The translations under genes and the position numbers were made by a program. 64,000 bases of DNA, taken from an uncultured Bacteroidota bacterium (GTDB lineage: Bacteria > Bacteroidota > Bacteroidia > Flavobacteriales > Flavobacteriaceae). Location: positions 1 through 64,000 of the forward strand of contig CACKBZ010000001.1 in the NCBI GenBank assembly GCA_902598525.1, in the 5' to 3' direction. Below are positions 1 through 64,000 of the stretch, one piece after another. Position 1 is the stretch's first letter. Each line of letters opens with the position of its first letter. The notes under the pieces are model-generated. The model made no database searches, had not been told where the DNA came from, and saw only the letters and a program-made list of their open reading frames with translations.

Positions 1-1203
1 AGTGGTGTCACAAGAGACAGACATTATGGTAAATCTGATTGGAATGGTGTTGATTTTAGTGTAATTGATACAGGAGGGTACCTTCCTTCAAGTGATGATG
101 TCTTTCAAAAAGAGATTGACAAACAAGTAATATTAGCTATAGAGGAAGCTGATGTTATCTTATTCTTAGTTGATGTAAAAGATGGTTTAACTGGAGTTGA
201 CCAATCAATTGCTGATATGCTCCACAAATCTTCTAAAGAAACCCTTCTTTTAGTTAATAAGGTTGATAATTCTAAATTAATTGAAGATTCTAATGAATTT
301 TACACTCTAGGCTTTGAATATCTATTTTGTTTATCATCTATAAATGGATCAGGTACTGGTGAATTTTTAGATTTACTAGTAGAAAAACTTCCCAAAGAGG
401 ATCTAATAGTCTCTGATGTTCCAAAGCTTGCTGTTATTGGTAGGCCTAATGCAGGTAAATCATCATTTATAAACTCTCTTATTGGTAAAGATAGATTTAT
501 AGTTACTGATGTCGCAGGAACAACAAGAGATAGTCTATATACTAGATATAATCAATTTGGTTTTGAGTTTGATTTGATTGATACAGCTGGTATTAGAAAA
601 AAAAGTAAAGTATCAGAAGATATTGAATTCTATTCTATTTTAAGATCAGTAAGAGCAATTGAAAACTCAGATATTTGTCTAGTAATTTTTGACATCGAAA
701 GAGGTTTTGATTCCCAAGTTCAAAATATTTTTTGGCTTGCTGCAAGAAATAAAAAAGGTATTGTTATTTTGGTTAACAAATGGGATATAGCAGAAAAAGA
801 TCATACAACAACCAAATCAATTGAAGAGGAAATAATAGGAAAAACATCCCCACTTACTGATATACCCATAGTATTTATTTCTGCATTAACAAAACAAAGA
901 ATTTTTGATGCTATAAAAATTGCAATGGAGGTAAATCAAAGAAGGGAAAATAAAATACCAACTAAAAAGTTAAATGATATTATTCTACCTATAATTGAAC
1001 AAAAACCTCCTCCTAGTACAAAAGGTAAATTCATTAAAATAAAATTTTGCAGACAACTCCCTACTAAATATCCTCAGTTTGCATTTTATTGTAATCTACC
1101 ACAATACATCAAAGATCCTTATAAACGCTTCTTGGAAAATCAAATTAGAAAAAACTTTAACTTTTTTGGAGTCCCAATCGATATTTTTCTGAGAAAGAAA
1201 TAA
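1..1203 (+). CDS. der: Ribosome biogenesis GTPase Der, 5' end cut by window
   Basis: EngA/Der-family GTPase that assists 50S ribosomal subunit maturation in the cytoplasm. The frame is open from base 1, so the true start and the first P-loop lie outside; 400 residues are visible of a family length near 435. Seen in order: switch I SGVTRDR and the DTGG motif of the first GTPase domain, its NKVD motif, then a complete second domain with GRPNAGKSS, GTTRDS, DTAGIRKK and NKWD, and a C-terminal KH-like domain. The internal ATG at 217 is not the start because the first-domain motifs precede it in frame. The stop abuts the convergent MerR gene with no spacer. Confidence 0.96.
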   Translation, partial: SGVTRDRHYGKSDWNGVDFSVIDTGGYLPSSDDVFQKEIDKQVILAIEEADVILFLVDVKDGLTGVDQSIADMLHKSSKETLLLVNKVDNSKLIEDSNEFYTLGFEYLFCLSSINGSGTGEFLDLLVEKLPKEDLIVSDVPKLAVIGRPNAGKSSFINSLIGKDRFIVTDVAGTTRDSLYTRYNQFGFEFDLIDTAGIRKKSKVSEDIEFYSILRSVRAIENSDICLVIFDIERGFDSQVQNIFWLAARNKKGIVILVNKWDIAEKDHTTTKSIEEEIIGKTSPLTDIPIVFISALTKQRIFDAIKIAMEVNQRRENKIPTKKLNDIILPIIEQKPPPSTKGKFIKIKFCRQLPTKYPQFAFYCNLPQYIKDPYKRFLENQIRKNFNFFGVPIDIFLRKK

Positions 1204-1533
1204 TTATAAAGTTTTTTTAATAGACTTTAATTCTTCCTTGATTTTATTAAGCTTTTTTATTATTGCAAGGTTTTCATCTCCGGATATATCCTTGGATTTT
1301 AGCTTCTTTTTTGCTCCTTGAATTGTTAAACCATCTATTTTAAGCAGTGTATAAATCAATCTTATTGACTCAATATTTTCTTTAGTATACTTTCTTATTC
1401 CAGATGATTTTATCATCGGATTGATCTCTTTAAATTCTTTTTCCCAAAATCTTAATAATGAAGTGTTGACATTAAAGTGAGTTGCTACTTCACTTATGCT
1501 GTAATATTTTTTTTCTGGAAGACTACTAAACAT
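1204..1533 (-). CDS. MerR-family transcriptional regulator
   Basis: Small DNA-binding protein of about 109 residues. A MerR-type winged helix-turn-helix occupies roughly residues 8-75 (YYSISEVA then LLRFWEKEF and IRKYT), followed by a short helical tail; there are no cysteines for metal sensing, so an effector cannot be guessed. I place the start at the ATG at 1533, two bases past the stop of the upstream M23 peptidase gene, rather than at a TTG 33 bases further up that would run into that gene. The tight spacing suggests cotranscription with the peptidase. Flavobacteria often pair these two genes, but a functional link is inference. Confidence 0.85.
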   Translation of the reverse strand: MFSSLPEKKYYSISEVATHFNVNTSLLRFWEKEFKEINPMIKSSGIRKYTKENIESIRLIYTLLKIDGLTIQGAKKKLKSKDISGDENLAIIKKLNKIKEELKSIKKTL

Positions 1534-1534
1534 T

Positions 1535-2512
1535 TTAGTCAAGAGATTGATTCTCCTGAGAGGCAATTTTCACAAGCTCTTCAAATTCAGCAGGGGAAAG
1601 ACTCCCCGAGTAGAAGTTAATTGGATTTATTTTTACACCATCCTTAACAATTTCGTAATGAAGATGAGGTGCAACGGATCTTCCCGTACTCCCAACAGTG
1701 CCAATAGGCTCACCTCTTTTAACTTTATCACCTTTTACAACCTTAAAGCTGTTCAAATGAGCATAAATGGTAACGTATCCAAAACCATGATCTATTCTGA
1801 CATGTTTACCGAAACCAGCAGCTCTTGAGTCAGCTCTTGTAACTGTTCCATCACCAGTAGCATAAATTTCAGTACCTCTTGGTGCAGAAAAATCCATTCC
1901 AAAGTGCATTCTCCTAGCCTTTGTAAAAGGATCAATTCTGTAGCCATAGCCAGATGCCATTCTTCTTAAATCAGAGCTATTTACAGGCTGAATAGATGGA
2001 ATAGAAGATAAAAGAGATTCTTTATTTTTTGCTAATAGTTCAATCTCATCAAGTGATTTAGATTGAATAACAAGTTCTTTGGTAAGTATATCTAATCTCT
2101 CGGTAGTATTTACTATCAGATCAGAACTTTCAAATCCTTCTAGGTAGTCATATCTATTAATACCACCAAACCCTGCTTTTCTTTGATCTTCAGGAATTGG
2201 GCTAGCCTCAAAATAAGCTCTATATAAGTTGTTATCTCTTTTCTCAATATTGGCTAGAGTAGACTCAACTTGCTCTAATTTTTTATTCAATACTTTAAGT
2301 TGGAGCTCGTAATTATCTATTTCCCTTTCTTGAACAATTTCTTTAGGAGTATCAACAAAATCGGTATTAAACAGAATAACTGTAATAAATGCTCCAAAAA
2401 TTACAGAACTAATCAAAAATAAAGACAGCCTATATATGCGATTGCCTAAGGTGTTTTTAATTGGGACAAACTCTAGATTATCGGAATCAAAGTAATATTT
2501 AGTTTTGGACAT
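1535..2512 (-). CDS. Membrane-anchored M23 family metallopeptidase
   Basis: Probable zinc peptidase of the LytM/M23 type that cuts peptidoglycan cross-bridges in the periplasm. A short cytoplasmic tail is followed by one membrane helix at about residues 29-49, a coiled coil at about 60-95, a linker, and the M23 domain from about 185 to 300. Zinc ligands and catalytic residues are in place: H203 and D207 (HFGMD), H252, and H283/H285 (HLH). The intact motif set argues for an active enzyme rather than an EnvC/NlpD-like activator. It sits upstream of the MerR gene on the same strand and diverges from alaS. Confidence 0.93.
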   Translation of the reverse strand: MSKTKYYFDSDNLEFVPIKNTLGNRIYRLSLFLISSVIFGAFITVILFNTDFVDTPKEIVQEREIDNYELQLKVLNKKLEQVESTLANIEKRDNNLYRAYFEASPIPEDQRKAGFGGINRYDYLEGFESSDLIVNTTERLDILTKELVIQSKSLDEIELLAKNKESLLSSIPSIQPVNSSDLRRMASGYGYRIDPFTKARRMHFGMDFSAPRGTEIYATGDGTVTRADSRAAGFGKHVRIDHGFGYVTIYAHLNSFKVVKGDKVKRGEPIGTVGSTGRSVAPHLHYEIVKDGVKINPINFYSGSLSPAEFEELVKIASQENQSLD

Positions 2513-2559
2513 ATACCAATTTGTTGTAATTTCAAGCTTTTAATAGCTGTAAATCACTA

Positions 2560-2567
2560 CAAATATA
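2560..2567 (-). promoter_or_regulatory. Candidate -7 promoter box for the M23 peptidase gene
   Basis: The minus strand reads TATATTTG, an exact match to the Bacteroidota TAnnTTTG -7 element, 47 bases before the M23 start. I find no TTG -33 element at the usual distance, so this is a partial match. Confidence 0.4.
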
Positions 2568-2573
2568 AAAAAA

Positions 2574-5156
2574 ATGAATTCATCCGTTGTAAGAGAAAAA
2601 TTTTTTCATTACTTCAAAGATAAAGGACACAACATTATACCCTCAGCATCTGTAATTAACCAATCAGACAAAAACTTAATGTTTACAAATGCTGGAATGA
2701 ACCAGTTTAGAAATATTTTTTTAGGCAATCAAGAATCCAAATTATTTAGAGTGGCTAATTCCCAAAAATGTCTTCGAGTTTCTGGAAAGCATAATGATCT
2801 CGAAGAGGTTGGTGTTGATACGTATCACCATACTTTTTTTGAGATGTTAGGAAATTGGAGTTTTGGTGATTATTTTAAGAAGGAAATAATTGAATGGTCA
2901 TATGATTTAATTGTAAATATTTATGGAATTAATAAAGAAGATGTTTATGTCTCTGTTTTTGAGGGATCCAAAGAAGACAACCTAGAATTTGATCAAGTTG
3001 CTTTCGATGAATGGAAAAAATTTTTTAGTGAAGATCGAATTATAAGTGGTAATAAAAAAGATAACTTTTGGGAGATGGGAGATATAGGACCATGTGGCCC
3101 ATGTTCGGAGATCCACATTGATTTAAGATCAGAATCAGATAAGAAAAAAATTAAAGGAGCTAATCTTGTAAATAAAGACCATCCACAAGTTGTAGAAATA
3201 TGGAATTTAGTATTTATTCAATACAATAGGAAGAAGGATGGATCCTTAATAAAACTTGATAAGAAGTATGTAGATACTGGAATGGGACTTGAAAGACTTT
3301 GTATGGCACTACAAAAAAAAGAGTCAACTTATGATACCGATTTATTTACAGATATAATTAAAAAAATTGAGGATATTTCAAATAAAAAATACTTATCAGG
3401 TGATGAAAATGTTGATATTGCCATAAGAGTCATCTCTGATCATATTAGAGCTTTAATTTTCACAATTTCAGATGGTCAAGTGCCAAGTAATAGTGGACCA
3501 GGATATGTTATTAGAAGAATTCTAAGAAGAGCTGTAAAATATGGATATACAAATCTTGATATAAAAACTCCATTTATTTATGAGCTTGTTGATATAGTAA
3601 TCTCAAAATATTTGACTATTTATCCTGATTTAAAAAATCAGAGTGAGTACATTAGTTCATTAATTTATGAGGAAGAAAAAGGTTTCCTGAAAACATTAAA
3701 TCAAGGCCTCTCCCTTATAAGTCAAATTATTGAGTCTAATCCAAATGATAAGATAATTAGTGGTGAAGATTCTTTTAAGCTTTATGATACATATGGATTC
3801 CCCGTTGACCTCACATCATTAATTGCAAATGAAAATGATTTTCAAGTTGATATAGACGGATTTAATGAATATATGAAAATTCAAAAAAGCAGATCTAAGT
3901 CAACAAGTAATGAAGAGATTAAAGAATGGGTTATTGTGAGTGAGACATCATCAAATAATATATTTAAAGGATATGACCATTATGAACTTGAATCAAAAGT
4001 TTTCAAGTATCGAGAGTGTGTAAATAGTGAAGGAGATACTCAATACCATCTTGTGACAAATGAAACCCCTTTCTATCCTGAAGGAGGTGGGCAAATTGGA
4101 GATACTGGAGAAATTATTTCAAACTCAGCTTCTATAGCTGTAAAAAATACTTTTAGAGATGGTGAGGACATAATTCATCTTGTAGATAATTTACCAATCG
4201 AACTGGGTGACTCTTTATTAATGAAAATTGATAAAAATAGAAGATTATCTATTCAGAGAAATCATACTTCAACCCACCTTCTTCAATTTGCACTAAAAAA
4301 AATATTAGGAAATCATGTTGAGCAAAGGGGCTCCATGCTAACTGAAGATATTTTTAGATTTGATTTTTCACATCAATCAAAATTATTAGATAAAGAATTG
4401 AGTGATGCTGAGAAACTTGTTAAAAGTTTAATTAAAGATGAAATTCAATGTATTGAAGAGAAGCAAGCAAATTATAATGATGCAGTTAAGGCTGGAGCTA
4501 TTGGTTTATTTTCAGAAAAATATGGAGATGTAGTAAGAACGATAAAGTTTGGTGAATCATATGAATTATGTGGTGGAACTCATGTAAAAAACACAAGAGA
4601 AATTGAAGATTTTAAAATAATTTCCGAAGGTTCTCAAGCGTTTGGAATTAGAAGAATCGTAGCTACTAGTAATAAAACTAGAATTAAGGAAGAAGAACTA
4701 AAAAATCAAGCAATCAAAGAAAAAGCTGAAAGTGAAAAAGCAAATAAAATTTTACAAAAAGAAATTGATTCTAAAAACAAGATAAAAATTCAATCAATAA
4801 AAGGATTAATTATCAAAGAAATAAAACAGGTTAATGGATTAAATACATTCACTGGCGAATTAGACCTAGATAATAAATCAATTAAAGAATTGTGCTTTAT
4901 GCTCTCTGATGAAATAGATAATTTATTTATGATTATTTTCTCAAGAAGCCCTGAAAAAGCATTTATTTACTGCTATATATCAAAAAGTTTAACAGTTCAG
5001 AAGGGTTTCAATGCTTCAAATATTATTAAAGAATTATCTCCTATAATTGATGGTAGTGGCGGAGGTCAGCCATTTTTTGCAACTGGAGGTGGAAAAAATA
5101 TCGAAGCTATTGACAAAGCTTTAGCTGAATCAGAAAAAATTATTAATCTACTGTAG
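2574..5156 (+). CDS. alaS: Alanine--tRNA ligase
   Basis: Class II aminoacyl-tRNA synthetase charging tRNA-Ala in the cytoplasm. At 860 residues it has the full bacterial architecture: the aminoacylation domain with FTNAGMNQF and GPCGPCSEIH, the editing domain with NHTSTHLL (HxxxH near residues 563-567) and CGGTH near 666-670, and a C-terminal C-Ala domain ending in a glycine-rich GSGGGQPFFATGGG stretch. The ATG lies right after a run of A, with no Shine-Dalgarno motif. Its 3' end overlaps the convergent DUF4136 lipoprotein gene by 14 bp. Confidence 0.98.
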   Translation: MNSSVVREKFFHYFKDKGHNIIPSASVINQSDKNLMFTNAGMNQFRNIFLGNQESKLFRVANSQKCLRVSGKHNDLEEVGVDTYHHTFFEMLGNWSFGDYFKKEIIEWSYDLIVNIYGINKEDVYVSVFEGSKEDNLEFDQVAFDEWKKFFSEDRIISGNKKDNFWEMGDIGPCGPCSEIHIDLRSESDKKKIKGANLVNKDHPQVVEIWNLVFIQYNRKKDGSLIKLDKKYVDTGMGLERLCMALQKKESTYDTDLFTDIIKKIEDISNKKYLSGDENVDIAIRVISDHIRALIFTISDGQVPSNSGPGYVIRRILRRAVKYGYTNLDIKTPFIYELVDIVISKYLTIYPDLKNQSEYISSLIYEEEKGFLKTLNQGLSLISQIIESNPNDKIISGEDSFKLYDTYGFPVDLTSLIANENDFQVDIDGFNEYMKIQKSRSKSTSNEEIKEWVIVSETSSNNIFKGYDHYELESKVFKYRECVNSEGDTQYHLVTNETPFYPEGGGQIGDTGEIISNSASIAVKNTFRDGEDIIHLVDNLPIELGDSLLMKIDKNRRLSIQRNHTSTHLLQFALKKILGNHVEQRGSMLTEDIFRFDFSHQSKLLDKELSDAEKLVKSLIKDEIQCIEEKQANYNDAVKAGAIGLFSEKYGDVVRTIKFGESYELCGGTHVKNTREIEDFKIISEGSQAFGIRRIVATSNKTRIKEEELKNQAIKEKAESEKANKILQKEIDSKNKIKIQSIKGLIIKEIKQVNGLNTFTGELDLDNKSIKELCFMLSDEIDNLFMIIFSRSPEKAFIYCYISKSLTVQKGFNASNIIKELSPIIDGSGGGQPFFATGGGKNIEAIDKALAESEKIINLL

Positions 5157-5679
5157 GGGGGAACTTTTCGAGTATCCTTGAAACAAAATTGCCTATCATC
5201 TTGTCTCTATCTTTAGAGTATTCATTAAGAATACCATCACCTCTACCTTGCCATACAAGCTGTTGATTCTTATTATCAATAAAGTTAATATACAGTGTAC
5301 CTTGAGTTCTCGAATAAGCAGAAGGATAATTGTGATGATAAAAAAATGGAAACCATCCGTATCCGTATGGCATATAATTATTTATATAAATCCTTTCTTT
5401 CGATTGAGTTTCAAATGTTACCAAAAGGTCCGGTGAATCTGATCTCTCCATACCTTTTGATTTTAAACCGCTATCTAAAGATTTTAGTATTCTTTTTTTG
5501 TCAAGATCAGAAATCTTAACTTTATCTATGTCAGGCTGATAGAAAGAATATGAATCATAATCATTAAAATTTACATCAGAATCATAATCATATTGGACAT
5601 AAATTCCACAAGAGTTAATTATTAAAGCTAATGTGAATAATATTATTTTTTGAGAGATTAAATTTTTTATAATTTTCAT
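5143..5679 (-). CDS. DUF4136-type lipoprotein
   Basis: Predicted envelope lipoprotein of 178 residues. The signal peptide ends in a lipobox (IINSC, C24). The mature part carries the pattern of DUF4136 proteins: an early Y..D..VNFNDYDSYSF segment, a central segment with two runs of Y, F and H near residues 100-120, and a C-terminal helix around EYSKDRDKMIGNFVSRILEKFP. The family's role is unknown to me. It overlaps alaS by 14 bp at the 3' end and diverges from the glucosaminidase gene 12 bp away. Confidence 0.8.
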   Translation of the reverse strand: MKIIKNLISQKIILFTLALIINSCGIYVQYDYDSDVNFNDYDSYSFYQPDIDKVKISDLDKKRILKSLDSGLKSKGMERSDSPDLLVTFETQSKERIYINNYMPYGYGWFPFFYHHNYPSAYSRTQGTLYINFIDNKNQQLVWQGRGDGILNEYSKDRDKMIGNFVSRILEKFPPTVD

Positions 5680-5691
5680 TAATCTAAAGTT

Positions 5692-6219
5692 ATGAAAAAT
5701 TTTTTACTGTTTTTAGTATTCATCATTCTCTCTTCCTGTTCGTCAATAAGATCTGTGTCAGAATTAAATTTGTCTGTTGAGGATAAAATAAACCTTTATA
5801 TAAAGAAGTATGCACCAGCTGCAACTAAAAATATGAGGTTCTATAAAATACCAGCGAGTATAACCCTAGCTCAAGGAATATTAGAGTCGGGTTATGGTCA
5901 GGGTACTTTAGCAAAAAAAGCAAATAATCATTTTGGGATTAAGTGTCATAAAGGATGGAAAGGAAAATCAATTTCTCATGATGATGATGAAAAAGGCGAA
6001 TGCTTTAGATCATATAAAAACCCTTTGAGATCATATAAAGACCATTCCTTATTTTTAGTTGAAAGGGATAGATATAGTTCCCTATTTAAGTTAAATAGAA
6101 AAGATTATAGATCCTGGGCAATAGGTCTTAAAGCGGCAGGATATGCAACTGATCCAAAATATGCTGAAAAATTAATAAGTTTAATTGAAAGATATAAACT
6201 AAACAGGTTTGATGAATAA
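5692..6219 (+). CDS. Glucosaminidase (GH73-like) lipoprotein
   Basis: Likely peptidoglycan N-acetylglucosaminidase. A 15-residue signal peptide ends in a lipobox (LSSC, C16). The single catalytic domain has the typical core IPASITLAQGILESGYGQG, with the probable catalytic glutamate at E65, followed by NNHFGIKC and the C-terminal AAGYATDPKYAEKLI signature. No LysM or SPOR domain follows, so cell-wall targeting would rest on the lipid anchor. The gene end overlaps the convergent lysS by 21 bp, so its last codons are antisense to lysS codons. Confidence 0.9.
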   Translation: MKNFLLFLVFIILSSCSSIRSVSELNLSVEDKINLYIKKYAPAATKNMRFYKIPASITLAQGILESGYGQGTLAKKANNHFGIKCHKGWKGKSISHDDDEKGECFRSYKNPLRSYKDHSLFLVERDRYSSLFKLNRKDYRSWAIGLKAAGYATDPKYAEKLISLIERYKLNRFDE

Positions 6220-7884
6220 ATTGCCATCTTCAGACTTAATAAAACTTATCAAATCATTCCCTCTAAGCTCTTTTATAATTTTATCCCATTTCTTATTTGA
6301 TAAATCAAATTCTGACTTAAAATCATTTAAAAGAATTTCATCATGGTTTTTTAGTCTATCGAAAACAACTTTTGCATCCTCTGAAATTTCAGGTCCCTGT
6401 TTAATAGGTTTCATTTGAGGAAAAAATAATACCTCCTGAATTGAAGTTTTATTGGTCATAAGCATAACAAGTCTATCAATTCCAATTCCAATTCCAGAAG
6501 TGGGAGGCATTCCATACTCTAATGACTTGATAAAATCCATATCAATAAACATAGCCTCATCATCACCTTTTTTTGTCAATTCAAGTTGATCTTCAAATCT
6601 TTTCAATTGATCAATTGGATCATTCAACTCAGAATAAGCATTGGCGATTTCCATTCCATTAATGAATAGCTCAAATCTTTCAGTAAGATTTGGATTTGAT
6701 CTGTGTTCTTTTGTTAGTGGACTCATCGACTTAGGGTAATCTGTAATAAAAGTTGGATTAATAAAGTTTTTCTCACATTTATTACTAAAAATTGCATCTA
6801 TAAGTTTTCCTTCCCCCATACTATCATCTATTTCTATAGAAAAATCCTCACAGATTGATCTTAATTCATTTTCATTTTTATCAGATATATCATAACCTGT
6901 GTATTTAATTATTGCATCAGTAAGTGTCATTCTTTCAAAGGGTTTACTAAAATTAATTTTCTTTTTATCAAATTCAACTTCTGTATTATTATGTAATTCA
7001 ATACATAAGTTTTCAATTAAAGATTCGGTTAGTTCCATCATCCAGAAATAATCTTTGTAAGCTACATAAAGCTCTAAAATTGTAAATTCAGGGTTGTGAT
7101 TTCTATCCATCCCTTCATTTCTGAAATCTCTCGAAAATTCATAAACAGCATCAAACCCTCCAACAATTAATTTTTTGAGAAATAACTCGTCAGATATTCT
7201 AAGGTATAATGGTATATCTAGTGCATTATGATGAGTAATAAATGGACGTGCAGTTGCTCCTCCAGGAATAGGCTGAAGTATCGGAGTCTCAACCTCAAGA
7301 TAATCTTTAGAATTCAAGAAATTCCTAATTGAATTTATAATTTGTGTTCTTTTAATGAACGTATCCTTAACGTCAGAGTTAACAATCAAATCAACATACC
7401 TTTGTCTGTATCTTTGCTCTAAATCAGTAAAACTATCATATACATTTCCATCAGAATCCACTTTTGGAAGAGGGAGAGGCCTAAGTGACTTATTAAGAAC
7501 TTTAAAATCTTTTACTAAAATTGTAGTCTCACCAACTTTAGTCTTAAATAATTCTCCTTTTATGCCAATTATATCTCCAATATCAAGTAATTTTTTATAA
7601 ATGATGTTATACTTTGTCTTGTCTTCGCCCTCACAAATTATATCTCTATTAAAATAAACCTGAATCTTACCTTTACTATCCAAAATTTCTGCAAAAGATG
7701 CATTTCCTTGAATCCTTCTTGACATTATCCGCCCAGCAATAACTACTTGCTGTTTATCTATATAATTAGATGTTAAATCTATTGAGAGATGAGATACTGG
7801 ATAAAGCTCAGCAGGATAAGGTTCAATTCCAAGCTTTTTTAGCTCATCAAGCTTTTCTCTTCTAATTCTTTCTTGTTCAGTCAC
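6199..7884 (-). CDS. lysS: Lysine--tRNA ligase, class II
   Basis: Charges tRNA-Lys. An N-terminal OB-fold anticodon-binding domain (about residues 45-150) precedes a class II catalytic core with motif 2 around FRNEGMDRNHNPEFT and motif 3 GIGIGIDRLVMLM. About 70 residues extend past motif 3, a tail I associate with Bacteroidota LysRS. I choose the GTG at 7884 as start: it gives M-T-E-Q-E-R-I-R-R, which resembles the usual N-terminus of the family. The TTG 18 bases upstream would overlap the promoter box. The protein is then 561 residues. Confidence 0.95.
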   Translation of the reverse strand: MTEQERIRREKLDELKKLGIEPYPAELYPVSHLSIDLTSNYIDKQQVVIAGRIMSRRIQGNASFAEILDSKGKIQVYFNRDIICEGEDKTKYNIIYKKLLDIGDIIGIKGELFKTKVGETTILVKDFKVLNKSLRPLPLPKVDSDGNVYDSFTDLEQRYRQRYVDLIVNSDVKDTFIKRTQIINSIRNFLNSKDYLEVETPILQPIPGGATARPFITHHNALDIPLYLRISDELFLKKLIVGGFDAVYEFSRDFRNEGMDRNHNPEFTILELYVAYKDYFWMMELTESLIENLCIELHNNTEVEFDKKKINFSKPFERMTLTDAIIKYTGYDISDKNENELRSICEDFSIEIDDSMGEGKLIDAIFSNKCEKNFINPTFITDYPKSMSPLTKEHRSNPNLTERFELFINGMEIANAYSELNDPIDQLKRFEDQLELTKKGDDEAMFIDMDFIKSLEYGMPPTSGIGIGIDRLVMLMTNKTSIQEVLFFPQMKPIKQGPEISEDAKVVFDRLKNHDEILLNDFKSEFDLSNKKWDKIIKELRGNDLISFIKSEDGNLFIKPV

Positions 7885-7899
7885 TAAATTTTGTTTAAA

Positions 7900-7907
7900 C
7901 AAAGATA
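7900..7907 (-). promoter_or_regulatory. Candidate -7 promoter box for lysS
   Basis: The minus strand reads TATCTTTG, matching TAnnTTTG, with 15 bases between it and the GTG start of lysS. No -33 TTG stands at the expected spacing. Confidence 0.4.
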
Positions 7908-7940
7908 AGTTTTAAAAACAATCTTTGAATTACAAATTTT

Positions 7941-7948
7941 TATATTTG
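7941..7948 (+). promoter_or_regulatory. Candidate -7 promoter box for lipB
   Basis: TATATTTG matches the Bacteroidota -7 consensus and leaves only 8 bases before the lipB ATG, implying a leaderless or nearly leaderless message. A -33 element is not evident. Confidence 0.45.
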
Positions 7949-7956
7949 AATGTTCT

Positions 7957-8661
7957 ATGAAAAATAAAAAAATTATTGTTAAAGATATAGGCAGAACAGA
8001 TTTTTCTTATTCATGGAAATATCAGGAAAGTGTATTTGATAAAATAATTGCACAAAAAGTTAAAAATAGAACTTCCAAAAAAAAATCTAATACAAAAAAT
8101 TATTTAATTCTAACTGAACATAACCCTGTCTTTACAATTGGAAAAAGTGGAGATATTTCAAATTTACTTTTAAATAAAAATCAACTAAAAGAAAAAAAAA
8201 TAGATTTTTATAAAATAAACAGAGGAGGAGATATTACATATCATGGTCCTGGTCAAATTATGGGTTATCCAATTTTAGATCTTGATAATTTTTTTACTGA
8301 TATTAATCTATACCTTAGAAATCTTGAAAATACGATAATTGATACACTCAAACATTATGAAATTGAAGGCTTTACAATAAAAGGGGAGACAGGAGTATGG
8401 GTTAAAAAAGATAATGATTATAAAAAAATATGTGCGTTTGGTATAAGGGCAAGCAGGTGGGTAACCATGCATGGATTTTCTTTGAATGTTCAACCTGATT
8501 TAAATAATTTTAAATATATAATTCCTTGCGGAATATCAGATAAAGGCATAACATCTATTTCAGATATGAAAAAAGAAACAATTAATGTATCTGATTTAAA
8601 ATTAAACCTAATTGAAACTTTTGCAAGAAATTTTAAAGCTGAGATTGAAAAGAATGATTAA
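7957..8661 (+). CDS. lipB: Octanoyl-[ACP]-protein transferase
   Basis: Moves octanoyl groups from acyl carrier protein to lipoyl domains, the first step of lipoate synthesis in the cytoplasm; LipA, encoded at about 36-37 kb, does the second. The family signature NRGGDITYHGPGQ lies at residues 88-100. The catalytic pair is visible as K157 in DYKKICAFGIR and C191 in IIPCGI. Length (234) is normal. The stop codon shares a TTAA tetranucleotide with the stop of the convergent lipoprotein gene. Confidence 0.96.
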   Translation: MKNKKIIVKDIGRTDFSYSWKYQESVFDKIIAQKVKNRTSKKKSNTKNYLILTEHNPVFTIGKSGDISNLLLNKNQLKEKKIDFYKINRGGDITYHGPGQIMGYPILDLDNFFTDINLYLRNLENTIIDTLKHYEIEGFTIKGETGVWVKKDNDYKKICAFGIRASRWVTMHGFSLNVQPDLNNFKYIIPCGISDKGITSISDMKKETINVSDLKLNLIETFARNFKAEIEKND

Positions 8662-11072
8662 TTAATTTCATAAGATACAACTGAAAATTTTTTCATTCTT
8701 GAAATAATCTCAAGTTTACCATCTTTATCTGAATCTACTAAATCAATTGATGAACCTTCTTCTAGAGGAAAACCGTTAATTAATTTTCCTTTATCATCAT
8801 ATAAATATATTCTGTCTTTACTCAGATCTGAAGTACCAATTAGTAATCCTTTATTTGAATTAAAAATTTTGGGCTCAGAGTATCTTCCAGGAGGAAGCTC
8901 TACATTAATTCCTTTAATTGATAATGTATTATTGCTAATATAAACTAGATTATCATCAAGAACATTAATATAATTCTCAGATGATAAGTCAAGTTTAACT
9001 CTATTAAATTCCCCATCTGTGTTAATTTGAATTAGATTGCCCTGAGAGTCCGATGTTGTAAAGAAGTCTAGGTATGAATAAAAGTTATTTTTACTATACT
9101 GAACTTTCTGGTCAATAATTATCCTGTCTTCGCCTCTTCTATTTAAAATTTTAACTTCACCATTTTCAAGTTGAAAAACTAAATAATCTTTTCCATCTAT
9201 TCTTATGTGCACAGGATTATTTATAATATTTGAACTAAACTCAACTGGCTTAAAACCACTTACAATCTTTCCAGTGGAATCATACATCCTTATTAGGTTA
9301 TCAGATGTAACAACTATCCTGTAGTTCCGATTTTTTTCATAATCAAAAACAGAAATAGGATTTACATTGATTCCTCCATCAAGATCTATACTTAATTCTT
9401 CAACTTCATTGCCATTCCTGTCAAGTAGGTATAACCTCTCGCTTGTTCTAAACAAAAGTTGTAACCTTCCATTTTTATAAATATCTATTTGTTCTATATC
9501 ACCAATAATTTTTCCGGATAATTCCCTCTTCCAATTTAAATTTCCATTGTTTGAATATTGATACAGGTAGTTGCTACTATCTTGAAAAACAAAGTCATAT
9601 TCATCATTTAAATGATTTTTTAACCATATTGGATTAGTGATTATCTCATTATTTGTTGAAACAATAAATTCAGTATATGTATCTCCTGCATTAGAAAATT
9701 TATCAGCCTCAATAATACTGGTATTTAGAAGAGCAATATCTTGACTTAAAATACCATCTACAGTCATAAATGGATAGTCATCAAAATTTATTGATGAATT
9801 ATTCTCTTTATCAAATATTTTTTCAGAGTTTGCGATCCATATAAAGTTATACTTTTCAGATTTTTTGTTCATTAGGTTTATAAAGTTTGAGTTTGAACTT
9901 AAAACTTTATTTATGCTAATTAAGTTATTCAATTTTCTTAGTTGAGAAATAGAATTAGTTATGATCATTAAATCGTCATGAATACTGGCATAATTTAAAT
10001 TAGAATTAAAATTCATATAATTTAAAAGTAGTTTTAAGTCTTCATTAATTTCAATTGAATTAATTTCACTATCGTTAGTTTCGACATATTTAAATAACTC
10101 TTTAATTTGATCCAAACTATTAATCCCAAGGATAATAAAGTCCTCTTCATCACTTACTACAGTTACTTCATTTATTAAACTAATTGAACTAAACAAAAAA
10201 TTATCAGAGTAGATATCATTGACCTTTAAATAATTCTTTAAATTAAAAATGAATCTTTCTGAGTCACTAATTGTAATTGTTAAAGATGATTTAAATGTAT
10301 CAGGAATAATTTTAAATGAACTAACCTTACTTGGCGGAATATTACTTAAAAGAGAAAGTTTAGAGTTTATTGAATCATTAATTCTTGTTACTCCGTTAAG
10401 TTTTAATTCATTCAATGAATTTTGAAAATCATAACCAATCCATGAAGATTTTACTTTAGGAAAAGAAGATATATTTCTTAACATAAAGTTTGAATTTGAG
10501 AAATCTTTCGATCTAACTAATATGTTAAAAGGCTCATTAGTATCTAGAGTCTTTGATATTTTAAGAAGCTCTGGATCTAATTTTTTATTTGATTTTAGAT
10601 CTCTAATTATATTTTCAATTATTAAGTCTCTATTTGAACTAATAAAAAAATTATCTATTAGAGTCATGAAGATAGTTTCATCATTAATTTTTCTACTGTA
10701 TATATTGTTATTTTGATAAATATGATCAAACTTTTCATTTTGAAAAATTGAATCATTAACCACTATTTTGCTTACAAATGTATATGCAACTTGATCTTTA
10801 CCATAAGGTGATAAACTCAAAATCCCATTTTTTGATTCTCTTATAGTCAGATCATTTAGTCTTGAAGAAATAATTTCTGATTCAGAGTAAATATTTGGGA
10901 TAAGGGGGTTAGATTGAAATATTTCTTTTGTTGTATCTAAATCATTAATATTTAATATTGTATGCGATTCAGTAGGAATAAAATCAATACCAGAAATATT
11001 CTCTAAATCAACAGTGTTGCATGAGTAAAAAAATACCAGAGCTAAAGAAAATAATTTTAAAAAAGTTTTCAT
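8658..11072 (-). CDS. Large lipoprotein with C-terminal beta-propeller-like repeats
   Basis: Predicted 804-residue surface or periplasmic lipoprotein; the lipobox is FFYSC with C18. I do not recognise a characterised family. The N-terminal 450 residues recall DUF3352-like proteins: alternating short strands and helices with phrases such as HTILNINDLDTTKEIF. From about residue 480 there are repeated W/Y-x-R and LYLLDRNGNEV, IRMYDSTGKIV, IYLYDDKGKLI units, as in PQQ-like or WD40-like propellers, and the end has DSDKDGKLEII, as in VCBS/FG-GAP repeats. Its ATG overlaps the rnhB stop (ATGA), so the two are translationally coupled. Function unknown. Confidence 0.82.
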   Translation of the reverse strand: MKTFLKLFSLALVFFYSCNTVDLENISGIDFIPTESHTILNINDLDTTKEIFQSNPLIPNIYSESEIISSRLNDLTIRESKNGILSLSPYGKDQVAYTFVSKIVVNDSIFQNEKFDHIYQNNNIYSRKINDETIFMTLIDNFFISSNRDLIIENIIRDLKSNKKLDPELLKISKTLDTNEPFNILVRSKDFSNSNFMLRNISSFPKVKSSWIGYDFQNSLNELKLNGVTRINDSINSKLSLLSNIPPSKVSSFKIIPDTFKSSLTITISDSERFIFNLKNYLKVNDIYSDNFLFSSISLINEVTVVSDEEDFIILGINSLDQIKELFKYVETNDSEINSIEINEDLKLLLNYMNFNSNLNYASIHDDLMIITNSISQLRKLNNLISINKVLSSNSNFINLMNKKSEKYNFIWIANSEKIFDKENNSSINFDDYPFMTVDGILSQDIALLNTSIIEADKFSNAGDTYTEFIVSTNNEIITNPIWLKNHLNDEYDFVFQDSSNYLYQYSNNGNLNWKRELSGKIIGDIEQIDIYKNGRLQLLFRTSERLYLLDRNGNEVEELSIDLDGGINVNPISVFDYEKNRNYRIVVTSDNLIRMYDSTGKIVSGFKPVEFSSNIINNPVHIRIDGKDYLVFQLENGEVKILNRRGEDRIIIDQKVQYSKNNFYSYLDFFTTSDSQGNLIQINTDGEFNRVKLDLSSENYINVLDDNLVYISNNTLSIKGINVELPPGRYSEPKIFNSNKGLLIGTSDLSKDRIYLYDDKGKLINGFPLEEGSSIDLVDSDKDGKLEIISRMKKFSVVSYEIN

Positions 11073-11674
11073 TGATTAAATTGAAGATTTAGTTGTTTAG
11101 GTTTAATCTTGAATGATAACCTATGATGAATAGTTTTTCCATATTTTAATATCATTTCAATATGATGTTTAGTACCATAACCCTTATTCCTGCCCCAATC
11201 ATAATTTGGAAAATCATTATCAATTTTTTTCATATACTCATCTCTGTAAGTTTTTGCTAAGATAGATGCAGCTGCAATATTTTGGTATTTTTGGTCTCCC
11301 ATTATCATACATTTGTATGGAATATTCTTAAAGCGTTTAAACTTATTTCCATCTACTAAAATAAAATTAGGCTTGATAGATAAATTCTCAATCGCTTTAT
11401 GCATGGCTACAAATGTTGAGTTCAGAATATTTTTTTTATCTATTTCTTTTGGACTAACAAATGCAACAGAATAAGCTAAAGAATTTTCCTGAATTACTTT
11501 CTTTAGTTCTAGCCTTTTTTTAAATGAAATCTTTTTTGAATCATTTAATTCGTCATGATTAAAATCTTTATCAAAAATAACTGCAGCAGCAGTAACTGGT
11601 CCAGCAAGACTTCCTCTTCCAGCTTCATCAATTCCAGCTTCATATTTAAACTCTGAGAAATTATTCAATAACAT
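11069..11674 (-). CDS. rnhB: Ribonuclease HII
   Basis: Cleaves the RNA strand of RNA-DNA hybrids and excises misincorporated ribonucleotides. The N-terminal signature EAGIDEAGRGSLAGP carries the catalytic D16 and E17; the third acidic residue is in the ILVDGN strand. The domain ends with the typical basic, H-rich segment YGTKHHIEMI. Length (201) is normal for the enzyme. It is the first gene of a two-gene unit with the large lipoprotein downstream. Confidence 0.96.
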   Translation of the reverse strand: MLLNNFSEFKYEAGIDEAGRGSLAGPVTAAAVIFDKDFNHDELNDSKKISFKKRLELKKVIQENSLAYSVAFVSPKEIDKKNILNSTFVAMHKAIENLSIKPNFILVDGNKFKRFKNIPYKCMIMGDQKYQNIAAASILAKTYRDEYMKKIDNDFPNYDWGRNKGYGTKHHIEMILKYGKTIHHRLSFKIKPKQLNLQFNQ

Positions 11675-11731
11675 GATGATAAAACTAAATTTTTAAAAGA
11701 AATCTTACCTTAGTATGAAAATACAAAATAG

Positions 11732-13771
11732 ATGCAGAAATTTTTTCTGGTAATACCTTTTTTTTTAATACATTTTGCATTATTTGCTCAATCTGACAGT
11801 CTTGAAAGTAAAATAAATGATAATGATGATAAAATAATTCAGAACGATCAAAAAGAAATCAATGATTCTTTAAATCTTAATAAATACAAAATATTTTATT
11901 TAGACGGAAGAGTTGAGACTGCAGATACTAGTTTAACAATTTTTAAAGACTATAAATTTAACTTTCTTAGAGAAGATAATTTTGAGTTATTAAGTCTTCC
12001 TAATGTAGCTCACTCATATAATAAACTTGGATATAGTTTTAAATATAAAAGTACTTTTCCAAAACTAGGGGCAAGAGGTAAGCATTTCCATTACTTTGAA
12101 AAAGATGATATTGGTTATTATAATGTAGCTACACCTTTTACTGAAATTTTTGCTAAGTCTACTTTCGAGCAGGGCCAAATATTAGACGCACTTGTCTCAA
12201 TTAACTTGAGCCCACAATATAATTTTACAATCGCTCATAAAGGATATAAATCACTTGGAAAGTATATAAGTAGTCGTTCAAGAGGTAATCAATTTAGACT
12301 ATCTTCAAATTTTAATTCTAAGAATAAAAAATTAAATGTAAAGTCTCACTTCACTTCACAGAATATATTTAATGAAGAAAATGGTGGATTAGATGAAGAT
12401 AATATTTATTTCTTTGAAGAAGCCACAGAATACTTAGTTCTTGATAATTCAGGAAATCCAATTGAAACTGAAGATGGATCATTAGAAACTATTGAATATG
12501 ATGGTTACCTTGACAGATCAAGATTAGGAAGTCAAATAAGGGCAGAGGGATCATTATACTCAAAAAGATTTTTTATTGATTTTGAAAAATCATTAATTTA
12601 TAATGATGAAAAGGAAATATCGAACTTATCTGTTGGATATCAGTTTACGCATGAATATAAAAAAATTGAATATAATGATCCTCTAAGATCTCCATTATTT
12701 GGATCAACTTTTGATGGAACCGCAGTCTCTGATCAATCTCGTTATATAAGAAATGACAATTCAATTTATTTAAAATCAAACTTAAATAAACTTGGAAGAT
12801 TTAGACTTTCATACAGTTTAATCGATTTTGAAAATAATTTTAAAGATTATGAGCTCAATAATGATGAATTAATCTTGGGTCTTAATAATAGTCAGTCAAA
12901 TTTAAATTTTAATTGGCAGAAAGATTTCAAATTATTTCAATTAAATCTTGATCTAAATAAATCATTAAATGAAGATTATATATCTGATTATCAATCTATC
13001 TCATTATCATCAAAGCCGCTAAAGAATATACTATTCAATCTAGGGGCTATAAATTCAAATAAATCTCCAAATTTAAATTTTATATTATTCAGAAGCATCT
13101 ATGAAGATTATAACTGGCACAATCCAGATCTTGAGAATCAAAAAAGTTCAACATTATACTCTGAAATTGGATATAAAGAGCTTATTAAAATTTCAGGAGA
13201 ATACAGTAAAATTGATAATTATACATTCTTTCAGGAGCTCTCAAGTGGAATCACAGGTGAAATTTTTAATTCAAGAAAAATTTCTCCAAGTCAAATTGAT
13301 TCAGAAATAAGCTATTTTAAGGTTAAGTTATTTAGTAAGATTGATTTCGGAAAATTTAGCTTTATCAATACTGGACAGTATCAAAAAAAAGATCAAACTA
13401 TTGAATTTGGTGAATTATTTACATTGAATGTCCCTGAATGGATTACACGTAATACAATAATGTTTTCCTCATCAGTATTTAATAATTCCTTATTTCTGCA
13501 AACAGGATTTACTTTTAATTATTTCACTAAATTTTATGCTGATTATTACAACCCTTTGGTCTCTGAATTTGTGAGTCAAAATTTTAAAGAAATTGGAGAA
13601 TTTCCAAGAATTGACTTTTTCTTTAACGCTAAGATTCAACAAACCAGAGTTTTCCTCAAAGTAGAGCATTTAAATAGTTCTATGACAGGTTATGATTATT
13701 ATTCAGATCCATTTACACCTTACAGAGATTTGTCAGTTAGATTTGGACTTGTTTGGAATTTTTTTCAATAA
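11732..13771 (+). CDS. Putative outer-membrane porin
   Basis: A 679-residue protein with a signal peptide ending near residue 19 (ALFAQ). An N-terminal acidic spacer is followed by the YYNVATPFTEIFAKSTFEQGQ segment typical, from memory, of Bacteroidota putative porins, and the rest is alternating amphipathic beta strands (SLNFNWQKDF, NLDLNKSLNED and similar) ending in an aromatic residue pattern, LVWNFFQ. The final F/Q ending fits an outer-membrane barrel. The substrate is unknown. anmK starts 6 bp after the stop on the same strand. Confidence 0.85.
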   Translation: MQKFFLVIPFFLIHFALFAQSDSLESKINDNDDKIIQNDQKEINDSLNLNKYKIFYLDGRVETADTSLTIFKDYKFNFLREDNFELLSLPNVAHSYNKLGYSFKYKSTFPKLGARGKHFHYFEKDDIGYYNVATPFTEIFAKSTFEQGQILDALVSINLSPQYNFTIAHKGYKSLGKYISSRSRGNQFRLSSNFNSKNKKLNVKSHFTSQNIFNEENGGLDEDNIYFFEEATEYLVLDNSGNPIETEDGSLETIEYDGYLDRSRLGSQIRAEGSLYSKRFFIDFEKSLIYNDEKEISNLSVGYQFTHEYKKIEYNDPLRSPLFGSTFDGTAVSDQSRYIRNDNSIYLKSNLNKLGRFRLSYSLIDFENNFKDYELNNDELILGLNNSQSNLNFNWQKDFKLFQLNLDLNKSLNEDYISDYQSISLSSKPLKNILFNLGAINSNKSPNLNFILFRSIYEDYNWHNPDLENQKSSTLYSEIGYKELIKISGEYSKIDNYTFFQELSSGITGEIFNSRKISPSQIDSEISYFKVKLFSKIDFGKFSFINTGQYQKKDQTIEFGELFTLNVPEWITRNTIMFSSSVFNNSLFLQTGFTFNYFTKFYADYYNPLVSEFVSQNFKEIGEFPRIDFFFNAKIQQTRVFLKVEHLNSSMTGYDYYSDPFTPYRDLSVRFGLVWNFFQ

Positions 13772-13776
13772 TATTT

Positions 13777-14838
13777 ATGAGAGATTTTAATGTTATAGGG
13801 GTTATGTCTGGAACATCATTAGATGGTGTAGACTTGGTTTATGTAAATTTTAACTATGATAATAAGTGGAACTTTAAAATAATTAGAGCCAAGACATATG
13901 AGTATGAAGATAGATGGATAGAAATATTAAGAGATATTTCTTCAGAAGAAATACTGAATATAAAAAAAATAGATGAAGAATATTCAAAAAAGTTAGCAGA
14001 AATAATTGAAAAATTTATAATTGAATTTTCTATTAAAAATATTGATTTTATTAGTTCTCATGGACATACTGCGATTCATGATCCAATTAATTCGGTAACA
14101 TATCAAATTGGTAATTTGCCGATTTTATCAAAAAAAATAAATGTTGATGTAGTCTGCGATTTTAGAATTCAAGATGTTGAACTTGGTGGTCAAGGAGCTC
14201 CTTTAGTTCCAGTCGGTGAAAAATACTTATTCCAAGATTATAACTCATTTATTAACCTAGGTGGTTTTGCAAATATTTCTAAACATCAGAACTCTGAACT
14301 AATTGCATATGATATATGTCCTGTAAATATTATTCTTAATAAACTCTCCAAAAATATTGGATATGAATACGATGATAAGGGTCTTTTAGCCCTGAGTGGA
14401 AAAAAAATAAAAAATCTCTTAAGTGATCTGAATAAACTTACCTTTTATTCTGATAAAGCACCCAAATCTCTTGGTATTGAATGGGTAAATGAGAAAATTA
14501 ATCCATTAATTGATAAATATTCTCATCATCCTACTGAAGATTTGTTAAACACATTCACCCACCATATTGTAGAACAAATAATTAACGAAATAGGAGATAC
14601 TGATAAAGTTTTATTTTCTGGGGGTGGAGTATATAATGAATTCTTAATGAATAGTATTAAATCAGATTCAAAATCTGAAATAGTAATTCCATCTTCTCAA
14701 ATAATTGAGTTTAAAGAAGCTTTAATTTTTGCATTTCTTGGAGTTTTGAGGTATCTGAATATTGATAATTGTTACTCTTCAGTAACCGGTGCATCAAAAA
14801 ATCACTGTTCTGGAAAAATTTTTTTAACGAAAGTTTAA
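13777..14838 (+). CDS. anmK: Anhydro-N-acetylmuramic acid kinase
   Basis: Phosphorylates and opens 1,6-anhydro-MurNAc during peptidoglycan recycling in the cytoplasm. The ATP-binding signature GVMSGTSLDGVDL starts near residue 8, followed by SSHGHTAIHDP, a phosphate motif NLGGFANIS, the DICPVN segment and FSGGGVYN near the C-terminus. I start at the ATG at 13777 (353 residues), 6 bp after the porin stop; an upstream ATG at 13753 would lie inside the porin gene and add residues not seen in the family. Confidence 0.94.
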   Translation: MRDFNVIGVMSGTSLDGVDLVYVNFNYDNKWNFKIIRAKTYEYEDRWIEILRDISSEEILNIKKIDEEYSKKLAEIIEKFIIEFSIKNIDFISSHGHTAIHDPINSVTYQIGNLPILSKKINVDVVCDFRIQDVELGGQGAPLVPVGEKYLFQDYNSFINLGGFANISKHQNSELIAYDICPVNIILNKLSKNIGYEYDDKGLLALSGKKIKNLLSDLNKLTFYSDKAPKSLGIEWVNEKINPLIDKYSHHPTEDLLNTFTHHIVEQIINEIGDTDKVLFSGGGVYNEFLMNSIKSDSKSEIVIPSSQIIEFKEALIFAFLGVLRYLNIDNCYSSVTGASKNHCSGKIFLTKV

Positions 14839-14889
14839 TTTTTTTAATAATTTAGTTGCAACCGTAAATTATAATTTTAAAACTAATTT

Positions 14890-14933
14890 TAACTTTTGTA
14901 ATAATATCATGGATATTACTCCTTCAAAAGTTA
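14890..14933 (+). promoter_or_regulatory. Stem-loop upstream of nhaD
   Basis: Two nested inverted repeats: outer arms TAACTTTTG and CAAAAGTTA (9 bp, positions 14890-14898 and 14925-14933) and inner arms TAATATC and GATATTA around ATG (14902-14918). The structure ends 16 bases before the nhaD ATG and has no T-run, so it is not an intrinsic terminator. It may be an RNA control element or an operator; which is not decidable here. Confidence 0.45.
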
Positions 14934-14949
14934 AGTTAATCTGAATTAA

Positions 14950-16272
14950 ATGGAGACAATTTTATTAGGAATATTTATACTTGGTTATTTGGCAATAACT
15001 TTAGAACATAGTTTAAAAATCGATAAGCTCATACCCGCGTTGGGAATGATGGCTTTGTTGTGGGCTTTAATTTCAGTATTTAATATACCTGTATTTGAGG
15101 TTGATACTGAGATTCGAGAATTAATACCAACAAAAATAAAGAAGATAATGGCATATCATTTATCCCATACCTCAGAGATTTTAATATTTCTTTTAGGAGC
15201 AATGACCATTGTCGAGATAATTGACTATTATAATGGTTTTGAGAAGATAAAGTCATTTATAAGAACTAAATCAAAGAAAAAGCTATTATGGATATTCTCA
15301 ATATTGGCATTTATTTTATCTGCTATAATTGATAATCTTACTGCTACTATTGTCTTAATTACAATTCTTCAGAAAATTATCAGAGATAAAAATTTAAGAT
15401 TATGGTTTGCTGGTCTGATTGTAATTGCAGCAAATGCTGGAGGGGCTTGGTCTCCAATTGGAGATGTTACAACTACAATGTTATGGATAGCTGATAAAGT
15501 TACTGTACCAATGCTATTATATTACGTATTTATTCCTTCTGTAGTATGTATGGTTGTTCCAGTATACATAGCTTCATTTCTAAAGCCCTTCAGAGGTAAC
15601 TTAGATAAAATGGATAACGATGAAAGTAGTATAACTAAAATAGGTACAACTATGCTTTGGTTAGGATTATCTGCTATACTTTTTGTACCATTTTTTAAAG
15701 TTTTCACTGGCCTTCAACCTTATGTAGGTATGATGCTTTCTCTTGCAATTGTAGCTACATTTGCGGAAATATACAGTGGTACTAAATTTAATATTAGTAC
15801 TCCTAACGAGGATAGCATTATGCATAGTAAAAGTCCAGTTCACTCAGCATTAACTAAAATTGAACTTCCGAGCATTCTATTTTTCTTAGGAATTTTAATG
15901 GCTGTTGCAGCATTAGAATCAATTGGATATCTATTTGAATTTGCTCAATATCTAGAAACTGTTATTCCAGATATTAGGATAGTTGCTGGTTTCCTTGGTC
16001 TAGGATCAGCTATTATTGATAATGTCCCATTAGTAGCTGCATCAATAGGTATGTTTTCTCAACCAGTTGATGATTCATTATGGCATTTAATTGCATATGC
16101 AGCAGGAACTGGAGGTAGCGTACTTGTCATTGGATCTGCAGCAGGAGTTGTTGCTATGGGTATGGAAAAAATTGAGTTTTTCTGGTATCTAAAAAAAATA
16201 GGGTGGCTTGCATTCATCGGATTCCTAGCAGGATTTATAACTTTTGTGCTATTTGAGGCTTACATTCTTTAA
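14950..16272 (+). CDS. nhaD: NhaD-type sodium/proton antiporter
   Basis: Inner-membrane Na+/H+ exchanger of the ion transporter superfamily, about 11-12 membrane helices in 440 residues. Motifs seen include SHTSEILIFLLGAMTIVEIID, the helix-breaking IIDNLTATIVL segment, ANAGGAWSPIGDVTTTMLW, and a second-half repeat GLGSAIIDNVPLVAA followed by GTGGSVLVIGSAAG. The two IIDN segments mark the inverted repeats of the fold. Useful for sodium export or pH homeostasis in sea water. The stem-loop just upstream may control it. Confidence 0.93.
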   Translation: METILLGIFILGYLAITLEHSLKIDKLIPALGMMALLWALISVFNIPVFEVDTEIRELIPTKIKKIMAYHLSHTSEILIFLLGAMTIVEIIDYYNGFEKIKSFIRTKSKKKLLWIFSILAFILSAIIDNLTATIVLITILQKIIRDKNLRLWFAGLIVIAANAGGAWSPIGDVTTTMLWIADKVTVPMLLYYVFIPSVVCMVVPVYIASFLKPFRGNLDKMDNDESSITKIGTTMLWLGLSAILFVPFFKVFTGLQPYVGMMLSLAIVATFAEIYSGTKFNISTPNEDSIMHSKSPVHSALTKIELPSILFFLGILMAVAALESIGYLFEFAQYLETVIPDIRIVAGFLGLGSAIIDNVPLVAASIGMFSQPVDDSLWHLIAYAAGTGGSVLVIGSAAGVVAMGMEKIEFFWYLKKIGWLAFIGFLAGFITFVLFEAYIL

Positions 16273-16281
16273 TATCTGATA

Positions 16282-17484
16282 TTGAATTATAGGGAAACTG
16301 AGAATTGGATTTTAAATCGATTACCCTTTTACCAGTCTCAAGGTTTAAAAGCATATAAACCTGGAATCGATAACATAAGATTTTTTGTTGATCATCTTGA
16401 TTTGAATCTTTTAGATATTAAGTTTATTCATGTTGGTGGTACAAATGGTAAAGGAAGTACTTGTGCATATTTATCTTCTATTATTCAAGAGTCAGGATAT
16501 AAAGTAGGCTTATTTACATCACCTCATTTTTTTGATTTTCGAGAAAGAATTAAAGTAAATAATAAAAAAATTGAAAAGGATTTTATCACAAAATTTATTC
16601 AAGAAAATATTGAGTTAATTGAAGAGTTAAACCTTTCTTTTTTTGAACTTTCATTTGGAATGTCACTATATTATTATTTTGAACAAAAGGTAGATTATGC
16701 AGTAATTGAAGTTGGTCTAGGTGGAAGACTTGATGCAACAAATATTATTAATCCAATTTTATCTGTAATAACCAACATTTCATATGATCATACAGAAATA
16801 CTCGGTAACTCCCTTGAAAAAATTGCATATGAAAAAGCTGGTATAATTAAAAAAAATACAAAAATAATAATCGGAGAAAGAGATAAAAAAACTCAAAATA
16901 TTTTTATCCAAAAGGCTGATGAAAACTTTTCAGACATAATATTTGCTTCTGATTATAAAACAGATTTTGAAAATTCTGAAATAGAATATCAAAATAAAAA
17001 TATAAGAACAGCTGTTCAAGTATCTAAAAATCTTAATGATCAAAATATAAATGAAACTAGTATAAAAAAAGGTATCATGAATTTAGATTCAAACACAGAT
17101 TTTTATGGTAGATGGACTATTATTAATTATAATCCAAAAGTAATATTTGATTCTGCTCATAATGAGTCAGGTTTTTCATATTTGTCACAACAATTGGAAA
17201 AATTAAATTATGATAGATTGTTTATTATCCTGAGTTTTGTTAAAGGAAAAGACATCAAAAAATTAATTACATACCTACCGAAAAAGTCTCTAATTTATTT
17301 TACTTCATCTAATTCTGAAAGGTCGATGAATTATGAAGATATTATTCAGTGTGTTAAAGAAAATATTAATTTTGATAAAAATCCATTGAAAGTTTATAAA
17401 GAAGTATTAAAACAATCTTCTTCAAAAGATTTAATTATTATTACTGGAAGCAACTATATAGCAAAAGAAATTTTTCATGAGTAA
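16282..17484 (+). CDS. folC: Bifunctional folylpolyglutamate/dihydrofolate synthase
   Basis: Adds glutamate to folates using ATP in the cytoplasm. The P-loop variant VGGTNGKGST is at residues 51-60, then FTSPHFFDFRERI, a VGLGGRLDATN segment and the C-terminal ligase domain with FDSAHNESG. A TTG start at 16282 gives M-N-Y-R-E-T, which resembles the usual family N-terminus; no upstream ATG is available. Length 400. It starts 9 bp after nhaD and overlaps the next gene by 8 bp, so at least those two are coupled. It works with folA and thyA of the 48-50 kb operon. Confidence 0.94.
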   Translation: MNYRETENWILNRLPFYQSQGLKAYKPGIDNIRFFVDHLDLNLLDIKFIHVGGTNGKGSTCAYLSSIIQESGYKVGLFTSPHFFDFRERIKVNNKKIEKDFITKFIQENIELIEELNLSFFELSFGMSLYYYFEQKVDYAVIEVGLGGRLDATNIINPILSVITNISYDHTEILGNSLEKIAYEKAGIIKKNTKIIIGERDKKTQNIFIQKADENFSDIIFASDYKTDFENSEIEYQNKNIRTAVQVSKNLNDQNINETSIKKGIMNLDSNTDFYGRWTIINYNPKVIFDSAHNESGFSYLSQQLEKLNYDRLFIILSFVKGKDIKKLITYLPKKSLIYFTSSNSERSMNYEDIIQCVKENINFDKNPLKVYKEVLKQSSSKDLIIITGSNYIAKEIFHE

Positions 17485-18184
17485 AAGATTTATATTTTTT
17501 TTATTTATTGCTTTCAATAGTTCAAACGTACTTTCCCAAATTTCAACGGATAGACCTGATCAGACTGAGTCAGCGGTTGTTTTATCAAAAGGACAAATTC
17601 AAATTGAATCAGGTATTTTGTTTGAGGAATCCCAATCTAATATTAATACTCTTTTTAGGTTTGGTTTAGCTGAAGGTGTTGAGATACGACTAAATAGTAA
17701 TTACCTTATAAATGATCAAATATCATTTATGAAAAAATCATCTTTTAATGATTTTGAAGTAGGAGCAAAGTTTAAAATTTTAAATAAAAGCTCAAATAAA
17801 ACAAGATTAGCATTGTTAACCCATTTTTCTATCCCAACTGCTCGTGAATCATTTTCAAATAATGCTTATGGTATGTTAACAAGATTAAGTATTTCTCATG
17901 ATTTAATGGATGAATCTCAAATTGGATATAATATTGGATATAATAAGTTTGAAGATGCTAAAGGTCAATTTATCTATACAATTAATTATGTTAGAAGTTT
18001 AAATTCTTTTGGAGTATTTTTTGAGGTTTTTGGTGAGAATTCAAAAAATGATTCGAATATCAATTTCGATTCAGGAATAACTTATCTTATAAATAATAAT
18101 CAACAAATAGATTTATCTGTTGGTAAAGGATTAAATAATAAAATGTTTTTTATATCTACAGGATTTAGTGTAAATATTGACTAA
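17477..18184 (+). CDS. Outer-membrane beta-barrel protein, MetA/phenol-degradation-like family
   Basis: A 235-residue exported protein; the signal peptide ends near ...NVLSQ (about residue 21). The mature start ISTDRPDQTESAVVLSKGQ is the recognisable N-terminus of the PF13557-like group of putative transporters or barrels. The remainder alternates short beta strands rich in aromatics and N/S turns. The substrate is unknown; the family name reflects its first member and says little about this protein. It overlaps the end of folC by 8 bp. Confidence 0.78.
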   Translation: MSKRFIFFLFIAFNSSNVLSQISTDRPDQTESAVVLSKGQIQIESGILFEESQSNINTLFRFGLAEGVEIRLNSNYLINDQISFMKKSSFNDFEVGAKFKILNKSSNKTRLALLTHFSIPTARESFSNNAYGMLTRLSISHDLMDESQIGYNIGYNKFEDAKGQFIYTINYVRSLNSFGVFFEVFGENSKNDSNINFDSGITYLINNNQQIDLSVGKGLNNKMFFISTGFSVNID

Positions 18185-18188
18185 CAAT

Positions 18189-19031
18189 TTATAAAAATCC
18201 AAAAAGTCTTGGAGTTTCTTTTAAATATTTTTTATAAGATTCTAAGTGTCCCCATTTTTTTTTGCCACTTTTTTCTAAAAAATTTATTCCGCTAACATAA
18301 ACTAAAAGTAAATATGTGAAAATAGGAGAAATTAGTGTAATATATTGAAACCCCTCAAGTGATGAAAAACTAATTAATGAGATTCCGAGCCACAGTATTA
18401 TTTCACCTAAATAGTTTGGATGCCTTGAGTACTTCCATAGACCACTTGAAATAAATTTATCTTTATTATCGTCATTTGCTCTAAACTTTGTTTTTTGAGA
18501 ATCAGCAATTATTTCTATAGTAAATCCAATTATAAAAATAATTATTCCAATAATTGTTGTAATAGAAAAAATTATTCCATTAGCTATACCTGTCAATGCA
18601 CAAATTGAGCAGATTGTAACCCACATTCCAGATACACTAAATGTCATAAAAAACCATGAAAAAGATTTCTTTATCTCATTAAATCTTCTGTCTTTCCCTG
18701 CTTTTTTAATCCTTAGAAATAAAAATGTTCCTAGTCTTAATGACCAAATAATTATAAAAGTTGATAATACTAGACTTCCTAAATTAATTGATTCTATATT
18801 ATTTGATTTAAAAAAAATAAAAAGAACAGACGACACGTATGATATTGTCCCAGTCAAATCAAAAAATTTCTCTGTTTGGAAAAAATATGAAGGAAGAAAA
18901 ATTAGTAGGTGGATCAGAAAGATAAATAAAACTGCATAAGTTATGTTTTGAATACCTGTCAGATTTGCGATAAATATACAGATACTGAAAGTCAAAAATG
19001 ATATTAAGAAATTTGTAAAAATATTATTCAT
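18189..19031 (-). CDS. DUF1295 / isoprenylcysteine methyltransferase-like membrane protein
   Basis: Integral membrane protein with about 7-8 helices in 280 residues. The C-terminal part has the signature SGLWKYSRHPNYLGE (near residue 200), shared by DUF1295 proteins, steroid 5-alpha-reductases and ICMT-type methyltransferases, where it contributes to cofactor binding. Whether it reduces or methylates a lipid substrate cannot be told from sequence. It converges on the outer-membrane barrel gene with a 4-bp gap. Confidence 0.85.
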   Translation of the reverse strand: MNNIFTNFLISFLTFSICIFIANLTGIQNITYAVLFIFLIHLLIFLPSYFFQTEKFFDLTGTISYVSSVLFIFFKSNNIESINLGSLVLSTFIIIWSLRLGTFLFLRIKKAGKDRRFNEIKKSFSWFFMTFSVSGMWVTICSICALTGIANGIIFSITTIIGIIIFIIGFTIEIIADSQKTKFRANDDNKDKFISSGLWKYSRHPNYLGEIILWLGISLISFSSLEGFQYITLISPIFTYLLLVYVSGINFLEKSGKKKWGHLESYKKYLKETPRLFGFL

Positions 19032-19053
19032 TTATCTAAAGTAAAAAAAATCT

Positions 19054-19061
19054 TATATTTG
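19054..19061 (+). promoter_or_regulatory. -7 promoter box of tRNA-Val
   Basis: TATATTTG lies 7 bases before the first base of mature tRNA-Val. A near-match TTTA sits 19 bases upstream where a TTTG -33 element would be expected. Confidence 0.55.
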
Positions 19062-19068
19062 CCCACCC

Positions 19069-19143
19069 GGGCGCTTAGCTCAGTTGGTTTAGAGCACTTG
19101 GTTTACACCCAAGGGGTCGGGGGTTCGAATCCCTCAGCGCCCA
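19069..19143 (+). tRNA. tRNA-Val (anticodon TAC)
   Basis: A 75-nt cloverleaf. Acceptor arms gggcgct (19069-19075) and agcgccc (19136-19142) pair fully with discriminator A at 19143. The anticodon stem is cttgg/ccaag around loop TTTACAC, giving anticodon TAC at 19104-19106 (codon GTA). The T-loop is TTCGAAT. CCA is not encoded and must be added by a nucleotidyltransferase. Confidence 0.97.
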
Positions 19144-19295
19144 CAAATTATATTCAATAATTCTTTTCAGATTTTTCTTTATCTTAAATTAAAAATGTCA
19201 AATTTTATTTTTGAAATAACTTATAATGTAATTTTCAAAAAACTTAATTGTTCCAGTTGGATTTGGAATGACAACTAATATCTAAAAAATAACTT

Positions 19296-21308
19296 ATGAA
19301 AAAATCCTTAATAATCTTATTAGTTTCAGCTAACCTATTTTCTCAGGTTTCAGACAGTTTTGAGCCTATAGATGTTTTTGATCTTGAATATGTATCTAAC
19401 ACTGAAATATCTCCTGATGGGAGTAAAGTTTTATATCAAAGAAATTTTAATGATATTATGACTGATCAAAGTTTCTCAAATATTTGGCTTATTAATTTTG
19501 ATGGTTCAGGTAACCAACCAATTACTACTGGAAACTTTAAAGATAATTCTCCTAAGTGGTCAAACAAGGGGGATAAATTTATTTTTAAGTCAAACCGAAA
19601 CGGTAAGCAACAAATCTTTCTTTATAATTTAAATAATAATTCAGTTCAAAAACTTACAAATTTTCAGTATTCAATAGGATCATTGAGATGGTCACCTGAT
19701 GATAATTATATTTTATTTTCTTCATTCATTGATGATAAGAGAGAAAAACTAATAAAGATGCCAGAAAAACCTAAAGGAGCAAAGTGGAATGATCCTCCAA
19801 TTGAAATATCTGATTTAAATTATAAATATGATAGTTCAGGATTTAGAAAACCTGGTGAAACCCAGTTTTTCACAGTTCCAGCTAACGGAGGAACTCCCAG
19901 ACAAATTAGTAATATTCCACCAGAAAAAAGATCTGGTCAAGGAGAATGGATTGATAACAACAAGATTATTTTTTCAGCTAACTTAAATGAAGACTCTGAT
20001 TATAATACCAATAACACTGAATTATACATTTTAGATATAATTTCTGGTAAGCATGAAGCAATTACAGATAGGGATGGACCTGATTTCAGTCCAAAGGTAT
20101 CAAACGACAGATCTCTGATTGCATACCTAGGATATGATGATAAGTATCTTAGCTATCAACAGAGTTCTATTTATGTTATGAGAAGGGATGGTTCAGATAA
20201 GTATAAAATTGAAATGGATCTTGATAGAAATATCTCCAATATATACTGGTCTGGAAATGATAAAAGAATATATTTCCAATATGACGATAATGGTATAACT
20301 AAAATTGGATCAACTACTTTAGATGGAAGCCAAGAAACTGTTGTAGATGAAGTTGGCGGATTATCTTTTTCAAGACCTTACAGTGGAGGGTTTTTTAGTT
20401 TGTCAAAGAATAATAGATACTCATTCACTTATGGAACTGCTTATAATCCTGCTGATTTAGCTACTGGATATAAAGGATCAAAAAGAAGAATAACCAACTT
20501 GAATAAGGATCTATTTGATTATAAAAAATTAGGTAAAGTAGAGGAAATATGGTATCAGTCATCTTATGATGGAAGAATGATTCAAGGCTGGATTGTTAAA
20601 CCACCTAATTTTGATAACTCAAAAAAATACCCTTTAATTCTTGAAATACATGGTGGGCCTCATACAAATTATGGATTTCACTTTTCATCTGAAGTCCAGC
20701 TATTTGCATCAAAAGGTTATGTTGTTCTTTATACTAATCCAAGAGGGAGTACTAGCTATGGTAAAGAGTTTGCTAATTTAATTCATCATAATTATCCTAG
20801 TGAAGATTATGATGATTTAATTTCAGGTGTAGATTATATTATAGATAAAGGATACATTGATCAAGAAAATCTTTTTGTAACTGGAGGAAGCGGTGGTGGA
20901 GTCCTTACATCATGGATTATAGGAAAAACTGATAGATTTAAAGCTGCAGTTGTAGCTAAACCAGTTATAAATTGGTACAGTTTTGTTTTGTATGCAGATA
21001 ATATTGGATATTTTTATAAATACTGGTTTGGGGATCTTCCATGGAATGATCCTGAAAGTTACCTTAAAAGATCTCCTATTAGCTATGTCGGAAATATAAA
21101 AACACCTACAATGGTTCTTACAGGAGAAAAAGATTTCAGAACCCCAATGGCTGAAAGTGAACAATTATATGCTGGATTAAAACTAAATAGAGTTGAGTCG
21201 ATGCTTGTAAGAATTCCAGATGCTAACCATGGAATTGCATCAAAGCCAAGTAATCTAATTGCTAAAGTCAATGCAATATTGTCTTGGTTTGAAAAATATA
21301 AAAAATGA
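19296..21308 (+). CDS. S9 family peptidase (prolyl oligopeptidase type)
   Basis: Secreted serine peptidase that likely cleaves short peptides in the periplasm or outside the cell. A signal peptide covers about residues 1-16 (ANLFSQ). Residues 20-400 form a beta-propeller with repeated SPDGS/SPDDN-type blades; residues 420-670 are an alpha/beta hydrolase with EIHGGPHTNYG, nucleophile S532 in GGSGGG, D613 in GEKDFRTP and H645 in DANHG. The complete triad suggests activity. It overlaps the following SDR gene by 4 bp (ATGA). The 150-bp stretch between tRNA-Val and this gene holds nothing I can identify. Confidence 0.95.
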   Translation: MKKSLIILLVSANLFSQVSDSFEPIDVFDLEYVSNTEISPDGSKVLYQRNFNDIMTDQSFSNIWLINFDGSGNQPITTGNFKDNSPKWSNKGDKFIFKSNRNGKQQIFLYNLNNNSVQKLTNFQYSIGSLRWSPDDNYILFSSFIDDKREKLIKMPEKPKGAKWNDPPIEISDLNYKYDSSGFRKPGETQFFTVPANGGTPRQISNIPPEKRSGQGEWIDNNKIIFSANLNEDSDYNTNNTELYILDIISGKHEAITDRDGPDFSPKVSNDRSLIAYLGYDDKYLSYQQSSIYVMRRDGSDKYKIEMDLDRNISNIYWSGNDKRIYFQYDDNGITKIGSTTLDGSQETVVDEVGGLSFSRPYSGGFFSLSKNNRYSFTYGTAYNPADLATGYKGSKRRITNLNKDLFDYKKLGKVEEIWYQSSYDGRMIQGWIVKPPNFDNSKKYPLILEIHGGPHTNYGFHFSSEVQLFASKGYVVLYTNPRGSTSYGKEFANLIHHNYPSEDYDDLISGVDYIIDKGYIDQENLFVTGGSGGGVLTSWIIGKTDRFKAAVVAKPVINWYSFVLYADNIGYFYKYWFGDLPWNDPESYLKRSPISYVGNIKTPTMVLTGEKDFRTPMAESEQLYAGLKLNRVESMLVRIPDANHGIASKPSNLIAKVNAILSWFEKYKK

Positions 21309-22054
21309 AAATACTTCTAACGGGTTCATCAAAAGGAATTGGATATAAAATTGCACAAGATCTTATTAAAGAGGGTCATCAAATTGTACTTCATTATAAC
21401 TCTAACAAATTACCATTAGATAAATTAAAAACTAAAAGCTCTTCAGATTTATTTATTGTAAAAGCAGATCTTTCATCTGAAGATGAAGTAAAAAATTTAG
21501 TTGAAGAAACCATAAAAAAAATAGGGTTACCTGACTCTGTAATTAATAATGCTGGTATTGCAGAATCTGCAGATATTACATTAGACTTTAATAATTGGAG
21601 TAGCATGTTTGATAAAACAATTGATGTAAATCTAAAAGCTCCATCACTCATTTTTAAAGAAATTATTAAGTATAAACGAAGTAATAAAATTAAGTCTAGA
21701 TTAAGATTTATAAATATTGCATCAAGAGCTGCTTTCAGAGGTGAGCAGCAAGACTACATTTCTTATGCATGTTCAAAGGGAGGAATTATATCCTTAACTA
21801 AAACTATGTCAAGATCCTTTGGAAAATCAGATAATGTTGTAGCAATTAGTATTGCACCTGGATTTGTTAGAACTGAAATGGCTCAAAGTTTTATAGAAAA
21901 ACACGGAGAAGATTCTGTGAAGCAAGGAATTACTCTTGATAGACTTACAGAACCAAAAGATATTTCACCAATAGTGTCATTAATAGTTTCAGGTAAAATG
22001 GATCATTCTACAGGTTCAACAATTGATGTAAATGGAGGAAGTTTCTTGAGATAA
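21305..22054 (+). CDS. SDR family oxidoreductase (FabG-like)
   Basis: NAD(P)-dependent short-chain dehydrogenase of 249 residues. The cofactor motif TGSSKGIGYKIA is at the N-terminus, NNAG near residue 80, and the catalytic Ser-Tyr-Lys set is in NIASRAAFRGEQQDYISYACSKGG. The C-terminal GSTIDVNGGSFLR is typical of FabG-type ketoreductases. It is not next to other fatty-acid genes, so a dedicated FabG role is doubtful and the substrate stays open. It is translationally coupled to the S9 peptidase. The 180-bp AT-rich gap that follows shows no structure or full promoter I can defend. Confidence 0.9.
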   Translation: MKILLTGSSKGIGYKIAQDLIKEGHQIVLHYNSNKLPLDKLKTKSSSDLFIVKADLSSEDEVKNLVEETIKKIGLPDSVINNAGIAESADITLDFNNWSSMFDKTIDVNLKAPSLIFKEIIKYKRSNKIKSRLRFINIASRAAFRGEQQDYISYACSKGGIISLTKTMSRSFGKSDNVVAISIAPGFVRTEMAQSFIEKHGEDSVKQGITLDRLTEPKDISPIVSLIVSGKMDHSTGSTIDVNGGSFLR

Positions 22055-22234
22055 ATTAAACATCAAAAAAATTATTAATAATCTAATAAAAAACAATTTG
22101 AATCATAATACTTGAATTTTATTAAATAAAAATTATCAAATTAATAATTCTGATTTCTATTTAGCACAAAAACTTTTCAATCTTACTACACTACTGCCTA
22201 TTAATTTAAGTTTATAATAAATAAACTATTTATA

Positions 22235-22933
22235 ATGAAAAAAATAATTTTAACATTAGCTATGTTACTTTTAACAATAAGTAACATTCAAGCTCAAGAG
22301 AAAAGTTACTGGGCATGTATGGCTGTAACTGTTGACAACTGGGGGCAAACTCCATTTGTTGATGCTTTAGACAACTTTATGAATTCACAAGTTGGGCAAT
22401 TAATGCCTTACACGGTTACATTATCTGAAGTTGCTTTTACAAATGGAAATGATAGCTCTACTCATCAATTATGTTTTATTGGAGAGAATGCAGCATCATT
22501 TACTACTTGGGGTTCAGGTCCACCTCCTTCAATGGAAGGTCTTGCATTATTCATGACTATTGATGAATATGTTGAATTTGACCAAATTGTTTTAGGATCA
22601 CCATTAATTTTTGATCCAACTAATCTTTCAAATGGATTTACAGTAGTCTGGGCTATGGACGTGTCGGATCCCGCTACTTATGCAAATGGATTTGTAGAAT
22701 TCAATAACTCAACAACAGGAACATTTGAACTTCATGAAGCTATTATTGGAGCTAAGGATGGTGTAACACACTATTTTGTTGCAAGGCAAAGTGATCTAGG
22801 AGCTTGGCTTGAAGCAAGAGAGGGTGTTTTTGCATCTGGAGCTGTTGAGCAATTTCAATCAGTTATCTCTGGAAGTGCAGATATTCTCTTTAATGTAGGG
22901 TTCAACCTAATTAAATCATATAATACAGACTAA
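22235..22933 (+). CDS. Secreted protein of unknown function, first of a tandem paralogous pair
   Basis: A 232-residue exported protein with a clear signal peptide (cleavage near NIQAQ, residue 21). I recognise no named family. Each half carries a similar pattern: a W followed by hydrophobic strands, then a T/S-H-Y/Q motif (SSTHQLCFIG and GVTHYFVARQ) and an aromatic helix. This suggests two tandem ferredoxin-like or dimeric alpha/beta-barrel domains. The next gene encodes a protein of the same length with matching motifs. It stands alone between an AT-rich gap and a strong terminator, so it is probably a monocistronic unit. Confidence 0.8.
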   Translation: MKKIILTLAMLLLTISNIQAQEKSYWACMAVTVDNWGQTPFVDALDNFMNSQVGQLMPYTVTLSEVAFTNGNDSSTHQLCFIGENAASFTTWGSGPPPSMEGLALFMTIDEYVEFDQIVLGSPLIFDPTNLSNGFTVVWAMDVSDPATYANGFVEFNNSTTGTFELHEAIIGAKDGVTHYFVARQSDLGAWLEAREGVFASGAVEQFQSVISGSADILFNVGFNLIKSYNTD

Positions 22934-22941
22934 TTTTATTT

Positions 22942-22968
22942 AAGGCCCTTTTTTAAGGGCTTTTTTTT
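22942..22968 (+). terminator. Intrinsic terminator after first secreted paralogue
   Basis: Stem AAGGCCCTT / AAGGGCTTT (9 bp with one G-U) around a TTTT loop, followed by a T-run through 22968. It starts 9 bp after the stop codon. Confidence 0.9.
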
Positions 22969-22999
22969 ATATTAGAGATAAATCTAAAATCAATTTAAA

Positions 23000-23698
23000 A
23001 TGAAACAATTTTTAACAATTTTAATAACCCTTTTTTCACTAACAATAACTTTTGGACAAGACCAAATAACTTGGAATGAAGTTGGAGTTGTGGCTAAAGA
23101 GGGATATGCAAATAACATTATCCAAACAATGGATAATTTTTATGGAAATATTGAGATGCCAGAGGGCGTATCAGTTTCTTTAACTGCTGTTTACCACAGT
23201 GATGAAAATCATAAAGCTACTCATTACTTAAATTTTGCGGGGACTATAGAAGGACTTGTAGAACTTAGACAATTAAGATCAGGTCCTGACTACAGTGAGT
23301 ATACCTCAGAGTTTAGTAAATATGGTAAGACTATTTCAAATTCTCATGGTAAAACCTTTATAAGAATTCCTGGATCTGAAGGAGACGAAGCAACTTTTGC
23401 TCAAGTATGGGAATGGAGAGTAGAAGATCAAGGAGCATTTGTTGAAGAATTCAATAAAATGATTAAAGTATGGAAACCAGAGGGTTATTTATCACTTGGT
23501 GGAATTTTTGGTGGTCAAAGTATTGAAGGTGAATCTCATTATATCTACACTACATATAATACATATGAAGAAATGCTAAGCTTTGGACCAAAAACTCCCA
23601 GAGAGCAGAAAGCATTTGAAGATTTCATTAAAAATACTGATCCAATTTCTGAATTTAAGGGTACCTATAGTGTTGTAAATGTACAAACATGGAACTAA
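23000..23698 (+). CDS. Secreted protein of unknown function, second of the tandem paralogous pair
   Basis: A 232-residue exported protein with a signal peptide ending near ITFGQ (residue 20). Compared by eye with its upstream neighbour it has the same length and the same order of landmarks: W near the mature N-terminus, DNF, HKATHYLNFAG against STHQLCFIG, SGP, VWEWRVED against VWAMDVSD, and ESHYIYTTYN against THYFVARQSD. Overall identity is low, so the duplication is old. The two halves also resemble each other. It has its own terminator. Function unknown. Confidence 0.8.
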   Translation: MKQFLTILITLFSLTITFGQDQITWNEVGVVAKEGYANNIIQTMDNFYGNIEMPEGVSVSLTAVYHSDENHKATHYLNFAGTIEGLVELRQLRSGPDYSEYTSEFSKYGKTISNSHGKTFIRIPGSEGDEATFAQVWEWRVEDQGAFVEEFNKMIKVWKPEGYLSLGGIFGGQSIEGESHYIYTTYNTYEEMLSFGPKTPREQKAFEDFIKNTDPISEFKGTYSVVNVQTWN

Positions 23699-23721
23699 AA
23701 TAAATTTTAGAATTGTGAAAT

Positions 23722-23748
23722 AACCCTCCATTGGAGGGTTTTTTTTTA
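23722..23748 (+). terminator. Intrinsic terminator between secreted paralogue and glpK
   Basis: Stem AACCCTCC / GGAGGGTT (8 bp) around an ATT loop, with T continuing to 23747. It separates the secreted protein gene from the glycerol operon, whose first ATG is only 24 bp further on. Confidence 0.9.
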
Positions 23749-23771
23749 AATTGCATTTAAATCATTTTAAA

Positions 23772-25262
23772 ATGGAAAAAAAATATGTTTTATCAATAGA
23801 TGCTGGAACAACAAGCTCAAGAGCAATACTTTTTAATAAAAATGCAGAGGTAGTAGAAATAGCTCAATATGAGTTCAATCAATTTTTTCCAAAAGAAGGA
23901 TGGGTAGAACATGATCCAGTCGAAATATGGAATACGCAGATAAAAGCTATAAAAGATGTTATAAATAATTCAAAAATTGACCCTAATGAAATAGACTCAA
24001 TCGGTATAACAAATCAGAGAGAGACAACAATCATATGGAATAAGGAAACAGGTAAACCAGTATATAATGCAATTGTTTGGCAGGATAGGAGGACTGCTAA
24101 TTTTTGTGATGAATTAATTGATAAAAATATGGGTTCTCTAATTCAACAAAAAACGGGTCTTGTAATTGATGCTTATTTTTCAGGAACAAAAATAAAATGG
24201 ATACTAGAAAATAATAATGATCTAATAGAGTTAGTAAGAGATAATAAATTATTATTTGGAACTGTAGATACATGGTTAATATGGAAGCTTACAAATGGAA
24301 AGTATCATATTACTGATCCATCAAATGCAAGTAGAACAATGCTATATAACATAAAAGAAGATAAATGGGATGAGGATTTACTTAAATTAATAAACATTCC
24401 AGAAAAAATATTACCTAACGTTGTAGATTCATCTTCGGTTTCTGCTAATCTTGATAAAGAAATTCTAGGAGTTGAAATTCCAATTTCTGGTATTGCAGGT
24501 GATCAACAAGCAGCCTTATTTGGTCAATTATGTATAAACAAAGGGGATATCAAAAATACCTATGGAACTGGTTGTTTTTGTATGATGAATACAGGTGAAA
24601 GTTTTGTAATGTCAAAAAATAAAATGCTCTCAACAATTGCATGGAGAATTAATGGTAAACTTACTTATGCGCTAGAGGGTAGTGTTTTTGTTGCGGGTGC
24701 ATTAATTCAATGGCTAAGAGATAAACTTGGAATCATAAAATCATCTCCAGAAGTTGAAGAACTTGCTAAAACAGTAGGTGATAATGGAGGGTTAACTTTT
24801 GTCCCTGCATTGTCTGGTCTTGCAGCACCATATTGGGATCCTTATGTTCAGGGAACAATTTTTGGAATAACAAGAGGTACTGAAAATGGCCATATTGCTA
24901 GAGCAGCCTTGGAGTCAATTGCTTTGAGAACAAGAGACATAGTCATTGAAATGGAAAAAGATGCTGGTATAAAATTTACAGATTTAAAAGTTGATGGTGG
25001 TGCAAGTAATAATAATTTATTGATGCAAATACAAGCAAATTTATTGAGTACAAATGTTGTTAGACCAAAAACAACAGAAACTACTGCTTTAGGTGTAGCT
25101 TTTTTAGCTGGCCTAGCAACAGGTTTTTGGAATGATATATCCAGTATAGAAAAACTATGGACTCAAGATATGTCATTTAAACCAGAAAAAGATTTTAAAA
25201 CTAAAGTCATCATAGACCTTTGGCAAAAAAGAATTAATAGACTTCTTAAGTTAAATGAATAG
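23772..25262 (+). CDS. glpK: Glycerol kinase
   Basis: Phosphorylates glycerol to glycerol 3-phosphate. FGGY-family kinase of 496 residues with N-terminal phosphate motif SIDAGTTSSRAI, the glycerol-binding segment GITNQRETTIIWNKETG and AIVWQDRRT, GDQQAALFGQ in the second domain and DGGASNN near the C-terminus. I start at the ATG at 23772; an upstream TTG at 23751 would begin right beside the terminator and adds residues outside the family. It overlaps glpD by 8 bp, beginning the operon glpK-glpD-glpF-SDR-GDPD. Confidence 0.97.
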   Translation: MEKKYVLSIDAGTTSSRAILFNKNAEVVEIAQYEFNQFFPKEGWVEHDPVEIWNTQIKAIKDVINNSKIDPNEIDSIGITNQRETTIIWNKETGKPVYNAIVWQDRRTANFCDELIDKNMGSLIQQKTGLVIDAYFSGTKIKWILENNNDLIELVRDNKLLFGTVDTWLIWKLTNGKYHITDPSNASRTMLYNIKEDKWDEDLLKLINIPEKILPNVVDSSSVSANLDKEILGVEIPISGIAGDQQAALFGQLCINKGDIKNTYGTGCFCMMNTGESFVMSKNKMLSTIAWRINGKLTYALEGSVFVAGALIQWLRDKLGIIKSSPEVEELAKTVGDNGGLTFVPALSGLAAPYWDPYVQGTIFGITRGTENGHIARAALESIALRTRDIVIEMEKDAGIKFTDLKVDGGASNNNLLMQIQANLLSTNVVRPKTTETTALGVAFLAGLATGFWNDISSIEKLWTQDMSFKPEKDFKTKVIIDLWQKRINRLLKLNE

Positions 25263-26802
25263 ATCAGATTCTTTAGTTAATCTCAATAAAGTTGATCAAT
25301 GGGATATAATAGTAATTGGTGGTGGAGCCTCTGGCTTAGGTATTGCTGTTGATGCCTCTAAGAGAGGATATAAAACTTTACTTTTAGAGAAATATGACTT
25401 TGGGAAAGGTACTTCATCAAGAAGTACAAAACTTATTCATGGAGGTGTTAGATATCTACAAAATGGTGATATAACACTTGTAATTGAGTCTCTAAAGGAG
25501 AGGGGAATATTAAAGAGGAATGCCCCTCATCTTGTTCGTGACCTAAGTTTTGTTATACCCTCCTATGACTGGTGGTCTAGCCCATTCTATGGTATTGGGA
25601 TGAAAATTTATGATATGATGGCAGGAAACCTTGGTTTAGGAAAATCAATAATGATTTCTAAAAAAGAAACTATTAAATTAATTCCAAACGTAAATAAAAA
25701 AGGATTAAGAGGAGGTGTAATATATCATGATGGTCAATTTGATGATTCAAGAATGGCAATGACACTAGCACTAACTGCAGACTCAAAAAAAACTACTTTA
25801 TTAAATTACTGTAGTGTTGAAAATCTTTTAAAGGATCAGGATGAAGTCATCGGGGTAAAATTTCATGACAATATAAACTTTAAAAAATATGAGGCTAGAA
25901 GTAAAGTTGTAATTAATGCTACTGGTGTATTTGCAGAAGATATTATCAGGATGGATCAACCAGATATTGATAAAATGATTCAACCAAGTCAAGGTGTTCA
26001 TATAGTACTCGAAAAAAAATTCTTAAAAAGTAAACATGCAATATTAATTCCTCAAACTTCTGATGGTAGAGTTTTATTTGCAGTGCCATGGAAAAACTAT
26101 GTTGTTGTAGGCACAACAGATACGCAGGTAAAAAAAGCAAGTGATGAACCTAAACCGCTTAAAGATGAAATTGAGTTTATATTAAATAACGCTAGTAAAT
26201 ATATGTCTTTAAAGCCGAAAATGACTGATATAAAGTCAGTGTTTGCAGGCTTAAGACCTTTGGCGGCGACATCAAATAAAAAATCTACTAAGGAGGTTTC
26301 AAGAAGTCATAAAATTGATATTGCACCTTCTGGATTAATCAGTGTCCTGGGTGGTAAGTGGACAACCTATAGAAAAATTGCAGAAGATGCTATTGATTCT
26401 GCAATCTCTATAAACAAACTAAAGAAGAAAAAGTGTAAGACCGAAAAAACTAAGCTTTTTGGATTTAAGAAAAGAGTTGAGTGGTCTGATCCAATGCATA
26501 TATATGGCTCACTAAAGAGTAAAGTAGAGTCACTTGGTGGAAGTACTGATAATACCTCTCTTTCTGACAAGATCTTCATAACAAATAACATTATTAAGTG
26601 GTCAATTATTCATGAAATGGCGATGACACTTGAAGATATTTTGGCAAGGAGAACAAGGTGTATTTTTCTAGATGCAGAGGAATCCAAAAGAATTGCTCCA
26701 ATGGTTGCAAAGAAAATGGCTGAAATCTTAGAAAAGGATCAAAAGTGGATTGACAAAGAATTAAAAAATTTTAATAAATTAATTAAAAATTATATAGTAT
26801 GA
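25255..26802 (+). CDS. glpD: Aerobic glycerol-3-phosphate dehydrogenase
   Basis: FAD enzyme at the inner membrane oxidising glycerol 3-phosphate to dihydroxyacetone phosphate and feeding electrons to quinone. The dinucleotide motif VIGGGASGLGIAVDA is near residue 20, followed by the family hallmark GTSSRSTKLIHGGVRYL, and by the GLRPLAA and GGKWTTYR segments in the C-terminal half. Length 515 is typical. Its stop overlaps the glpF ATG (ATGA). Confidence 0.96.
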   Translation: MNRSDSLVNLNKVDQWDIIVIGGGASGLGIAVDASKRGYKTLLLEKYDFGKGTSSRSTKLIHGGVRYLQNGDITLVIESLKERGILKRNAPHLVRDLSFVIPSYDWWSSPFYGIGMKIYDMMAGNLGLGKSIMISKKETIKLIPNVNKKGLRGGVIYHDGQFDDSRMAMTLALTADSKKTTLLNYCSVENLLKDQDEVIGVKFHDNINFKKYEARSKVVINATGVFAEDIIRMDQPDIDKMIQPSQGVHIVLEKKFLKSKHAILIPQTSDGRVLFAVPWKNYVVVGTTDTQVKKASDEPKPLKDEIEFILNNASKYMSLKPKMTDIKSVFAGLRPLAATSNKKSTKEVSRSHKIDIAPSGLISVLGGKWTTYRKIAEDAIDSAISINKLKKKKCKTEKTKLFGFKKRVEWSDPMHIYGSLKSKVESLGGSTDNTSLSDKIFITNNIIKWSIIHEMAMTLEDILARRTRCIFLDAEESKRIAPMVAKKMAEILEKDQKWIDKELKNFNKLIKNYIV

Positions 26803-27536
26803 TAAGTCCTTATATAGCTGAGTTTGTTGGAACCTCAATTCTACTTCTTTTAGGATCTGGTATTGTAGCAAATGTCAGCCTATCAAAAACCAAAGGTTTT
26901 GAAGAAACACCTTTGATAACAATTACAACAGCTTGGGGTTTTGCTGTTTTTGTTGCAGCATATATCACAGGTCAATTTAGTGGAGCACATCTCAATCCTG
27001 CAGTTACTATTGGTCTCTTTGTTGCCGGTAAATTTTCTTCTGAGTTAGTTGTTGGATACATTCTAGCTCAAATACTAGGTGCTATGTTAGGTAGCTGGTT
27101 AACATACATATTCTATATTGACCACTACAGAGCAACAAAAAATGAAGCTGCAGTAATGGGTTCATTTTGTACATCTCCAGCAATTAGAAATTTTAAAAAT
27201 AATTTTTTTAGTGAATTTCTTGCAACATTCATGCTAATATTTGGAATACTATATATAGTTGAACCAAATATAATAGTTCAGGGATTAGAAGTAAATTTTG
27301 GAATTGGGTCACTTGGTGCACTTCCTGTAGGTATACTTGTTTGGGTGATAGGTTTAAGTCTTGGAGGTACAACTGGATATGCGATTAATCCAGCGAGAGA
27401 TCTAGGACCTAGAATTGTTTATCAGTTAATACCTAGAAAAAATAAAATTTCAGATTGGGCTTATAGTTGGATTCCAGTTTTAGGTCCTTCATTAGGTGCT
27501 GTTGCAGCAGGTTTATTATTCGTATACTTTAGTTAA
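26799..27536 (+). CDS. glpF: Glycerol uptake facilitator (aquaglyceroporin)
   Basis: MIP-family channel with six membrane helices and two half-helices. Both NPA boxes are present: HLNPAVT at residues 64-70 and INPARD at 196-201. The aspartate after the second NPA box is a marker of glycerol channels rather than pure water channels, which agrees with the operon. At 245 residues it is complete. The SDR gene begins at the very next base after its stop. Confidence 0.96.
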   Translation: MISPYIAEFVGTSILLLLGSGIVANVSLSKTKGFEETPLITITTAWGFAVFVAAYITGQFSGAHLNPAVTIGLFVAGKFSSELVVGYILAQILGAMLGSWLTYIFYIDHYRATKNEAAVMGSFCTSPAIRNFKNNFFSEFLATFMLIFGILYIVEPNIIVQGLEVNFGIGSLGALPVGILVWVIGLSLGGTTGYAINPARDLGPRIVYQLIPRKNKISDWAYSWIPVLGPSLGAVAAGLLFVYFS

Positions 27537-28295
27537 ATGGTAGATATAAAAAAAATTGCATTAATAACTGGAGCAACTTCAGGGATTGGAGAGTCCACAG
27601 CATATGAATTAGCCAAAAAATATTCGCTGATTTTGTGTGGTAGAAATAAAGAAAAGCTCAATCAATTAGAGGACAATCTTTCATCAGTCACAAAAGTTAT
27701 TACATTAAAGTTTGATGTAAGGAATCTTAAAGAAGTATCCGAAAAAATTTTATCACTAGATAATTCTTGGAATAACATTGATCTCCTGATTAATAATGCT
27801 GGTAATGCACATGGACTTGATTTTATACATGAAGGAGATATTAAAGATTGGGATATGATGATAGATACCAATGTAAAGGGTTTATTATATGTAACAAAGT
27901 ATGTTTTAGAGTCGATGATAAAAAATAATAGTGGTCATATAATTAATATAGGTTCAATTGCTGGAAAAGAAGTTTACCCTAAAGGTAATATTTACTGTGC
28001 TTCAAAATTTGCTGTAGATGCAATATCCCAGGGTATGCGTATTGACTTAAATAAATATAATATTAAAGTCTCACAGGTAAACCCTGGTCTTGTGGAGACA
28101 AACTTCTCAATGGTAAGATTTAAAAATGATAAAAATAGGTCTAAATCTGTGTATGAAGGATTAAACCCCTTGGTTGGTGATGACATTGCTAAGGTCATAT
28201 CATTTATAGTAAACTGTCCAGATAATGTTAACATAAGTGATTTAACAGTACTTGCGAAATCTCAAGCATCATCTACAACATTAAATAGAAAATAG
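27537..28295 (+). CDS. SDR family oxidoreductase (YdfG-like)
   Basis: NAD(P)-dependent short-chain dehydrogenase of 252 residues. TGATSGIGESTA is the cofactor loop, NNAGNAHGLD the structural motif, and the active site reads NIGSIAGKEVYPKGNIYCASK with Ser, Tyr and Lys in register. It is closest in feel to YdfG-type 3-hydroxy acid dehydrogenases. Its place inside the glycerol operon suggests a substrate related to glycerol or serine-like hydroxy acids, but that is inference. Its last stop base is shared with the GTG start of the next gene. Confidence 0.9.
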   Translation: MVDIKKIALITGATSGIGESTAYELAKKYSLILCGRNKEKLNQLEDNLSSVTKVITLKFDVRNLKEVSEKILSLDNSWNNIDLLINNAGNAHGLDFIHEGDIKDWDMMIDTNVKGLLYVTKYVLESMIKNNSGHIINIGSIAGKEVYPKGNIYCASKFAVDAISQGMRIDLNKYNIKVSQVNPGLVETNFSMVRFKNDKNRSKSVYEGLNPLVGDDIAKVISFIVNCPDNVNISDLTVLAKSQASSTTLNRK

Positions 28296-29047
28296 TGTAT
28301 AAAAAAATCCTAATTGTACTATTTATCACTTTTTTAGTCTCTTGTCTTTCTAATAAAGATATTCTAGTAGTAGGTCATAGGGGCGCTATGGGGCATGCTC
28401 TAGAAAATACTATTGAGTCAGTTAAAAAAGCAATTGAACTAAATGTTGATGGAATTGAAATCGATGTTTTTAAATCAAAAACAGGAGAGTTAGTAGTTTA
28501 TCATGATCCATTTTTATCTCGATTATCAAATTCGAATGCATTTATTGAACAAATTTCTCTAGACTCAATTAAAAAAATAAAATTATTAGGAGGACAATCC
28601 ATTCCCACATTGAATGAGGTAATAGAAATAATTCCTGAAAATATATTTTTAAATATTGAGCTTAAAGGAGAGAATACTGCAATCGAGACAAATAAAGTAA
28701 TAATTGAATATATTAACAGATCTAACTTTACTCCCTCAAGCTTTATTGTATCAAGCTTTAGATGGGACGAGTTAGTAGAGTTTAGAAATATTAATAAAGA
28801 TGTTCCAATTGCAATACTAGTCGACTCATTATACAAAATTGATATTGCAATTAAATTAGCTAAAGAAATTAATGCCTTTGCAATAAACCCAAATAATGAG
28901 TTTTTGACCAAGGAAATAGTTAAAAATGTGCAGTCCTTTAATATTAAAGTTTATCCTTATACAATTAATGATCTCTCGAGTATAAAAAGAATGAAGTCAA
29001 TGGGAGTTGATGCAATAATTACTGATTTTCCTGAAAGAATTAATTAA
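28295..29047 (+). CDS. Glycerophosphodiester phosphodiesterase lipoprotein
   Basis: Hydrolyses glycerophosphodiesters to glycerol 3-phosphate and an alcohol, supplying glpD. GTG start, sharing one base with the previous stop (TAGTG). The signal peptide ends in a lipobox LVSC (C17), so the enzyme sits in the envelope. The GDPD core has H28-R29 and E37-N38 in VGHRGAMGHALENT, E55/D57 in GIEID, and H70 in VVYHDP. Length 250 fits the UgpQ-like short form. It is the last gene of the operon and converges on a methyltransferase gene with a 9-bp gap. Confidence 0.93.
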   Translation: MYKKILIVLFITFLVSCLSNKDILVVGHRGAMGHALENTIESVKKAIELNVDGIEIDVFKSKTGELVVYHDPFLSRLSNSNAFIEQISLDSIKKIKLLGGQSIPTLNEVIEIIPENIFLNIELKGENTAIETNKVIIEYINRSNFTPSSFIVSSFRWDELVEFRNINKDVPIAILVDSLYKIDIAIKLAKEINAFAINPNNEFLTKEIVKNVQSFNIKVYPYTINDLSSIKRMKSMGVDAIITDFPERIN

Positions 29048-29056
29048 AAAGTTTAT

Positions 29057-29965
29057 TTATTTTTTGCTTTCAGCAATTACAAAATGTTCAAGCTTAAAAA
29101 TATGATTTTCAGGGATGGTTCTACCAACTGGAGTAAAATATTTTGAATTAAGGTCAGCTAAGGTTTTATTTTCAATTAAAGTAAAATTATTTTGAGATAG
29201 TATACTTTCAATTTCCTCAGCAGAGTAGAATGATATCCATGGTTCACCCATTTTTGCAGCTGAATTAGTTATAAAACTAACTGCTTTTTCAGGTTTTGAA
29301 TAACCTTTACCAAAGCAGGCCTTAGAGTCTTCTTTTAAAAGCTTATTAACATATGAAATAAAAATCTTAGAATTAGAATTTGGGTTCAAATCAGCAACTT
29401 CTTTTAAAGTTGCGTCAAGTGCTTCTCTTGAAATATACTGAGAAACACCTTCAAGAGTAAATATTGTCGATTTATTTTGGTCAAAACCTACATTTATTAG
29501 TTGTTCTTTAAGAGATTGATGATTAAAATCAATATCAACATAGGTTATACTCTCTCTATTAGGCATATTATCTGGTAGCCTAAGCCTTTTTAATTCTTGA
29601 ACTTCGGATTGATCAACTTCAAATATTTTTAATTTGGATGGAAGTTTTAATCGATGTGCTCTTGAGTCATATCCTGCCCCTAGTATAACATATTGCTCTA
29701 TATTAGCAAAGGTGCTTTTCTCGATCAGATCATCGATATACCTTGTTCTTGATATTAAATGCTCGTGCATTCCTGGTATTATTTTATTACCTAACCAAAC
29801 ACTTAGTCTATGCCCCATGAGTTTTATAATGTTTGCTCCTAGCACAAAATTTTTTGCATAAGGATCATATATAATTCGTCTATCAGGTTTTGCAAGTGAT
29901 TCAATTAACCTCTGTTTAGCAACTCCTTGGGCAGTACCATCTTTTCTAAATATTAATTTACCCAT
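29057..29965 (-). CDS. Class I SAM-dependent methyltransferase, LCMT/TIGR00027-like
   Basis: A 302-residue cytoplasmic methyltransferase. The SAM-binding segment VILGAGYDSRAHRL followed by FEVDQSEVQELKRLRL is characteristic of the leucine carboxyl methyltransferase-like bacterial group (PF04072). FTLEGVSQYISREAL is the typical later motif. The substrate is unknown; bacterial members have been linked to small-molecule O-methylation. No partner gene is evident nearby. It diverges from the UPF0173 gene over 62 AT-rich bases. Confidence 0.88.
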   Translation of the reverse strand: MGKLIFRKDGTAQGVAKQRLIESLAKPDRRIIYDPYAKNFVLGANIIKLMGHRLSVWLGNKIIPGMHEHLISRTRYIDDLIEKSTFANIEQYVILGAGYDSRAHRLKLPSKLKIFEVDQSEVQELKRLRLPDNMPNRESITYVDIDFNHQSLKEQLINVGFDQNKSTIFTLEGVSQYISREALDATLKEVADLNPNSNSKIFISYVNKLLKEDSKACFGKGYSKPEKAVSFITNSAAKMGEPWISFYSAEEIESILSQNNFTLIENKTLADLNSKYFTPVGRTIPENHIFKLEHFVIAESKK

Positions 29966-30027
29966 GGTTTATAATTATATATTATTTACTCTTACATAAA
30001 TCATTATATTTAATTTAATAAATAATT

Positions 30028-30705
30028 ATGAAAATAACTTTTTTAGGTCATGCAACTCTAGAAATTCAAATTAATGAATACAGTATTGTTGTTGATCCAT
30101 TTATATCTGGAAATCCTTCAGCTTCTCAAATTAATTTAGATGATTTAAAACCAGACTTTATTCTTATCACTCACGCTCATCAAGATCATACTTTAGATGT
30201 TGAAAAATTAGCAAAAGATAATGATTCAGTAATAGTATCTAATTTTGAAATTGTAAATTATTTTCAAAATAGAGGTTTCAAGGGTCATCCGATGAATCAT
30301 GGGGGAAAATGGAATTTTGATTTTGGTGAATTAAAATATGTAAACGCAATACATACATCGACATTTCCTGATGGTTCAAATGGAGGGCAGCCTGGAGGAT
30401 TTATAATTACTGCAAATAGCAAGTCTGTATATATAGCTGGTGATACTGCCTTGACTTATGATATGAAACTTATCCCATTACATTATAAATTAGACCTTGC
30501 TATCCTTCCAATTGGTGATAATTTTACTATGGGGTATAAAGATGCAATAATTGCTTCAGATTTTATAAAATGTGATAAGATTTTAGGATATCATTTTGAT
30601 ACTTTTGGTTTAATTGAGATTGATCAAACCAAAGCAATTGAAGATTTTAAAAAAGCTAAAAAGGAACTTATAATTATTAAACCTACAGAACATTTAACAA
30701 TTTGA
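30028..30705 (+). CDS. UPF0173-type metal-dependent hydrolase (MBL fold)
   Basis: Metallo-beta-lactamase fold hydrolase of 225 residues. The metal motif H49-x-H51-x-D53-H54 is in ITHAHQDH; further ligands are likely in NAIHTST, AGDTALTYD and GYHFDTF. The N-terminal ITFLGHATLEI is typical of the UPF0173/UlaG-like group. The substrate is not established for the family. The DUF2834 gene follows by 2 bp. Confidence 0.9.
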   Translation: MKITFLGHATLEIQINEYSIVVDPFISGNPSASQINLDDLKPDFILITHAHQDHTLDVEKLAKDNDSVIVSNFEIVNYFQNRGFKGHPMNHGGKWNFDFGELKYVNAIHTSTFPDGSNGGQPGGFIITANSKSVYIAGDTALTYDMKLIPLHYKLDLAILPIGDNFTMGYKDAIIASDFIKCDKILGYHFDTFGLIEIDQTKAIEDFKKAKKELIIIKPTEHLTI

Positions 30706-30707
30706 TT

Positions 30708-31007
30708 ATGAAGAAAATATATCTTTTTTTATGTATACTTGGAACAGTATTACCTTATTATAATCTATATAAATTTTTAGAACTTAACAATTGGTCAATG
30801 GAAGGGTTTTGGGGATTGCTTTATGAAAATTATGCAGTTTCAATGATATCATATGATCTTAGTGTTGCAGCACTTACTTTTTTAATCTACATAGTTTATA
30901 AATATTGGTCAAAACCAAAAAAAATATTTAGGTATTTGATACCATTCTTTGTTGGGTTCTCTCTAGCCTTACCATTCTATCTTTATGATACTTATGAATC
31001 TAACTAG
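30708..31007 (+). CDS. DUF2834 membrane protein
   Basis: A 99-residue inner-membrane protein with three hydrophobic segments (about residues 3-18, 45-63 and 77-93). It resembles DUF2834 in having LGTVLPYYN early, then a W-rich loop and a SYDLSVAALTFLIY helix. I choose the ATG at 30708 over a TTG at 30702 that overlaps the preceding stop. Role unknown. Its TAG stop shares CTAG with the stop of the next, convergent, small gene. Confidence 0.82.
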   Translation: MKKIYLFLCILGTVLPYYNLYKFLELNNWSMEGFWGLLYENYAVSMISYDLSVAALTFLIYIVYKYWSKPKKIFRYLIPFFVGFSLALPFYLYDTYESN

Positions 31008-31189
31008 ATCAATTCTCTAGACTTTATCATTATGCATGTACCTGCGTTTATAAGTACTAGTGAAATAGTCCCTATTAGAAAAAAATCAAGGTTTTGAGAC
31101 TTTCTTATTAAAGCCTCTCCAAACACGCATAATCCTGAGCTAAAAATTAAAATACCTAAAGTTCCAACAATTGTATACTTATTAATCAT
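31004..31189 (-). CDS. Small two-helix membrane protein, hypothetical
   Basis: A 61-residue protein with two predicted membrane helices (about residues 6-26 and 36-54) separated by a short charged turn, RKSQNLD. I recognise no family. Support for it being real: ATG start, intact frame filling an otherwise empty gap, hydrophobic pattern, and the same 4-bp stop/stop overlap (CTAG) seen at other convergent pairs here. No codon statistics could be run. Confidence 0.6.
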   Translation of the reverse strand: MINKYTIVGTLGILIFSSGLCVFGEALIRKSQNLDFFLIGTISLVLINAGTCIMIKSRELI

Positions 31190-31230
31190 CTTTTATTACA
31201 TTTAAATCTAATTTATTCAAATTCAAACTT

Positions 31231-32457
31231 ATGTCAACAGAAAGTTGGTTTTTTATTATTACTGGATTAGTGATTTTTAATTATTTATTCTCGAATATTT
31301 TAGATTATTTAAATCATAAAAATTGGAAAGATGATATTCCAAATGAATTAAAAGAGTTTTATAAAAAAGAAAAATATAAAAAAGCTAAAGATTATTCAGT
31401 GTCAAAAAATAAAATTGGATTTCTTTCTAGCACTCTAAGTTTTGCACTGGTATTCTCTCTTTTATTTTTTAATGGGTATGGTTTGATTAACGAACTGGTA
31501 AGTAGCTTTGAGACCAATTTTATAAAATCTGGATTATTCTTTTTAATTTTATTTTTATTAAATACTCTAACTTCGTTACCATTCTCATATTATAATACAT
31601 TTGTAATCGAGGAAAAATTTGGGTTTAATAAGACTACAAAAATTACTTTTTTCTTAGATCAAGTTAAATCTTCAATTTTATCTATTCTTATCGGGGGAGT
31701 TTTACTCTTTCTTGCACTATATCTTTATGACACTATAAATCAAGGCTTCTGGTTTTGGCTATGGATAGGCCTATCTTTACTAATGGTACTTATAAATATG
31801 TTTTATGCAGATATAATTGTCCCAATATTTAATAAACTGACACCATTGGAAGATGGTGAATTGCGCTCAAAGATTGAAAAATATTCAAATGAGGTTGGTT
31901 ATTTACTTAAGAATATTTACGTGATTGATGGCTCAAAGAGATCAACAAAGGCTAATGCTTTTTTTAGTGGGTTGGGCCCTAGGAAAACAATCGCATTATA
32001 TGATACATTAATAGAGAAACATACTGTAAATGAGTTAGTAGCAGTTCTTGCACATGAGGTTGGTCACTATAAAAAGAAACATATTTTTTCCGGTTTAATT
32101 TTTTCGATCATGCAGATCGGAATTATCACATTTTTCTTTGAACTATGTCTAAGTCTTCCAGAAATATCCCAAGCATTGGGTGGACCTGATGTTAGCTTTC
32201 ATCTCGGAATAATAGGGTTTAGTATTTTATTTTCACCGATTTCAATTTTATCAGGAATCTTTATGAACTATATAAGTAGAAAGAATGAATTTGAGGCTGA
32301 CGACTATGCAAAGCAAACTTTTAATGGAGAAGATTTAGCACTTGCATTGAAGAAATTATCAGTTGATAGCCTTTCCAATATATACCCCCATCCTTTATAT
32401 GTATTCTTCCATTACTCTCATCCACCACTTATAAAAAGACTCAGAGCATTGAAATAG
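31231..32457 (+). CDS. M48 family (Ste24-like) CAAX prenyl protease homologue
   Basis: Integral membrane zinc metallopeptidase of 408 residues, homologous to eukaryotic Ste24. Membrane helices occupy the N-terminal half; the zinc site is HEVGH at 275-279 with a third ligand in the RKNEFEADDYA helix. Bacteria lack CAAX prenylation, so its physiological role is more likely membrane-protein quality control (inference). An asparaginase gene follows 4 bp downstream. Confidence 0.93.
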   Translation: MSTESWFFIITGLVIFNYLFSNILDYLNHKNWKDDIPNELKEFYKKEKYKKAKDYSVSKNKIGFLSSTLSFALVFSLLFFNGYGLINELVSSFETNFIKSGLFFLILFLLNTLTSLPFSYYNTFVIEEKFGFNKTTKITFFLDQVKSSILSILIGGVLLFLALYLYDTINQGFWFWLWIGLSLLMVLINMFYADIIVPIFNKLTPLEDGELRSKIEKYSNEVGYLLKNIYVIDGSKRSTKANAFFSGLGPRKTIALYDTLIEKHTVNELVAVLAHEVGHYKKKHIFSGLIFSIMQIGIITFFFELCLSLPEISQALGGPDVSFHLGIIGFSILFSPISILSGIFMNYISRKNEFEADDYAKQTFNGEDLALALKKLSVDSLSNIYPHPLYVFFHYSHPPLIKRLRALK

Positions 32458-32461
32458 AGAT

Positions 32462-33421
32462 ATGAAAAGACGAAGTTTTATTTTTGATATATTTAGTGTG
32501 GGATTTGCAACTGCCATATCATCAAGGCTAAATGCAAATAATTTAAATTCCTCACCAGTGATAAGATCTATCTCAACATGGAATAACACAAAAGAAGCAA
32601 ACCTGATGGCTGGAAGGTTATTAGATAAAGGTAAATCTTCGATTGATGCTGTTGTTGAGGGAGTTGCAGTTTCAGAAAATGATCCAAAAAATACAACTGT
32701 TGGATTTGGCGGTGCTCCAGACAGTAGTGGAAAAGTAACACTTGATGCATGTGTTATGAATCATCTCGGTGATTGTGGGTCAGTAGTTGCTGTTGAAAAT
32801 ATTGTTAACGTTGCTAGATTAGCTAAAGATGTTATGGAAAAAACCCCTCATGTTATGCTAGCAGGTAAAGGTGCAGAAGAATTTGCACTGATTGAAGGTT
32901 ATAAAAAGACAGATTTACTAACAGAATTTTCTAAAAAAAATTGGCAAAAATGGTCTGAAACTAAGGAATACAGTCCTATTATAAATATAGATAATCATGA
33001 TACTATAGGTATGCTATGTATTGATCAAAATAATAATATATCTGGTGCGTGCTCTTCAAGTGGTCAAGCATACAAGATGCCAGGAAGGGTCGGAGATTCT
33101 CCAATAATTGGTTCTGGATTATTTATTGATAATAAAGTTGGAGGTGCTGTTGCTACTGGCCTTGGAGAGGAAATTATAAAAACTGTTGGGTCCTTCCTTG
33201 TAGTTGAGTTAATGAGACAGGGATTTACTCCGCAGGAGGCATGTGAAAGTGCTGTAAAAAGAATAGTTTCAAATAACTCGCAAAAAAATAGATTTCAAGT
33301 AGCTTATATAGCTATGAATAAAAAAGGTGAAGTAGGTTCATACAGTATAGAACCAGGCTTTACATATATGGATTATTTAAATGGGAAAAACAAAGAGATT
33401 ATTTCTAAGTCTGAATTTTAA
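32462..33421 (+). CDS. N4-(beta-N-acetylglucosaminyl)-L-asparaginase, exported
   Basis: Ntn-hydrolase that removes the glycan from asparagine-linked GlcNAc. The 319-residue precursor should self-cleave before T181 in NHDTIGM, which becomes the nucleophile; upstream landmarks are SENDPKNTTVGFGGAP and LDACVMNHLGDCGSV. An N-terminal KRRSFIFD segment plus a hydrophobic run looks like a twin-arginine signal, common in this bacterial group. It probably serves scavenging of glycopeptides. It starts 4 bp after the M48 gene and ends one base before the convergent coiled-coil gene. Confidence 0.93.
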   Translation: MKRRSFIFDIFSVGFATAISSRLNANNLNSSPVIRSISTWNNTKEANLMAGRLLDKGKSSIDAVVEGVAVSENDPKNTTVGFGGAPDSSGKVTLDACVMNHLGDCGSVVAVENIVNVARLAKDVMEKTPHVMLAGKGAEEFALIEGYKKTDLLTEFSKKNWQKWSETKEYSPIINIDNHDTIGMLCIDQNNNISGACSSSGQAYKMPGRVGDSPIIGSGLFIDNKVGGAVATGLGEEIIKTVGSFLVVELMRQGFTPQEACESAVKRIVSNNSQKNRFQVAYIAMNKKGEVGSYSIEPGFTYMDYLNGKNKEIISKSEF

Positions 33422-33422
33422 A

Positions 33423-34196
33423 TTAGGTGAAGATTGATTTCATTTTTTCCATTTCCTCTTCAGCTAACTTAGGATCAACTAAAATTCTACCACTATATTC
33501 ATCAGTAATAATTTTTTGTCTAGAAGCAATCTCCATCTGAACTTGTGGAGGAATTGTAAAATATGATCCTCCAGAGGCATTTCTCTCGATAGGAACAATG
33601 GCTAACCCATTTTTTACATTTGACCTTATTCTCTTATATGCAGCTATCAAATTATCTTCAATCTTTTTTTCAAATTCCTTAGACTTTTCCAGAAGAGTTT
33701 TTTCTTCTTTTTCAGTTTCTTTTAATATTTCACCAAGCTCTGAATTTTTGTTTTTTAAATGAGACTTGCGATCCTTAATTTTATCTTTGAGCTCGTCTAG
33801 AATTGATGTTTTACTATCAATAGTTTCTTTGTATTGTGAAATCTTCTTTTCTGACAATTTAATTTCTAGTTCTTGAAATTCTTGTTCCTTAACTATTGCA
33901 TTATATTCTCTATTATTTCTAACTTTCTTTAAATCAGCCTCATATTTTTTATGATTAGCTTTAGAGGTTGTTATGGCATTCTCCTCAAACTTAATTCCAT
34001 CCTGACTTTCTTTGATTTCATTCTCAAAACTTTCAAGTCTTTTGTTTAAACCAGCAATTTCGTTTTCAAGATCCTCAACTTCTAAAGGGAGTTCCCCCCT
34101 TATACTTCTTATCTGGTCAATTCTTGAATCAATTAACTGAAGATCAAATAGCGCTCTTAGCTTTTCTTCTACTGATGTTTCAATTTTTTTTGCCAT
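33423..34196 (-). CDS. Coiled-coil protein of the C4 zinc-ribbon (CdsZ/PF02591) family, without cysteines
   Basis: A 257-residue protein: long coiled coil at about residues 25-190, then a C-terminal segment aligned by eye with the zinc-ribbon end of PF02591 proteins (FTIPPQVQMEIASRQKII, GRILVDPKLAEEE). In zinc-binding members that segment holds two CxxC pairs; here the positions read NASGG and DEYSG, and the whole protein has no cysteine. The fold may persist without zinc. Role unknown; it is the second gene of a pair with the Nif3 gene, 1 bp apart. Confidence 0.85.
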   Translation of the reverse strand: MAKKIETSVEEKLRALFDLQLIDSRIDQIRSIRGELPLEVEDLENEIAGLNKRLESFENEIKESQDGIKFEENAITTSKANHKKYEADLKKVRNNREYNAIVKEQEFQELEIKLSEKKISQYKETIDSKTSILDELKDKIKDRKSHLKNKNSELGEILKETEKEEKTLLEKSKEFEKKIEDNLIAAYKRIRSNVKNGLAIVPIERNASGGSYFTIPPQVQMEIASRQKIITDEYSGRILVDPKLAEEEMEKMKSIFT

Positions 34197-34197
34197 T

Positions 34198-34992
34198 TTA
34201 ATAATAGTTTACAGGGTTAATATTCATTTCGGATAAAAGGATCGTAAAATTAGGCAATTTTTTATTAAGAAATTCCTTAATAACCAATTTTATGTGTTTT
34301 TCACTCTCATAATGACCAATATCAATAAATAAAGCTTTACTATCAGCCTCAAAGAAGTTATGGTATTTAAAGTCTGAGGTAATAAATGCATCGACGTTCG
34401 ATTCAATTGAATTTTTTATTGCAAAACTTCCGGAGCCGACAACTACAGAAACCTTTGAAATCTTTTTATTTAGCTTTTTCGTATGCCTTAAATATTTTAA
34501 ATCTAATTTATTCTTTAGATGGTCAAAAAATTCAGTTTCATTCATTGGATTTTCAAGTTCTCCAACAGATCCAATTCCTATATTATTGTCAGCTAATTTT
34601 TCCTCTTTTGGAATTAAAGTAGAAATGTTCTCTAATCCAATTAGATCAGATAATATATAACTTATCCCATTAGGATGATTATCCAATGATGTATGGATAG
34701 CATAAACTGAGATATTATTTTTAACTGCTTTAATTACAGATTTTTCAACATAATTAGAATTACTCGTTATTTGTTTCAGACCATTAAAAATAATTGGATG
34801 GTAGCTCACTATCATATTGCAGCCTCTTTCAATAGCTTCTTCTACAACATCTTCTGTAGTATCGAGAGTAACTAATATAGAACTTATCTCTGATTCTGGA
34901 TCACCAACAATAAGGCCTACATTATCAAAATCCTCAGCAAAAGAAGTTGGCATCCAATCATTAATAATTCTTGTTATTTCAATAACTCTCAT
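34198..34992 (-). CDS. Nif3-like dinuclear metal centre protein
   Basis: Toroidal hexamer-forming protein of the DUF34/NIF3 family, cytoplasmic. Metal-binding features include EDFDNVGLIVGD near the N-terminus, the SYHPIIFNG motif, HTSLDNHPNG and the C-terminal DIGHYESE. At 264 residues it lacks the CutA/PII-like insert found in the longer forms of the family. I use the ATG at 34992; a TTG 21 bases earlier would overlap the promoter box. Biochemical role in bacteria is uncertain. It heads a two-gene unit with the coiled-coil protein. Confidence 0.92.
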   Translation of the reverse strand: MRVIEITRIINDWMPTSFAEDFDNVGLIVGDPESEISSILVTLDTTEDVVEEAIERGCNMIVSYHPIIFNGLKQITSNSNYVEKSVIKAVKNNISVYAIHTSLDNHPNGISYILSDLIGLENISTLIPKEEKLADNNIGIGSVGELENPMNETEFFDHLKNKLDLKYLRHTKKLNKKISKVSVVVGSGSFAIKNSIESNVDAFITSDFKYHNFFEADSKALFIDIGHYESEKHIKLVIKEFLNKKLPNFTILLSEMNINPVNYY

Positions 34993-35010
34993 TGTTATAT
35001 AGATTGATTG

Positions 35011-35018
35011 CAAATATA
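35011..35018 (-). promoter_or_regulatory. Candidate -7 promoter box for the Nif3 gene
   Basis: The minus strand reads TATATTTG, with 18 bases between it and the ATG of the Nif3 gene. No TTG was found at the -33 distance. Confidence 0.4.
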
Positions 35019-35043
35019 ATATTATCTTTTGGGTGATAAAAAA

Positions 35044-36060
35044 ATGAAGTTCCTACTATATCCATTATCGATAGTTTATAACTTAATTACTTCTTTAAGA
35101 AACCTATTATTTGATTTGGGTTTAATTAATTCTGTGCAGTATAAAATACCAACAATCGGAGTTGGTAATTTATCGACTGGAGGAACTGGTAAATCAATAT
35201 TGGTTGATTATTTAATAGAGCTATTAAAAATAAAATATAGTATAACAACTTTGAGTAGAGGATATAATAGGGATACAAGTGGCTTTATCCAAGCTACTTC
35301 AAAATCTTCTGCATATGAGATTGGAGATGAACCATATCAATTTTATTCAAAACATCCAGAAATTAATGTTGTTGTATGTGAAGATAGAAGAAAAGGCATG
35401 AAATTGATTTTAAATAATTTACCTAATACAGAAATCAGTATTTGGGATGATGTATTTCAACATAGATATGTAAAGCCTGGTCTTATGTTATTGACTACAA
35501 CTTTTAAATATCCATATTATCAAGATGAGGTTCTTCCTGTTGGTAATTTAAGAGAGAATAAAAGTTCATCTAAAAGAGCTGATCTAATAATTGTTACTAA
35601 ATGTCCAGATGAACTATCCTACATTGAGAAATTAGAATTTCTAGAAAAACTATCTCCAGATGAAAATCAAAAAGTTTTTTTTAGTACAATTTCATACAAG
35701 AAAAACCTCAAATCAGACGATTCAACAATTCATATAGATAATCTTAGAGAAGAAGAATTTATTCTAGTTACTGGAATTGCAGATTCTTCTTATTTAGTTA
35801 AATATCTAAATAATAAAAATTTAAAGTTCAAACACTTAAAGTATTCAGATCATTATAATTTTAAAAAATCATCAATTGATAAAATACTTTCTATTTCAAG
35901 AAATAAAAAAATTATAACAACAGAAAAAGACTATGGCAGACTAAAGCCAAAAATAAATAGAGGTGAAATATATTATTTAGAAGTATCAATTGAATTCCCA
36001 AATAATTTGAATAAAATAAGTTTTGATGAAGTAGTTTATGACTTTGTAGAAAACTATTAA
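35044..36060 (+). CDS. lpxK: Tetraacyldisaccharide 4'-kinase
   Basis: Phosphorylates the 4' position of the lipid A disaccharide at the inner membrane, sixth step of lipid A synthesis. One N-terminal membrane-associated helix, then the P-loop LSTGGTGKS at residues 43-51 and [16 protein letters not shown] segment carries the catalytic aspartates of the family. The ATG at 35044 is preferred over a TTG at 35029. Length 338. It ends in a TTAA shared with the stop of convergent lipA. With waaA (44 kb) it shows a lipid A-Kdo outer membrane. Confidence 0.94.
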
Positions 36061-36974
36061 TGAATATGTTTGTGAGCTTTGTATGAAGACCTCACAAGAG
36101 GACCACTCTCAACATGTCTAAAACCTAAATCTTTAGCTATAATTTCATACTCTTTAAACTCATCTGGGCTAACAAAATCAACAACAGGCAAGTGTTTTTT
36201 TGAAGGTTGAAGATATTGACCTAAAGTAACTATATCAACACTAACCCTTCTTAAGTCTTCTAGTGTCTCAATGACTTCCTCCATATTTTCACCTAAGCCC
36301 AGCATAATTCCAGATTTTGTTCTAGAAATACCACTGTCCTTAAGATATTTAAGTACTTCAAGGCTTCTATCATATTTTGCTTGAATTCTAACCTCTCTCG
36401 TTAACCTTCTAACTGTCTCAAGATTATGAGACACCACTTCTGGAGCAACATCTACTATCCTATCAATATTTTCAGTTTCACCTTTAAAATCTGGTATAAG
36501 TGTCTCAATAGTTGTTTTTGGATTTAAATCTCTAATAGCATTTACTGTTTCAGCCCAAATTATGGATCCTCCATCTTTGAGATCATCTCGATCCACAGAG
36601 GTTATTACTGCATGCTTCACACCCATTAAATTGATTGAACGGGCAACTTTAAATGGCTCTAATTTGTCTGCAGGGAGAGGACTTCCTGTTTGTACATTAC
36701 AAAACCCACAAGATCTTGTACAGATGTTACCAAGAATCATAAAAGTAGCAGTTCCCTCTGTCCAGCATTCTCCCATATTAGGACAATTTCCGGAAACACA
36801 TATTGTGTGTAAATTATTTTTTTCAACAGTAGATCTTAACTGAGTATATTTTTTACCAATAGGAAGCTTGACTCTGATCCAATCTGGCTTCTTTGTTCTG
36901 ACTTTTTTTACAGAGCCTGGCTTTGGCAAATTAATCTTAACCCAACCTTGATTAACAGTTTTTGATACTGACAT
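36057..36974 (-). CDS. lipA: Lipoyl synthase
   Basis: Radical SAM enzyme inserting two sulfurs into octanoyl groups placed by LipB. The auxiliary cluster cysteines are C59, C64 and C70 ([12 protein letters not shown]); the radical SAM motif is C85-x3-C89-x2-C92 (CTRSCGFC). The C-terminal RSSY, which ligates the auxiliary cluster, is present in [12 protein letters not shown] start at the ATG at 36974 (305 residues), 6 bases after a promoter box; a TTG at 36983 overlaps the box itself. It serves the pyruvate dehydrogenase complex, whose E1 beta gene is at 50.3 kb. Confidence 0.97.
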
Positions 36975-36980
36975 ACCGCG

Positions 36981-37011
36981 CAAATATACAAACTAAATGA
37001 ACCTAGACAAA
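36981..37011 (-). promoter_or_regulatory. Promoter of lipA
   Basis: On the minus strand TTTG (37008-37011), a 19-base spacer and TATATTTG (36981-36988) match the two-element Bacteroidota consensus. Six bases separate the box from the lipA ATG, so the mRNA is probably leaderless. The promoter overlaps the 3' end of the upstream transporter gene. Confidence 0.6.
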
Positions 37012-38207
37012 ATGTATCCAAACGCAAAAAGACTTAAAAATAAAATTCCAGCTATACTTAAAACTCTCAATGATTTAGATGGCTTATGATCATCAGGCAT
37101 ATTTTTACTTGTAACTAGTGTATAATTTAGTAAAGCGTAAAATGGTGCTGTAATAAATGATAATACAGTTGCAATTTCAACTAAGGCCCCCATTTCAGAT
37201 AGTAAGAAATAAAATATTAACATTGTGCCTATTGCTAGTATAGATATCCAATGAAAATAATAGTTTTTGTTATAATTATTTGTTAATAATTGGGTGGCTT
37301 TTGACATGGATCTGGGTGAGGCATCAAGAGTCGTAATTGTGGTGCTAAACATAGTTGTAAAGGCACATATTGATATTATTAAATATAAATTGTCCCCTAA
37401 ATTTGAAGTATAAAGCTCTATAAGTTGGCCTGCAAAGACACTCCCGCTGCTTGAAAAGCTAATTTCCGAATTATACATTACAAGTGCACCAAGACTTACA
37501 AAACAGATTCCTAAAAAAACTGTTGCTATATATCCAACATTGAAATCAAATAGAGTATCTTTTTTTGTTATTTTTTGACTTTTAGTTTTTTCTACAGTCC
37601 AAATTGAATGCCATATAGAAATATCTAAAGGAGCTGGCATCCATCCCATAAAAGCTACCAAAAAGACTAAACCAGTACCTTCAGGGAATATCTGTTCGAA
37701 ACTGTACGTTTGTTCTGTATTAAATGAAGCTATACCAGTTGAAAAAATTGTACTAATTGCTAGAATTAAAATAATAATCTTAATCATCTTATCTAGTAGA
37801 TTATATTTACCAACTAATAAAATTAAGTAGCATAAAACAGTTATAATGGAACTCCAAATAACCATGTTATCAGTAAAACCAAAAAGGCTTGAAGCAAGTC
37901 CAGCAGTAACAATCGTTACCGCAGTTTGTATCGTAAACATTGTTAAAATATTAAGAATAAAATATGCTATTAAAAAGAACTTGCCAATTTTATAATATCC
38001 ATCTAACAAACTTTCTCCAGTTACAATTGCATATCTGGGCCCATATTGGAAGAAAGGATATTTAAATAAATTAACCAAAATAAGAGCCCAAATTAAACCA
38101 AAACCAAAATCAGCTCCTGCTCTTGTTGATTGAACTAGGTGAGAAACTCCAATTGCAGCTCCCGCAAAAAGTAATCCTGGTCCAAGTTTTGAAATAACTT
38201 TAATCAT
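36993..38207 (-). CDS. Nramp-related transporter with altered metal site
   Basis: Inner-membrane LeuT-fold transporter of 404 residues with about 11 helices. The overall Nramp pattern is clear (GPGLLFAGAAIG at the start, RAGADFGFGLIW). The helix 1 metal motif DPGN is replaced by a GVSH-like sequence, and the helix 6 MPH by APL, in WMPAPLDISIWHS. Canonical Mn2+/Fe2+ specificity should therefore not be assumed. It overlaps the small NqrM-like gene upstream by 4 bp, so the two are made together. Substrate unknown. Confidence 0.87.
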   Translation of the reverse strand: MIKVISKLGPGLLFAGAAIGVSHLVQSTRAGADFGFGLIWALILVNLFKYPFFQYGPRYAIVTGESLLDGYYKIGKFFLIAYFILNILTMFTIQTAVTIVTAGLASSLFGFTDNMVIWSSIITVLCYLILLVGKYNLLDKMIKIIILILAISTIFSTGIASFNTEQTYSFEQIFPEGTGLVFLVAFMGWMPAPLDISIWHSIWTVEKTKSQKITKKDTLFDFNVGYIATVFLGICFVSLGALVMYNSEISFSSSGSVFAGQLIELYTSNLGDNLYLIISICAFTTMFSTTITTLDASPRSMSKATQLLTNNYNKNYYFHWISILAIGTMLIFYFLLSEMGALVEIATVLSFITAPFYALLNYTLVTSKNMPDDHKPSKSLRVLSIAGILFLSLFAFGYILSRFI

Positions 38208-38401
38208 TTGGAATCATTTGCACACTCAGAACTTGTTGGAATTTTACCACATATTCCACACGGTTCATCGGAATTTTGAAGAAATGGGCTCTGACTAGCA
38301 CATGTTCCCGAGAACTCTCCATTTTTCTTAAAGATAAGCTTAATAGCTATTCCTGAAAATGCAACAGTTACTAATACAATTGAGATTAGAAATATTTCCA
38401 T
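38204..38401 (-). CDS. Small NqrM-like (DUF539) membrane-anchored cysteine protein
   Basis: A 65-residue protein with one N-terminal membrane helix (about residues 3-23) and a short tail containing four cysteines: C34, then C48-x2-C51 (CGICG) and C60. This layout resembles NqrM, which helps deliver iron to the Na+-translocating NADH dehydrogenase. If correct, the coupled Nramp-related transporter could be part of metal supply, but no nqr genes lie in the window and the assignment rests on pattern only. Confidence 0.65.
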   Translation of the reverse strand: MEIFLISIVLVTVAFSGIAIKLIFKKNGEFSGTCASQSPFLQNSDEPCGICGKIPTSSECANDSK

Positions 38402-38435
38402 TGGACAAAGCTATAAAAAAATCGTAATTTTAGTT

Positions 38436-38906
38436 GTGCTTAACTTAATTAAGAATAATATTAAGTTCTCTTTTAAATGGTTAATTATTTTAATCATTAA
38501 TTACTCTTGTACTAATAATCTGAAAGTTTCGGAAAAGGAGATTTTGTCTGCTTCAACTTGGTCTAAAAATGACCAGTTTCCAACTTTTAAAGAATGTGCT
38601 GATCTTGAAGCTGATAAAGGTTTGTTATGTTTTAGAAAAATAATTGAAGACGAGATGAATGAGTTTTTAACTAATAAGACCTTTCCGTTAGACACTACTC
38701 AATATAAACTAGCAATAAAGATAGATTCTGAAGGCAATTTTATTTTAGATAATATATCTCCCGAGAAGAGAATTGATGAAAAATCATTATCAATCCTAAA
38801 AGATGCAGTAAATAATATAAGAAAAGCACTTCCTGCTGTAAAAACAAATGTTGGTGAATTTGTTGAAGTAAAATTTAACCTACCTTTTAAATTTAATTAT
38901 GAATAA
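38436..38906 (+). CDS. TonB C-terminal-like lipoprotein
   Basis: A 156-residue protein read from a GTG at 38436; no ATG is available before the lipobox (INYSC, C25), so the GTG is probably right. After FPTFKECADLE the protein shows a C..F..I pattern and the strand-helix-strand YKLAIKIDSEGNFIL...VKFNLPFKF, as in TonB C-terminal domains found in many Flavobacteria proteins. There is no proline-rich linker or inner-membrane helix beyond the signal, so it is unlikely to energise transport. It overlaps ruvC by 8 bp. Confidence 0.75.
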   Translation: MLNLIKNNIKFSFKWLIILIINYSCTNNLKVSEKEILSASTWSKNDQFPTFKECADLEADKGLLCFRKIIEDEMNEFLTNKTFPLDTTQYKLAIKIDSEGNFILDNISPEKRIDEKSLSILKDAVNNIRKALPAVKTNVGEFVEVKFNLPFKFNYE

Positions 38907-39462
38907 TAAAGTTCCTGATAATACTATTATAATGGGTATAGATCCAGGAACAAATATTACTGGATACGGTATAATTAAAATAAATAAAAATAATATTGAG
39001 TTAATTGATTTAGTTGAATTTAAACTTTCAAAAAAAAACGATCATAGTACTAAACTTTCAGAGATTTTTAATAAAACATCTGAATTAATAAAAATTTATA
39101 ATCCTAATTATGTCGCTATTGAATCCCCATTTTTTGGTAAAAATGTTCAATCTATGTTAAAATTGGGTAGGGCCCAGGGTGTATCTATGGCTGCAGCACT
39201 AAATCATGATATTCCAATTACAGAATATTCACCAAAAAAAATAAAAATGGCTATTACTGGTAATGGAAGTTCCTCTAAAGAGCAAGTTTCTAAAATGCTT
39301 AAAACCATGCTTAATATTAATAACATGCCCAAAAATCTTGACTCCACAGATGCATTGGCTGCGGCTGTTTGTCATTATTATAATTTTAATAATTCGAGTT
39401 TAAAGAAAGAATTTTCAAATTGGTCGAGTTATATAAATAAAAACCCTGACAGGATAGTTTAA
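38899..39462 (+). CDS. ruvC: Crossover junction endodeoxyribonuclease RuvC
   Basis: Resolves Holliday junctions during recombination repair. The RNase H-like fold shows D15 in MGIDPGTNITGYG, E75 in YVAIESPFFG, the QSMLKLGRAQGV helix and the C-terminal acidic pair in the DSTDALAAAVCHYY helix. Length 187 is typical. No ruvA or ruvB is adjacent. It is translationally coupled to the lipoprotein upstream; its TAA lies in a TTAA shared with the convergent dipeptidase stop. Confidence 0.97.
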   Translation: MNNKVPDNTIIMGIDPGTNITGYGIIKINKNNIELIDLVEFKLSKKNDHSTKLSEIFNKTSELIKIYNPNYVAIESPFFGKNVQSMLKLGRAQGVSMAAALNHDIPITEYSPKKIKMAITGNGSSSKEQVSKMLKTMLNINNMPKNLDSTDALAAAVCHYYNFNNSSLKKEFSNWSSYINKNPDRIV

Positions 39463-40832
39463 TTCCCGAAATGCTTATAAAAATTTTGAATTGTTTCAAT
39501 ACCAATAAAGAAGTTGTCTAATCCAAAGTTCTCGTTAGGTGAATGAATTGCATCGCTGTCTAAACCAAACCCCATAAGAACAGTTTTTATTCCTAGTATA
39601 CTTTCAAACATAGGAACTATAGGTATACTCCCTCCATCTTTTTGAGGTATGGGATCTTTTCCAAAGCTATCCTTATATGCATTTATTGCAGAGACATATC
39701 CCTTAAAATTTTCAGGGGTAACATATGGGTTTCCACCATGATGAGTAGAAACTTCAACTTTAACAGATTTTGGAGCTATATTATTTATATGCTCAGTAAA
39801 TAATGTGCTAACTTTTTCCCAGTCTTGATTTGGAACTAATCTCATTGATATTTTAGCACTTGCCTGACTTGGAATAACTGTTTTAGATCCCTCACCTATA
39901 TATCCGCCCCAAATTCCATTTACATCTAAAGTAGGTCTTATTGATTTTCTTTCAAGGGTAGTATATCCATCTTCCCCTTTTGTTTCTCCCAGACCTAAAG
40001 ACTCTTTAAATTTTTCTTCATCAAATTTGGATTTCTCCTCAATTATATCACGACTGGACTTATCAATTTCAACGACATCATCATAAAATCCAGGTATTGT
40101 TATTTTTCCATTGCTATCAATTAGTGAACTTATTATATCTGATAAAATATTTATTGGATTGGCTAAAGTTCCTCCATATGTTCCTGAATGAAGGTCTCTA
40201 TTTGGTCCGGTAACTTTTAATTCCATGTAAGATAATCCTCTTAGCCCAACTGTAAGTGTTGGATTTTTTAAACTACTTAAGCCAGTATCAGAAATCAAGA
40301 TAACATCTGCACTTAGTTTATCAATATTATCTTTCAAAAAGGTCTCAAGATTTTCACTCCCAACTTCTTCCTCTCCTTCAATCATAAATTTAACATTACA
40401 ATTAAGTTTATTATTTTTAATTAATTGTTCGAAAGCTTTTAGATGCATAAAGACCTGACCTTTATCATCACAAGCTCCCCTTGCAAAGATTGCACCATTT
40501 GGATGAATCTCAGTCTTCTTAACTAATGGCTCAAAAGGTGGATTTGTCCATAAATCAATTGGATCAGGCGGTTGAACATCATAATGTCCATAAACAAGAA
40601 TAGTTGGATATGATTTATCGATTAATTTTTCTCCATATACAATTGGGTGTCCATTCGTAGAATATATTTTTGAAGAGTCACACCCAGACTTTTTAAGTTG
40701 ATCGGATAACCATTCTGCAGTCTTTTGCATAATTTCGTTATATCTTGAATCGGCACTAATAGATGGTAAACTAAGAAATTCAAAAAGCTGATTTATGTAA
40801 TTGTTTTTTTCAATTTCAGATAATGTACTCAT
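39459..40832 (-). CDS. M20 family dipeptidase
   Basis: Zinc dipeptidase of 457 residues, cytoplasmic (no signal peptide). Metal ligands appear in order: YGHYDVQPPDP (His, with the catalytic Asp two residues on), RGACDDKG (bridging Asp), EGEEEVGSE (catalytic and ligand Glu), ISDTG and the C-terminal DSDAIHSPNENF. The dimerisation domain, roughly residues 195-345, is intact. It likely handles peptides imported from outside. The tRNA-Leu gene lies behind it. Confidence 0.94.
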   Translation of the reverse strand: MSTLSEIEKNNYINQLFEFLSLPSISADSRYNEIMQKTAEWLSDQLKKSGCDSSKIYSTNGHPIVYGEKLIDKSYPTILVYGHYDVQPPDPIDLWTNPPFEPLVKKTEIHPNGAIFARGACDDKGQVFMHLKAFEQLIKNNKLNCNVKFMIEGEEEVGSENLETFLKDNIDKLSADVILISDTGLSSLKNPTLTVGLRGLSYMELKVTGPNRDLHSGTYGGTLANPINILSDIISSLIDSNGKITIPGFYDDVVEIDKSSRDIIEEKSKFDEEKFKESLGLGETKGEDGYTTLERKSIRPTLDVNGIWGGYIGEGSKTVIPSQASAKISMRLVPNQDWEKVSTLFTEHINNIAPKSVKVEVSTHHGGNPYVTPENFKGYVSAINAYKDSFGKDPIPQKDGGSIPIVPMFESILGIKTVLMGFGLDSDAIHSPNENFGLDNFFIGIETIQNFYKHFGN

Positions 40833-40858
40833 AGTTAATTTATATTTAAAAACTTAAT

Positions 40859-40866
40859 TATATTTG
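40859..40866 (+). promoter_or_regulatory. -7 promoter box of tRNA-Leu
   Basis: TATATTTG with 10 bases between it and the first base of the mature tRNA. No TTG stands at the -33 distance. Confidence 0.5.
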
Positions 40867-40876
40867 TTTTCCTTTT

Positions 40877-40958
40877 GCGGGTGTGGTGAAATTGGTAGAC
40901 ACGCTAGACTTAGGATCTAGTGCCTAACAGCATGGGGGTTCGAGTCCCTTCACCCGCA
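40877..40958 (+). tRNA. tRNA-Leu (anticodon TAG)
   Basis: An 82-nt class II tRNA. Acceptor arms gcgggtg (40877-40883) and cacccgc pair fully, with discriminator A at 40958. The anticodon stem ctaga/tctag frames the loop CTTAGGA, giving TAG (codon CTA and partners). An extended variable arm (tgcctaacagca) and T-loop TTCGAGT follow. CCA is not encoded. Confidence 0.97.
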
Positions 40959-41003
40959 CTTATTTCTTTAATCCTATTTAATTTATTGAATTCAAATTTT
41001 TTT

Positions 41004-42617
41004 TCATTCTTTAGGAGGATTATACCCAGGACCTTTGACATATCTTCCAGGAAAATTACCTGTATGCTCACCATCTAATAATACTTGTACTCCGTTTACA
41101 AGTACATGTTCAACACCCTCAGCAAATTGCAAAGGATCTTCAAAGGTTGCTTTATCTCGAATTGTTTTAGGGTCAAAGACGACAATATCTGCATAATATC
41201 CAACTTTAAGATATCCTCTATTTTTAACTCCAAGGTTGTCAGAAGGGAAACCAGACAATCTTCTAATGGCTTCTTCCATCGATATTAATTTCTCTTCCCT
41301 AACATATTTTCCTAAAACTCTAGCAAAGCTACCAAACGCCCTTGGATGTGTTATAAAATCTTTAGATATATCTGAGTAAGAACCAGCATCCGAATCAAAT
41401 GAAACCCATGGTAGCTTTATTTTCTTTCTAACATTTTCTTCTGACATGCTAAAGTAAATACATTGTATTCTACTTTCATCCTCAATGATAAGATTTACAA
41501 TTGTCTCCTCAGGAGTCTCACCTCGAAGCTGTGCTGCCTCAGCAATAGTCATACCCCTGTACTTTTTAGACATTGACTGTTTATTAAATCCAACCATTAA
41601 AATATCTTCAGGTGGCTGCTCTGAAAGTTCTTTTCTAATATCTTTAAATAGTCTTTCTCTAATATCAGGTCTCTTCATTCGGTTAATCCAAGCTTGTCTT
41701 CCTCCTTCTTGAACCCATGTTGGTATCACACCTGTAAGGCCAGTAGATGAGGCTGGATATGTATACATATCCGCAGTTATCTTTAGACCACTTTCTCGTG
41801 CATTTTCAACCTTTTTTATTACTGAATCTAAGAGATGCCAATTTGGTCTTCTAGAGGCTTTAAGATGATAAATCTGAGAGGGGATATTTGCTCTTTCAGC
41901 AATTTCAAGTAACTCGTCTACTGCTTCTAAAACTCTTGAATCTTCATTTCTCATATGTGAAATATAACTACCACCATAAGACGATGCAATGCTTGATAGC
42001 TCTACCAATTCATCTGTATCAGCGTAATCACCGGGAGCATATATCAATGAAGAACCAATACCCATCGCTCCTTCTTCCATAGCAATTCTTACAATATTTT
42101 TCATTGAGTCCATTTCATCTTGAGTTGCTTTTCTGTTTGCAAAACCAATTTCTTGTATTCTTACTGTTGCTGCACCTAAAAAAGAAGCAATATTTGTTGA
42201 AACTCCACTTATCTCAAGATCTTCCATTGCCTCACCAAACCCAACAAAATTATTATTTTCAATTGAGCCTCTTGGACCAGGAGAGGTTCCCTCACCAAAA
42301 ACTTCTAGGGTGACACCTTGCTTTAAATCACTTAAAGATCTTCCATCTTGCATTAATGTATAGTAACCCCAGCTTAGCATATTAACAAAACCAGGTGAAA
42401 TTATTTTATCTGAGGCTTCAATTGTATCTTTAGCAATGAAATTTTGATTTTTACCAACATAGAAAATAGTATCGTTTTTAATTGCAACATTACCTAAATA
42501 GCCTTTATTGCCAGTTCCATCGTGAATTATTCCGCCAGTAATTAAAATATCGACATTTTCTGGTTCAGAATTACATGTTATAAATAAAAATAATATTGGA
42601 AAAAAGAATCTTTTCAT
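41004..42617 (-). CDS. D-aminoacylase-like amidohydrolase lipoprotein
   Basis: A 537-residue envelope lipoprotein (lipobox FITC, C15) of the N-acyl-D-amino-acid deacylase branch of amidohydrolases. Visible ligands of the beta metal site are in YISHMRNEDSR, IYHLKASRRPNW and FDSDAGS. The N-terminal HxH expected after PGF is absent: the sequence reads SPGFVNMLSWGYY, and the usual GNCG is GEGT. That could mean a one-metal enzyme or a different activity. Its start overlaps the end of the alkaline phosphatase gene by 4 bp. Confidence 0.85.
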   Translation of the reverse strand: MKRFFFPILFLFITCNSEPENVDILITGGIIHDGTGNKGYLGNVAIKNDTIFYVGKNQNFIAKDTIEASDKIISPGFVNMLSWGYYTLMQDGRSLSDLKQGVTLEVFGEGTSPGPRGSIENNNFVGFGEAMEDLEISGVSTNIASFLGAATVRIQEIGFANRKATQDEMDSMKNIVRIAMEEGAMGIGSSLIYAPGDYADTDELVELSSIASSYGGSYISHMRNEDSRVLEAVDELLEIAERANIPSQIYHLKASRRPNWHLLDSVIKKVENARESGLKITADMYTYPASSTGLTGVIPTWVQEGGRQAWINRMKRPDIRERLFKDIRKELSEQPPEDILMVGFNKQSMSKKYRGMTIAEAAQLRGETPEETIVNLIIEDESRIQCIYFSMSEENVRKKIKLPWVSFDSDAGSYSDISKDFITHPRAFGSFARVLGKYVREEKLISMEEAIRRLSGFPSDNLGVKNRGYLKVGYYADIVVFDPKTIRDKATFEDPLQFAEGVEHVLVNGVQVLLDGEHTGNFPGRYVKGPGYNPPKE

Positions 42618-43666
42618 TCTTTGACTATTTCAAACAATTTATTAAAAATTTCAGTATTATCATAAACGCCTTTAAATTTTTCTGAATATGGTCCAATACT
42701 AAAAACTGGAACCATTTCAGAGGTATGTTCATCTGATGAATAATTAATTTTTACAATTTTTTTCTCTAGATCACCACTAACAATTGCAGCACCCCCGGTT
42801 TCATGATCTGCTGTAACAATAACTAATGTATTTTTATTTTCAATGGCATATTTGTAGGAAACATCAACTGCTTTATCAAATTCTAACATCTCACTGAGCA
42901 GATATTCTTGATCATTATCATGTTCTGCCCAGTCAATTTGAGACCCCTCAACTAAAATGAAAAATGGTTTATCAAAATTTTTAAGTTTTTCAATTGTAGC
43001 TTCAATTATATCCTCTAAAGATGGTTCCCTGCCAAAATTCTTTTGTATAGGATCATCATATGCAGTAAAAAATCCAATATTTTTTGAAAAGATATTCTTG
43101 TAGTCTTCTAAACTGTTTACAAAAGTATATTCTTTCATTTCATTCATTAGATTCCTTTTATCATCCCTATTATTAAAATATTTCTCTCCACCTCCAACAA
43201 AAAAATTAATATTACTTTTTGATAATTCATCAGCAATTTTATAATATTCGTATCTACTTTTTGATTTTGAATAATAAGCTGCTGGTGTCGCATGCACTAT
43301 AGTAGAAGTAACTATAATTGCAGTCATGTAGCCTTTATCTCTACAAATCTCAAGAATAGTTTTAACAGAATTATAATTTTGATCAAGACCTAAAACTCCA
43401 TTATATGTTTTAACACCAGATGCTAATGCAGTTCCACTTGCTGCTGAATCAGTTACTAAATCATCTAGAGAATGAGTTTTAATTAAACCAATAAATTCAG
43501 ATCCTTCTAATGGAGTATAATTATTATTTGAATACATACTCGATGAGATTTGTGAAATTCCCATACCATCTCCAATCATCATAATTATATTTGGTCTTTT
43601 AGAATTTTGACTTTGGACTGTAAAACAAAATAAAGTAATTAAAAGAAGTAGGAGTTTTTTAATCAT
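42614..43666 (-). CDS. Alkaline phosphatase, secreted
   Basis: Periplasmic phosphomonoesterase releasing phosphate. The signal peptide ends near VQSQ (residue 20). Metal and catalytic residues: D33 in MIGDGMG, nucleophile S74 in VTDSAASGTALASG, the EGSQIDWAEHDND motif and ADHETGG. At 350 residues it is on the short side for PhoA proteins, without C-terminal insertions. It is the first gene of a pair with the D-aminoacylase-like lipoprotein. There is no Pho-box information to judge phosphate control. Confidence 0.93.
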   Translation of the reverse strand: MIKKLLLLLITLFCFTVQSQNSKRPNIIMMIGDGMGISQISSSMYSNNNYTPLEGSEFIGLIKTHSLDDLVTDSAASGTALASGVKTYNGVLGLDQNYNSVKTILEICRDKGYMTAIIVTSTIVHATPAAYYSKSKSRYEYYKIADELSKSNINFFVGGGEKYFNNRDDKRNLMNEMKEYTFVNSLEDYKNIFSKNIGFFTAYDDPIQKNFGREPSLEDIIEATIEKLKNFDKPFFILVEGSQIDWAEHDNDQEYLLSEMLEFDKAVDVSYKYAIENKNTLVIVTADHETGGAAIVSGDLEKKIVKINYSSDEHTSEMVPVFSIGPYSEKFKGVYDNTEIFNKLFEIVKE

Positions 43667-43670
43667 AAAG

Positions 43671-43678
43671 CAAATATA
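43671..43678 (-). promoter_or_regulatory. Candidate -7 promoter box for the alkaline phosphatase gene
   Basis: The minus strand reads TATATTTG with just 4 bases between the box and the ATG, which would give a leaderless mRNA. No -33 TTG was found at 17-23 bases. Confidence 0.4.
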
Positions 43679-43693
43679 AATTTATAAAGTATA

Positions 43694-44929
43694 TTATTGT
43701 AAAGTTTTTATCAGTGAATCAATAACTTTTGTATTGTTTTTTTCATTTTTGTATACATAGTCTGAATTGATTTTACCTAATTTTTTTTCTTTTTCCTCAC
43801 TAAGACACAGCTCACTAAATACTTGTAAAAATTCAATAGAATTTTTGATTGATAATACACCACCCAAATCAATCAAATCTTCAGCCTCTTTAAATCCATA
43901 ATATAAATTTCCTATTATAACTGGACATGAAAAAACAGAAGGCTCTAGAATATTATGAAGACTATTTTTTGAAAAACCTCCACCTACATAACAAAAGTTT
44001 GCATATTTATACATGTACCTAAGTTGACCAATTGAGTCAACAATTAATACCTTTTTTTCAAAGTCTTCTTCTTTTTTAAGGCATGATAGTTTGACACAAG
44101 AATTTCCAAAAATATTTTCTAACTCATTTATTTGTTTTTGAGATACTTCATGAGGTGCAACAATAGATTTAATATTACTTTTTATTATAGATTCTTTTAT
44201 AATTTTAATATCTCTACTCCAGACACTTCCAGCAATAAAGCATTTATTATTATTAATAAACTTTTCAATTCTATCGATTCTTTTGTTTTCATTTAGTGTT
44301 TTAATTACAGATGTAAATCTTGAGTCGCCTGATTTAACTACATTTTGGATGGAGTACTTACTAAGTATTAATTTTGAGTTATCGTCTTGAACAAAAAAAT
44401 AGTCGATCATTTTTAGTCTATTTAAAAACCATTTACCAAAAATTCCAAAATGAAAATTTGACTTCTTAAACTTTGAAGAAACTGAATAAATAATTGAGTT
44501 ATTCTCATTTAATTCAGATATATAATTAGGCCATAAATCATTTTTGATAATTACTGCAACTTTAGGATTCACATATTTAATAAACTTTTTAGAGTTACTT
44601 GAAGAATCAACTGGCAAATAAGTAATTGAATCCGCGTGCTTATAATTTTTAACATTTTCATAGCCAGATGGTGAGAAAAATGTGACAAGAATTTTTAAGT
44701 TATTGACATTTATTTTTAATTCTTCAATTATTGGTCTAGCAATTTCAAATTCTCCGAGTGATGATACATGAAACCAAATATTTTTTTCATTGGGATTAAT
44801 CTCTTTTTTTAAAATTTTAAAGGTATCTTTTCTGCCTTCGTGAAATAGATCTATTTTTTTTGAAAATAATCTAAATGGTATGCTTAAAGCATTAATAGTA
44901 ATGATAAATATTTCATAAATAATTTTCAC
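43694..44929 (-). CDS. waaA: 3-deoxy-D-manno-octulosonic acid (Kdo) transferase
   Basis: Adds Kdo to the lipid A precursor at the inner membrane. GTG start at 44929, giving an N-terminal membrane anchor and the family's KKIDLFHEGRKDTF segment. Then IWFHVSSLGEFEIARPI, the FFSPSGYE motif with VTF before it, and the C-terminal GT-B half with IVAPHEVS and a nucleotide-sugar binding GGGFSKNSLHNILEP motif. Length 411. With lpxK it indicates Kdo2-lipid A. It diverges from the DegT aminotransferase over 41 bp. Confidence 0.93.
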   Translation of the reverse strand: MKIIYEIFIITINALSIPFRLFSKKIDLFHEGRKDTFKILKKEINPNEKNIWFHVSSLGEFEIARPIIEELKINVNNLKILVTFFSPSGYENVKNYKHADSITYLPVDSSSNSKKFIKYVNPKVAVIIKNDLWPNYISELNENNSIIYSVSSKFKKSNFHFGIFGKWFLNRLKMIDYFFVQDDNSKLILSKYSIQNVVKSGDSRFTSVIKTLNENKRIDRIEKFINNNKCFIAGSVWSRDIKIIKESIIKSNIKSIVAPHEVSQKQINELENIFGNSCVKLSCLKKEEDFEKKVLIVDSIGQLRYMYKYANFCYVGGGFSKNSLHNILEPSVFSCPVIIGNLYYGFKEAEDLIDLGGVLSIKNSIEFLQVFSELCLSEEKEKKLGKINSDYVYKNEKNNTKVIDSLIKTLQ

Positions 44930-44956
44930 CAGTTCCTTTTTCCAAAAATACTTTTT

Positions 44957-44964
44957 TAATTTTG
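44957..44964 (+). promoter_or_regulatory. Candidate -7 promoter box for the DegT aminotransferase gene
   Basis: TAATTTTG fits TAnnTTTG with six bases before the ATG at 44971. A -33 element is not apparent. Confidence 0.4.
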
Positions 44965-44970
44965 TTTTCG

Positions 44971-46101
44971 ATGAAAAAAATCAATATGGTTGACCTTAAC
45001 GGTCAATATAGAAAAATTAGATGGCAGGTTAATAGAGAGATTAAAAAAGTAATTAAATCATCATCTTTTATAAACGGTCCATCTGTTAAAGAATTTCAGG
45101 ATAATTTACAGAACTTTTTAGGTATTAGTCATGTAATACCTTGCGCTAATGGTACAGATGCTCTTCAAGTTGCGTTAATGTCTCTTGAATTAAATAAAGG
45201 AGATGAAGTCATCACAACAAATTTCTCATTTGCATCAACTATAGAAGTAATTCTTCTTCTTGGATTAAGGCCTGTTGTTGTAGATATTGATCCAAAGACC
45301 TTTAATATAAATCCTAGCTTAATTAAAGATAAAATTAGTGACAAGACTAAAGCTATTATTCCAGTTCACCTATTTGGACAAACATGTAATATGGAAGAAA
45401 TACTTAAAATAGCCAATAAACATAATTTATTTGTTATTGAGGATAATGCTCAGGCTCTAGGTTCAAAGTATAAATTCTCAAGCTCTGAAAAACAGATGGC
45501 TGGTACTATTGGAGATATTTCTACTACATCTTTTTTTCCTTCTAAGAATTTAGGTTGTTACGGTGATGGAGGAGCCATAATGACAAACTCAGATAATCTA
45601 GCATACAAGATAAGAGGATTGGTTAATCATGGTATGTATGAAAGATATTATCATGATGAGATTGGTGTAAATTCTAGACTTGATTCTATTCAAGCTGCAA
45701 TTTTAAATGTAAAGCTGAAGTATCTTAACAAATACAATAATAGCAGACAGGAATCTGCTAAATTATATAATGAAAAGTTTGACAAGATTGAGCTTCTTGA
45801 GACTCCATTTGTTGAATCTGACCTTGACACTCATGTTTATCATCAGTATACCTTAAAGGTTAAAAATGGGATGAGAGATAAATTGGCTGAACATCTTTCA
45901 AAAAATAGTATTCCATTCGGTATATATTATCCCCTTGGATTCCATGAACAAAAGGCATATAAACAAGAATTTATGTCCGACAATGACTTTCCAGTTACTA
46001 ATCAAGTAAAAGATGAGGTGATTTCATTACCTATGCATACAGAGCTTTCAAAGAGACAAATAACTTATATCACAGATACTGTTTCTAGTTTTTTTGAATA
46101 A
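44971..46101 (+). CDS. DegT/DnrJ/EryC1/StrS family sugar aminotransferase
   Basis: PLP enzyme of 376 residues that normally aminates nucleotide-linked keto sugars for surface polysaccharide or LPS. Landmarks: INGPSVKEFQ, CANGTDALQVAL, PVHLFGQTCNM, the EDNAQALGSKY aspartate motif and the PLP lysine K192 in FFPSKNLGCYGDGG. The DSIQAAIL and GIYYPLGFHEQKAY segments are also typical. The start is the ATG at 44971; a TTG at 44962 overlaps the promoter box. Its neighbour waaA is also an envelope-sugar gene, but the exact sugar is unknown. Confidence 0.92.
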   Translation: MKKINMVDLNGQYRKIRWQVNREIKKVIKSSSFINGPSVKEFQDNLQNFLGISHVIPCANGTDALQVALMSLELNKGDEVITTNFSFASTIEVILLLGLRPVVVDIDPKTFNINPSLIKDKISDKTKAIIPVHLFGQTCNMEEILKIANKHNLFVIEDNAQALGSKYKFSSSEKQMAGTIGDISTTSFFPSKNLGCYGDGGAIMTNSDNLAYKIRGLVNHGMYERYYHDEIGVNSRLDSIQAAILNVKLKYLNKYNNSRQESAKLYNEKFDKIELLETPFVESDLDTHVYHQYTLKVKNGMRDKLAEHLSKNSIPFGIYYPLGFHEQKAYKQEFMSDNDFPVTNQVKDEVISLPMHTELSKRQITYITDTVSSFFE

Positions 46102-46136
46102 TTATCCATTTCTTTTACTTTAGTAAAAAACTAAAA

Positions 46137-47408
46137 ATGAGAATAATACTTTTACTTCTATCTGTATTAACAGTTTCAGCGCAAGACATATACATTCATG
46201 CTGGAAAAATTTATGATACTAACTCCGGAAAACTAAGTTCAGAAAAAACTATTATAATTTCAGATACTAAAATTAAATCAATTGAAAATGGATACAAAGA
46301 AGCAAGTAATGATGATATAAAAATTTATGACTTGAAATCTAAAGTTGTGTTACCAGGGTTGATTGATTTCCATGTTCATATGGAGAGTCAATCAGGTGGT
46401 CAAGATAGGTATATAAGAAGATTTCAAGACAATAAGGCAGATGTAGCTTTTAGATCTTCGGTTATTGCAAAGAAGACTCTTATGTCAGGGTTTACAACAG
46501 TTCGAGATGTTGGAGGATCTGGTGTAAATATCTCATTAAGAAATGCGATTAATAATGGTGTTATTCCAGGTCCTAGAATTTTTACTTCGGGGAAAACAAT
46601 TGCTACTACTGGTGGTCATGGGGATAGGACAAATGGTTTTAGAGATGATCTTGTTGATGACCCTGGACCAGAGCAGGGAGTTGTAAATTCTATTGCAGAT
46701 GCTAGAAAAGCTGTTAGATATAGATATAAGAATGGAGCCGATTTAATTAAAATTACTGCAACTGGAGGAGTAATGAGTTTAGCTAAAAATGGACAAAACC
46801 CTCAATTTACTGAAGAAGTAATAAGGGAAATTGTTAAAACCGCAGATGACTACGGTATGCATGTTGCAGCTCATGCTCATGGAGACGAAGGTATGTTTAG
46901 AGCAGTAAATGCAGGTGTTACTACTATTGAACATGGATCAATTATGGCAGATAGAACAATGAGACTTATGAAAGAAAAACAAACTTATCTAGTCCCAACT
47001 ATAAGTGCTGGTGAGCATGTAGCTAAAATGGCTAAAATTCCTGGATATTATCCTGAAATAATAATACCGAAAGCCCTTGAGGTAGGAGTTCAGAATAAAG
47101 CTACCACAAAAAAAGCCTATGAAATGGGTGTTCCAATTGCCTTTGGAACTGATGCAGGTGTTTTTCCTCATGGAGATAATGCTGGAGAATTTGTATACAT
47201 GAAAGAAATTGGAATTCCAGCTGAGTATTCCTTAAATTCTGCAACAATAACAAACGCCAAACTATTAAATATGGAAAACCTTCTAGGCCAATTAAAGGAG
47301 GGATTTTATGCTGATATTATTGCAGTTGATGAAAGTCCTCTAGAAAATATTGCCACTTTAGAAAATGTAATTTTTGTTATGAAAGACGGTAAAGTCTATA
47401 AAAATTAA
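46137..47408 (+). CDS. Secreted amidohydrolase (Xaa-Pro dipeptidase/imidazolonepropionase-like)
   Basis: Metal-dependent hydrolase of 423 residues with a signal peptide (cleavage near VSAQD, residue 16). The metal site looks complete: HxH in GLIDFHVHMES, a carboxylated-lysine candidate in ADLIKITATGG, His residues in HVAAHAHGDEG and TTIEHGS, and the Asp in FGTDAGV. It resembles periplasmic prolidase-like amidohydrolases of the PF01979 group, so a dipeptide substrate is plausible. The stop lies in a TTAA shared with fabD. Confidence 0.92.
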   Translation: MRIILLLLSVLTVSAQDIYIHAGKIYDTNSGKLSSEKTIIISDTKIKSIENGYKEASNDDIKIYDLKSKVVLPGLIDFHVHMESQSGGQDRYIRRFQDNKADVAFRSSVIAKKTLMSGFTTVRDVGGSGVNISLRNAINNGVIPGPRIFTSGKTIATTGGHGDRTNGFRDDLVDDPGPEQGVVNSIADARKAVRYRYKNGADLIKITATGGVMSLAKNGQNPQFTEEVIREIVKTADDYGMHVAAHAHGDEGMFRAVNAGVTTIEHGSIMADRTMRLMKEKQTYLVPTISAGEHVAKMAKIPGYYPEIIIPKALEVGVQNKATTKKAYEMGVPIAFGTDAGVFPHGDNAGEFVYMKEIGIPAEYSLNSATITNAKLLNMENLLGQLKEGFYADIIAVDESPLENIATLENVIFVMKDGKVYKN

Positions 47409-48277
47409 ATTTTTGAGACTATTACTTCAGGATTTATTTTTCTTATTAATCCCTGAAGAGTATTACCTGGCCCAACCTCAACAAATTCATTAATTCCGTC
47501 GTTAACCATTTCATTTACACTCTGACTCCAGAGTACTGCTCCAGTTAATTGATTTAATAGATTCATTTTGATTATTTCAGAATCTATTTCTGGCTTAGCA
47601 CTAAAGTTTTGATAGATTTTACATATTGGCTTTCTAAATTCAATCTTATCAATTCCGTCTTTGAGCTCTTTTTTGGCTGATTCCATAAGATCTGAATGAA
47701 AAGCACCACTAACTGGAAGTATTAAAGCTCTTTTTGCGCCTCTCTCTTTTAGAATTTGGCAAGCTTTTTCAACTGCATTATATTCTCCTGAAATTACCAA
47801 CTGACCTGGGCAATTGTAATTAGCAGGTTTTACGTTTTCATCTATTTCATTACAAACATCCTCAACAATTTTATTTTCTAGCCCTAAAATTGCTGCCATT
47901 GTTCCTTTAGTTTTTTGACAAGCTTCTTGCATAGCATTTGCTCTAATTGAGACTAACGTTAATCCATCTTCAAAACTTAATGCCTTAGATGCAACTAATG
48001 CAGAAAACTCGCCAAGTGAGTGACCTGCACAAGCTTGAGGCTTAAACTCCTTTGAAGTAAGAGCAGATATTACAGAATGAATGAAAATTGCTGGTTGAGT
48101 AACTTTTGTTTGTAAAAGATCCTCAGGTGTTCCCTCAAACATTAAGTTGGTAATATTAAATCCTAAAATATCATTTGCTTTATTAAATAAATTTCTAGTC
48201 TCAGATATATTATCATAAATTTCTTTACCCATTCCAGGTTTTTGTGATCCTTGACCAGGAAAAACAAATGCTTTCAT
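47405..48277 (-). CDS. fabD: Malonyl CoA-acyl carrier protein transacylase
   Basis: Loads malonyl groups on ACP for fatty acid synthesis. N-terminal FPGQGSQKPGMGKE, nucleophile S87 in AGHSLGEFSA, the catalytic His in VSGAFHSDLM and a C-terminal VEVGPGNTLQGLI segment. Length 290 is normal. It is the last gene of the run nuclease-thyA-folA-fabD, 1 bp after folA, without other fab genes. Confidence 0.97.
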   Translation of the reverse strand: MKAFVFPGQGSQKPGMGKEIYDNISETRNLFNKANDILGFNITNLMFEGTPEDLLQTKVTQPAIFIHSVISALTSKEFKPQACAGHSLGEFSALVASKALSFEDGLTLVSIRANAMQEACQKTKGTMAAILGLENKIVEDVCNEIDENVKPANYNCPGQLVISGEYNAVEKACQILKERGAKRALILPVSGAFHSDLMESAKKELKDGIDKIEFRKPICKIYQNFSAKPEIDSEIIKMNLLNQLTGAVLWSQSVNEMVNDGINEFVEVGPGNTLQGLIRKINPEVIVSKI

Positions 48278-48278
48278 A

Positions 48279-48773
48279 TTATTTCCTTATATATGTTAAA
48301 AAAGAATATTTTGTACTACTATCATCATCTAAATAATTAACTAACTCATTAGTAAGCTCAAACTTATCCCGAGGAATGTCAGGGAAAAAGGCATCCCCTT
48401 GATAATCTTTATAAACCCTTGTTAATTCAATCTTATCCACAATCTCTATAGTTTGAGAATATATTTCTCCACCACCTATTATAAATGGTTGTGAATCACC
48501 TTTACATAAATCTATAGCATCCTCTATATTACTAGTTACTTCAATACCATTTCGAGAATAATCCTTATTTTTTGTAATAATAATGTTTCTTCTTTTCGGT
48601 AATGGATTAGGTAAAGATTCAAAGGTCTTTCTACCCATTATTACAGAATGACCTAGTGTCAACTCCTTAAATCTTTTTAAATCATTTGGAATATTCCAAA
48701 TAAGCTTGTTATTAAATCCAATAACATTATTAGTTGAAGCAGCTGCTATGATTGTTAGTTCACTTTTAACCAT
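48279..48773 (-). CDS. folA: Dihydrofolate reductase
   Basis: Reduces dihydrofolate to tetrahydrofolate with NADPH, restoring the cofactor consumed by ThyA. Signature IAAASTNNVIGFNNKLIWNIPNDLKRFK carries the catalytic aspartate (NDLKRFK), followed by VIMGRKTFESL and FIIGGGEIYSQ. Length 164. It starts 2 bp after the thyA stop, a classical thyA-folA arrangement. Confidence 0.97.
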   Translation of the reverse strand: MVKSELTIIAAASTNNVIGFNNKLIWNIPNDLKRFKELTLGHSVIMGRKTFESLPNPLPKRRNIIITKNKDYSRNGIEVTSNIEDAIDLCKGDSQPFIIGGGEIYSQTIEIVDKIELTRVYKDYQGDAFFPDIPRDKFELTNELVNYLDDDSSTKYSFLTYIRK

Positions 48774-48775
48774 AA

Positions 48776-49600
48776 TTAGACAGAAATCTTACCCTTAATT
48801 GATGGATGTGAATCATAATCTAATATTTCAATATCCTCATATTTAAAATCTTCAATTTTATCAACAAGAGGATTAAGTTTTAGTTTAGGTAATTTCATTG
48901 GCTCTCTTGTTAACTGAAGATCAACTTGTTCAATGTGATTCAAATAAATATGAGTGTCACCAAATGTGTGTATGAAATCTCCTACATCGTATCCACACAC
49001 TTGAGCTATCATATGAGTTAGAAGAGCATAAGATGCAATATTGAATGGAACTCCTAGAAATACATCTGCGCTCCTTTGATACATTTGACAAGATAGTTTA
49101 TTGTTAGATACATAAAATTGAAAAAATGCATGACATGGAGGCAATGCTGCTTTTCCATCTTCAACGTTTTCTTTGAACGACTTTTTATTATCAGGGATAA
49201 TATTTGGATTCCATGCTGTTACAATCATCCTCCTGCTTGATGGATTAGTTTTAAGTGAGTGAATTACGTCCTGAAGTTGATCTATACCGTCAGAATTCCA
49301 GTTTCTCCACTGGTGCCCATAGATAGGACCAAGATTACCATCAATGTCGGCCCATTCATCCCATATTGTTACACCATTATCTTTTAAATATTTAATGTTT
49401 GTCTCACCATTAATAAACCAAATTAATTCATGTATTATTGATCTTAAATGTAGCTTCTTAGTGGTAACAAGGGGGAAGCCTTCTTGTAGGTTGAATCTCA
49501 TCTGGTATCCAAATACACTGATTGTCCCGGTGCCTGTTCTGTCAGCTTTTTTAACTCCATTATCTTTTATATGTTGAAGTAAATCTAAATATTGTCTCAT
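48776..49600 (-). CDS. thyA: Thymidylate synthase
   Basis: Methylates dUMP to dTMP with methylenetetrahydrofolate. Catalytic C156 in [12 protein letters not shown], phosphate-binding R in DRTGTGT and the [10 protein letters not shown] segment, [22 protein letters not shown] and the C-terminal [10 protein letters not shown]. At 274 residues it is the usual bacterial length. Its ATG shares one base with the stop of the upstream nuclease-like gene (TAATG). Confidence 0.98.
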
Positions 49601-50220
49601 TATACTTTTTTTCTCAAATCTAACTCATCCCTTAGTCTTGCAGCTAACTCATAATCTTCATTTTGGATGCTTTTTTCTAACATCTTTTTAATATTGCGAG
49701 TTGATATTTTTTTTATATCCTTAGTTTTTTTTGTATTAGAATCAGGTGAGCTATGTCCATCATTAAAAAATTTTTCATCGGCAAGATTTAAATCCTCCGA
49801 GTATTTTTTATCATCTTCAAACCCAGCTTCAGCCAGAATTTCTTTAGTTACAAAAATAGGTGCATTGAATCTAATTGATAAAGCAATTGCGTCAGATGTT
49901 CTTGAATCAACTTTGACTACCTCGCTATCCTTTTCACAAACCATATTTGAATAGAAAACACCGTCACTTAGTTTATGAATAACTATATGGTTCAAACTAA
50001 TATTGAATTTATCTGCAAATCCTTTAAATAATTCATGAGTAAGTGGTCTCGAGGTTTTAATTTTTTTCTCCAAGGCAATTGCTATTGATTGAGCTTCATA
50101 GCTACCAATAACTATTGGTAATTTTTTATTTCCATTTACTTCATCTAATATAATTGCAAAAGCTCCTGAAGTATTATCGCTATATGAAATTCCATGAATT
50201 TTTAACTCTACCAATTCCAT
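49600..50220 (-). CDS. Bifunctional nuclease-family protein (DUF151 plus UVR motif)
   Basis: A 206-residue cytoplasmic protein. The N-terminal DUF151 domain (about residues 3-130) has [13 protein letters not shown] and [17 protein letters not shown]. The C-terminal about 35 residues form a UvrB/UvrC-like helical motif, [20 protein letters not shown]. Plant and bacterial members have been described as nucleases, but the biological role is poorly settled. It leads the thyA-folA-fabD run, linked by a one-base stop/start overlap. Confidence 0.93.
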
Positions 50221-50323
50221 GTAAGAATATAATTTAACAAATTAATTAAATAAAATTTAAATCTCATTAATGAACAATAGGAAATATTTTTTTTATGATT
50301 AAATTCGCATAAAATTTTAGTGA

Positions 50324-51301
50324 ATGAAAACAGTTCAATTTAGAGAAGCCATATGCGAGGCAATGTCAGAAGAAATGAGAAGAGATGAGAGTGTCTATCT
50401 TATGGGTGAAGAAGTTGCAGAATATAATGGTGCTTACAAGGCATCAAAGGGGATGTTAGATGAATTTGGTGAATTAAGAGTAATAGATACGCCTATTTCT
50501 GAAGCTGGTTTCTCTGGAGTTGGAGTTGGTTCTACGATGGTTGGAGCAAGACCAATTATTGAGTTTATGACATTTAATTTTTCTTTAGTCGGGATTGATC
50601 AAATAATAAATAATGCTGCAAAAATAAGACAGATGTCTGGTGGCCAATTTCCATGTCCAATTGTTTTTAGAGGTCCAACTGCATCTGCCGGACAGTTGGG
50701 TGCAACCCACTCTCAAGCATTTGAAAGCTGGTTTGCTAATTGCCCTGGTCTTAAAGTAATCGTGCCATCAAATCCATATGATGCAAAAGGACTTTTAAAA
50801 TCTGCAATAAGAGATGATGATCCAGTCATATTCATGGAATCTGAACAAATGTATGGTGATAAAGGTGAAATTCCTGAAGGGGAATATACCTTGCCAATCG
50901 GAGTTGCCGATATTAAGAGAAAAGGAAAAGATGTAACACTAGTTTCATTTGGAAAGATTATTAAAGAAGCATACATAGCTGCTGATATTCTTGAAAAAGA
51001 CGGTATTGAATGTGAAATTATTGACTTAAGAACATTAAGACCTATTGATTATAATACTGTACTAGAATCAGTTAAAAAAACAAATAGGTTAGTAATACTT
51101 GAAGAGGCATGGCCTTTCGGAAATATATCTACAGATATTTCGCACAAAGTTCAGAATGAACTTTTTGATTATTTAGATGCACCAATTGAAAAAGTAAATA
51201 ATGCAGATACTCCTACTCCTTACTCTCCAGTTTTATTAGAGGAATGGCTCCCAAATAGTGAGGAAGTAATTAAGGCAGTTAGAAAAGTCCTCTATATTTA
51301 G
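50324..51301 (+). CDS. pdhB: Pyruvate dehydrogenase E1 component, beta subunit
   Basis: With the alpha subunit it decarboxylates pyruvate using thiamine diphosphate. A 325-residue TPP-dependent transketolase-like subunit: [35 protein letters not shown], the [20 protein letters not shown] loop and a C-terminal [14 protein letters not shown] domain. The alpha subunit and E2 genes are not in the window. Its product complex needs lipoate from lipA/lipB. The stop TAG overlaps the hppA stop (TTAG). The 103-bp upstream gap is AT-rich with no full promoter. Confidence 0.96.
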
Positions 51302-53421
51302 CCTACTAGAAGTGGAGCTATAACTAGCGCAACAACAGCAATTAATTTAAGAAGAATGTTAAGTGATGGTCCAGATGTGTCTTTGAAAGGATCACCTACT
51401 GTGTCACCAACAACTGCTGCTTTATGAGCTTCACTACCTTTTCTTCCATCTTCTTCAATCATTTTTTTTGCATTATCCCATGCACCACCAGCATTTGATT
51501 GAAAAATCGCCATTAGAACACCACATGATGTAACACCAGCCAAAAGACCACCGAGCATTTCTGCACCACCAGCGAATCCAATTATAACTGGAACTGATAT
51601 AGCCATTAATCCTGGAAGAACCATCTCCCTTAATGCAGCTTGTGTTGAAATTTCAACACATTTACTATATTCTGCAACGCCATCAGCATCATTAAATATT
51701 TTTAGATCTTCTTTTGATGCTTTAGAAAGATCTGAGTCATACTTTCTCATTACTTCAAGAGCTGCTTTCAATTTTGGAAGGTCTCTAAATTGTCTTCTCA
51801 CTTCTTCAATCATACTCATTGCTGCCTTACCAACTGCATTCATTGAAAGGGCAGAAAAAACAAATGGTAGCATTGCACCAAGTAAAAGTCCAGCCATTAC
51901 AACTGGTTTTGAAATATCAATAGCAGAAATTTCTGCAGTTTGCATAAATGCTGCAAATAAAGCTAGAGCTGTTAGAGCAGCTGATGCAATAGCAAAACCT
52001 TTTCCTATTGCTGCTGTTGTATTTCCAACTGCATCAAGCTTATCTGTTCTTTCTCTAACTTTAGGATCTAACTCTGCCATTTCTGCAATACCTCCAGCAT
52101 TATCTGAAATAGGTCCGTACGCATCAACTGCTAGTTGAATACCAGTATTGGCAAGCATACCAACGGCAGCAATTGCTATTCCATATAGACCAGCAAACTC
52201 ATAAGAGAGTAATATTGCCGCACAAATAAATATTATAGGAAGGGCAGTGGAAATCATACCAACCCCTAAACCGGATATTATCGTAGTTGCAGGACCAGTT
52301 TCTGACTGTTTTACTATTGAAAGAACCGGATTTTTACCAGTTGCAGTGTAATATTCAGTTACTTTACCTACAAGAAGTCCTGCTATCAATCCACTAATTG
52401 TTGCAATGAAGACACCATTTGAAGTATATTCAATATCATTGAAAACCCATGACTCTGGAAGTAAATACTGTATCAAGAAATAAGTAATGGCAATCATTAA
52501 TCCAGCAGATATAAATTCACCCATATTTAAAGCCTTATGAGGATCTCCTCCTTCTTTTACTTTAACGAAGAATGTTCCTATAATAGACATAATTATTCCA
52601 GATGCAGCTATAAACAATGGAAGCAGTACAGCATTAATTTCAATTCCAGAGAATTCACTTAAACTAATAAAAGCAGCACCTAATACCATTGCTCCAATAA
52701 TTGATCCAACAAAAGACTCAAATAAATCCGCTCCCATCCCAGCGACATCTCCAACATTATCTCCAACATTATCTGCAATAGTTGCAGGATTTAGAGGATG
52801 ATCTTCGGGAATACCAGCTTCAACTTTCCCAACTAAATCAGCACCAACATCTGCAGCTTTGGTGTATATTCCACCACCAACTCTGGCAAACAATGCAATA
52901 GAAGAAGCACCAAGAGAAAATCCGGATAAAACTTGTATTACAGTATTTATGTCTTCAAACATTGGCCTATAAATTATAAACAGTGAGCCAACTCCTAAAA
53001 CTCCTAAACCAACTACACCCATTCCCATAACAGAACCACCAGAAAATGCAATTTCAAGTGCTTTTCCAAGAGAATGTTGAGCAGCATTAGTTGTCCTAAC
53101 ATTTGCCTTTGTTGCAACTTGCATACCAATAAAGCCCGCTAGACCAGAACATAATGCTCCAACAACAAAAGAAACTGCAACTAACCAGCTGCTTCCCTCA
53201 TTAATACCTTTATATGCTAGTAATACAGCAGTAATTATAACAAAAACTGATAATATTTTATATTCAGCTTTTAAAAATGCCATTGCACCATCCGCAATAT
53301 TTTTTGCAATTTTTGCCATTTTTGCATTTCCAACTTCTTTTTTTGAAACTGATGAATTTTTAATAAAAACAAATATTAATGCTAGTACACCAGTTAAAGG
53401 GATAAGATTTATGTAGTCCAT
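51298..53421 (-). CDS. hppA: Membrane-bound ion-translocating pyrophosphatase
   Basis: Couples pyrophosphate hydrolysis to H+ or Na+ export across the inner membrane. A 707-residue protein with about 16 helices. The substrate motif [11 protein letters not shown] and the [19 protein letters not shown] segment, a second acidic DNAGGIAEM region and the C-terminal [14 protein letters not shown] are intact. At the K+-dependence position the sequence is [10 protein letters not shown]; alanine there marks K+-dependent enzymes. Whether it pumps Na+ or H+ I cannot decide by eye. Confidence 0.97.
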
Positions 53422-53436
53422 TTTTTAAATTTTTTT

Positions 53437-53470
53437 CAAATATAATACAATGCTAAAAATGGAAAGCAAA
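53437..53470 (-). promoter_or_regulatory. Promoter of hppA
   Basis: On the minus strand TTTG (53467-53470), 22 bases, then TATATTTG (53437-53444). There are 15 bases between the box and the ATG of hppA. The spacer is long but within the range reported for Flavobacterium promoters. Confidence 0.5.
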
Positions 53471-53489
53471 AATATCTAGAAAGATATGA

Positions 53490-54092
53490 TTAAAGTTCTT
53501 TTTTAATCATTGATAATATTGATTCGTAATCTGATTTTTTCTCGACAAAATCCATATCATCAACATTGATTTTTAAGAGCTTACCGTTGTCATAATTTGT
53601 TATCCAAGCCTCATATCTTTCATTTAATCTACTCAGATATTCTATACTAATAGTTTTCTCATACTCTCTTCCCCTTTTATGAATTTTGTTAACTAGGTTA
53701 GGGATACTACTTTGAAGGTAAATTAAAAGATCTGGTGGTTTGACAAGATTAAGCATAGTATCAAAAAGTGATAAATAATTATCATAATCTCTTTGAGGCA
53801 TTAAGCCCATTGCATTTAAATTGGGTGCAAAAATAAATGCATCCTCATAAATTGTTCTATCTTGAATTACGTTAACGTTGCTTTTTTCAATATCAAGAAG
53901 TTGCTTAAATCTACTATTTAAAAAATAAATTTGAAGATTAAAAGACCATCTTTCCATATGACTGTAGAAGTCATCTAAATATGGATTTGCAATTACATCT
54001 TCATAATATGGTTTATATTTTAAGCTTTTAGATAGTTGCTTGGTTAAACTTGTTTTTCCAGCACCAATATTTCCTGCAATTGCTATTCTCAT
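53490..54092 (-). CDS. Deoxynucleoside kinase
   Basis: Salvage kinase phosphorylating deoxynucleosides in the cytoplasm. A 200-residue dNK-family protein: P-loop AIAGNIGAGKTSL, the ERWSFNLQIYFL helix, the DRT (DRS-type) motif in IQDRTIYEDAFIFA, and a basic lid RGREYE. Specificity (dA/dG or dC) cannot be read. I start at the ATG at 54092, since the frame's upstream TTG at 54104 adds four residues before the usual MRIAIAGNIG start. Confidence 0.92.
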   Translation of the reverse strand: MRIAIAGNIGAGKTSLTKQLSKSLKYKPYYEDVIANPYLDDFYSHMERWSFNLQIYFLNSRFKQLLDIEKSNVNVIQDRTIYEDAFIFAPNLNAMGLMPQRDYDNYLSLFDTMLNLVKPPDLLIYLQSSIPNLVNKIHKRGREYEKTISIEYLSRLNERYEAWITNYDNGKLLKINVDDMDFVEKKSDYESILSMIKKEL

Positions 54093-54140
54093 AATTTTTG
54101 CCAAAATAGTAGGTTTTTTTTAAAGAAAAAAGCATAATAA

Positions 54141-54170
54141 TTTGAAATAATATTTATTTAATTAATTTTG
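54141..54170 (+). promoter_or_regulatory. Promoter of the metK operon
   Basis: TTTG (54141-54144), an 18-base spacer and TAATTTTG (54163-54170). Transcription would begin about 54176, immediately before the first arm of the folded leader. There is a 108-base interval from the box to the metK ATG. Confidence 0.65.
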
Positions 54171-54175
54171 TTTCC

Positions 54176-54278
54176 AATAGAGGAAGGATTTGACTGATTG
54201 CAACCTCTTAAAAAAATTGCTAAAGCAGTAATTCTTTTAAAGCAATCACGTCTTCTTTTTCCTCACAAATTTAAAATT
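54176..54278 (+). promoter_or_regulatory. Structured 5' leader of metK, candidate SAM-responsive riboswitch
   Basis: Nested complementary arms: P1 GAGGAAGGA (54180-54188) with TTTTTCCTC (54256-54264); P2 GACTGATTGC (54192-54201) with GCAATCACGTC (54242-54252), one bulged C; P3 TTAAAA (54208-54213) with TTTTAA (54235-54240); P4 TGC/GCA around TAAA (54218-54227). An alternative helix AGAGG (54179-54183) with CCTCT (54204-54208) excludes P1. GCAACC and TGCTAA recall the S-box core, but the rest does not match it, so the class is open. The 3' arm of P1 lies 15 bases from the ATG. Confidence 0.55.
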
Positions 54279-55532
54279 ATGCCGTATTTATTTACGTCTG
54301 AATCTGTGGGTGAAGGACACCCTGATAAAGTCTCTGATCAGATCAGTGACGGGATCTTAGATAATTTTCTAGCTTTTGATCCAAATTCAAAAGTAGCCTG
54401 TGAAACATTAGTCACAACTGGACAAGTTATTTTATCTGGTGAGGTTACCAGTTCTACATATGTAGATGTGCAGAATGTAGCTAGAGAAATAATCAAGGAT
54501 ATTGGATATAATAATGATTTGTACAAATTCTCAGGGGAATCTTGTGCTGTTATGTCATTGATTCATGAGCAGTCAGAAGATATTTTAAGAGGAATAGAAA
54601 CAAATATAAAGGAGTATCAAGGTGCAGGAGATCAAGGAATAATGTTTGGTTATGCATGTAATGAAACTGAAAACAGTATTCCTCTAACTTTAGATATTGC
54701 TAATAAATTACTTTTTGAACTTTCACGTTTGAGAAGATCAAAAACAATTCCCTATTTAAGACCTGACTCAAAGTCTCAAGTTACTATTGAATATGATGAA
54801 AATGACAATCCGTTAAGAGTAGATACAATTGTAATTTCAACTCAACATGATGAGTTTGATAGCGATGATAAAAAAATGTTGGATAAAATAAGACAAGATA
54901 TAATTGAGATATTAATTCCAATTGTTAAGGAAAGTTATCCTGAAAGTATTCAAAAATTATTTGATGATAGTATTAAATACCATGTTAATCCAACTGGAAA
55001 ATTTGTTATAGGTGGACCAAATGGAGATACAGGCTTAACTGGACGAAAAATAATTATTGACACTTATGGTGGAAGAGGAGCTCATGGAGGTGGGTCCTTT
55101 AGTGGAAAAGATCCTAGTAAAGTTGATAGAAGTGCAGCATATGCGGCAAGACATATATCCAAGAATTTAGTTAAAGCAGGTGTGTCTGACGAAATTTTAA
55201 TTCAAGTAGGATATGCTATTGGAGTTGCTGAGCCAGTATCACTTAATGTAAATACATGTGGTAAATCAAAATTAAATATTTCAGATTCTAAACTATCGAA
55301 TATTGTCAAAGAGATATTTGACTTAAAACCTCACTCGATAGAATCAAGATTTAAGTTGAGAGATCCAATATATCTTGAAACTGCCTCATATGGGCATATG
55401 GGTAGAAAATCTGAAAAAAAAACTAAAACCTTTGACTCAAAATATTCTGGAGTTAAAAAAATCGAGGTTGAGCTTTTCCCTTGGGAGAAGCTAGAATATG
55501 TTGAACAAATAATTAAATCACTAAAACTATGA
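54279..55532 (+). CDS. metK: S-adenosylmethionine synthase
   Basis: Makes SAM from methionine and ATP. Start at the ATG at 54279 gives the family N-terminus MPYLFTSESVGEGHPDKVSD; a TTG at 54198 in the same frame lies inside the folded leader and is rejected. Other motifs: GAGDQGIMFGYAC, the P-loop-like GGRGAHGGGSFSGKDPSKVDRS and the active-site loop RPDSKSQVT. Length 417. The metY gene overlaps by 4 bp, giving a four-gene methionine operon. Confidence 0.97.
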   Translation: MPYLFTSESVGEGHPDKVSDQISDGILDNFLAFDPNSKVACETLVTTGQVILSGEVTSSTYVDVQNVAREIIKDIGYNNDLYKFSGESCAVMSLIHEQSEDILRGIETNIKEYQGAGDQGIMFGYACNETENSIPLTLDIANKLLFELSRLRRSKTIPYLRPDSKSQVTIEYDENDNPLRVDTIVISTQHDEFDSDDKKMLDKIRQDIIEILIPIVKESYPESIQKLFDDSIKYHVNPTGKFVIGGPNGDTGLTGRKIIIDTYGGRGAHGGGSFSGKDPSKVDRSAAYAARHISKNLVKAGVSDEILIQVGYAIGVAEPVSLNVNTCGKSKLNISDSKLSNIVKEIFDLKPHSIESRFKLRDPIYLETASYGHMGRKSEKKTKTFDSKYSGVKKIEVELFPWEKLEYVEQIIKSLKL

Positions 55533-56800
55533 ATCAAAATGATCAAACACTTGCATTACATGCAGGTCACAACACAACAAAGACTGAGGGGACAAGAGCT
55601 GTTCCTATTTATCAAACTACATCTTATGTATTTAATGATACTGACCACGCTGCTAATTTATTTTCATTAGCAGAACCTGGATATATTTATACTAGACTAA
55701 ATAATCCAACAGCTGATATTCTTGAACAAAGATTGGCTTCTTTGGAAGGAGGAATCGCGGCAGTTGCAACATCATCAGGATCTGCTGCTCTGGCTACAAC
55801 TCTTTTAACATTATTGAAAACTGGAGATCATATTGTAGCCTCAAATAGTCTATATGGAGGAACTTATAATTTATTAAATGTTACACTTCCGAGGTATGGC
55901 ATAACCACAACATTTGTAGACCCTGATGATCAAAATAATTTTTCTCAAGCAATTAAAGAAAACACTAGGGCTGTATATATTGAAAGTATTGGTAATCCTA
56001 AACTGGATATATTAGATGTTGAATCCATATCCAAAATTGCCAAAAAGGCAAAACTCCCACTAATAGTTGATAACACTGTAGCTACTCCATATTTATTAAA
56101 ACCAATTGATTATGGTGCAGATATTGTAATTCACTCTACTACAAAATACATAACGGGAAATGGAACTTCAATAGGAGGTATTATAATTGATGCTGGTAGA
56201 TTTGACTGGAGTAGTGGACTATTTAGTGAATTCACTGAACCATCTGCCGGATATCATGGTCTTGTATATCATGATGCACTTGGACCTGCAGCATTTATTG
56301 CAAAAGTTAGAATTGAGGGACTAAGAGATCTTGGTAGTGCTCCAAGCCCGTTTAATTGCTTTCAAACAATTCAAGGATTAGAAACCCTATCTGTAAGAAT
56401 TAAGAAACACTCTGAGAATGCATTGAAAGTTGCAGAGTGGCTTGAAACTCAAGATGAGGTAGCATGGGTAAATTATCCAGGTCTCAAATCATCTAAATAT
56501 TATGATCTTTCAAAGAAATATCTAAAGGGAGGCCAAAGCGGAATTGTTACTTTTGGATTAAAAGGCGGGTTTGAGTCAGCAAAAAAATTGACAGATAGTA
56601 CCAAAATATTTTCTTTGCTTGCAAACTTTGGTGACTCCAAATCTTTAATAATTCATCCTTCAAGCACGACTCATCAACAATTAAATGAGGATCAGCAAAA
56701 ATCTACAGGGGTTACATCAGATCTAGTAAGGCTGAGTATAGGACTTGAAGACCCTAATGATCTAATTAATGATCTAAAAGAGGCAATTAAGTCTATATAA
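55529..56800 (+). CDS. metY: O-acetylhomoserine sulfhydrylase
   Basis: PLP enzyme that joins sulfide with O-acetylhomoserine to form homocysteine. Cys/Met-metabolism family, 423 residues, with GYIYTRLNNPT, the SSGSAA turn, the SNSLYGGT motif, the PLP lysine K206 in IHSTTKYITGNG, and HPSSTTHQQL near the C-terminus. A cysteine synthase side activity is common in this class. It overlaps metK (ATGA) and precedes metX by 1 bp, so the acetyl donor and sulfur steps are encoded together. Confidence 0.95.
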   Translation: MNQNDQTLALHAGHNTTKTEGTRAVPIYQTTSYVFNDTDHAANLFSLAEPGYIYTRLNNPTADILEQRLASLEGGIAAVATSSGSAALATTLLTLLKTGDHIVASNSLYGGTYNLLNVTLPRYGITTTFVDPDDQNNFSQAIKENTRAVYIESIGNPKLDILDVESISKIAKKAKLPLIVDNTVATPYLLKPIDYGADIVIHSTTKYITGNGTSIGGIIIDAGRFDWSSGLFSEFTEPSAGYHGLVYHDALGPAAFIAKVRIEGLRDLGSAPSPFNCFQTIQGLETLSVRIKKHSENALKVAEWLETQDEVAWVNYPGLKSSKYYDLSKKYLKGGQSGIVTFGLKGGFESAKKLTDSTKIFSLLANFGDSKSLIIHPSSTTHQQLNEDQQKSTGVTSDLVRLSIGLEDPNDLINDLKEAIKSI

Positions 56801-56801
56801 T

Positions 56802-57767
56802 TTGGAAGATGAATTAAAACATATTTTAATCGAAGATTTTGAAATTCAATCAGGATTCAAAATCAAAAAGATTGAACTTACGTATCAAATCTTTGGTATG
56901 CCTATTGGGAGTTCTCCAGTTATTCTTATAAATCATGCTTTGACTGGAAACTCACTTGTCTCAGGTAAGAATGGATGGTGGAAAGATATTGTAGGCGATA
57001 ATAAACCTGTAGATACAAAAAAATTTACTGTAATATGTTTTAATCTACCTGGTAATGGATTTAATGAAAATGGTTTTGATTATTCTCTAAATATTAATTT
57101 GGGTGATGTAGCCTTATTATTTATTGAGGCATTAGAAAAATTAAAAATTTCTAATTTATTTGCAATAACTGGAGGCTCAATTGGAGGATGTCTTACTTGG
57201 GAAATGTTAGCTATTAAAAATGATATTGCCGATAAAATAATCCCTATTGCTGCAGATTGGAAGGCTAATGATTGGTTAATCGCAAATACCTATCTCCAAG
57301 ATAGAATTCTTGAAAATTCTAAAAACCCAGTTGCAGATGCTAGAATTCATGCTATGACTTTCTACAGAACACCAAAGTCTTTAAATGAAAGATTTAAAAG
57401 AACAATAAATAATGATAAAGGTATATTTAATGTAGAATCATGGCTTGATCACCACGGAGTAAAGTTACATCAAAGATTTAGTCTTGATTCGTATAAATTT
57501 TTAAATAAACTATTAAGATCATCAGATATAACTAGAGATGGTATTAGTTTTGAGAGGAAAATTCAAAATGTAAAATCAAAAATAGATATAATATCAGTTG
57601 ATACTGATATATTCTTTCTTCCTGAGGAAGATTACGAAACTACATCTATTCTGAAGTCGAATAAAGTTCCTGTTAATAATCACATTATAAAATCAATTCA
57701 TGGACATGATGCTTTTTTAATTGAAACCAATCAAATTTCAGATATCTTTACAAAAATTTTAAAATAA
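56802..57767 (+). CDS. metX: Homoserine O-acetyltransferase-like alpha/beta hydrolase
   Basis: Acetylates homoserine for MetY (assigned from fold plus context). Alpha/beta hydrolase of 321 residues: INHALTGNS oxyanion segment, nucleophile S126 in GGSIGGCLTWEM, the acid in SVDTDIFFLPEED and His in IHGHDAFL. Length is below the usual 350-370 of MetX but the key motifs are all there. No ATG fits this frame before residue 33, so a TTG at 56802 is used. The last base of its stop is the first base of the next ATG (TAATG). Confidence 0.88.
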   Translation: MEDELKHILIEDFEIQSGFKIKKIELTYQIFGMPIGSSPVILINHALTGNSLVSGKNGWWKDIVGDNKPVDTKKFTVICFNLPGNGFNENGFDYSLNINLGDVALLFIEALEKLKISNLFAITGGSIGGCLTWEMLAIKNDIADKIIPIAADWKANDWLIANTYLQDRILENSKNPVADARIHAMTFYRTPKSLNERFKRTINNDKGIFNVESWLDHHGVKLHQRFSLDSYKFLNKLLRSSDITRDGISFERKIQNVKSKIDIISVDTDIFFLPEEDYETTSILKSNKVPVNNHIIKSIHGHDAFLIETNQISDIFTKILK

Positions 57768-58195
57768 TGGCAATTTACTTAGATAGAGTCAACGACAAAT
57801 ACCTATTTGAATTATCAAATGAAAATGGACATAAAGTTCATTTGGATAGAAAATACTCACCAGACTATCAAGTTCAAGGAGCCAGCCCAATGGAGCTTCT
57901 ACTTATGGGAGTTGCGGGTTGCAGTAGTATAGATATCATTTCTATTTTAGAAAAACAAAAGCTAGATCCTAAATCATACAAAATGGAAGTCAATGGTGAA
58001 AGAGAATCAGAACCAGGTAGACCTTATAAGAGGATTCATGTAAAACTATTGATTGAAGGAGAAATTCCAGGTGATAAAATAATTCGTGCAGCATCACTAA
58101 GTTTTGATAAGTATTGTTCCGTTTCTAAAAACCTTGAGAAATCAACTTTGATAGAACACTCAATTTATCTTAATGGAGAGCTTATCAAAAAATAG
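57767..58195 (+). CDS. OsmC family protein
   Basis: A 142-residue OsmC/Ohr-fold protein. Both redox-active cysteines are present, C50 in the VAGCSSIDI helix and a second in FDKYCSVSKNL. The family includes organic peroxide reductases, but many members have unknown thiol roles. Its place as fourth gene of the methionine operon suggests a function tied to sulfur metabolism; that is inference. It ends 48 bp before the pheA leader ATG. Confidence 0.92.
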   Translation: MAIYLDRVNDKYLFELSNENGHKVHLDRKYSPDYQVQGASPMELLLMGVAGCSSIDIISILEKQKLDPKSYKMEVNGERESEPGRPYKRIHVKLLIEGEIPGDKIIRAASLSFDKYCSVSKNLEKSTLIEHSIYLNGELIKK

Positions 58196-58204
58196 TCTAA
58201 AAAG

Positions 58205-58235
58205 TTTGATATTTTAAATACCTATCATACTTTTG
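58205..58235 (+). promoter_or_regulatory. Promoter of the pheA operon leader
   Basis: TTTG (58205-58208), a 19-base spacer and TACTTTTG (58228-58235), an exact fit to the Bacteroidota two-element promoter. The leader-peptide ATG follows after 7 bases. Confidence 0.7.
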
Positions 58236-58242
58236 TTAAGTA

Positions 58243-58302
58243 ATGAAACAAAATTTTAATTTTTATTATACATATTACTTCTCTCATCAGAAGGCAGGAT
58301 AA
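58243..58302 (+). CDS. Aromatic amino acid operon leader peptide
   Basis: A 19-codon reading frame, MKQNFNFYYTYYFSHQKAG, with Phe at positions 5, 7 and 13 and Tyr at 8, 9, 11 and 12. Seven of 19 codons are for the two end products of the operon it precedes, which is the hallmark of a ribosome-stalling leader. The aromatic run ends just as a 5-bp hairpin begins (CTTCT 58278-58282 with AGAAG 58289-58293), and the last codons supply the antiterminator arm. The ORF is not preceded by a Shine-Dalgarno motif and probably starts within a few bases of the mRNA end. Confidence 0.82.
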   Translation: MKQNFNFYYTYYFSHQKAG

Positions 58303-58330
58303 TTATGTGTAGTAAAAAATAAAATATAAT

Positions 58331-58358
58331 AGTCCTGTCAAATCAGGACTTTTTTTTT
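58331..58358 (+). terminator. Attenuator terminator before pheA
   Basis: A perfect 7-bp stem AGTCCTG / CAGGACT with a TCAAAT loop and a run of T to 58358, ending two bases before the pheA ATG. Its 5' arm can instead pair with GGCAGGA (58293-58299) at the end of the leader peptide frame, as TCCTGTC (58333-58339), forming the antiterminator. Confidence 0.88.
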
Positions 58359-58360
58359 AT

Positions 58361-59170
58361 ATGAAAGTGTCAATACAGGGAATTAAAGGTTCTTTCCATC
58401 ATATGGTGGCAAATGAGTACTTTGAATCTTTTGAATTACTAGAATGCTCAACCTTTGAAAATCTTGTTAAATCAATTGATAAGGAAGAATCTGATTTTGG
58501 TGTTATGGCAATTGAAAATTCAATTGTTGGATCAATACTTCCTAATTATGCACTAATTGATGAGTATAATTTATATATAACAGGAGAACATTATTTAAAT
58601 ATAAATCATAATTTAATGTGTCTGGCTGGGCAAAAAATTGATGAAATCTATGAAGTGCAATCACATCCAATGGCTTTACTTCAATGTTCAAAATTCTTTA
58701 ATAATTACCCTAATATTAAATTAATTGAGAGCGAGGATACAGCTTTATTTGCAAAAAAAATCAAAGATGAAGGAATGCTGGGTGTTGCTGCTATTGCAAG
58801 TAAAGATGCTTCAGAAATATATAATTTAGAAATTCTTAACGAGTCAATACAAACTATAAAAAATAACAAGACAAGATTTGTGATTCTTGAAAAAAAGAAA
58901 ACTAATGATGAATTCAATAAAGCTGCACTAAAGTTTATTCTAGATCATAAAAGAGGAAGTTTAGCTTCAGTTTTAAACATGATGAGTGATTGTAGTCTAA
59001 ATCTTACTAAGATTCAATCTTTACCAGTAATACAAACACCTGGCAAATACGCTTTTTTTGTTGATATTACTTTTAATTCAGTAGATAATTACACTAAAGC
59101 AAAAAAAATTATTGAGATAATGGCTCAAGAATTTAAAGTTTTAGGTGAATATAAAATTAAAGAATTATGA
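58361..59170 (+). CDS. pheA: Prephenate dehydratase
   Basis: Converts prephenate to phenylpyruvate for phenylalanine synthesis. A 269-residue stand-alone enzyme: N-terminal GIKGSFHHMVANEYF, VMAIENSIVGSI, the catalytic TRF motif (NKTRFVILEK), and a C-terminal ACT domain from about residue 190 with KRGSLASVLNMMSDCSLNLTKIQS that should bind phenylalanine for feedback control. No chorismate mutase is fused here; it is fused to the DAHP synthase two genes on. It is directly downstream of the attenuator and overlaps tyrA by 4 bp. Confidence 0.96.
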   Translation: MKVSIQGIKGSFHHMVANEYFESFELLECSTFENLVKSIDKEESDFGVMAIENSIVGSILPNYALIDEYNLYITGEHYLNINHNLMCLAGQKIDEIYEVQSHPMALLQCSKFFNNYPNIKLIESEDTALFAKKIKDEGMLGVAAIASKDASEIYNLEILNESIQTIKNNKTRFVILEKKKTNDEFNKAALKFILDHKRGSLASVLNMMSDCSLNLTKIQSLPVIQTPGKYAFFVDITFNSVDNYTKAKKIIEIMAQEFKVLGEYKIKEL

Positions 59171-60015
59171 ATGTAGGTGTAATTGGCCTGGGATTAATTG
59201 GAGGGTCTATAGCTTTAAAGATTAAGGAAATTGATACAAATACAGTTATCTATGGACTTGATAAAGATATGGACTCAATGAGTTATTCTTTAAGCAAAGG
59301 TATAATTGATAAAAAACTAGATATTAATTCAATTGATAACCTAAAATACATTTTTATTGCAATACCTGTAGATGCTATCAAAAGTGAAATAGAGTCAATA
59401 TTGAATAAAATCTCAAATGATACTTTGGTTGTTGACTTGGGTTCAACAAAGTATGAAATTTGTAAAAGAGTAGTAGATCATACTAATAGAAAAAATTTCC
59501 TAGCAGCTCATCCAATAGCTGGTACTGAGTTTTCAGGTCCATCAGCTGCAACTAAAAACCTTTTTGATAACAAAGTTTTAATTCTTTGTGAAACAGAAAA
59601 AACTGATCAAGACTTATTATTAAATGCTTTAAAAATTTTTGATTTGATGAATATGAATATTATCAACATGGACTCTATTGAACATGATAAGCATATAGCA
59701 TATGTTTCACACCTATCTCATATTTCTTCTTTTATGTTAGGAAAGACTGTTATGAACAAAGAAGAGGACCAAGATACAATTTATGATATGGCTGGGAGTG
59801 GATTTGAATCTACTGTTAGGTTAGCAAAGAGTTCTCCTGAAACATGGGCATCAATTTTCGTAGAAAATAAAAACAATATTGTTGAATCACTTAATGAGTA
59901 TATCTCCAATATTAATAATTTTAAAATTTTAATTGAAAACGGTGATAAAGAAAATTTAAGTGCTGAAATGAAAAAAATAAATGGTATTAAAGAAATACTT
60001 AACGGAATTAAATAA
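59167..60015 (+). CDS. tyrA: Prephenate dehydrogenase
   Basis: NAD(P)-dependent step to 4-hydroxyphenylpyruvate for tyrosine. Rossmann motif VIGLGLIGGSIAL at the N-terminus, VDLGSTKYEI, the substrate-site AAHPIAGTEFSGP, and the helix SHLSHISSFML. Length 282 without an ACT domain, so feedback control may rest on the attenuator and DAHP synthase. It overlaps pheA (ATGA) and is 6 bp from the next gene. Confidence 0.95.
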   Translation: MNVGVIGLGLIGGSIALKIKEIDTNTVIYGLDKDMDSMSYSLSKGIIDKKLDINSIDNLKYIFIAIPVDAIKSEIESILNKISNDTLVVDLGSTKYEICKRVVDHTNRKNFLAAHPIAGTEFSGPSAATKNLFDNKVLILCETEKTDQDLLLNALKIFDLMNMNIINMDSIEHDKHIAYVSHLSHISSFMLGKTVMNKEEDQDTIYDMAGSGFESTVRLAKSSPETWASIFVENKNNIVESLNEYISNINNFKILIENGDKENLSAEMKKINGIKEILNGIK

Positions 60016-60021
60016 ATAATT

Positions 60022-61104
60022 ATGGAAAATAAAAAAGAGTTTAGAAGTTGGTTAGACAAAATGAATCTAGGGCACCCATTGGTTATAGCTGGACCTTGTA
60101 GTGCTGAAACTGAAGAGCAAGTTTTAAAAATCGCTCATGACCTTAAAGACACGGATGTATCTGCATATAGGGCAGGAATATGGAAACCTAGAACTAGACC
60201 TGGTATGTTTGAAGGTGTTGGTGCAATTGGTTTAAACTGGTTAGAAAAAGTTAAAAAGGAAACCGGTCTTATGATTGCAACAGAAGTTGCAAATTCGGTT
60301 CATGTAGACCTTGCACTTAAACATGATGTTGATATATTATGGATTGGGGCTAGGTCTACGGTATCTCCATTTATTGTTCAGGAAATTGCAGATGCACTTA
60401 AAGGAACTGATAAAATTGTTTTAGTTAAGAATCCAGTTAATCCCGATTTAGCTCTTTGGCTGGGTGGTATTGAGAGAATTTACTCTTCAGATATAAACAA
60501 AATCGGAGTTATACACAGAGGATTCTCATCCTATGATAAATCTAAATATAGAAATAATCCAGAGTGGCAAATTGCAGTTGAACTTCAAAATAATTTTCCA
60601 GATCTACCATTAATATGTGACCCATCTCATATTGCTGGAAGAAGAGATTTAATTTTTGATTTAAGTCAATCTGCACTAGATTTAAATTTTGATGGGTTAA
60701 TGATTGAGACACACTGTGATCCAGATAATGCATGGAGTGATGCTGCTCAACAAGTAACCCCTGAACGATTAATAGAAATAATGAAAGATTTAACAATTAG
60801 AGAAAAGACTGCAGAAGGTGAAGATTATACAAATAAACTAAATAACCTTAGATCTCAAATTGATGTTGCAGATCAAAATTTATTGTCAACATTTGGAAAA
60901 AGGATGGAAGTTGCAAAAGAGATTGGTCAGCTAAAATCTGATAATAATGTAGCCATTTTACAAAATAAAAGATGGAATGAAATTCTTGGAAAGATGATTT
61001 TAGATGGTGAAGAACATGGGTTAAGTGAAGAATTCATTTTAAGAGTTTTTAAAGCAATTCATCAAGAATCAATTAATAATCAAAAAAAAATATTAAATAA
61101 ATAA
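60022..61104 (+). CDS. Bifunctional DAHP synthase / chorismate mutase
   Basis: A fusion enzyme: residues 1-260 are a DAHP synthase barrel of the KdsA-related type (VIAGPCSAETEEQVL, AGIWKPRTRPGMFEGVG, VKNPVNPD, CDPSHIAGRRDL), and residues 270-360 are an AroQ-type chorismate mutase (NLRSQIDVADQNLLSTFGKRMEVAKEIGQLK). It joins the first step of the shikimate pathway to the branch toward Phe and Tyr, which fits the operon. Fused forms of this order are well known in Bacteroidota and Bacilli relatives. A PLP aminotransferase gene follows 8 bp on. Confidence 0.95.
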   Translation: MENKKEFRSWLDKMNLGHPLVIAGPCSAETEEQVLKIAHDLKDTDVSAYRAGIWKPRTRPGMFEGVGAIGLNWLEKVKKETGLMIATEVANSVHVDLALKHDVDILWIGARSTVSPFIVQEIADALKGTDKIVLVKNPVNPDLALWLGGIERIYSSDINKIGVIHRGFSSYDKSKYRNNPEWQIAVELQNNFPDLPLICDPSHIAGRRDLIFDLSQSALDLNFDGLMIETHCDPDNAWSDAAQQVTPERLIEIMKDLTIREKTAEGEDYTNKLNNLRSQIDVADQNLLSTFGKRMEVAKEIGQLKSDNNVAILQNKRWNEILGKMILDGEEHGLSEEFILRVFKAIHQESINNQKKILNK

Positions 61105-61112
61105 TCTATAAA

Positions 61113-62294
61113 ATGTTATCAGATAAAATAAAGTCTTTGCCGATATCTCAGACTGTTGCAATGACAGCTAAAGCACATGATTTAAAAAACCAAGGAATAG
61201 ATGTTATAACTCTAAGTGCAGGTGAGCCTGACTTTAATGTTCCAGATTACATAAAAGAAGCAGCAGTTGAAGCTATTAACGATAATTATCATAAATATTC
61301 TCCAGTTGATGGTTATCTTGATTTAAAAAAAGCAATTTGTAAAAAATTTAAAAGAGATAACAACTTAAATTATGATGTAGACCAAATAGTTGTTTCGACA
61401 GGGGCAAAACAATCAATTGCAAATGTATGTATGTCACTTATTAATAAAGGTGATGAAGTTTTAATACCTACACCATATTGGGTAAGTTATAGCGCTATGG
61501 TTGAACTAGCTGAAGGAGTACCTGTATTTATAAATCCTGATGAAGACTCAAATTATAAAATTACTGCTCAACAACTTGATTCTGCAATTACAGATAAAAC
61601 CAAAATGTTGATGCTTAATTCACCTAATAACCCAAGTGGATCAGTTTTTACTGAACAAGAATATCTTGAATTTTCAAAAGTTCTTTTAAAATATCCGAAT
61701 ATAATTATAGTGTCAGATGAAATTTATGAACACATAAATTATGGAGTAAAATCTGTAAGTTTTGCAAGCTTACCCGGAATGTATGATAGAACAGTTTCTG
61801 TAAATGGAATTTCAAAAGCCTATGCAATGACTGGTTGGAGAATAGGTTATTTGGGAGCGCCTAAAGTAATAGCTAAAGCTTGTAACAAAATGCAAGGTCA
61901 AATAACAAGTGGAGCAAATTGCATTGCTCAAAGAGCTACAATTAAAGCACTTGAAGAGTCTCCTGAAAAAATTCAATACATGGTTGACGAATTTAAGATT
62001 AGAAGAGATTTTATAATAGATCTTGTAACAAAAATTAATGGTTTTAATATTAAACAACCACCCATGGGGGCATTCTATATTTTTCCAAATATTTCAGAAT
62101 TATTTGGTAAAACATTTAAGGGTGTAACTGTAAATAATGCAAATGATTTATCAATGCTTATTCTTGAAAAAGCACATGTAGCAACAGTTCCTGGAGACGC
62201 TTTTGGTTATCCTAACTGTATTAGAATTTCTTATTCGGCTTCAAGAGAACAAATTGAGGAGGCAATAAAAAGAATAAAAGACTTATTATCTTGA
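61113..62294 (+). CDS. Class I/II PLP-dependent aminotransferase (aspartate/aromatic type)
   Basis: Probably performs the last transamination to Phe or Tyr, given its place. A 393-residue fold-type I enzyme with LSAGEPDFNVPDYI, the Y/H/K substrate segment KYSPVDGYLDLK, NSPNNPSG, the Schiff-base lysine K235 in NGISKAYAMTGWR and IRISYSASREQIEEA. The sequence is closest to AspC-like subgroup Igamma, so aspartate may also be a substrate. Its TGA overlaps the TTG start of rsmG. Confidence 0.94.
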   Translation: MLSDKIKSLPISQTVAMTAKAHDLKNQGIDVITLSAGEPDFNVPDYIKEAAVEAINDNYHKYSPVDGYLDLKKAICKKFKRDNNLNYDVDQIVVSTGAKQSIANVCMSLINKGDEVLIPTPYWVSYSAMVELAEGVPVFINPDEDSNYKITAQQLDSAITDKTKMLMLNSPNNPSGSVFTEQEYLEFSKVLLKYPNIIIVSDEIYEHINYGVKSVSFASLPGMYDRTVSVNGISKAYAMTGWRIGYLGAPKVIAKACNKMQGQITSGANCIAQRATIKALEESPEKIQYMVDEFKIRRDFIIDLVTKINGFNIKQPPMGAFYIFPNISELFGKTFKGVTVNNANDLSMLILEKAHVATVPGDAFGYPNCIRISYSASREQIEEAIKRIKDLLS

Positions 62295-62911
62295 CTGAAA
62301 TAAATAAATTTTTTCCAAAATTAAATCAAGAGAAAAAAGAAAAGTATTATAAACTTATCCAATTATATAAATACTGGAATTCAAAGGTGAATTTAATTTC
62401 TAGAAAGGATATAGATAATCTAGAAATTAATCATATACTTCACTCGTTGTCTATTGCAAAAATTGTAAGCTTCAAAGATTCAACCTCAGTGCTTGATGTT
62501 GGAACAGGCGGAGGTCTTCCGGGTATACCTTTAGCAATTTTTTTCCCAAAAGCTAATTTCACATTAATAGACAGTATTGGGAAAAAAATAAAAGTTGTAA
62601 AATCAATATGTAGCGAGTTATCAATAAACAACGTAGATGCTGTAAATGATAGAGTAGAAAATCATCTAGATCATTATGACTTTATATTATCAAGGGCTGT
62701 TACTAGAATGGATAAATTTTATAAACTAGTCAATAAAAATTTTAGATATGATTCATCAGATAAAATGAAAAATGGAATAATTTCATTGAAAGGTGGTGAT
62801 CTATATGAAGAGTTAAAAGATTTCAATAAAAAAAAAATTTATGATATAAATAAATATTTTAATCACGAATTCTTTAAAACAAAAAAGATTATATATATCC
62901 CTTTTCAATAA
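62291..62911 (+). CDS. rsmG: 16S rRNA (guanine527-N7)-methyltransferase
   Basis: Methylates G527 of 16S rRNA. Rossmann core with LDVGTGGGLPGIPLAIFFP, preceded by the family helix YWNSKVNLISRKDIDNLEINHILHSL and followed by SRAVTRM. TTG start at 62291, four bases inside the end of the aminotransferase (TTGA); there is no ATG before residue 142, so the start is compelled. Length 206. Coupling to the aromatic operon is by overlap, not by pathway. Confidence 0.94.
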   Translation: MTEINKFFPKLNQEKKEKYYKLIQLYKYWNSKVNLISRKDIDNLEINHILHSLSIAKIVSFKDSTSVLDVGTGGGLPGIPLAIFFPKANFTLIDSIGKKIKVVKSICSELSINNVDAVNDRVENHLDHYDFILSRAVTRMDKFYKLVNKNFRYDSSDKMKNGIISLKGGDLYEELKDFNKKKIYDINKYFNHEFFKTKKIIYIPFQ

Positions 62912-62917
62912 TAAATT

Positions 62918-63622
62918 ATGTTTCAAAAAATAATTTTTACATTTTTAAGCTTTCTAGTCCTTTATAGTTGTATAAGAGTTGATGATAAACCAACAACTAA
63001 AATTGAACCTTCAGAAGAATTAAAAGTTGAAATAATAAAAGAAGAAATAATTGAAGATCCTAAAAATGATTTAAAGCTTACTGATGAAAATATTATTGAA
63101 TTTTTATATGAGTATGAAAAAAATAATAAAGAGAATAAAGTCAGAATTTATACTGACTTTGGACAAATTGAAATATTACTATATAATAATACACCATACC
63201 ATAGATCGAACTTCATTTTCTTGGCTAAGAAAAAGTATTTTGAAGGAACCCAATTTTATAGAGTTATAAATAATTTTGTTATTCAAGCCGGAAATAGTGA
63301 TAATATTTCTGTTTCCAATAAGAGAAAAAATATTGGAAAGTATCTACTTCCAAATGATTTCAATAAAGGACACTTCCATAAAAGAGGAGCTATAAGTATG
63401 CCAAGTACCTCATTAGACAATCCATATAAAATGGCGTCACCTTTTGAATTTTTTATTGTCCAAAAAAAAGATGGAGCAAATCATTTAGATGGGAACTATA
63501 CTGTTTTTGGAGAAGTTATAAAAGGAATGGATACAGTTGATAGAATAGCATCTATTCCAACAGATGAAATGGATTGGCCAATAAAAAATGTTTACATTAA
63601 TAAAGTTGAAATAATTGATTAA
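62918..63622 (+). CDS. Peptidyl-prolyl cis-trans isomerase lipoprotein (cyclophilin type)
   Basis: Folding catalyst anchored in the envelope; lipobox VLYSC (C18). After an acidic linker of about 45 residues comes a cyclophilin domain: YTDFGQIEILLYNNTPYHRSNF, FYRVINNFVIQAGN with the catalytic Arg, RGAISMPS and GNYTVFGEVIKGMDTVDRIA. The catalytic set is intact. Length 234. It ends 2 bp before the convergent pruA end. Confidence 0.93.
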   Translation: MFQKIIFTFLSFLVLYSCIRVDDKPTTKIEPSEELKVEIIKEEIIEDPKNDLKLTDENIIEFLYEYEKNNKENKVRIYTDFGQIEILLYNNTPYHRSNFIFLAKKKYFEGTQFYRVINNFVIQAGNSDNISVSNKRKNIGKYLLPNDFNKGHFHKRGAISMPSTSLDNPYKMASPFEFFIVQKKDGANHLDGNYTVFGEVIKGMDTVDRIASIPTDEMDWPIKNVYINKVEIID

Positions 63623-63624
63623 AA

Positions 63625-64000
<376 letters not shown>

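Follow-up and report, generated by a model that had tools for sequence, protein, structure and literature searches.

In the window, the 64,000-nucleotide stretch of DNA from an uncultured Bacteroidota bacterium analysed here, a leader of about 103 nt carrying a SAM-II riboswitch aptamer precedes metK, the gene for methionine adenosyltransferase, which is followed by metY, a MetX-like gene and an osmC-like gene (Table 1). The four genes abut or overlap and are thus likely to form an operon. The UUG at 54198 that the mechanical ORF list gives as a start falls within the aptamer; metK does not begin there. The MetX-like protein reaches about half of the MetX equivalog cut-off and is possibly a diverged homoserine acyltransferase; its listed start is TTG, with no ATG.

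Direct reading of the region 54141-54278 bore out the original prediction as far as the sequence features of the leader (54174-54278) are concerned, including the two-element promoter and a predicted RNA 5' end near 54176. A TAnnTTTG-like box is found close upstream of the SAM-II aptamer in 38 of 44 related leaders, indicating that the aptamer usually forms the extreme 5' end of the RNA. The strong self-complementarity and all the helices originally named are also present: the leader folds with an energy of -30.8 kcal/mol against a mean of -15.8 for shuffled sequences (z -5.4), and none of 200 shuffles does as well.

Table 1. Positions of features in the window and, in the last six rows, of paired riboswitches in related genomes
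Feature	Position	Strand	Basis
Bacteroidota-type promoter	54141..54170	+	TTTG 54141-54144; TAATTTTG 54163-54170; 18-nt spacer; read directly
SAM-II riboswitch aptamer (RF01726)	54174..54233	+	79.5 bits, gathering score 44, model positions 1-60 of 60
Aptamer stem P1 (GAGG ... CCTC) and loop	54180..54208	+	consensus structure line
Pseudoknot P2, ACUG in P1 loop with CAGU after GCUAAAG	54193..54228	+	by eye on SAM-II consensus
Anti-aptamer hairpin (ligand-free fold)	54180..54264	+	minimum-energy fold, cross-genus pairing, genus alignment
Anti-aptamer helix, 9 bp	54180-54188/54256-54264	+	minimum-energy fold
Anti-aptamer helix, 10 bp with one-base bulge	54192-54201/54242-54252	+	minimum-energy fold
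Anti-aptamer helix, AU-rich	54208-54213/54235-54240	+	minimum-energy fold
Anti-aptamer hairpin, fourth helix	54215-54221/54227-54233	+	minimum-energy fold
A/U-rich stretch before metK start codon	54265..54278	+	open in ligand-free fold (predicted folding)
metK, methionine adenosyltransferase (SAM synthetase)	54279..55532	+	TIGR01034 504 bits, cut-off 309; ATG 54279
metY, O-acetylhomoserine sulfhydrylase	55529..56800	+	TIGR01326 638 bits, cut-off 495
MetX-like alpha/beta hydrolase	56802..57767	+	best match NF001209 175.6 bits, below cut-off 331
OsmC-like protein gene	57767..58195	+	PF02566 66 bits
Back-to-back SAM-I/SAM-II	G046:C2:100719-100942 (L164)		
Back-to-back SAM-I/SAM-II	G056:C8:82739-82979 (L165)		
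Back-to-back SAM-I/SAM-II	G058:C28:31664-31888		
Back-to-back SAM-I/SAM-II	G029:C15:69083-69391 (L168)		
Back-to-back SAM-I/SAM-II	G049:C1:210772-211065 (L166)		
Back-to-back SAM-I/SAM-II	G033:C20:212988-213484 (L167)		

The leader as a SAM-II riboswitch

A scan with all Rfam families identified a single riboswitch in the window, the RF01726 SAM-II aptamer, which aligns over its full length with no broken pairs and with the consensus letters matched throughout the binding core. P2 is complete (ACUG/CAGU) and the aptamer lies directly upstream of a SAM-metabolism gene, metK; class, position and gene are all direct results of the computation. SAM-I, SAM-IV, SAM-V, SAM-VI, SAM/SAH and SAH models gave no match in the window at the gathering score and none up to an E-value of 10 within 53900-54500. 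RF01726 was described as 'SAM-II long loops' with a distribution in Bacteroidetes and marine sequences (Weinberg et al. 2010, PMC2864571), which fits a host whose MetK relatives belong to the Flavobacteriaceae and other Bacteroidota. The leader is almost certainly a clear member of the known SAM-II class, in the form found in Bacteroidota, with a feedback role on SAM synthesis, and its sequence suggests that this copy would bind SAM. No experimental study of SAM-II in Bacteroidota was found in a literature search.

The original prediction had left the leader unassigned, as a possible new or diverged SAM class, and had proposed running the Rfam covariance models as a check. That check has now been made, and a full-length match so far above the gathering score refutes the proposal and removes the novelty. 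The further statement that the core was missing apart from S-box-like elements is wrong, because all 60 positions of RF01726 are matched and the whole SAM-II core is present; the resemblance of GCAACC and TGCTAA to the S-box is incidental. What survives is the idea of a SAM-responsive switch ahead of the metK operon, which the SAM-II match and its predicted ligand support.

As a riboswitch class there is nothing new here: this is an ordinary, strong SAM-II member in the expected place. It shares with RF01726 the 60-position match, P1, the core strands GAUUUGA, AUUGCAA and UGCUAAAG, the marine Bacteroidota host and the SAM-metabolism gene, and differs in nothing within the aptamer, the window copy being of the short-loop kind, which lacks the hairpins inserted in some relatives. 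RF00521 (SAM_alpha; S. meliloti metA and metZ, PMC9373788) has GAUUUG, UUGCA, GCUAAA and the H-type pseudoknot layout in common with the leader, but those switches end in terminators or cover the Shine-Dalgarno sequence, whereas the window leader has neither. SAM-I (S-box, RF00162) shares the ligand and the kind of genes controlled, and GCAACC occurs in its core too, but its architecture is different and it has no match in the window or its genome. SAM/SAH (RF01727) is likewise a small SAM-binding RNA found directly upstream of metK (PMC2864571) but is known from Rhodobacterales only and has no match here.

Comparison of 59 distinct short-loop aptamers reveals covariation in P1, where GAGG/CCTC alternates with GTGG/CCAC: the third pair is A-U in 34 and U-A in 25, with no break, and the inner four pairs are paired in all 59. 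The P2 pairs were counted in a simple fixed register, to which Bacteroidales-type aptamers are ill suited; each of the four is standard in 38-49 of the 59. Where GCTTGC replaces GATTGC (L032, L033, L035, L038, L045, L047, L049 and L069), the usual CUG/CAG pairing is not obtained in that register, and these aptamers may pair P2 differently.

Distribution of SAM-II and SAM-I in relatives

Of 60 related genomes, 50 carry an RF01726 match, nearly always a single one; in a sample of 247 genomes from across the class, 34 have matches. Altogether 79 loci were extracted. In 75 of them the start of the following gene was readable: it encoded a MetK N-terminus in 74 and a MetY-like protein in one. Some aptamers (L053-L059, L067, L076, L077 and L079) carry inserted sequence in a loop, partly as hairpins, that extends them to 79-108 nt. 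The long aptamers score 45-64 bits, several of them near the cut-off, and further members are therefore likely to have been missed by the RF01726 model.

Both SAM-I (RF00162) and SAM-II are present in 22 of the 60 relatives; a 2007 survey recorded no species with both (PMC2258182). At least six relatives have them arranged back to back, on opposite strands and separated by 66-309 nt (Table 1), between metK on the SAM-II side and a methionine gene on the SAM-I side, the latter being metH-like, metY-like or a related PLP-enzyme gene (named by eye in five). SAM-I is absent from all 25 genomes of the window's own genus. In a genome of this genus, a second copy of SAM-II (73.1 bits; L169, positions 1349-1409, G024:C39; also L060) is followed by two short genes and then by two genes resembling the halves of metH. 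As the genus lacks SAM-I, SAM-II may have taken charge of the metH side, which in relatives is under SAM-I.

Alternative folds of the leader

The original prediction of a switch with two exclusive folds was right about their existence, but had the folds the wrong way round. The 9-bp helix that it called P1 is the anti-aptamer helix of the ligand-free fold and a competitor of the true P1, whilst the AGAGG/CCTCT helix that it regarded as competing, although present, is the aptamer P1 itself. When folding of the growing transcript was modelled, the probability of aptamer P1 was 0.98 until about 54234 and close to zero once 54252 had been copied, with the anti-aptamer hairpin complete by 54264; the calculation includes neither ligand nor pseudoknot energy, making the switch point approximate. 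Since P1 is displaced only after about 54234, SAM would have a short time window in which to act.

Comparison of one leader per genus shows the anti-aptamer design to be conserved. The sequence from the end of the aptamer to the start codon paired with the aptamer more than dinucleotide shuffles of that sequence did (z 8.7, 40 genera), and 39 of the 40 leaders lay above their own null mean. The excess was strongest for the P2-to-UUGC strand (z 8.6) and the P1-to-GAUUUG strand (z 5.8), whilst a reversed-sequence control remained at null level (12.7 pairs against 22.4 observed). In the genus alignment, 87% of hairpin cells are paired, compared with 39-64% when one side is slid. Because aptamer-downstream complementarity exceeds that of shuffles across so many genera, a two-state switch is well supported by these folding models.

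Two other accounts of the leader have to be set against this evidence. That it represents a new or strongly diverged SAM riboswitch class might be argued from RF00521, the alphaproteobacterial SAM-II model, which on its own would miss the leader (18 bits, cut-off 36), but the idea is hardly credible given that RF01726, the model covering the Bacteroidetes and marine form, matches from end to end. Even less credible is a chance hairpin without function, an account that conservation refutes. The leader is AT-rich and formal covariation of the hairpin is weak within the genus, the latter because the aptamer strand is fixed and changes are mostly one-sided; against chance stand the stability of the fold relative to shuffles, the near invariance of the aptamer within the genus whilst its flanks vary, and the excess of aptamer-downstream pairing across genera.

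Control of the metK operon

In the SAM-II switch that we favour, the RNA would begin at the aptamer and, whilst the aptamer alone had been copied, P1 would form and SAM could lock the P2 pseudoknot. Were SAM scarce, the next stretch of RNA would pair with the aptamer strands to form the anti-aptamer hairpin, destroying the aptamer and leaving the A/U-rich metK start region open, so that expression would be on. With SAM bound the aptamer would persist, and the released 3' strand (54245-54273) could base-pair over the start region and the first codons, partly covering the translation start and turning down metK, metY, the MetX-like gene and osmC, most likely at translation. The direction of control would thus be that of negative feedback on SAM synthesis.

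Predicted folding is consistent with this scheme. With the aptamer blocked, the 18 bases preceding the metK start codon in the window are predicted to be less open (0.38 against 0.68), the free 3' strand (54254-54273) pairing with 54299-54317 and closing over the start codon. Across 39 genera the openness of the start region, free minus bound, exceeds that of shuffles (z 5.35), a significant but slight support, with a mean change in openness of only 0.04; some leaders (L003, L025) show the opposite change. The fold energies used omit the pseudoknot and SAM. Start-region pairing may be a by-product of pyrimidine-rich strands fitted to a purine-rich aptamer. Pairing between the post-aptamer and coding regions alone, considered as a conserved off-state, was not above chance across genera (z -0.9).

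None of 41 leaders has an intrinsic terminator after the aptamer, where chance would give about 0.3, and none is present in the window region. Sequestration of a Shine-Dalgarno sequence was also considered and rejected, there being no such sequence before the start codon and GAGG occurring only in the 5' arm of the aptamer. This absence is to be expected, since Bacteroidetes naturally lack Shine-Dalgarno sequences; in F. johnsoniae, initiation is tuned by adenines at -3, -6, -12 and -13 and by local structure (PMC6847099). With neither terminator nor Shine-Dalgarno sequence, the openness results favour translational control, to which we give somewhat better than an even chance.

The same aptamer might instead act on transcription or on the message itself. 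Termination would follow if SAM exposed the pyrimidine-rich stretch 54245-54265 and Rho could load there ahead of metK translation. The 50 leader bases that follow the aptamer are pyrimidine-rich and, when the aptamer is blocked, do not fold by themselves (0.0 kcal/mol), and many SAM-II switches elsewhere act through termination (PMC2258182). We consider this unlikely, as intrinsic terminators are lacking throughout, Rho dependence is a guess and the stretch is short. A shade less likely still is an effect on mRNA stability, in which the anti-aptamer hairpin, starting 4 bases after the predicted 5' end, would protect the message and the SAM-bound form would decay differently. S. meliloti SAM-II mRNAs do change in stability with SAM level (PMC9373788), but they are stabilised rather than destabilised at high SAM, and the bound aptamer would itself be a 5' structure.

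Returning to translational control, we tentatively suggest, at rather less than an even chance, that the SAM-II metK leaders of Bacteroidota share an expression platform: everything in the leader downstream of the aptamer would be roughly complementary to it, and SAM would set the openness of an A/U-rich start rather than acting through a Shine-Dalgarno sequence or a terminator. We found no description of such a platform in the literature searched, which was mostly outside subscription journals. As a compact case of riboswitch control in a phylum where Shine-Dalgarno sequences are rarely used, the leader matters a little: it has neither such a sequence nor a terminator.

Follow-up and report, generated by a model that had tools for sequence, protein, structure and literature searches.

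A predicted Phe/Tyr attenuator upstream of the flavobacterial pheA operon, its conservation in the family, and related leaders with Trp codons

The pheA operon and its leader region

The window, a 64,000-nucleotide stretch of contig from an uncultured marine member of the Flavobacteriaceae, carries an operon of four genes on its + strand: pheA (58361-59170), encoding a monofunctional prephenate dehydratase with an ACT domain (PF00800, 188 bits; NCBIfam prephenate dehydratase models); tyrA (59167-60015), encoding prephenate dehydrogenase (NF006307, 344 bits against a cut-off of 295); a gene for a fused DAHP synthase/chorismate mutase (60022-61104; PF00793 and PF01817); and an aminotransferase gene of the aspartate/aromatic type (61113-62294; family models). 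The family models thus bear out the gene order given in an initial annotation of this DNA, with DAHP synthase and chorismate mutase as a single fused protein. PF00793 has one further match in the assembly and, because that protein looks like a KDO-8-P synthase when its sequence is judged by eye, the operon probably holds the genome's only DAHP synthase, a statement limited to the assembled part of a genome that is 79% complete. Upstream lies the gene group metK-metZ-metX-osmC, itself preceded by a SAM-II riboswitch (54174-54233, 79.5 bits).

The pheA gene is preceded by a Bacteroidota sigma-A-type promoter (58205-58235, + strand), recognised by its sequence, its conservation in the genus and the box position in Flavobacterium psychrophilum. 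It consists of a -33 TTTG (58205-58208), a 19-nt spacer and a -7 box, TAcTTTTG (58228-58235), and so agrees with the TTTG-N19-TAnnTTTG element originally proposed; across 17 genus members the whole promoter is kept and the -7 box is invariant. In the F. psychrophilum mapping the -7 box occupies positions -12 to -5 from the transcription start (PMC9723704), and transcription is on that basis predicted to start at ~58240, ~3 nt 5' of the leader AUG. The box-to-AUG gap is 6-9 nt throughout the genus and has a median of 17 nt in other genera.

The leader ORF, MKQNFNFYYTYYFSHQKAG (58243-58302, + strand; ATG at 58243, TAA stop at 58300-58302), has 19 codons and, with a predicted 5' UTR of ~3 nt, would be translated from a nearly leaderless RNA. 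It is short and rich in codons for products of the pathway: as the initial annotation had it, 3 Phe and 4 Tyr codons lie between codons 5 and 13 (F5, F7, Y8, Y9, Y11, Y12 and F13). Seven aromatic residues in nine codons were equalled in only 3 of 5,000 dinucleotide shuffles of the same DNA.

Between the leader ORF and pheA lies an intrinsic terminator formed by strand 3 (AGTCCTGTC, 58331-58339, + strand) and strand 4 (CAGGACT plus T-run, 58344-58358, + strand). Its arms, AGTCCTG and CAGGACT, occupy 58331-58337 and 58344-58350, and the T-run, with nine T, reaches 58358, ending 2 nt 5' of the pheA start as had been described. Strand 3 can instead pair with the core of strand 2 (GGCAGGAT, 58293-58300, + strand) in an antiterminator, GGCAGGA(T) at 58293-58300 with (G)TCCTGTC at 58332-58339; both the GGCAGGA/TCCTGTC pairing and its exclusivity with the terminator had been proposed earlier and are upheld by pairing and folding, the two structures sharing strand 3. 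The 3' part of strand 2 (58304-58318, + strand), whose 5' end lengthens the antiterminator, is also the partner of strand 1 (58260-58274, + strand; codons 6-11) in a long-range helix of 15 bp including G-U pairs, and this protector 1:2 pairing competes with 2:3. Relative to shuffles, the folding z-score is -5.1 for the leader and -5.4 for the strand 2-3 region, and a search of 801 bases of the + strand returns one terminator only, where shuffles give 0.2.

The small local hairpin CTTCT/AGAAG (58278-58293, + strand; arms 58278-58282 and 58289-58293) is present in sequence and folding as first noted. As a candidate for the competing 1:2 structure it was rejected, since in folding it forms alongside the antiterminator and is compatible with antitermination. 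The initial view of a textbook layout for ribosome-mediated attenuation is therefore essentially right, except that the protector is the long-range 1:2 helix and not the small hairpin.

Conservation, covariation and spacing among relatives

We gathered pheA loci by protein similarity, disregarding the leader, and then read their upstream DNA. An aromatic leader followed by a terminator is present at all 23 same-genus loci and at 109 of 114 loci from other genera of Flavobacteriaceae; overall, ~95% of the pheA genes examined in flavobacteria share this type of switch. The aromatic frame and the terminator, on whose conservation in relatives the initial annotation had staked its reading, are thus both kept. 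The combination is less frequent in the wider class than in the family and was found at 0 of 9 pheA loci in distant phylum members, an automatic count that runs low outside the family, where a few clear leaders, among them those at L044, L051 and L157, are visible on reading. Within the genus, leaders vary in length by multiples of three only and the terminator arms are invariant, with strand 2 weaker (5 pairs) at L002 and L006. Family leaders are 23% F, 15% Y and 3% W by residue; F and Y occur in all of them and at least one W in 77 of 109. Cultured carriers include Gelidibacter mesophilus DSM 14095, Psychroserpens mesophilus JCM 13413 and Leeuwenhoekiella parthenopeia. A covariance-model search of the window's own genome gave no convincing second copy among its weak matches, most of which were read.

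At L124 (G070 contig 1), the family's exception, pheA is distant from the DAHP synthase gene and has neither leader nor terminator, and at L054 (G059 contig 25) two tandem Phe-rich leaders, each with its own terminator, precede pheA.

The pairings co-vary between lineages. Strand 3 appears as GTCCTG, GTCTCG, GTCCCG, ATCCCG, ACCCGG, GACCGC and other variants that strands 2 and 4 track, giving 85 distinct 2/3/4 triples in 119 loci when the count is restricted to positions that pair in both structures. Strand 2, selected by best score, matches the strand 3 of its own locus more strongly than the strand 3 of other loci (17.7 versus 13.7, permutation p<1e-4), a result that holds with one locus per strand-3 class. 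The 1:2 helix, which joins early leader codons to bases around the stop codon, likewise scores 17.6 for own and 14.5 for cross pairings over the 119 loci (permutation p<1e-4); the loci share descent, and both p-values overstate their independence.

The distances are those expected of a switch worked by a ribosome. The median distance from the last aromatic codon of the cluster, counted from its first base, to the start of strand 2 is 14 nt (IQR 12-15). A ribosome extends to ~+12 nt from the codon in its A site, and one that holds this last codon there would reach about as far as the start of strand 2. The stop codon lies ~15 nt past the start of strand 2, so a ribosome there would cover strand 2. 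The spacing would therefore let a stalled ribosome free strand 2 and a ribosome at the stop codon cover it; in the window, the strand 2 core falls right at the front of a ribosome halted among the clustered aromatic codons and beneath one that has reached the stop codon.

The same loci bear on the idea that the architecture acts chiefly on translation, with pairing setting ribosome access to pheA. Strand 4 and its U-run end just 2 nt before the pheA AUG in the window, and the distance from the end of strand 4 to the start codon is a constant 10 nt in the genus, as such a mode of control might lead one to expect; across other genera, however, it ranges from ~14 to 130 nt and so falls outside the conserved design, and a long T-run is a usual mark of a terminator. 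We regard a chiefly translational mode as unlikely, and favour control at the level of transcription.

Ribosome position and the predicted switch

For the window we modelled the fold of the RNA ahead of a ribosome set at each leader codon. With codons 7-13 in the A site, the modelled probability of the antiterminator is 0.84-0.99; from codon 15 onward, or with no ribosome, that of the terminator is 0.97-0.98. Full equilibrium folding detects a switch in the window's own leader and in 30 of 123 loci (0 of 123 controls), with the terminator winning in most relatives, so that the decision must there be assumed to fall during transcription. Such a kinetic, co-transcriptional decision is usual for attenuators. 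As most loci fail the equilibrium-only test, it was dropped in favour of a co-transcriptional one, in which each of the 123 loci is folded when strand 3 has just been made. In this model, upstream RNA ties up strand 3 at 0.99 with the ribosome anywhere in the aromatic run, at 0.91 one codon past it and at 0.11 two codons past it. Gating of this kind appears in 112 of 123 real leaders and in 17 of 123 shuffled ones, which as a set have no such step.

These results weigh on a simpler account, in which the hairpin does no more than end transcription of the upstream met operon (metK-metZ-metX-osmC) and the ORF arose by chance. The attenuator does contain the sole terminator-like site found in the osmC-pheA interval of the + strand and may also stop upstream transcripts. 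AT-richness raises the share of Phe, Tyr and Asn codons, and shuffles reach at least 7 aromatics in ~6% of upstream regions. Against this, more than 100 genera keep the aromatic frame, the promoter, strand 2 and the spacing, with covariation, and the excess of gating in real over shuffled leaders would have no place in such an account, which we consider highly improbable.

We conclude that the leader is very probably (a probability of roughly 0.93) a ribosome-mediated transcription attenuator, with charged tRNA-Phe and tRNA-Tyr as its signals and pheA, tyrA and the DAHP synthase/CM and aminotransferase genes under its control. The evidence is sequence, conservation, covariation, spacing and predicted folds, and from it we infer the stalling, the read-through and the response to amino acids. 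Transcription would start ~3 nt 5' of the leader AUG. Under shortage of Phe or Tyr, the ribosome would wait in codons 7-13 and cover strand 1, and strand 2, just ahead of it, would pair with strand 3, letting RNA polymerase read on. When both are plentiful, the ribosome would reach the stop codon and cover strand 2, leaving strand 3 to pair with strand 4 and transcription to end. With no ribosome, 1:2 plus 3:4 is predicted to be the most stable fold and untranslated leaders should terminate. Since Phe and Tyr codons both fall within the effective stretch 7-13, shortage of either amino acid should release the operon.

Trp leaders and relation to known systems

Sixteen genomes of the family have no match to the PheA family (PF00800) and none over cut-off to the TyrA family (PF02153), although some of these absences are assembly gaps and one genome (G109) has an apparent tyrA end on a cut contig. 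Eight of them have trpA and readable DNA before the DAHP synthase gene, and in seven of the eight that gene is preceded by a leader containing Trp codons, which stand in tandem in six cases (for example MYNTSLYWWHPYKL, MTTRSNFWWHHITN and MTNNNTWWSNSKFYLKR); a terminator comes next, with strands 2, 3 and 4 of the same type. Among pheA/tyrA-less genomes that also lack trpA over cut-off, a Trp leader before DAHP synthase was found in 0 of 6 (7/8 versus 0/6, Fisher p 0.005). In the same model as above, these leaders mostly keep strand 3 occupied when the ribosome is at the Trp codons and free it near the stop, the release being weak in L227 and L230.

The seven Trp leaders may share one ancestor. 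More broadly, we think it fairly likely that the leaders form a class-wide Bacteroidota attenuator lineage in which one leader reads two to three aromatic amino acids, and in which loss of pheA and tyrA, leaving DAHP synthase to serve Trp only, was accompanied by the rewriting of Phe/Tyr codons to tandem Trp with strands 2, 3 and 4 kept.

Short leaders with terminators were also seen before other genes. In the window's own genome, the leader MINLNTYWWCKHGK (L221; G000 contig 14) stands before trpE-trpG-trpD, headed by a trpE-like gene, with a GCTTGTC/GACAGGC-T7 terminator. In a genome without pheA and tyrA, the leader MKNLNNTYYYYPILTRRIGQ (L203; G089 contig 4), with four consecutive Tyr codons, and a terminator precede a gene for a biopterin-dependent aromatic amino acid hydroxylase (PF00351). 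The leader MYFINLHHHHFHICSSGEVKRVCCM (L218; G100 contig 4) is rich in His and is followed by a terminator and hisG. A Met/Cys-rich leader, MNKNLNIMCRCMMCINYAGDTIV (L208; G027 contig 4), lies with a terminator before metZ-like (Cys/Met metabolism enzyme) and metX-like genes, where the window's genome has the SAM-II riboswitch. L207 and L210 (G073 and G068) are related short leaders with Cys-rich endings (EGRCFCI and IWICRC, respectively) and terminators, preceding orthologous-looking MFS transporters.

The leader falls outside the Rfam family Phe_leader (RF01859), scoring 33.5 bits against a gathering cut-off of 55, and 20 relatives likewise gave no match at gathering level; some relatives have weaker sub-threshold scores. 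The layout is nevertheless the same. Rfam bears equally on direct control of the terminator by a ligand, tRNA or protein (riboswitch, T-box or TRAP-like), with the peptide incidental. Outside this phylum such elements govern amino-acid genes, and this very window has a SAM-II riboswitch farther upstream, but neither here nor in the 20 relatives does any Rfam riboswitch or T-box reach gathering score, and the T-box and riboswitch readings of the pheA leader were rejected. Direct control would also not account for a spacing so tightly matched to the size of the ribosome or for the change to Trp codons, and we judge it the least probable of the alternatives to a leader peptide read by the ribosome.

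The predicted attenuator shares with the Escherichia coli pheA (pheL) and trp attenuators a leader peptide of cognate codons, the 1:2, 2:3 and 3:4 pairings and a terminator before the biosynthetic gene. Unlike these, it mixes Phe and Tyr codons (with Trp too in many relatives), has a Bacteroidota promoter, a predicted 5' UTR of ~3 nt and no Shine-Dalgarno sequence, and would cover pheA, tyrA and DAHP synthase jointly. The trpL leader of Sinorhizobium meliloti is also an attenuator leader ORF on an RNA that starts at or near its AUG and is leaderless (PMC7298713); that system is alphaproteobacterial and reads Trp only, and the start at the AUG was measured there and is predicted here. In 2010, Naville and Gautheret described leader-peptide systems, apart from ermC, as known only from Proteobacteria and Actinobacteria, and themselves added a Firmicutes hisS case (PMC2965389).

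The closest precedent is a 2021 transcriptome of F. psychrophilum, a member of the same bacterial family, which describes a structured 5' element upstream of the same gene, pheA. The element matches nothing in Rfam and is conserved in further genera of Flavobacteriaceae, and the paper sees strong clues that amino-acid operons are preceded by leader-peptide attenuators (PMC9723704). Because it names both the element and the clues, that work anticipates this kind of attenuator and probably this family element; its main text is silent on peptide, pairings, covariation, spacing and leaders that switch amino acid. The initial remark that few attenuators are documented in the phylum accordingly needs qualifying for pheA, although the literature searched held no description of a Bacteroidota pheA attenuator beyond this one. 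It also held no four-strand model with covariation, ribosome-sized spacing across genera, mixed Phe/Tyr/Trp codons or Trp leaders in genomes without pheA.

The analysis thus offers a precise attenuator model for a phylum that initiates translation without Shine-Dalgarno sequences and for which we found only brief mentions in the literature. The spacing shows the extent to which selection tunes such switches to the footprint of the ribosome, and the cultured carriers make the attenuator testable. The exchange of Phe/Tyr for Trp codons in genomes without pheA and tyrA is, in effect, a natural experiment on what attenuators sense.
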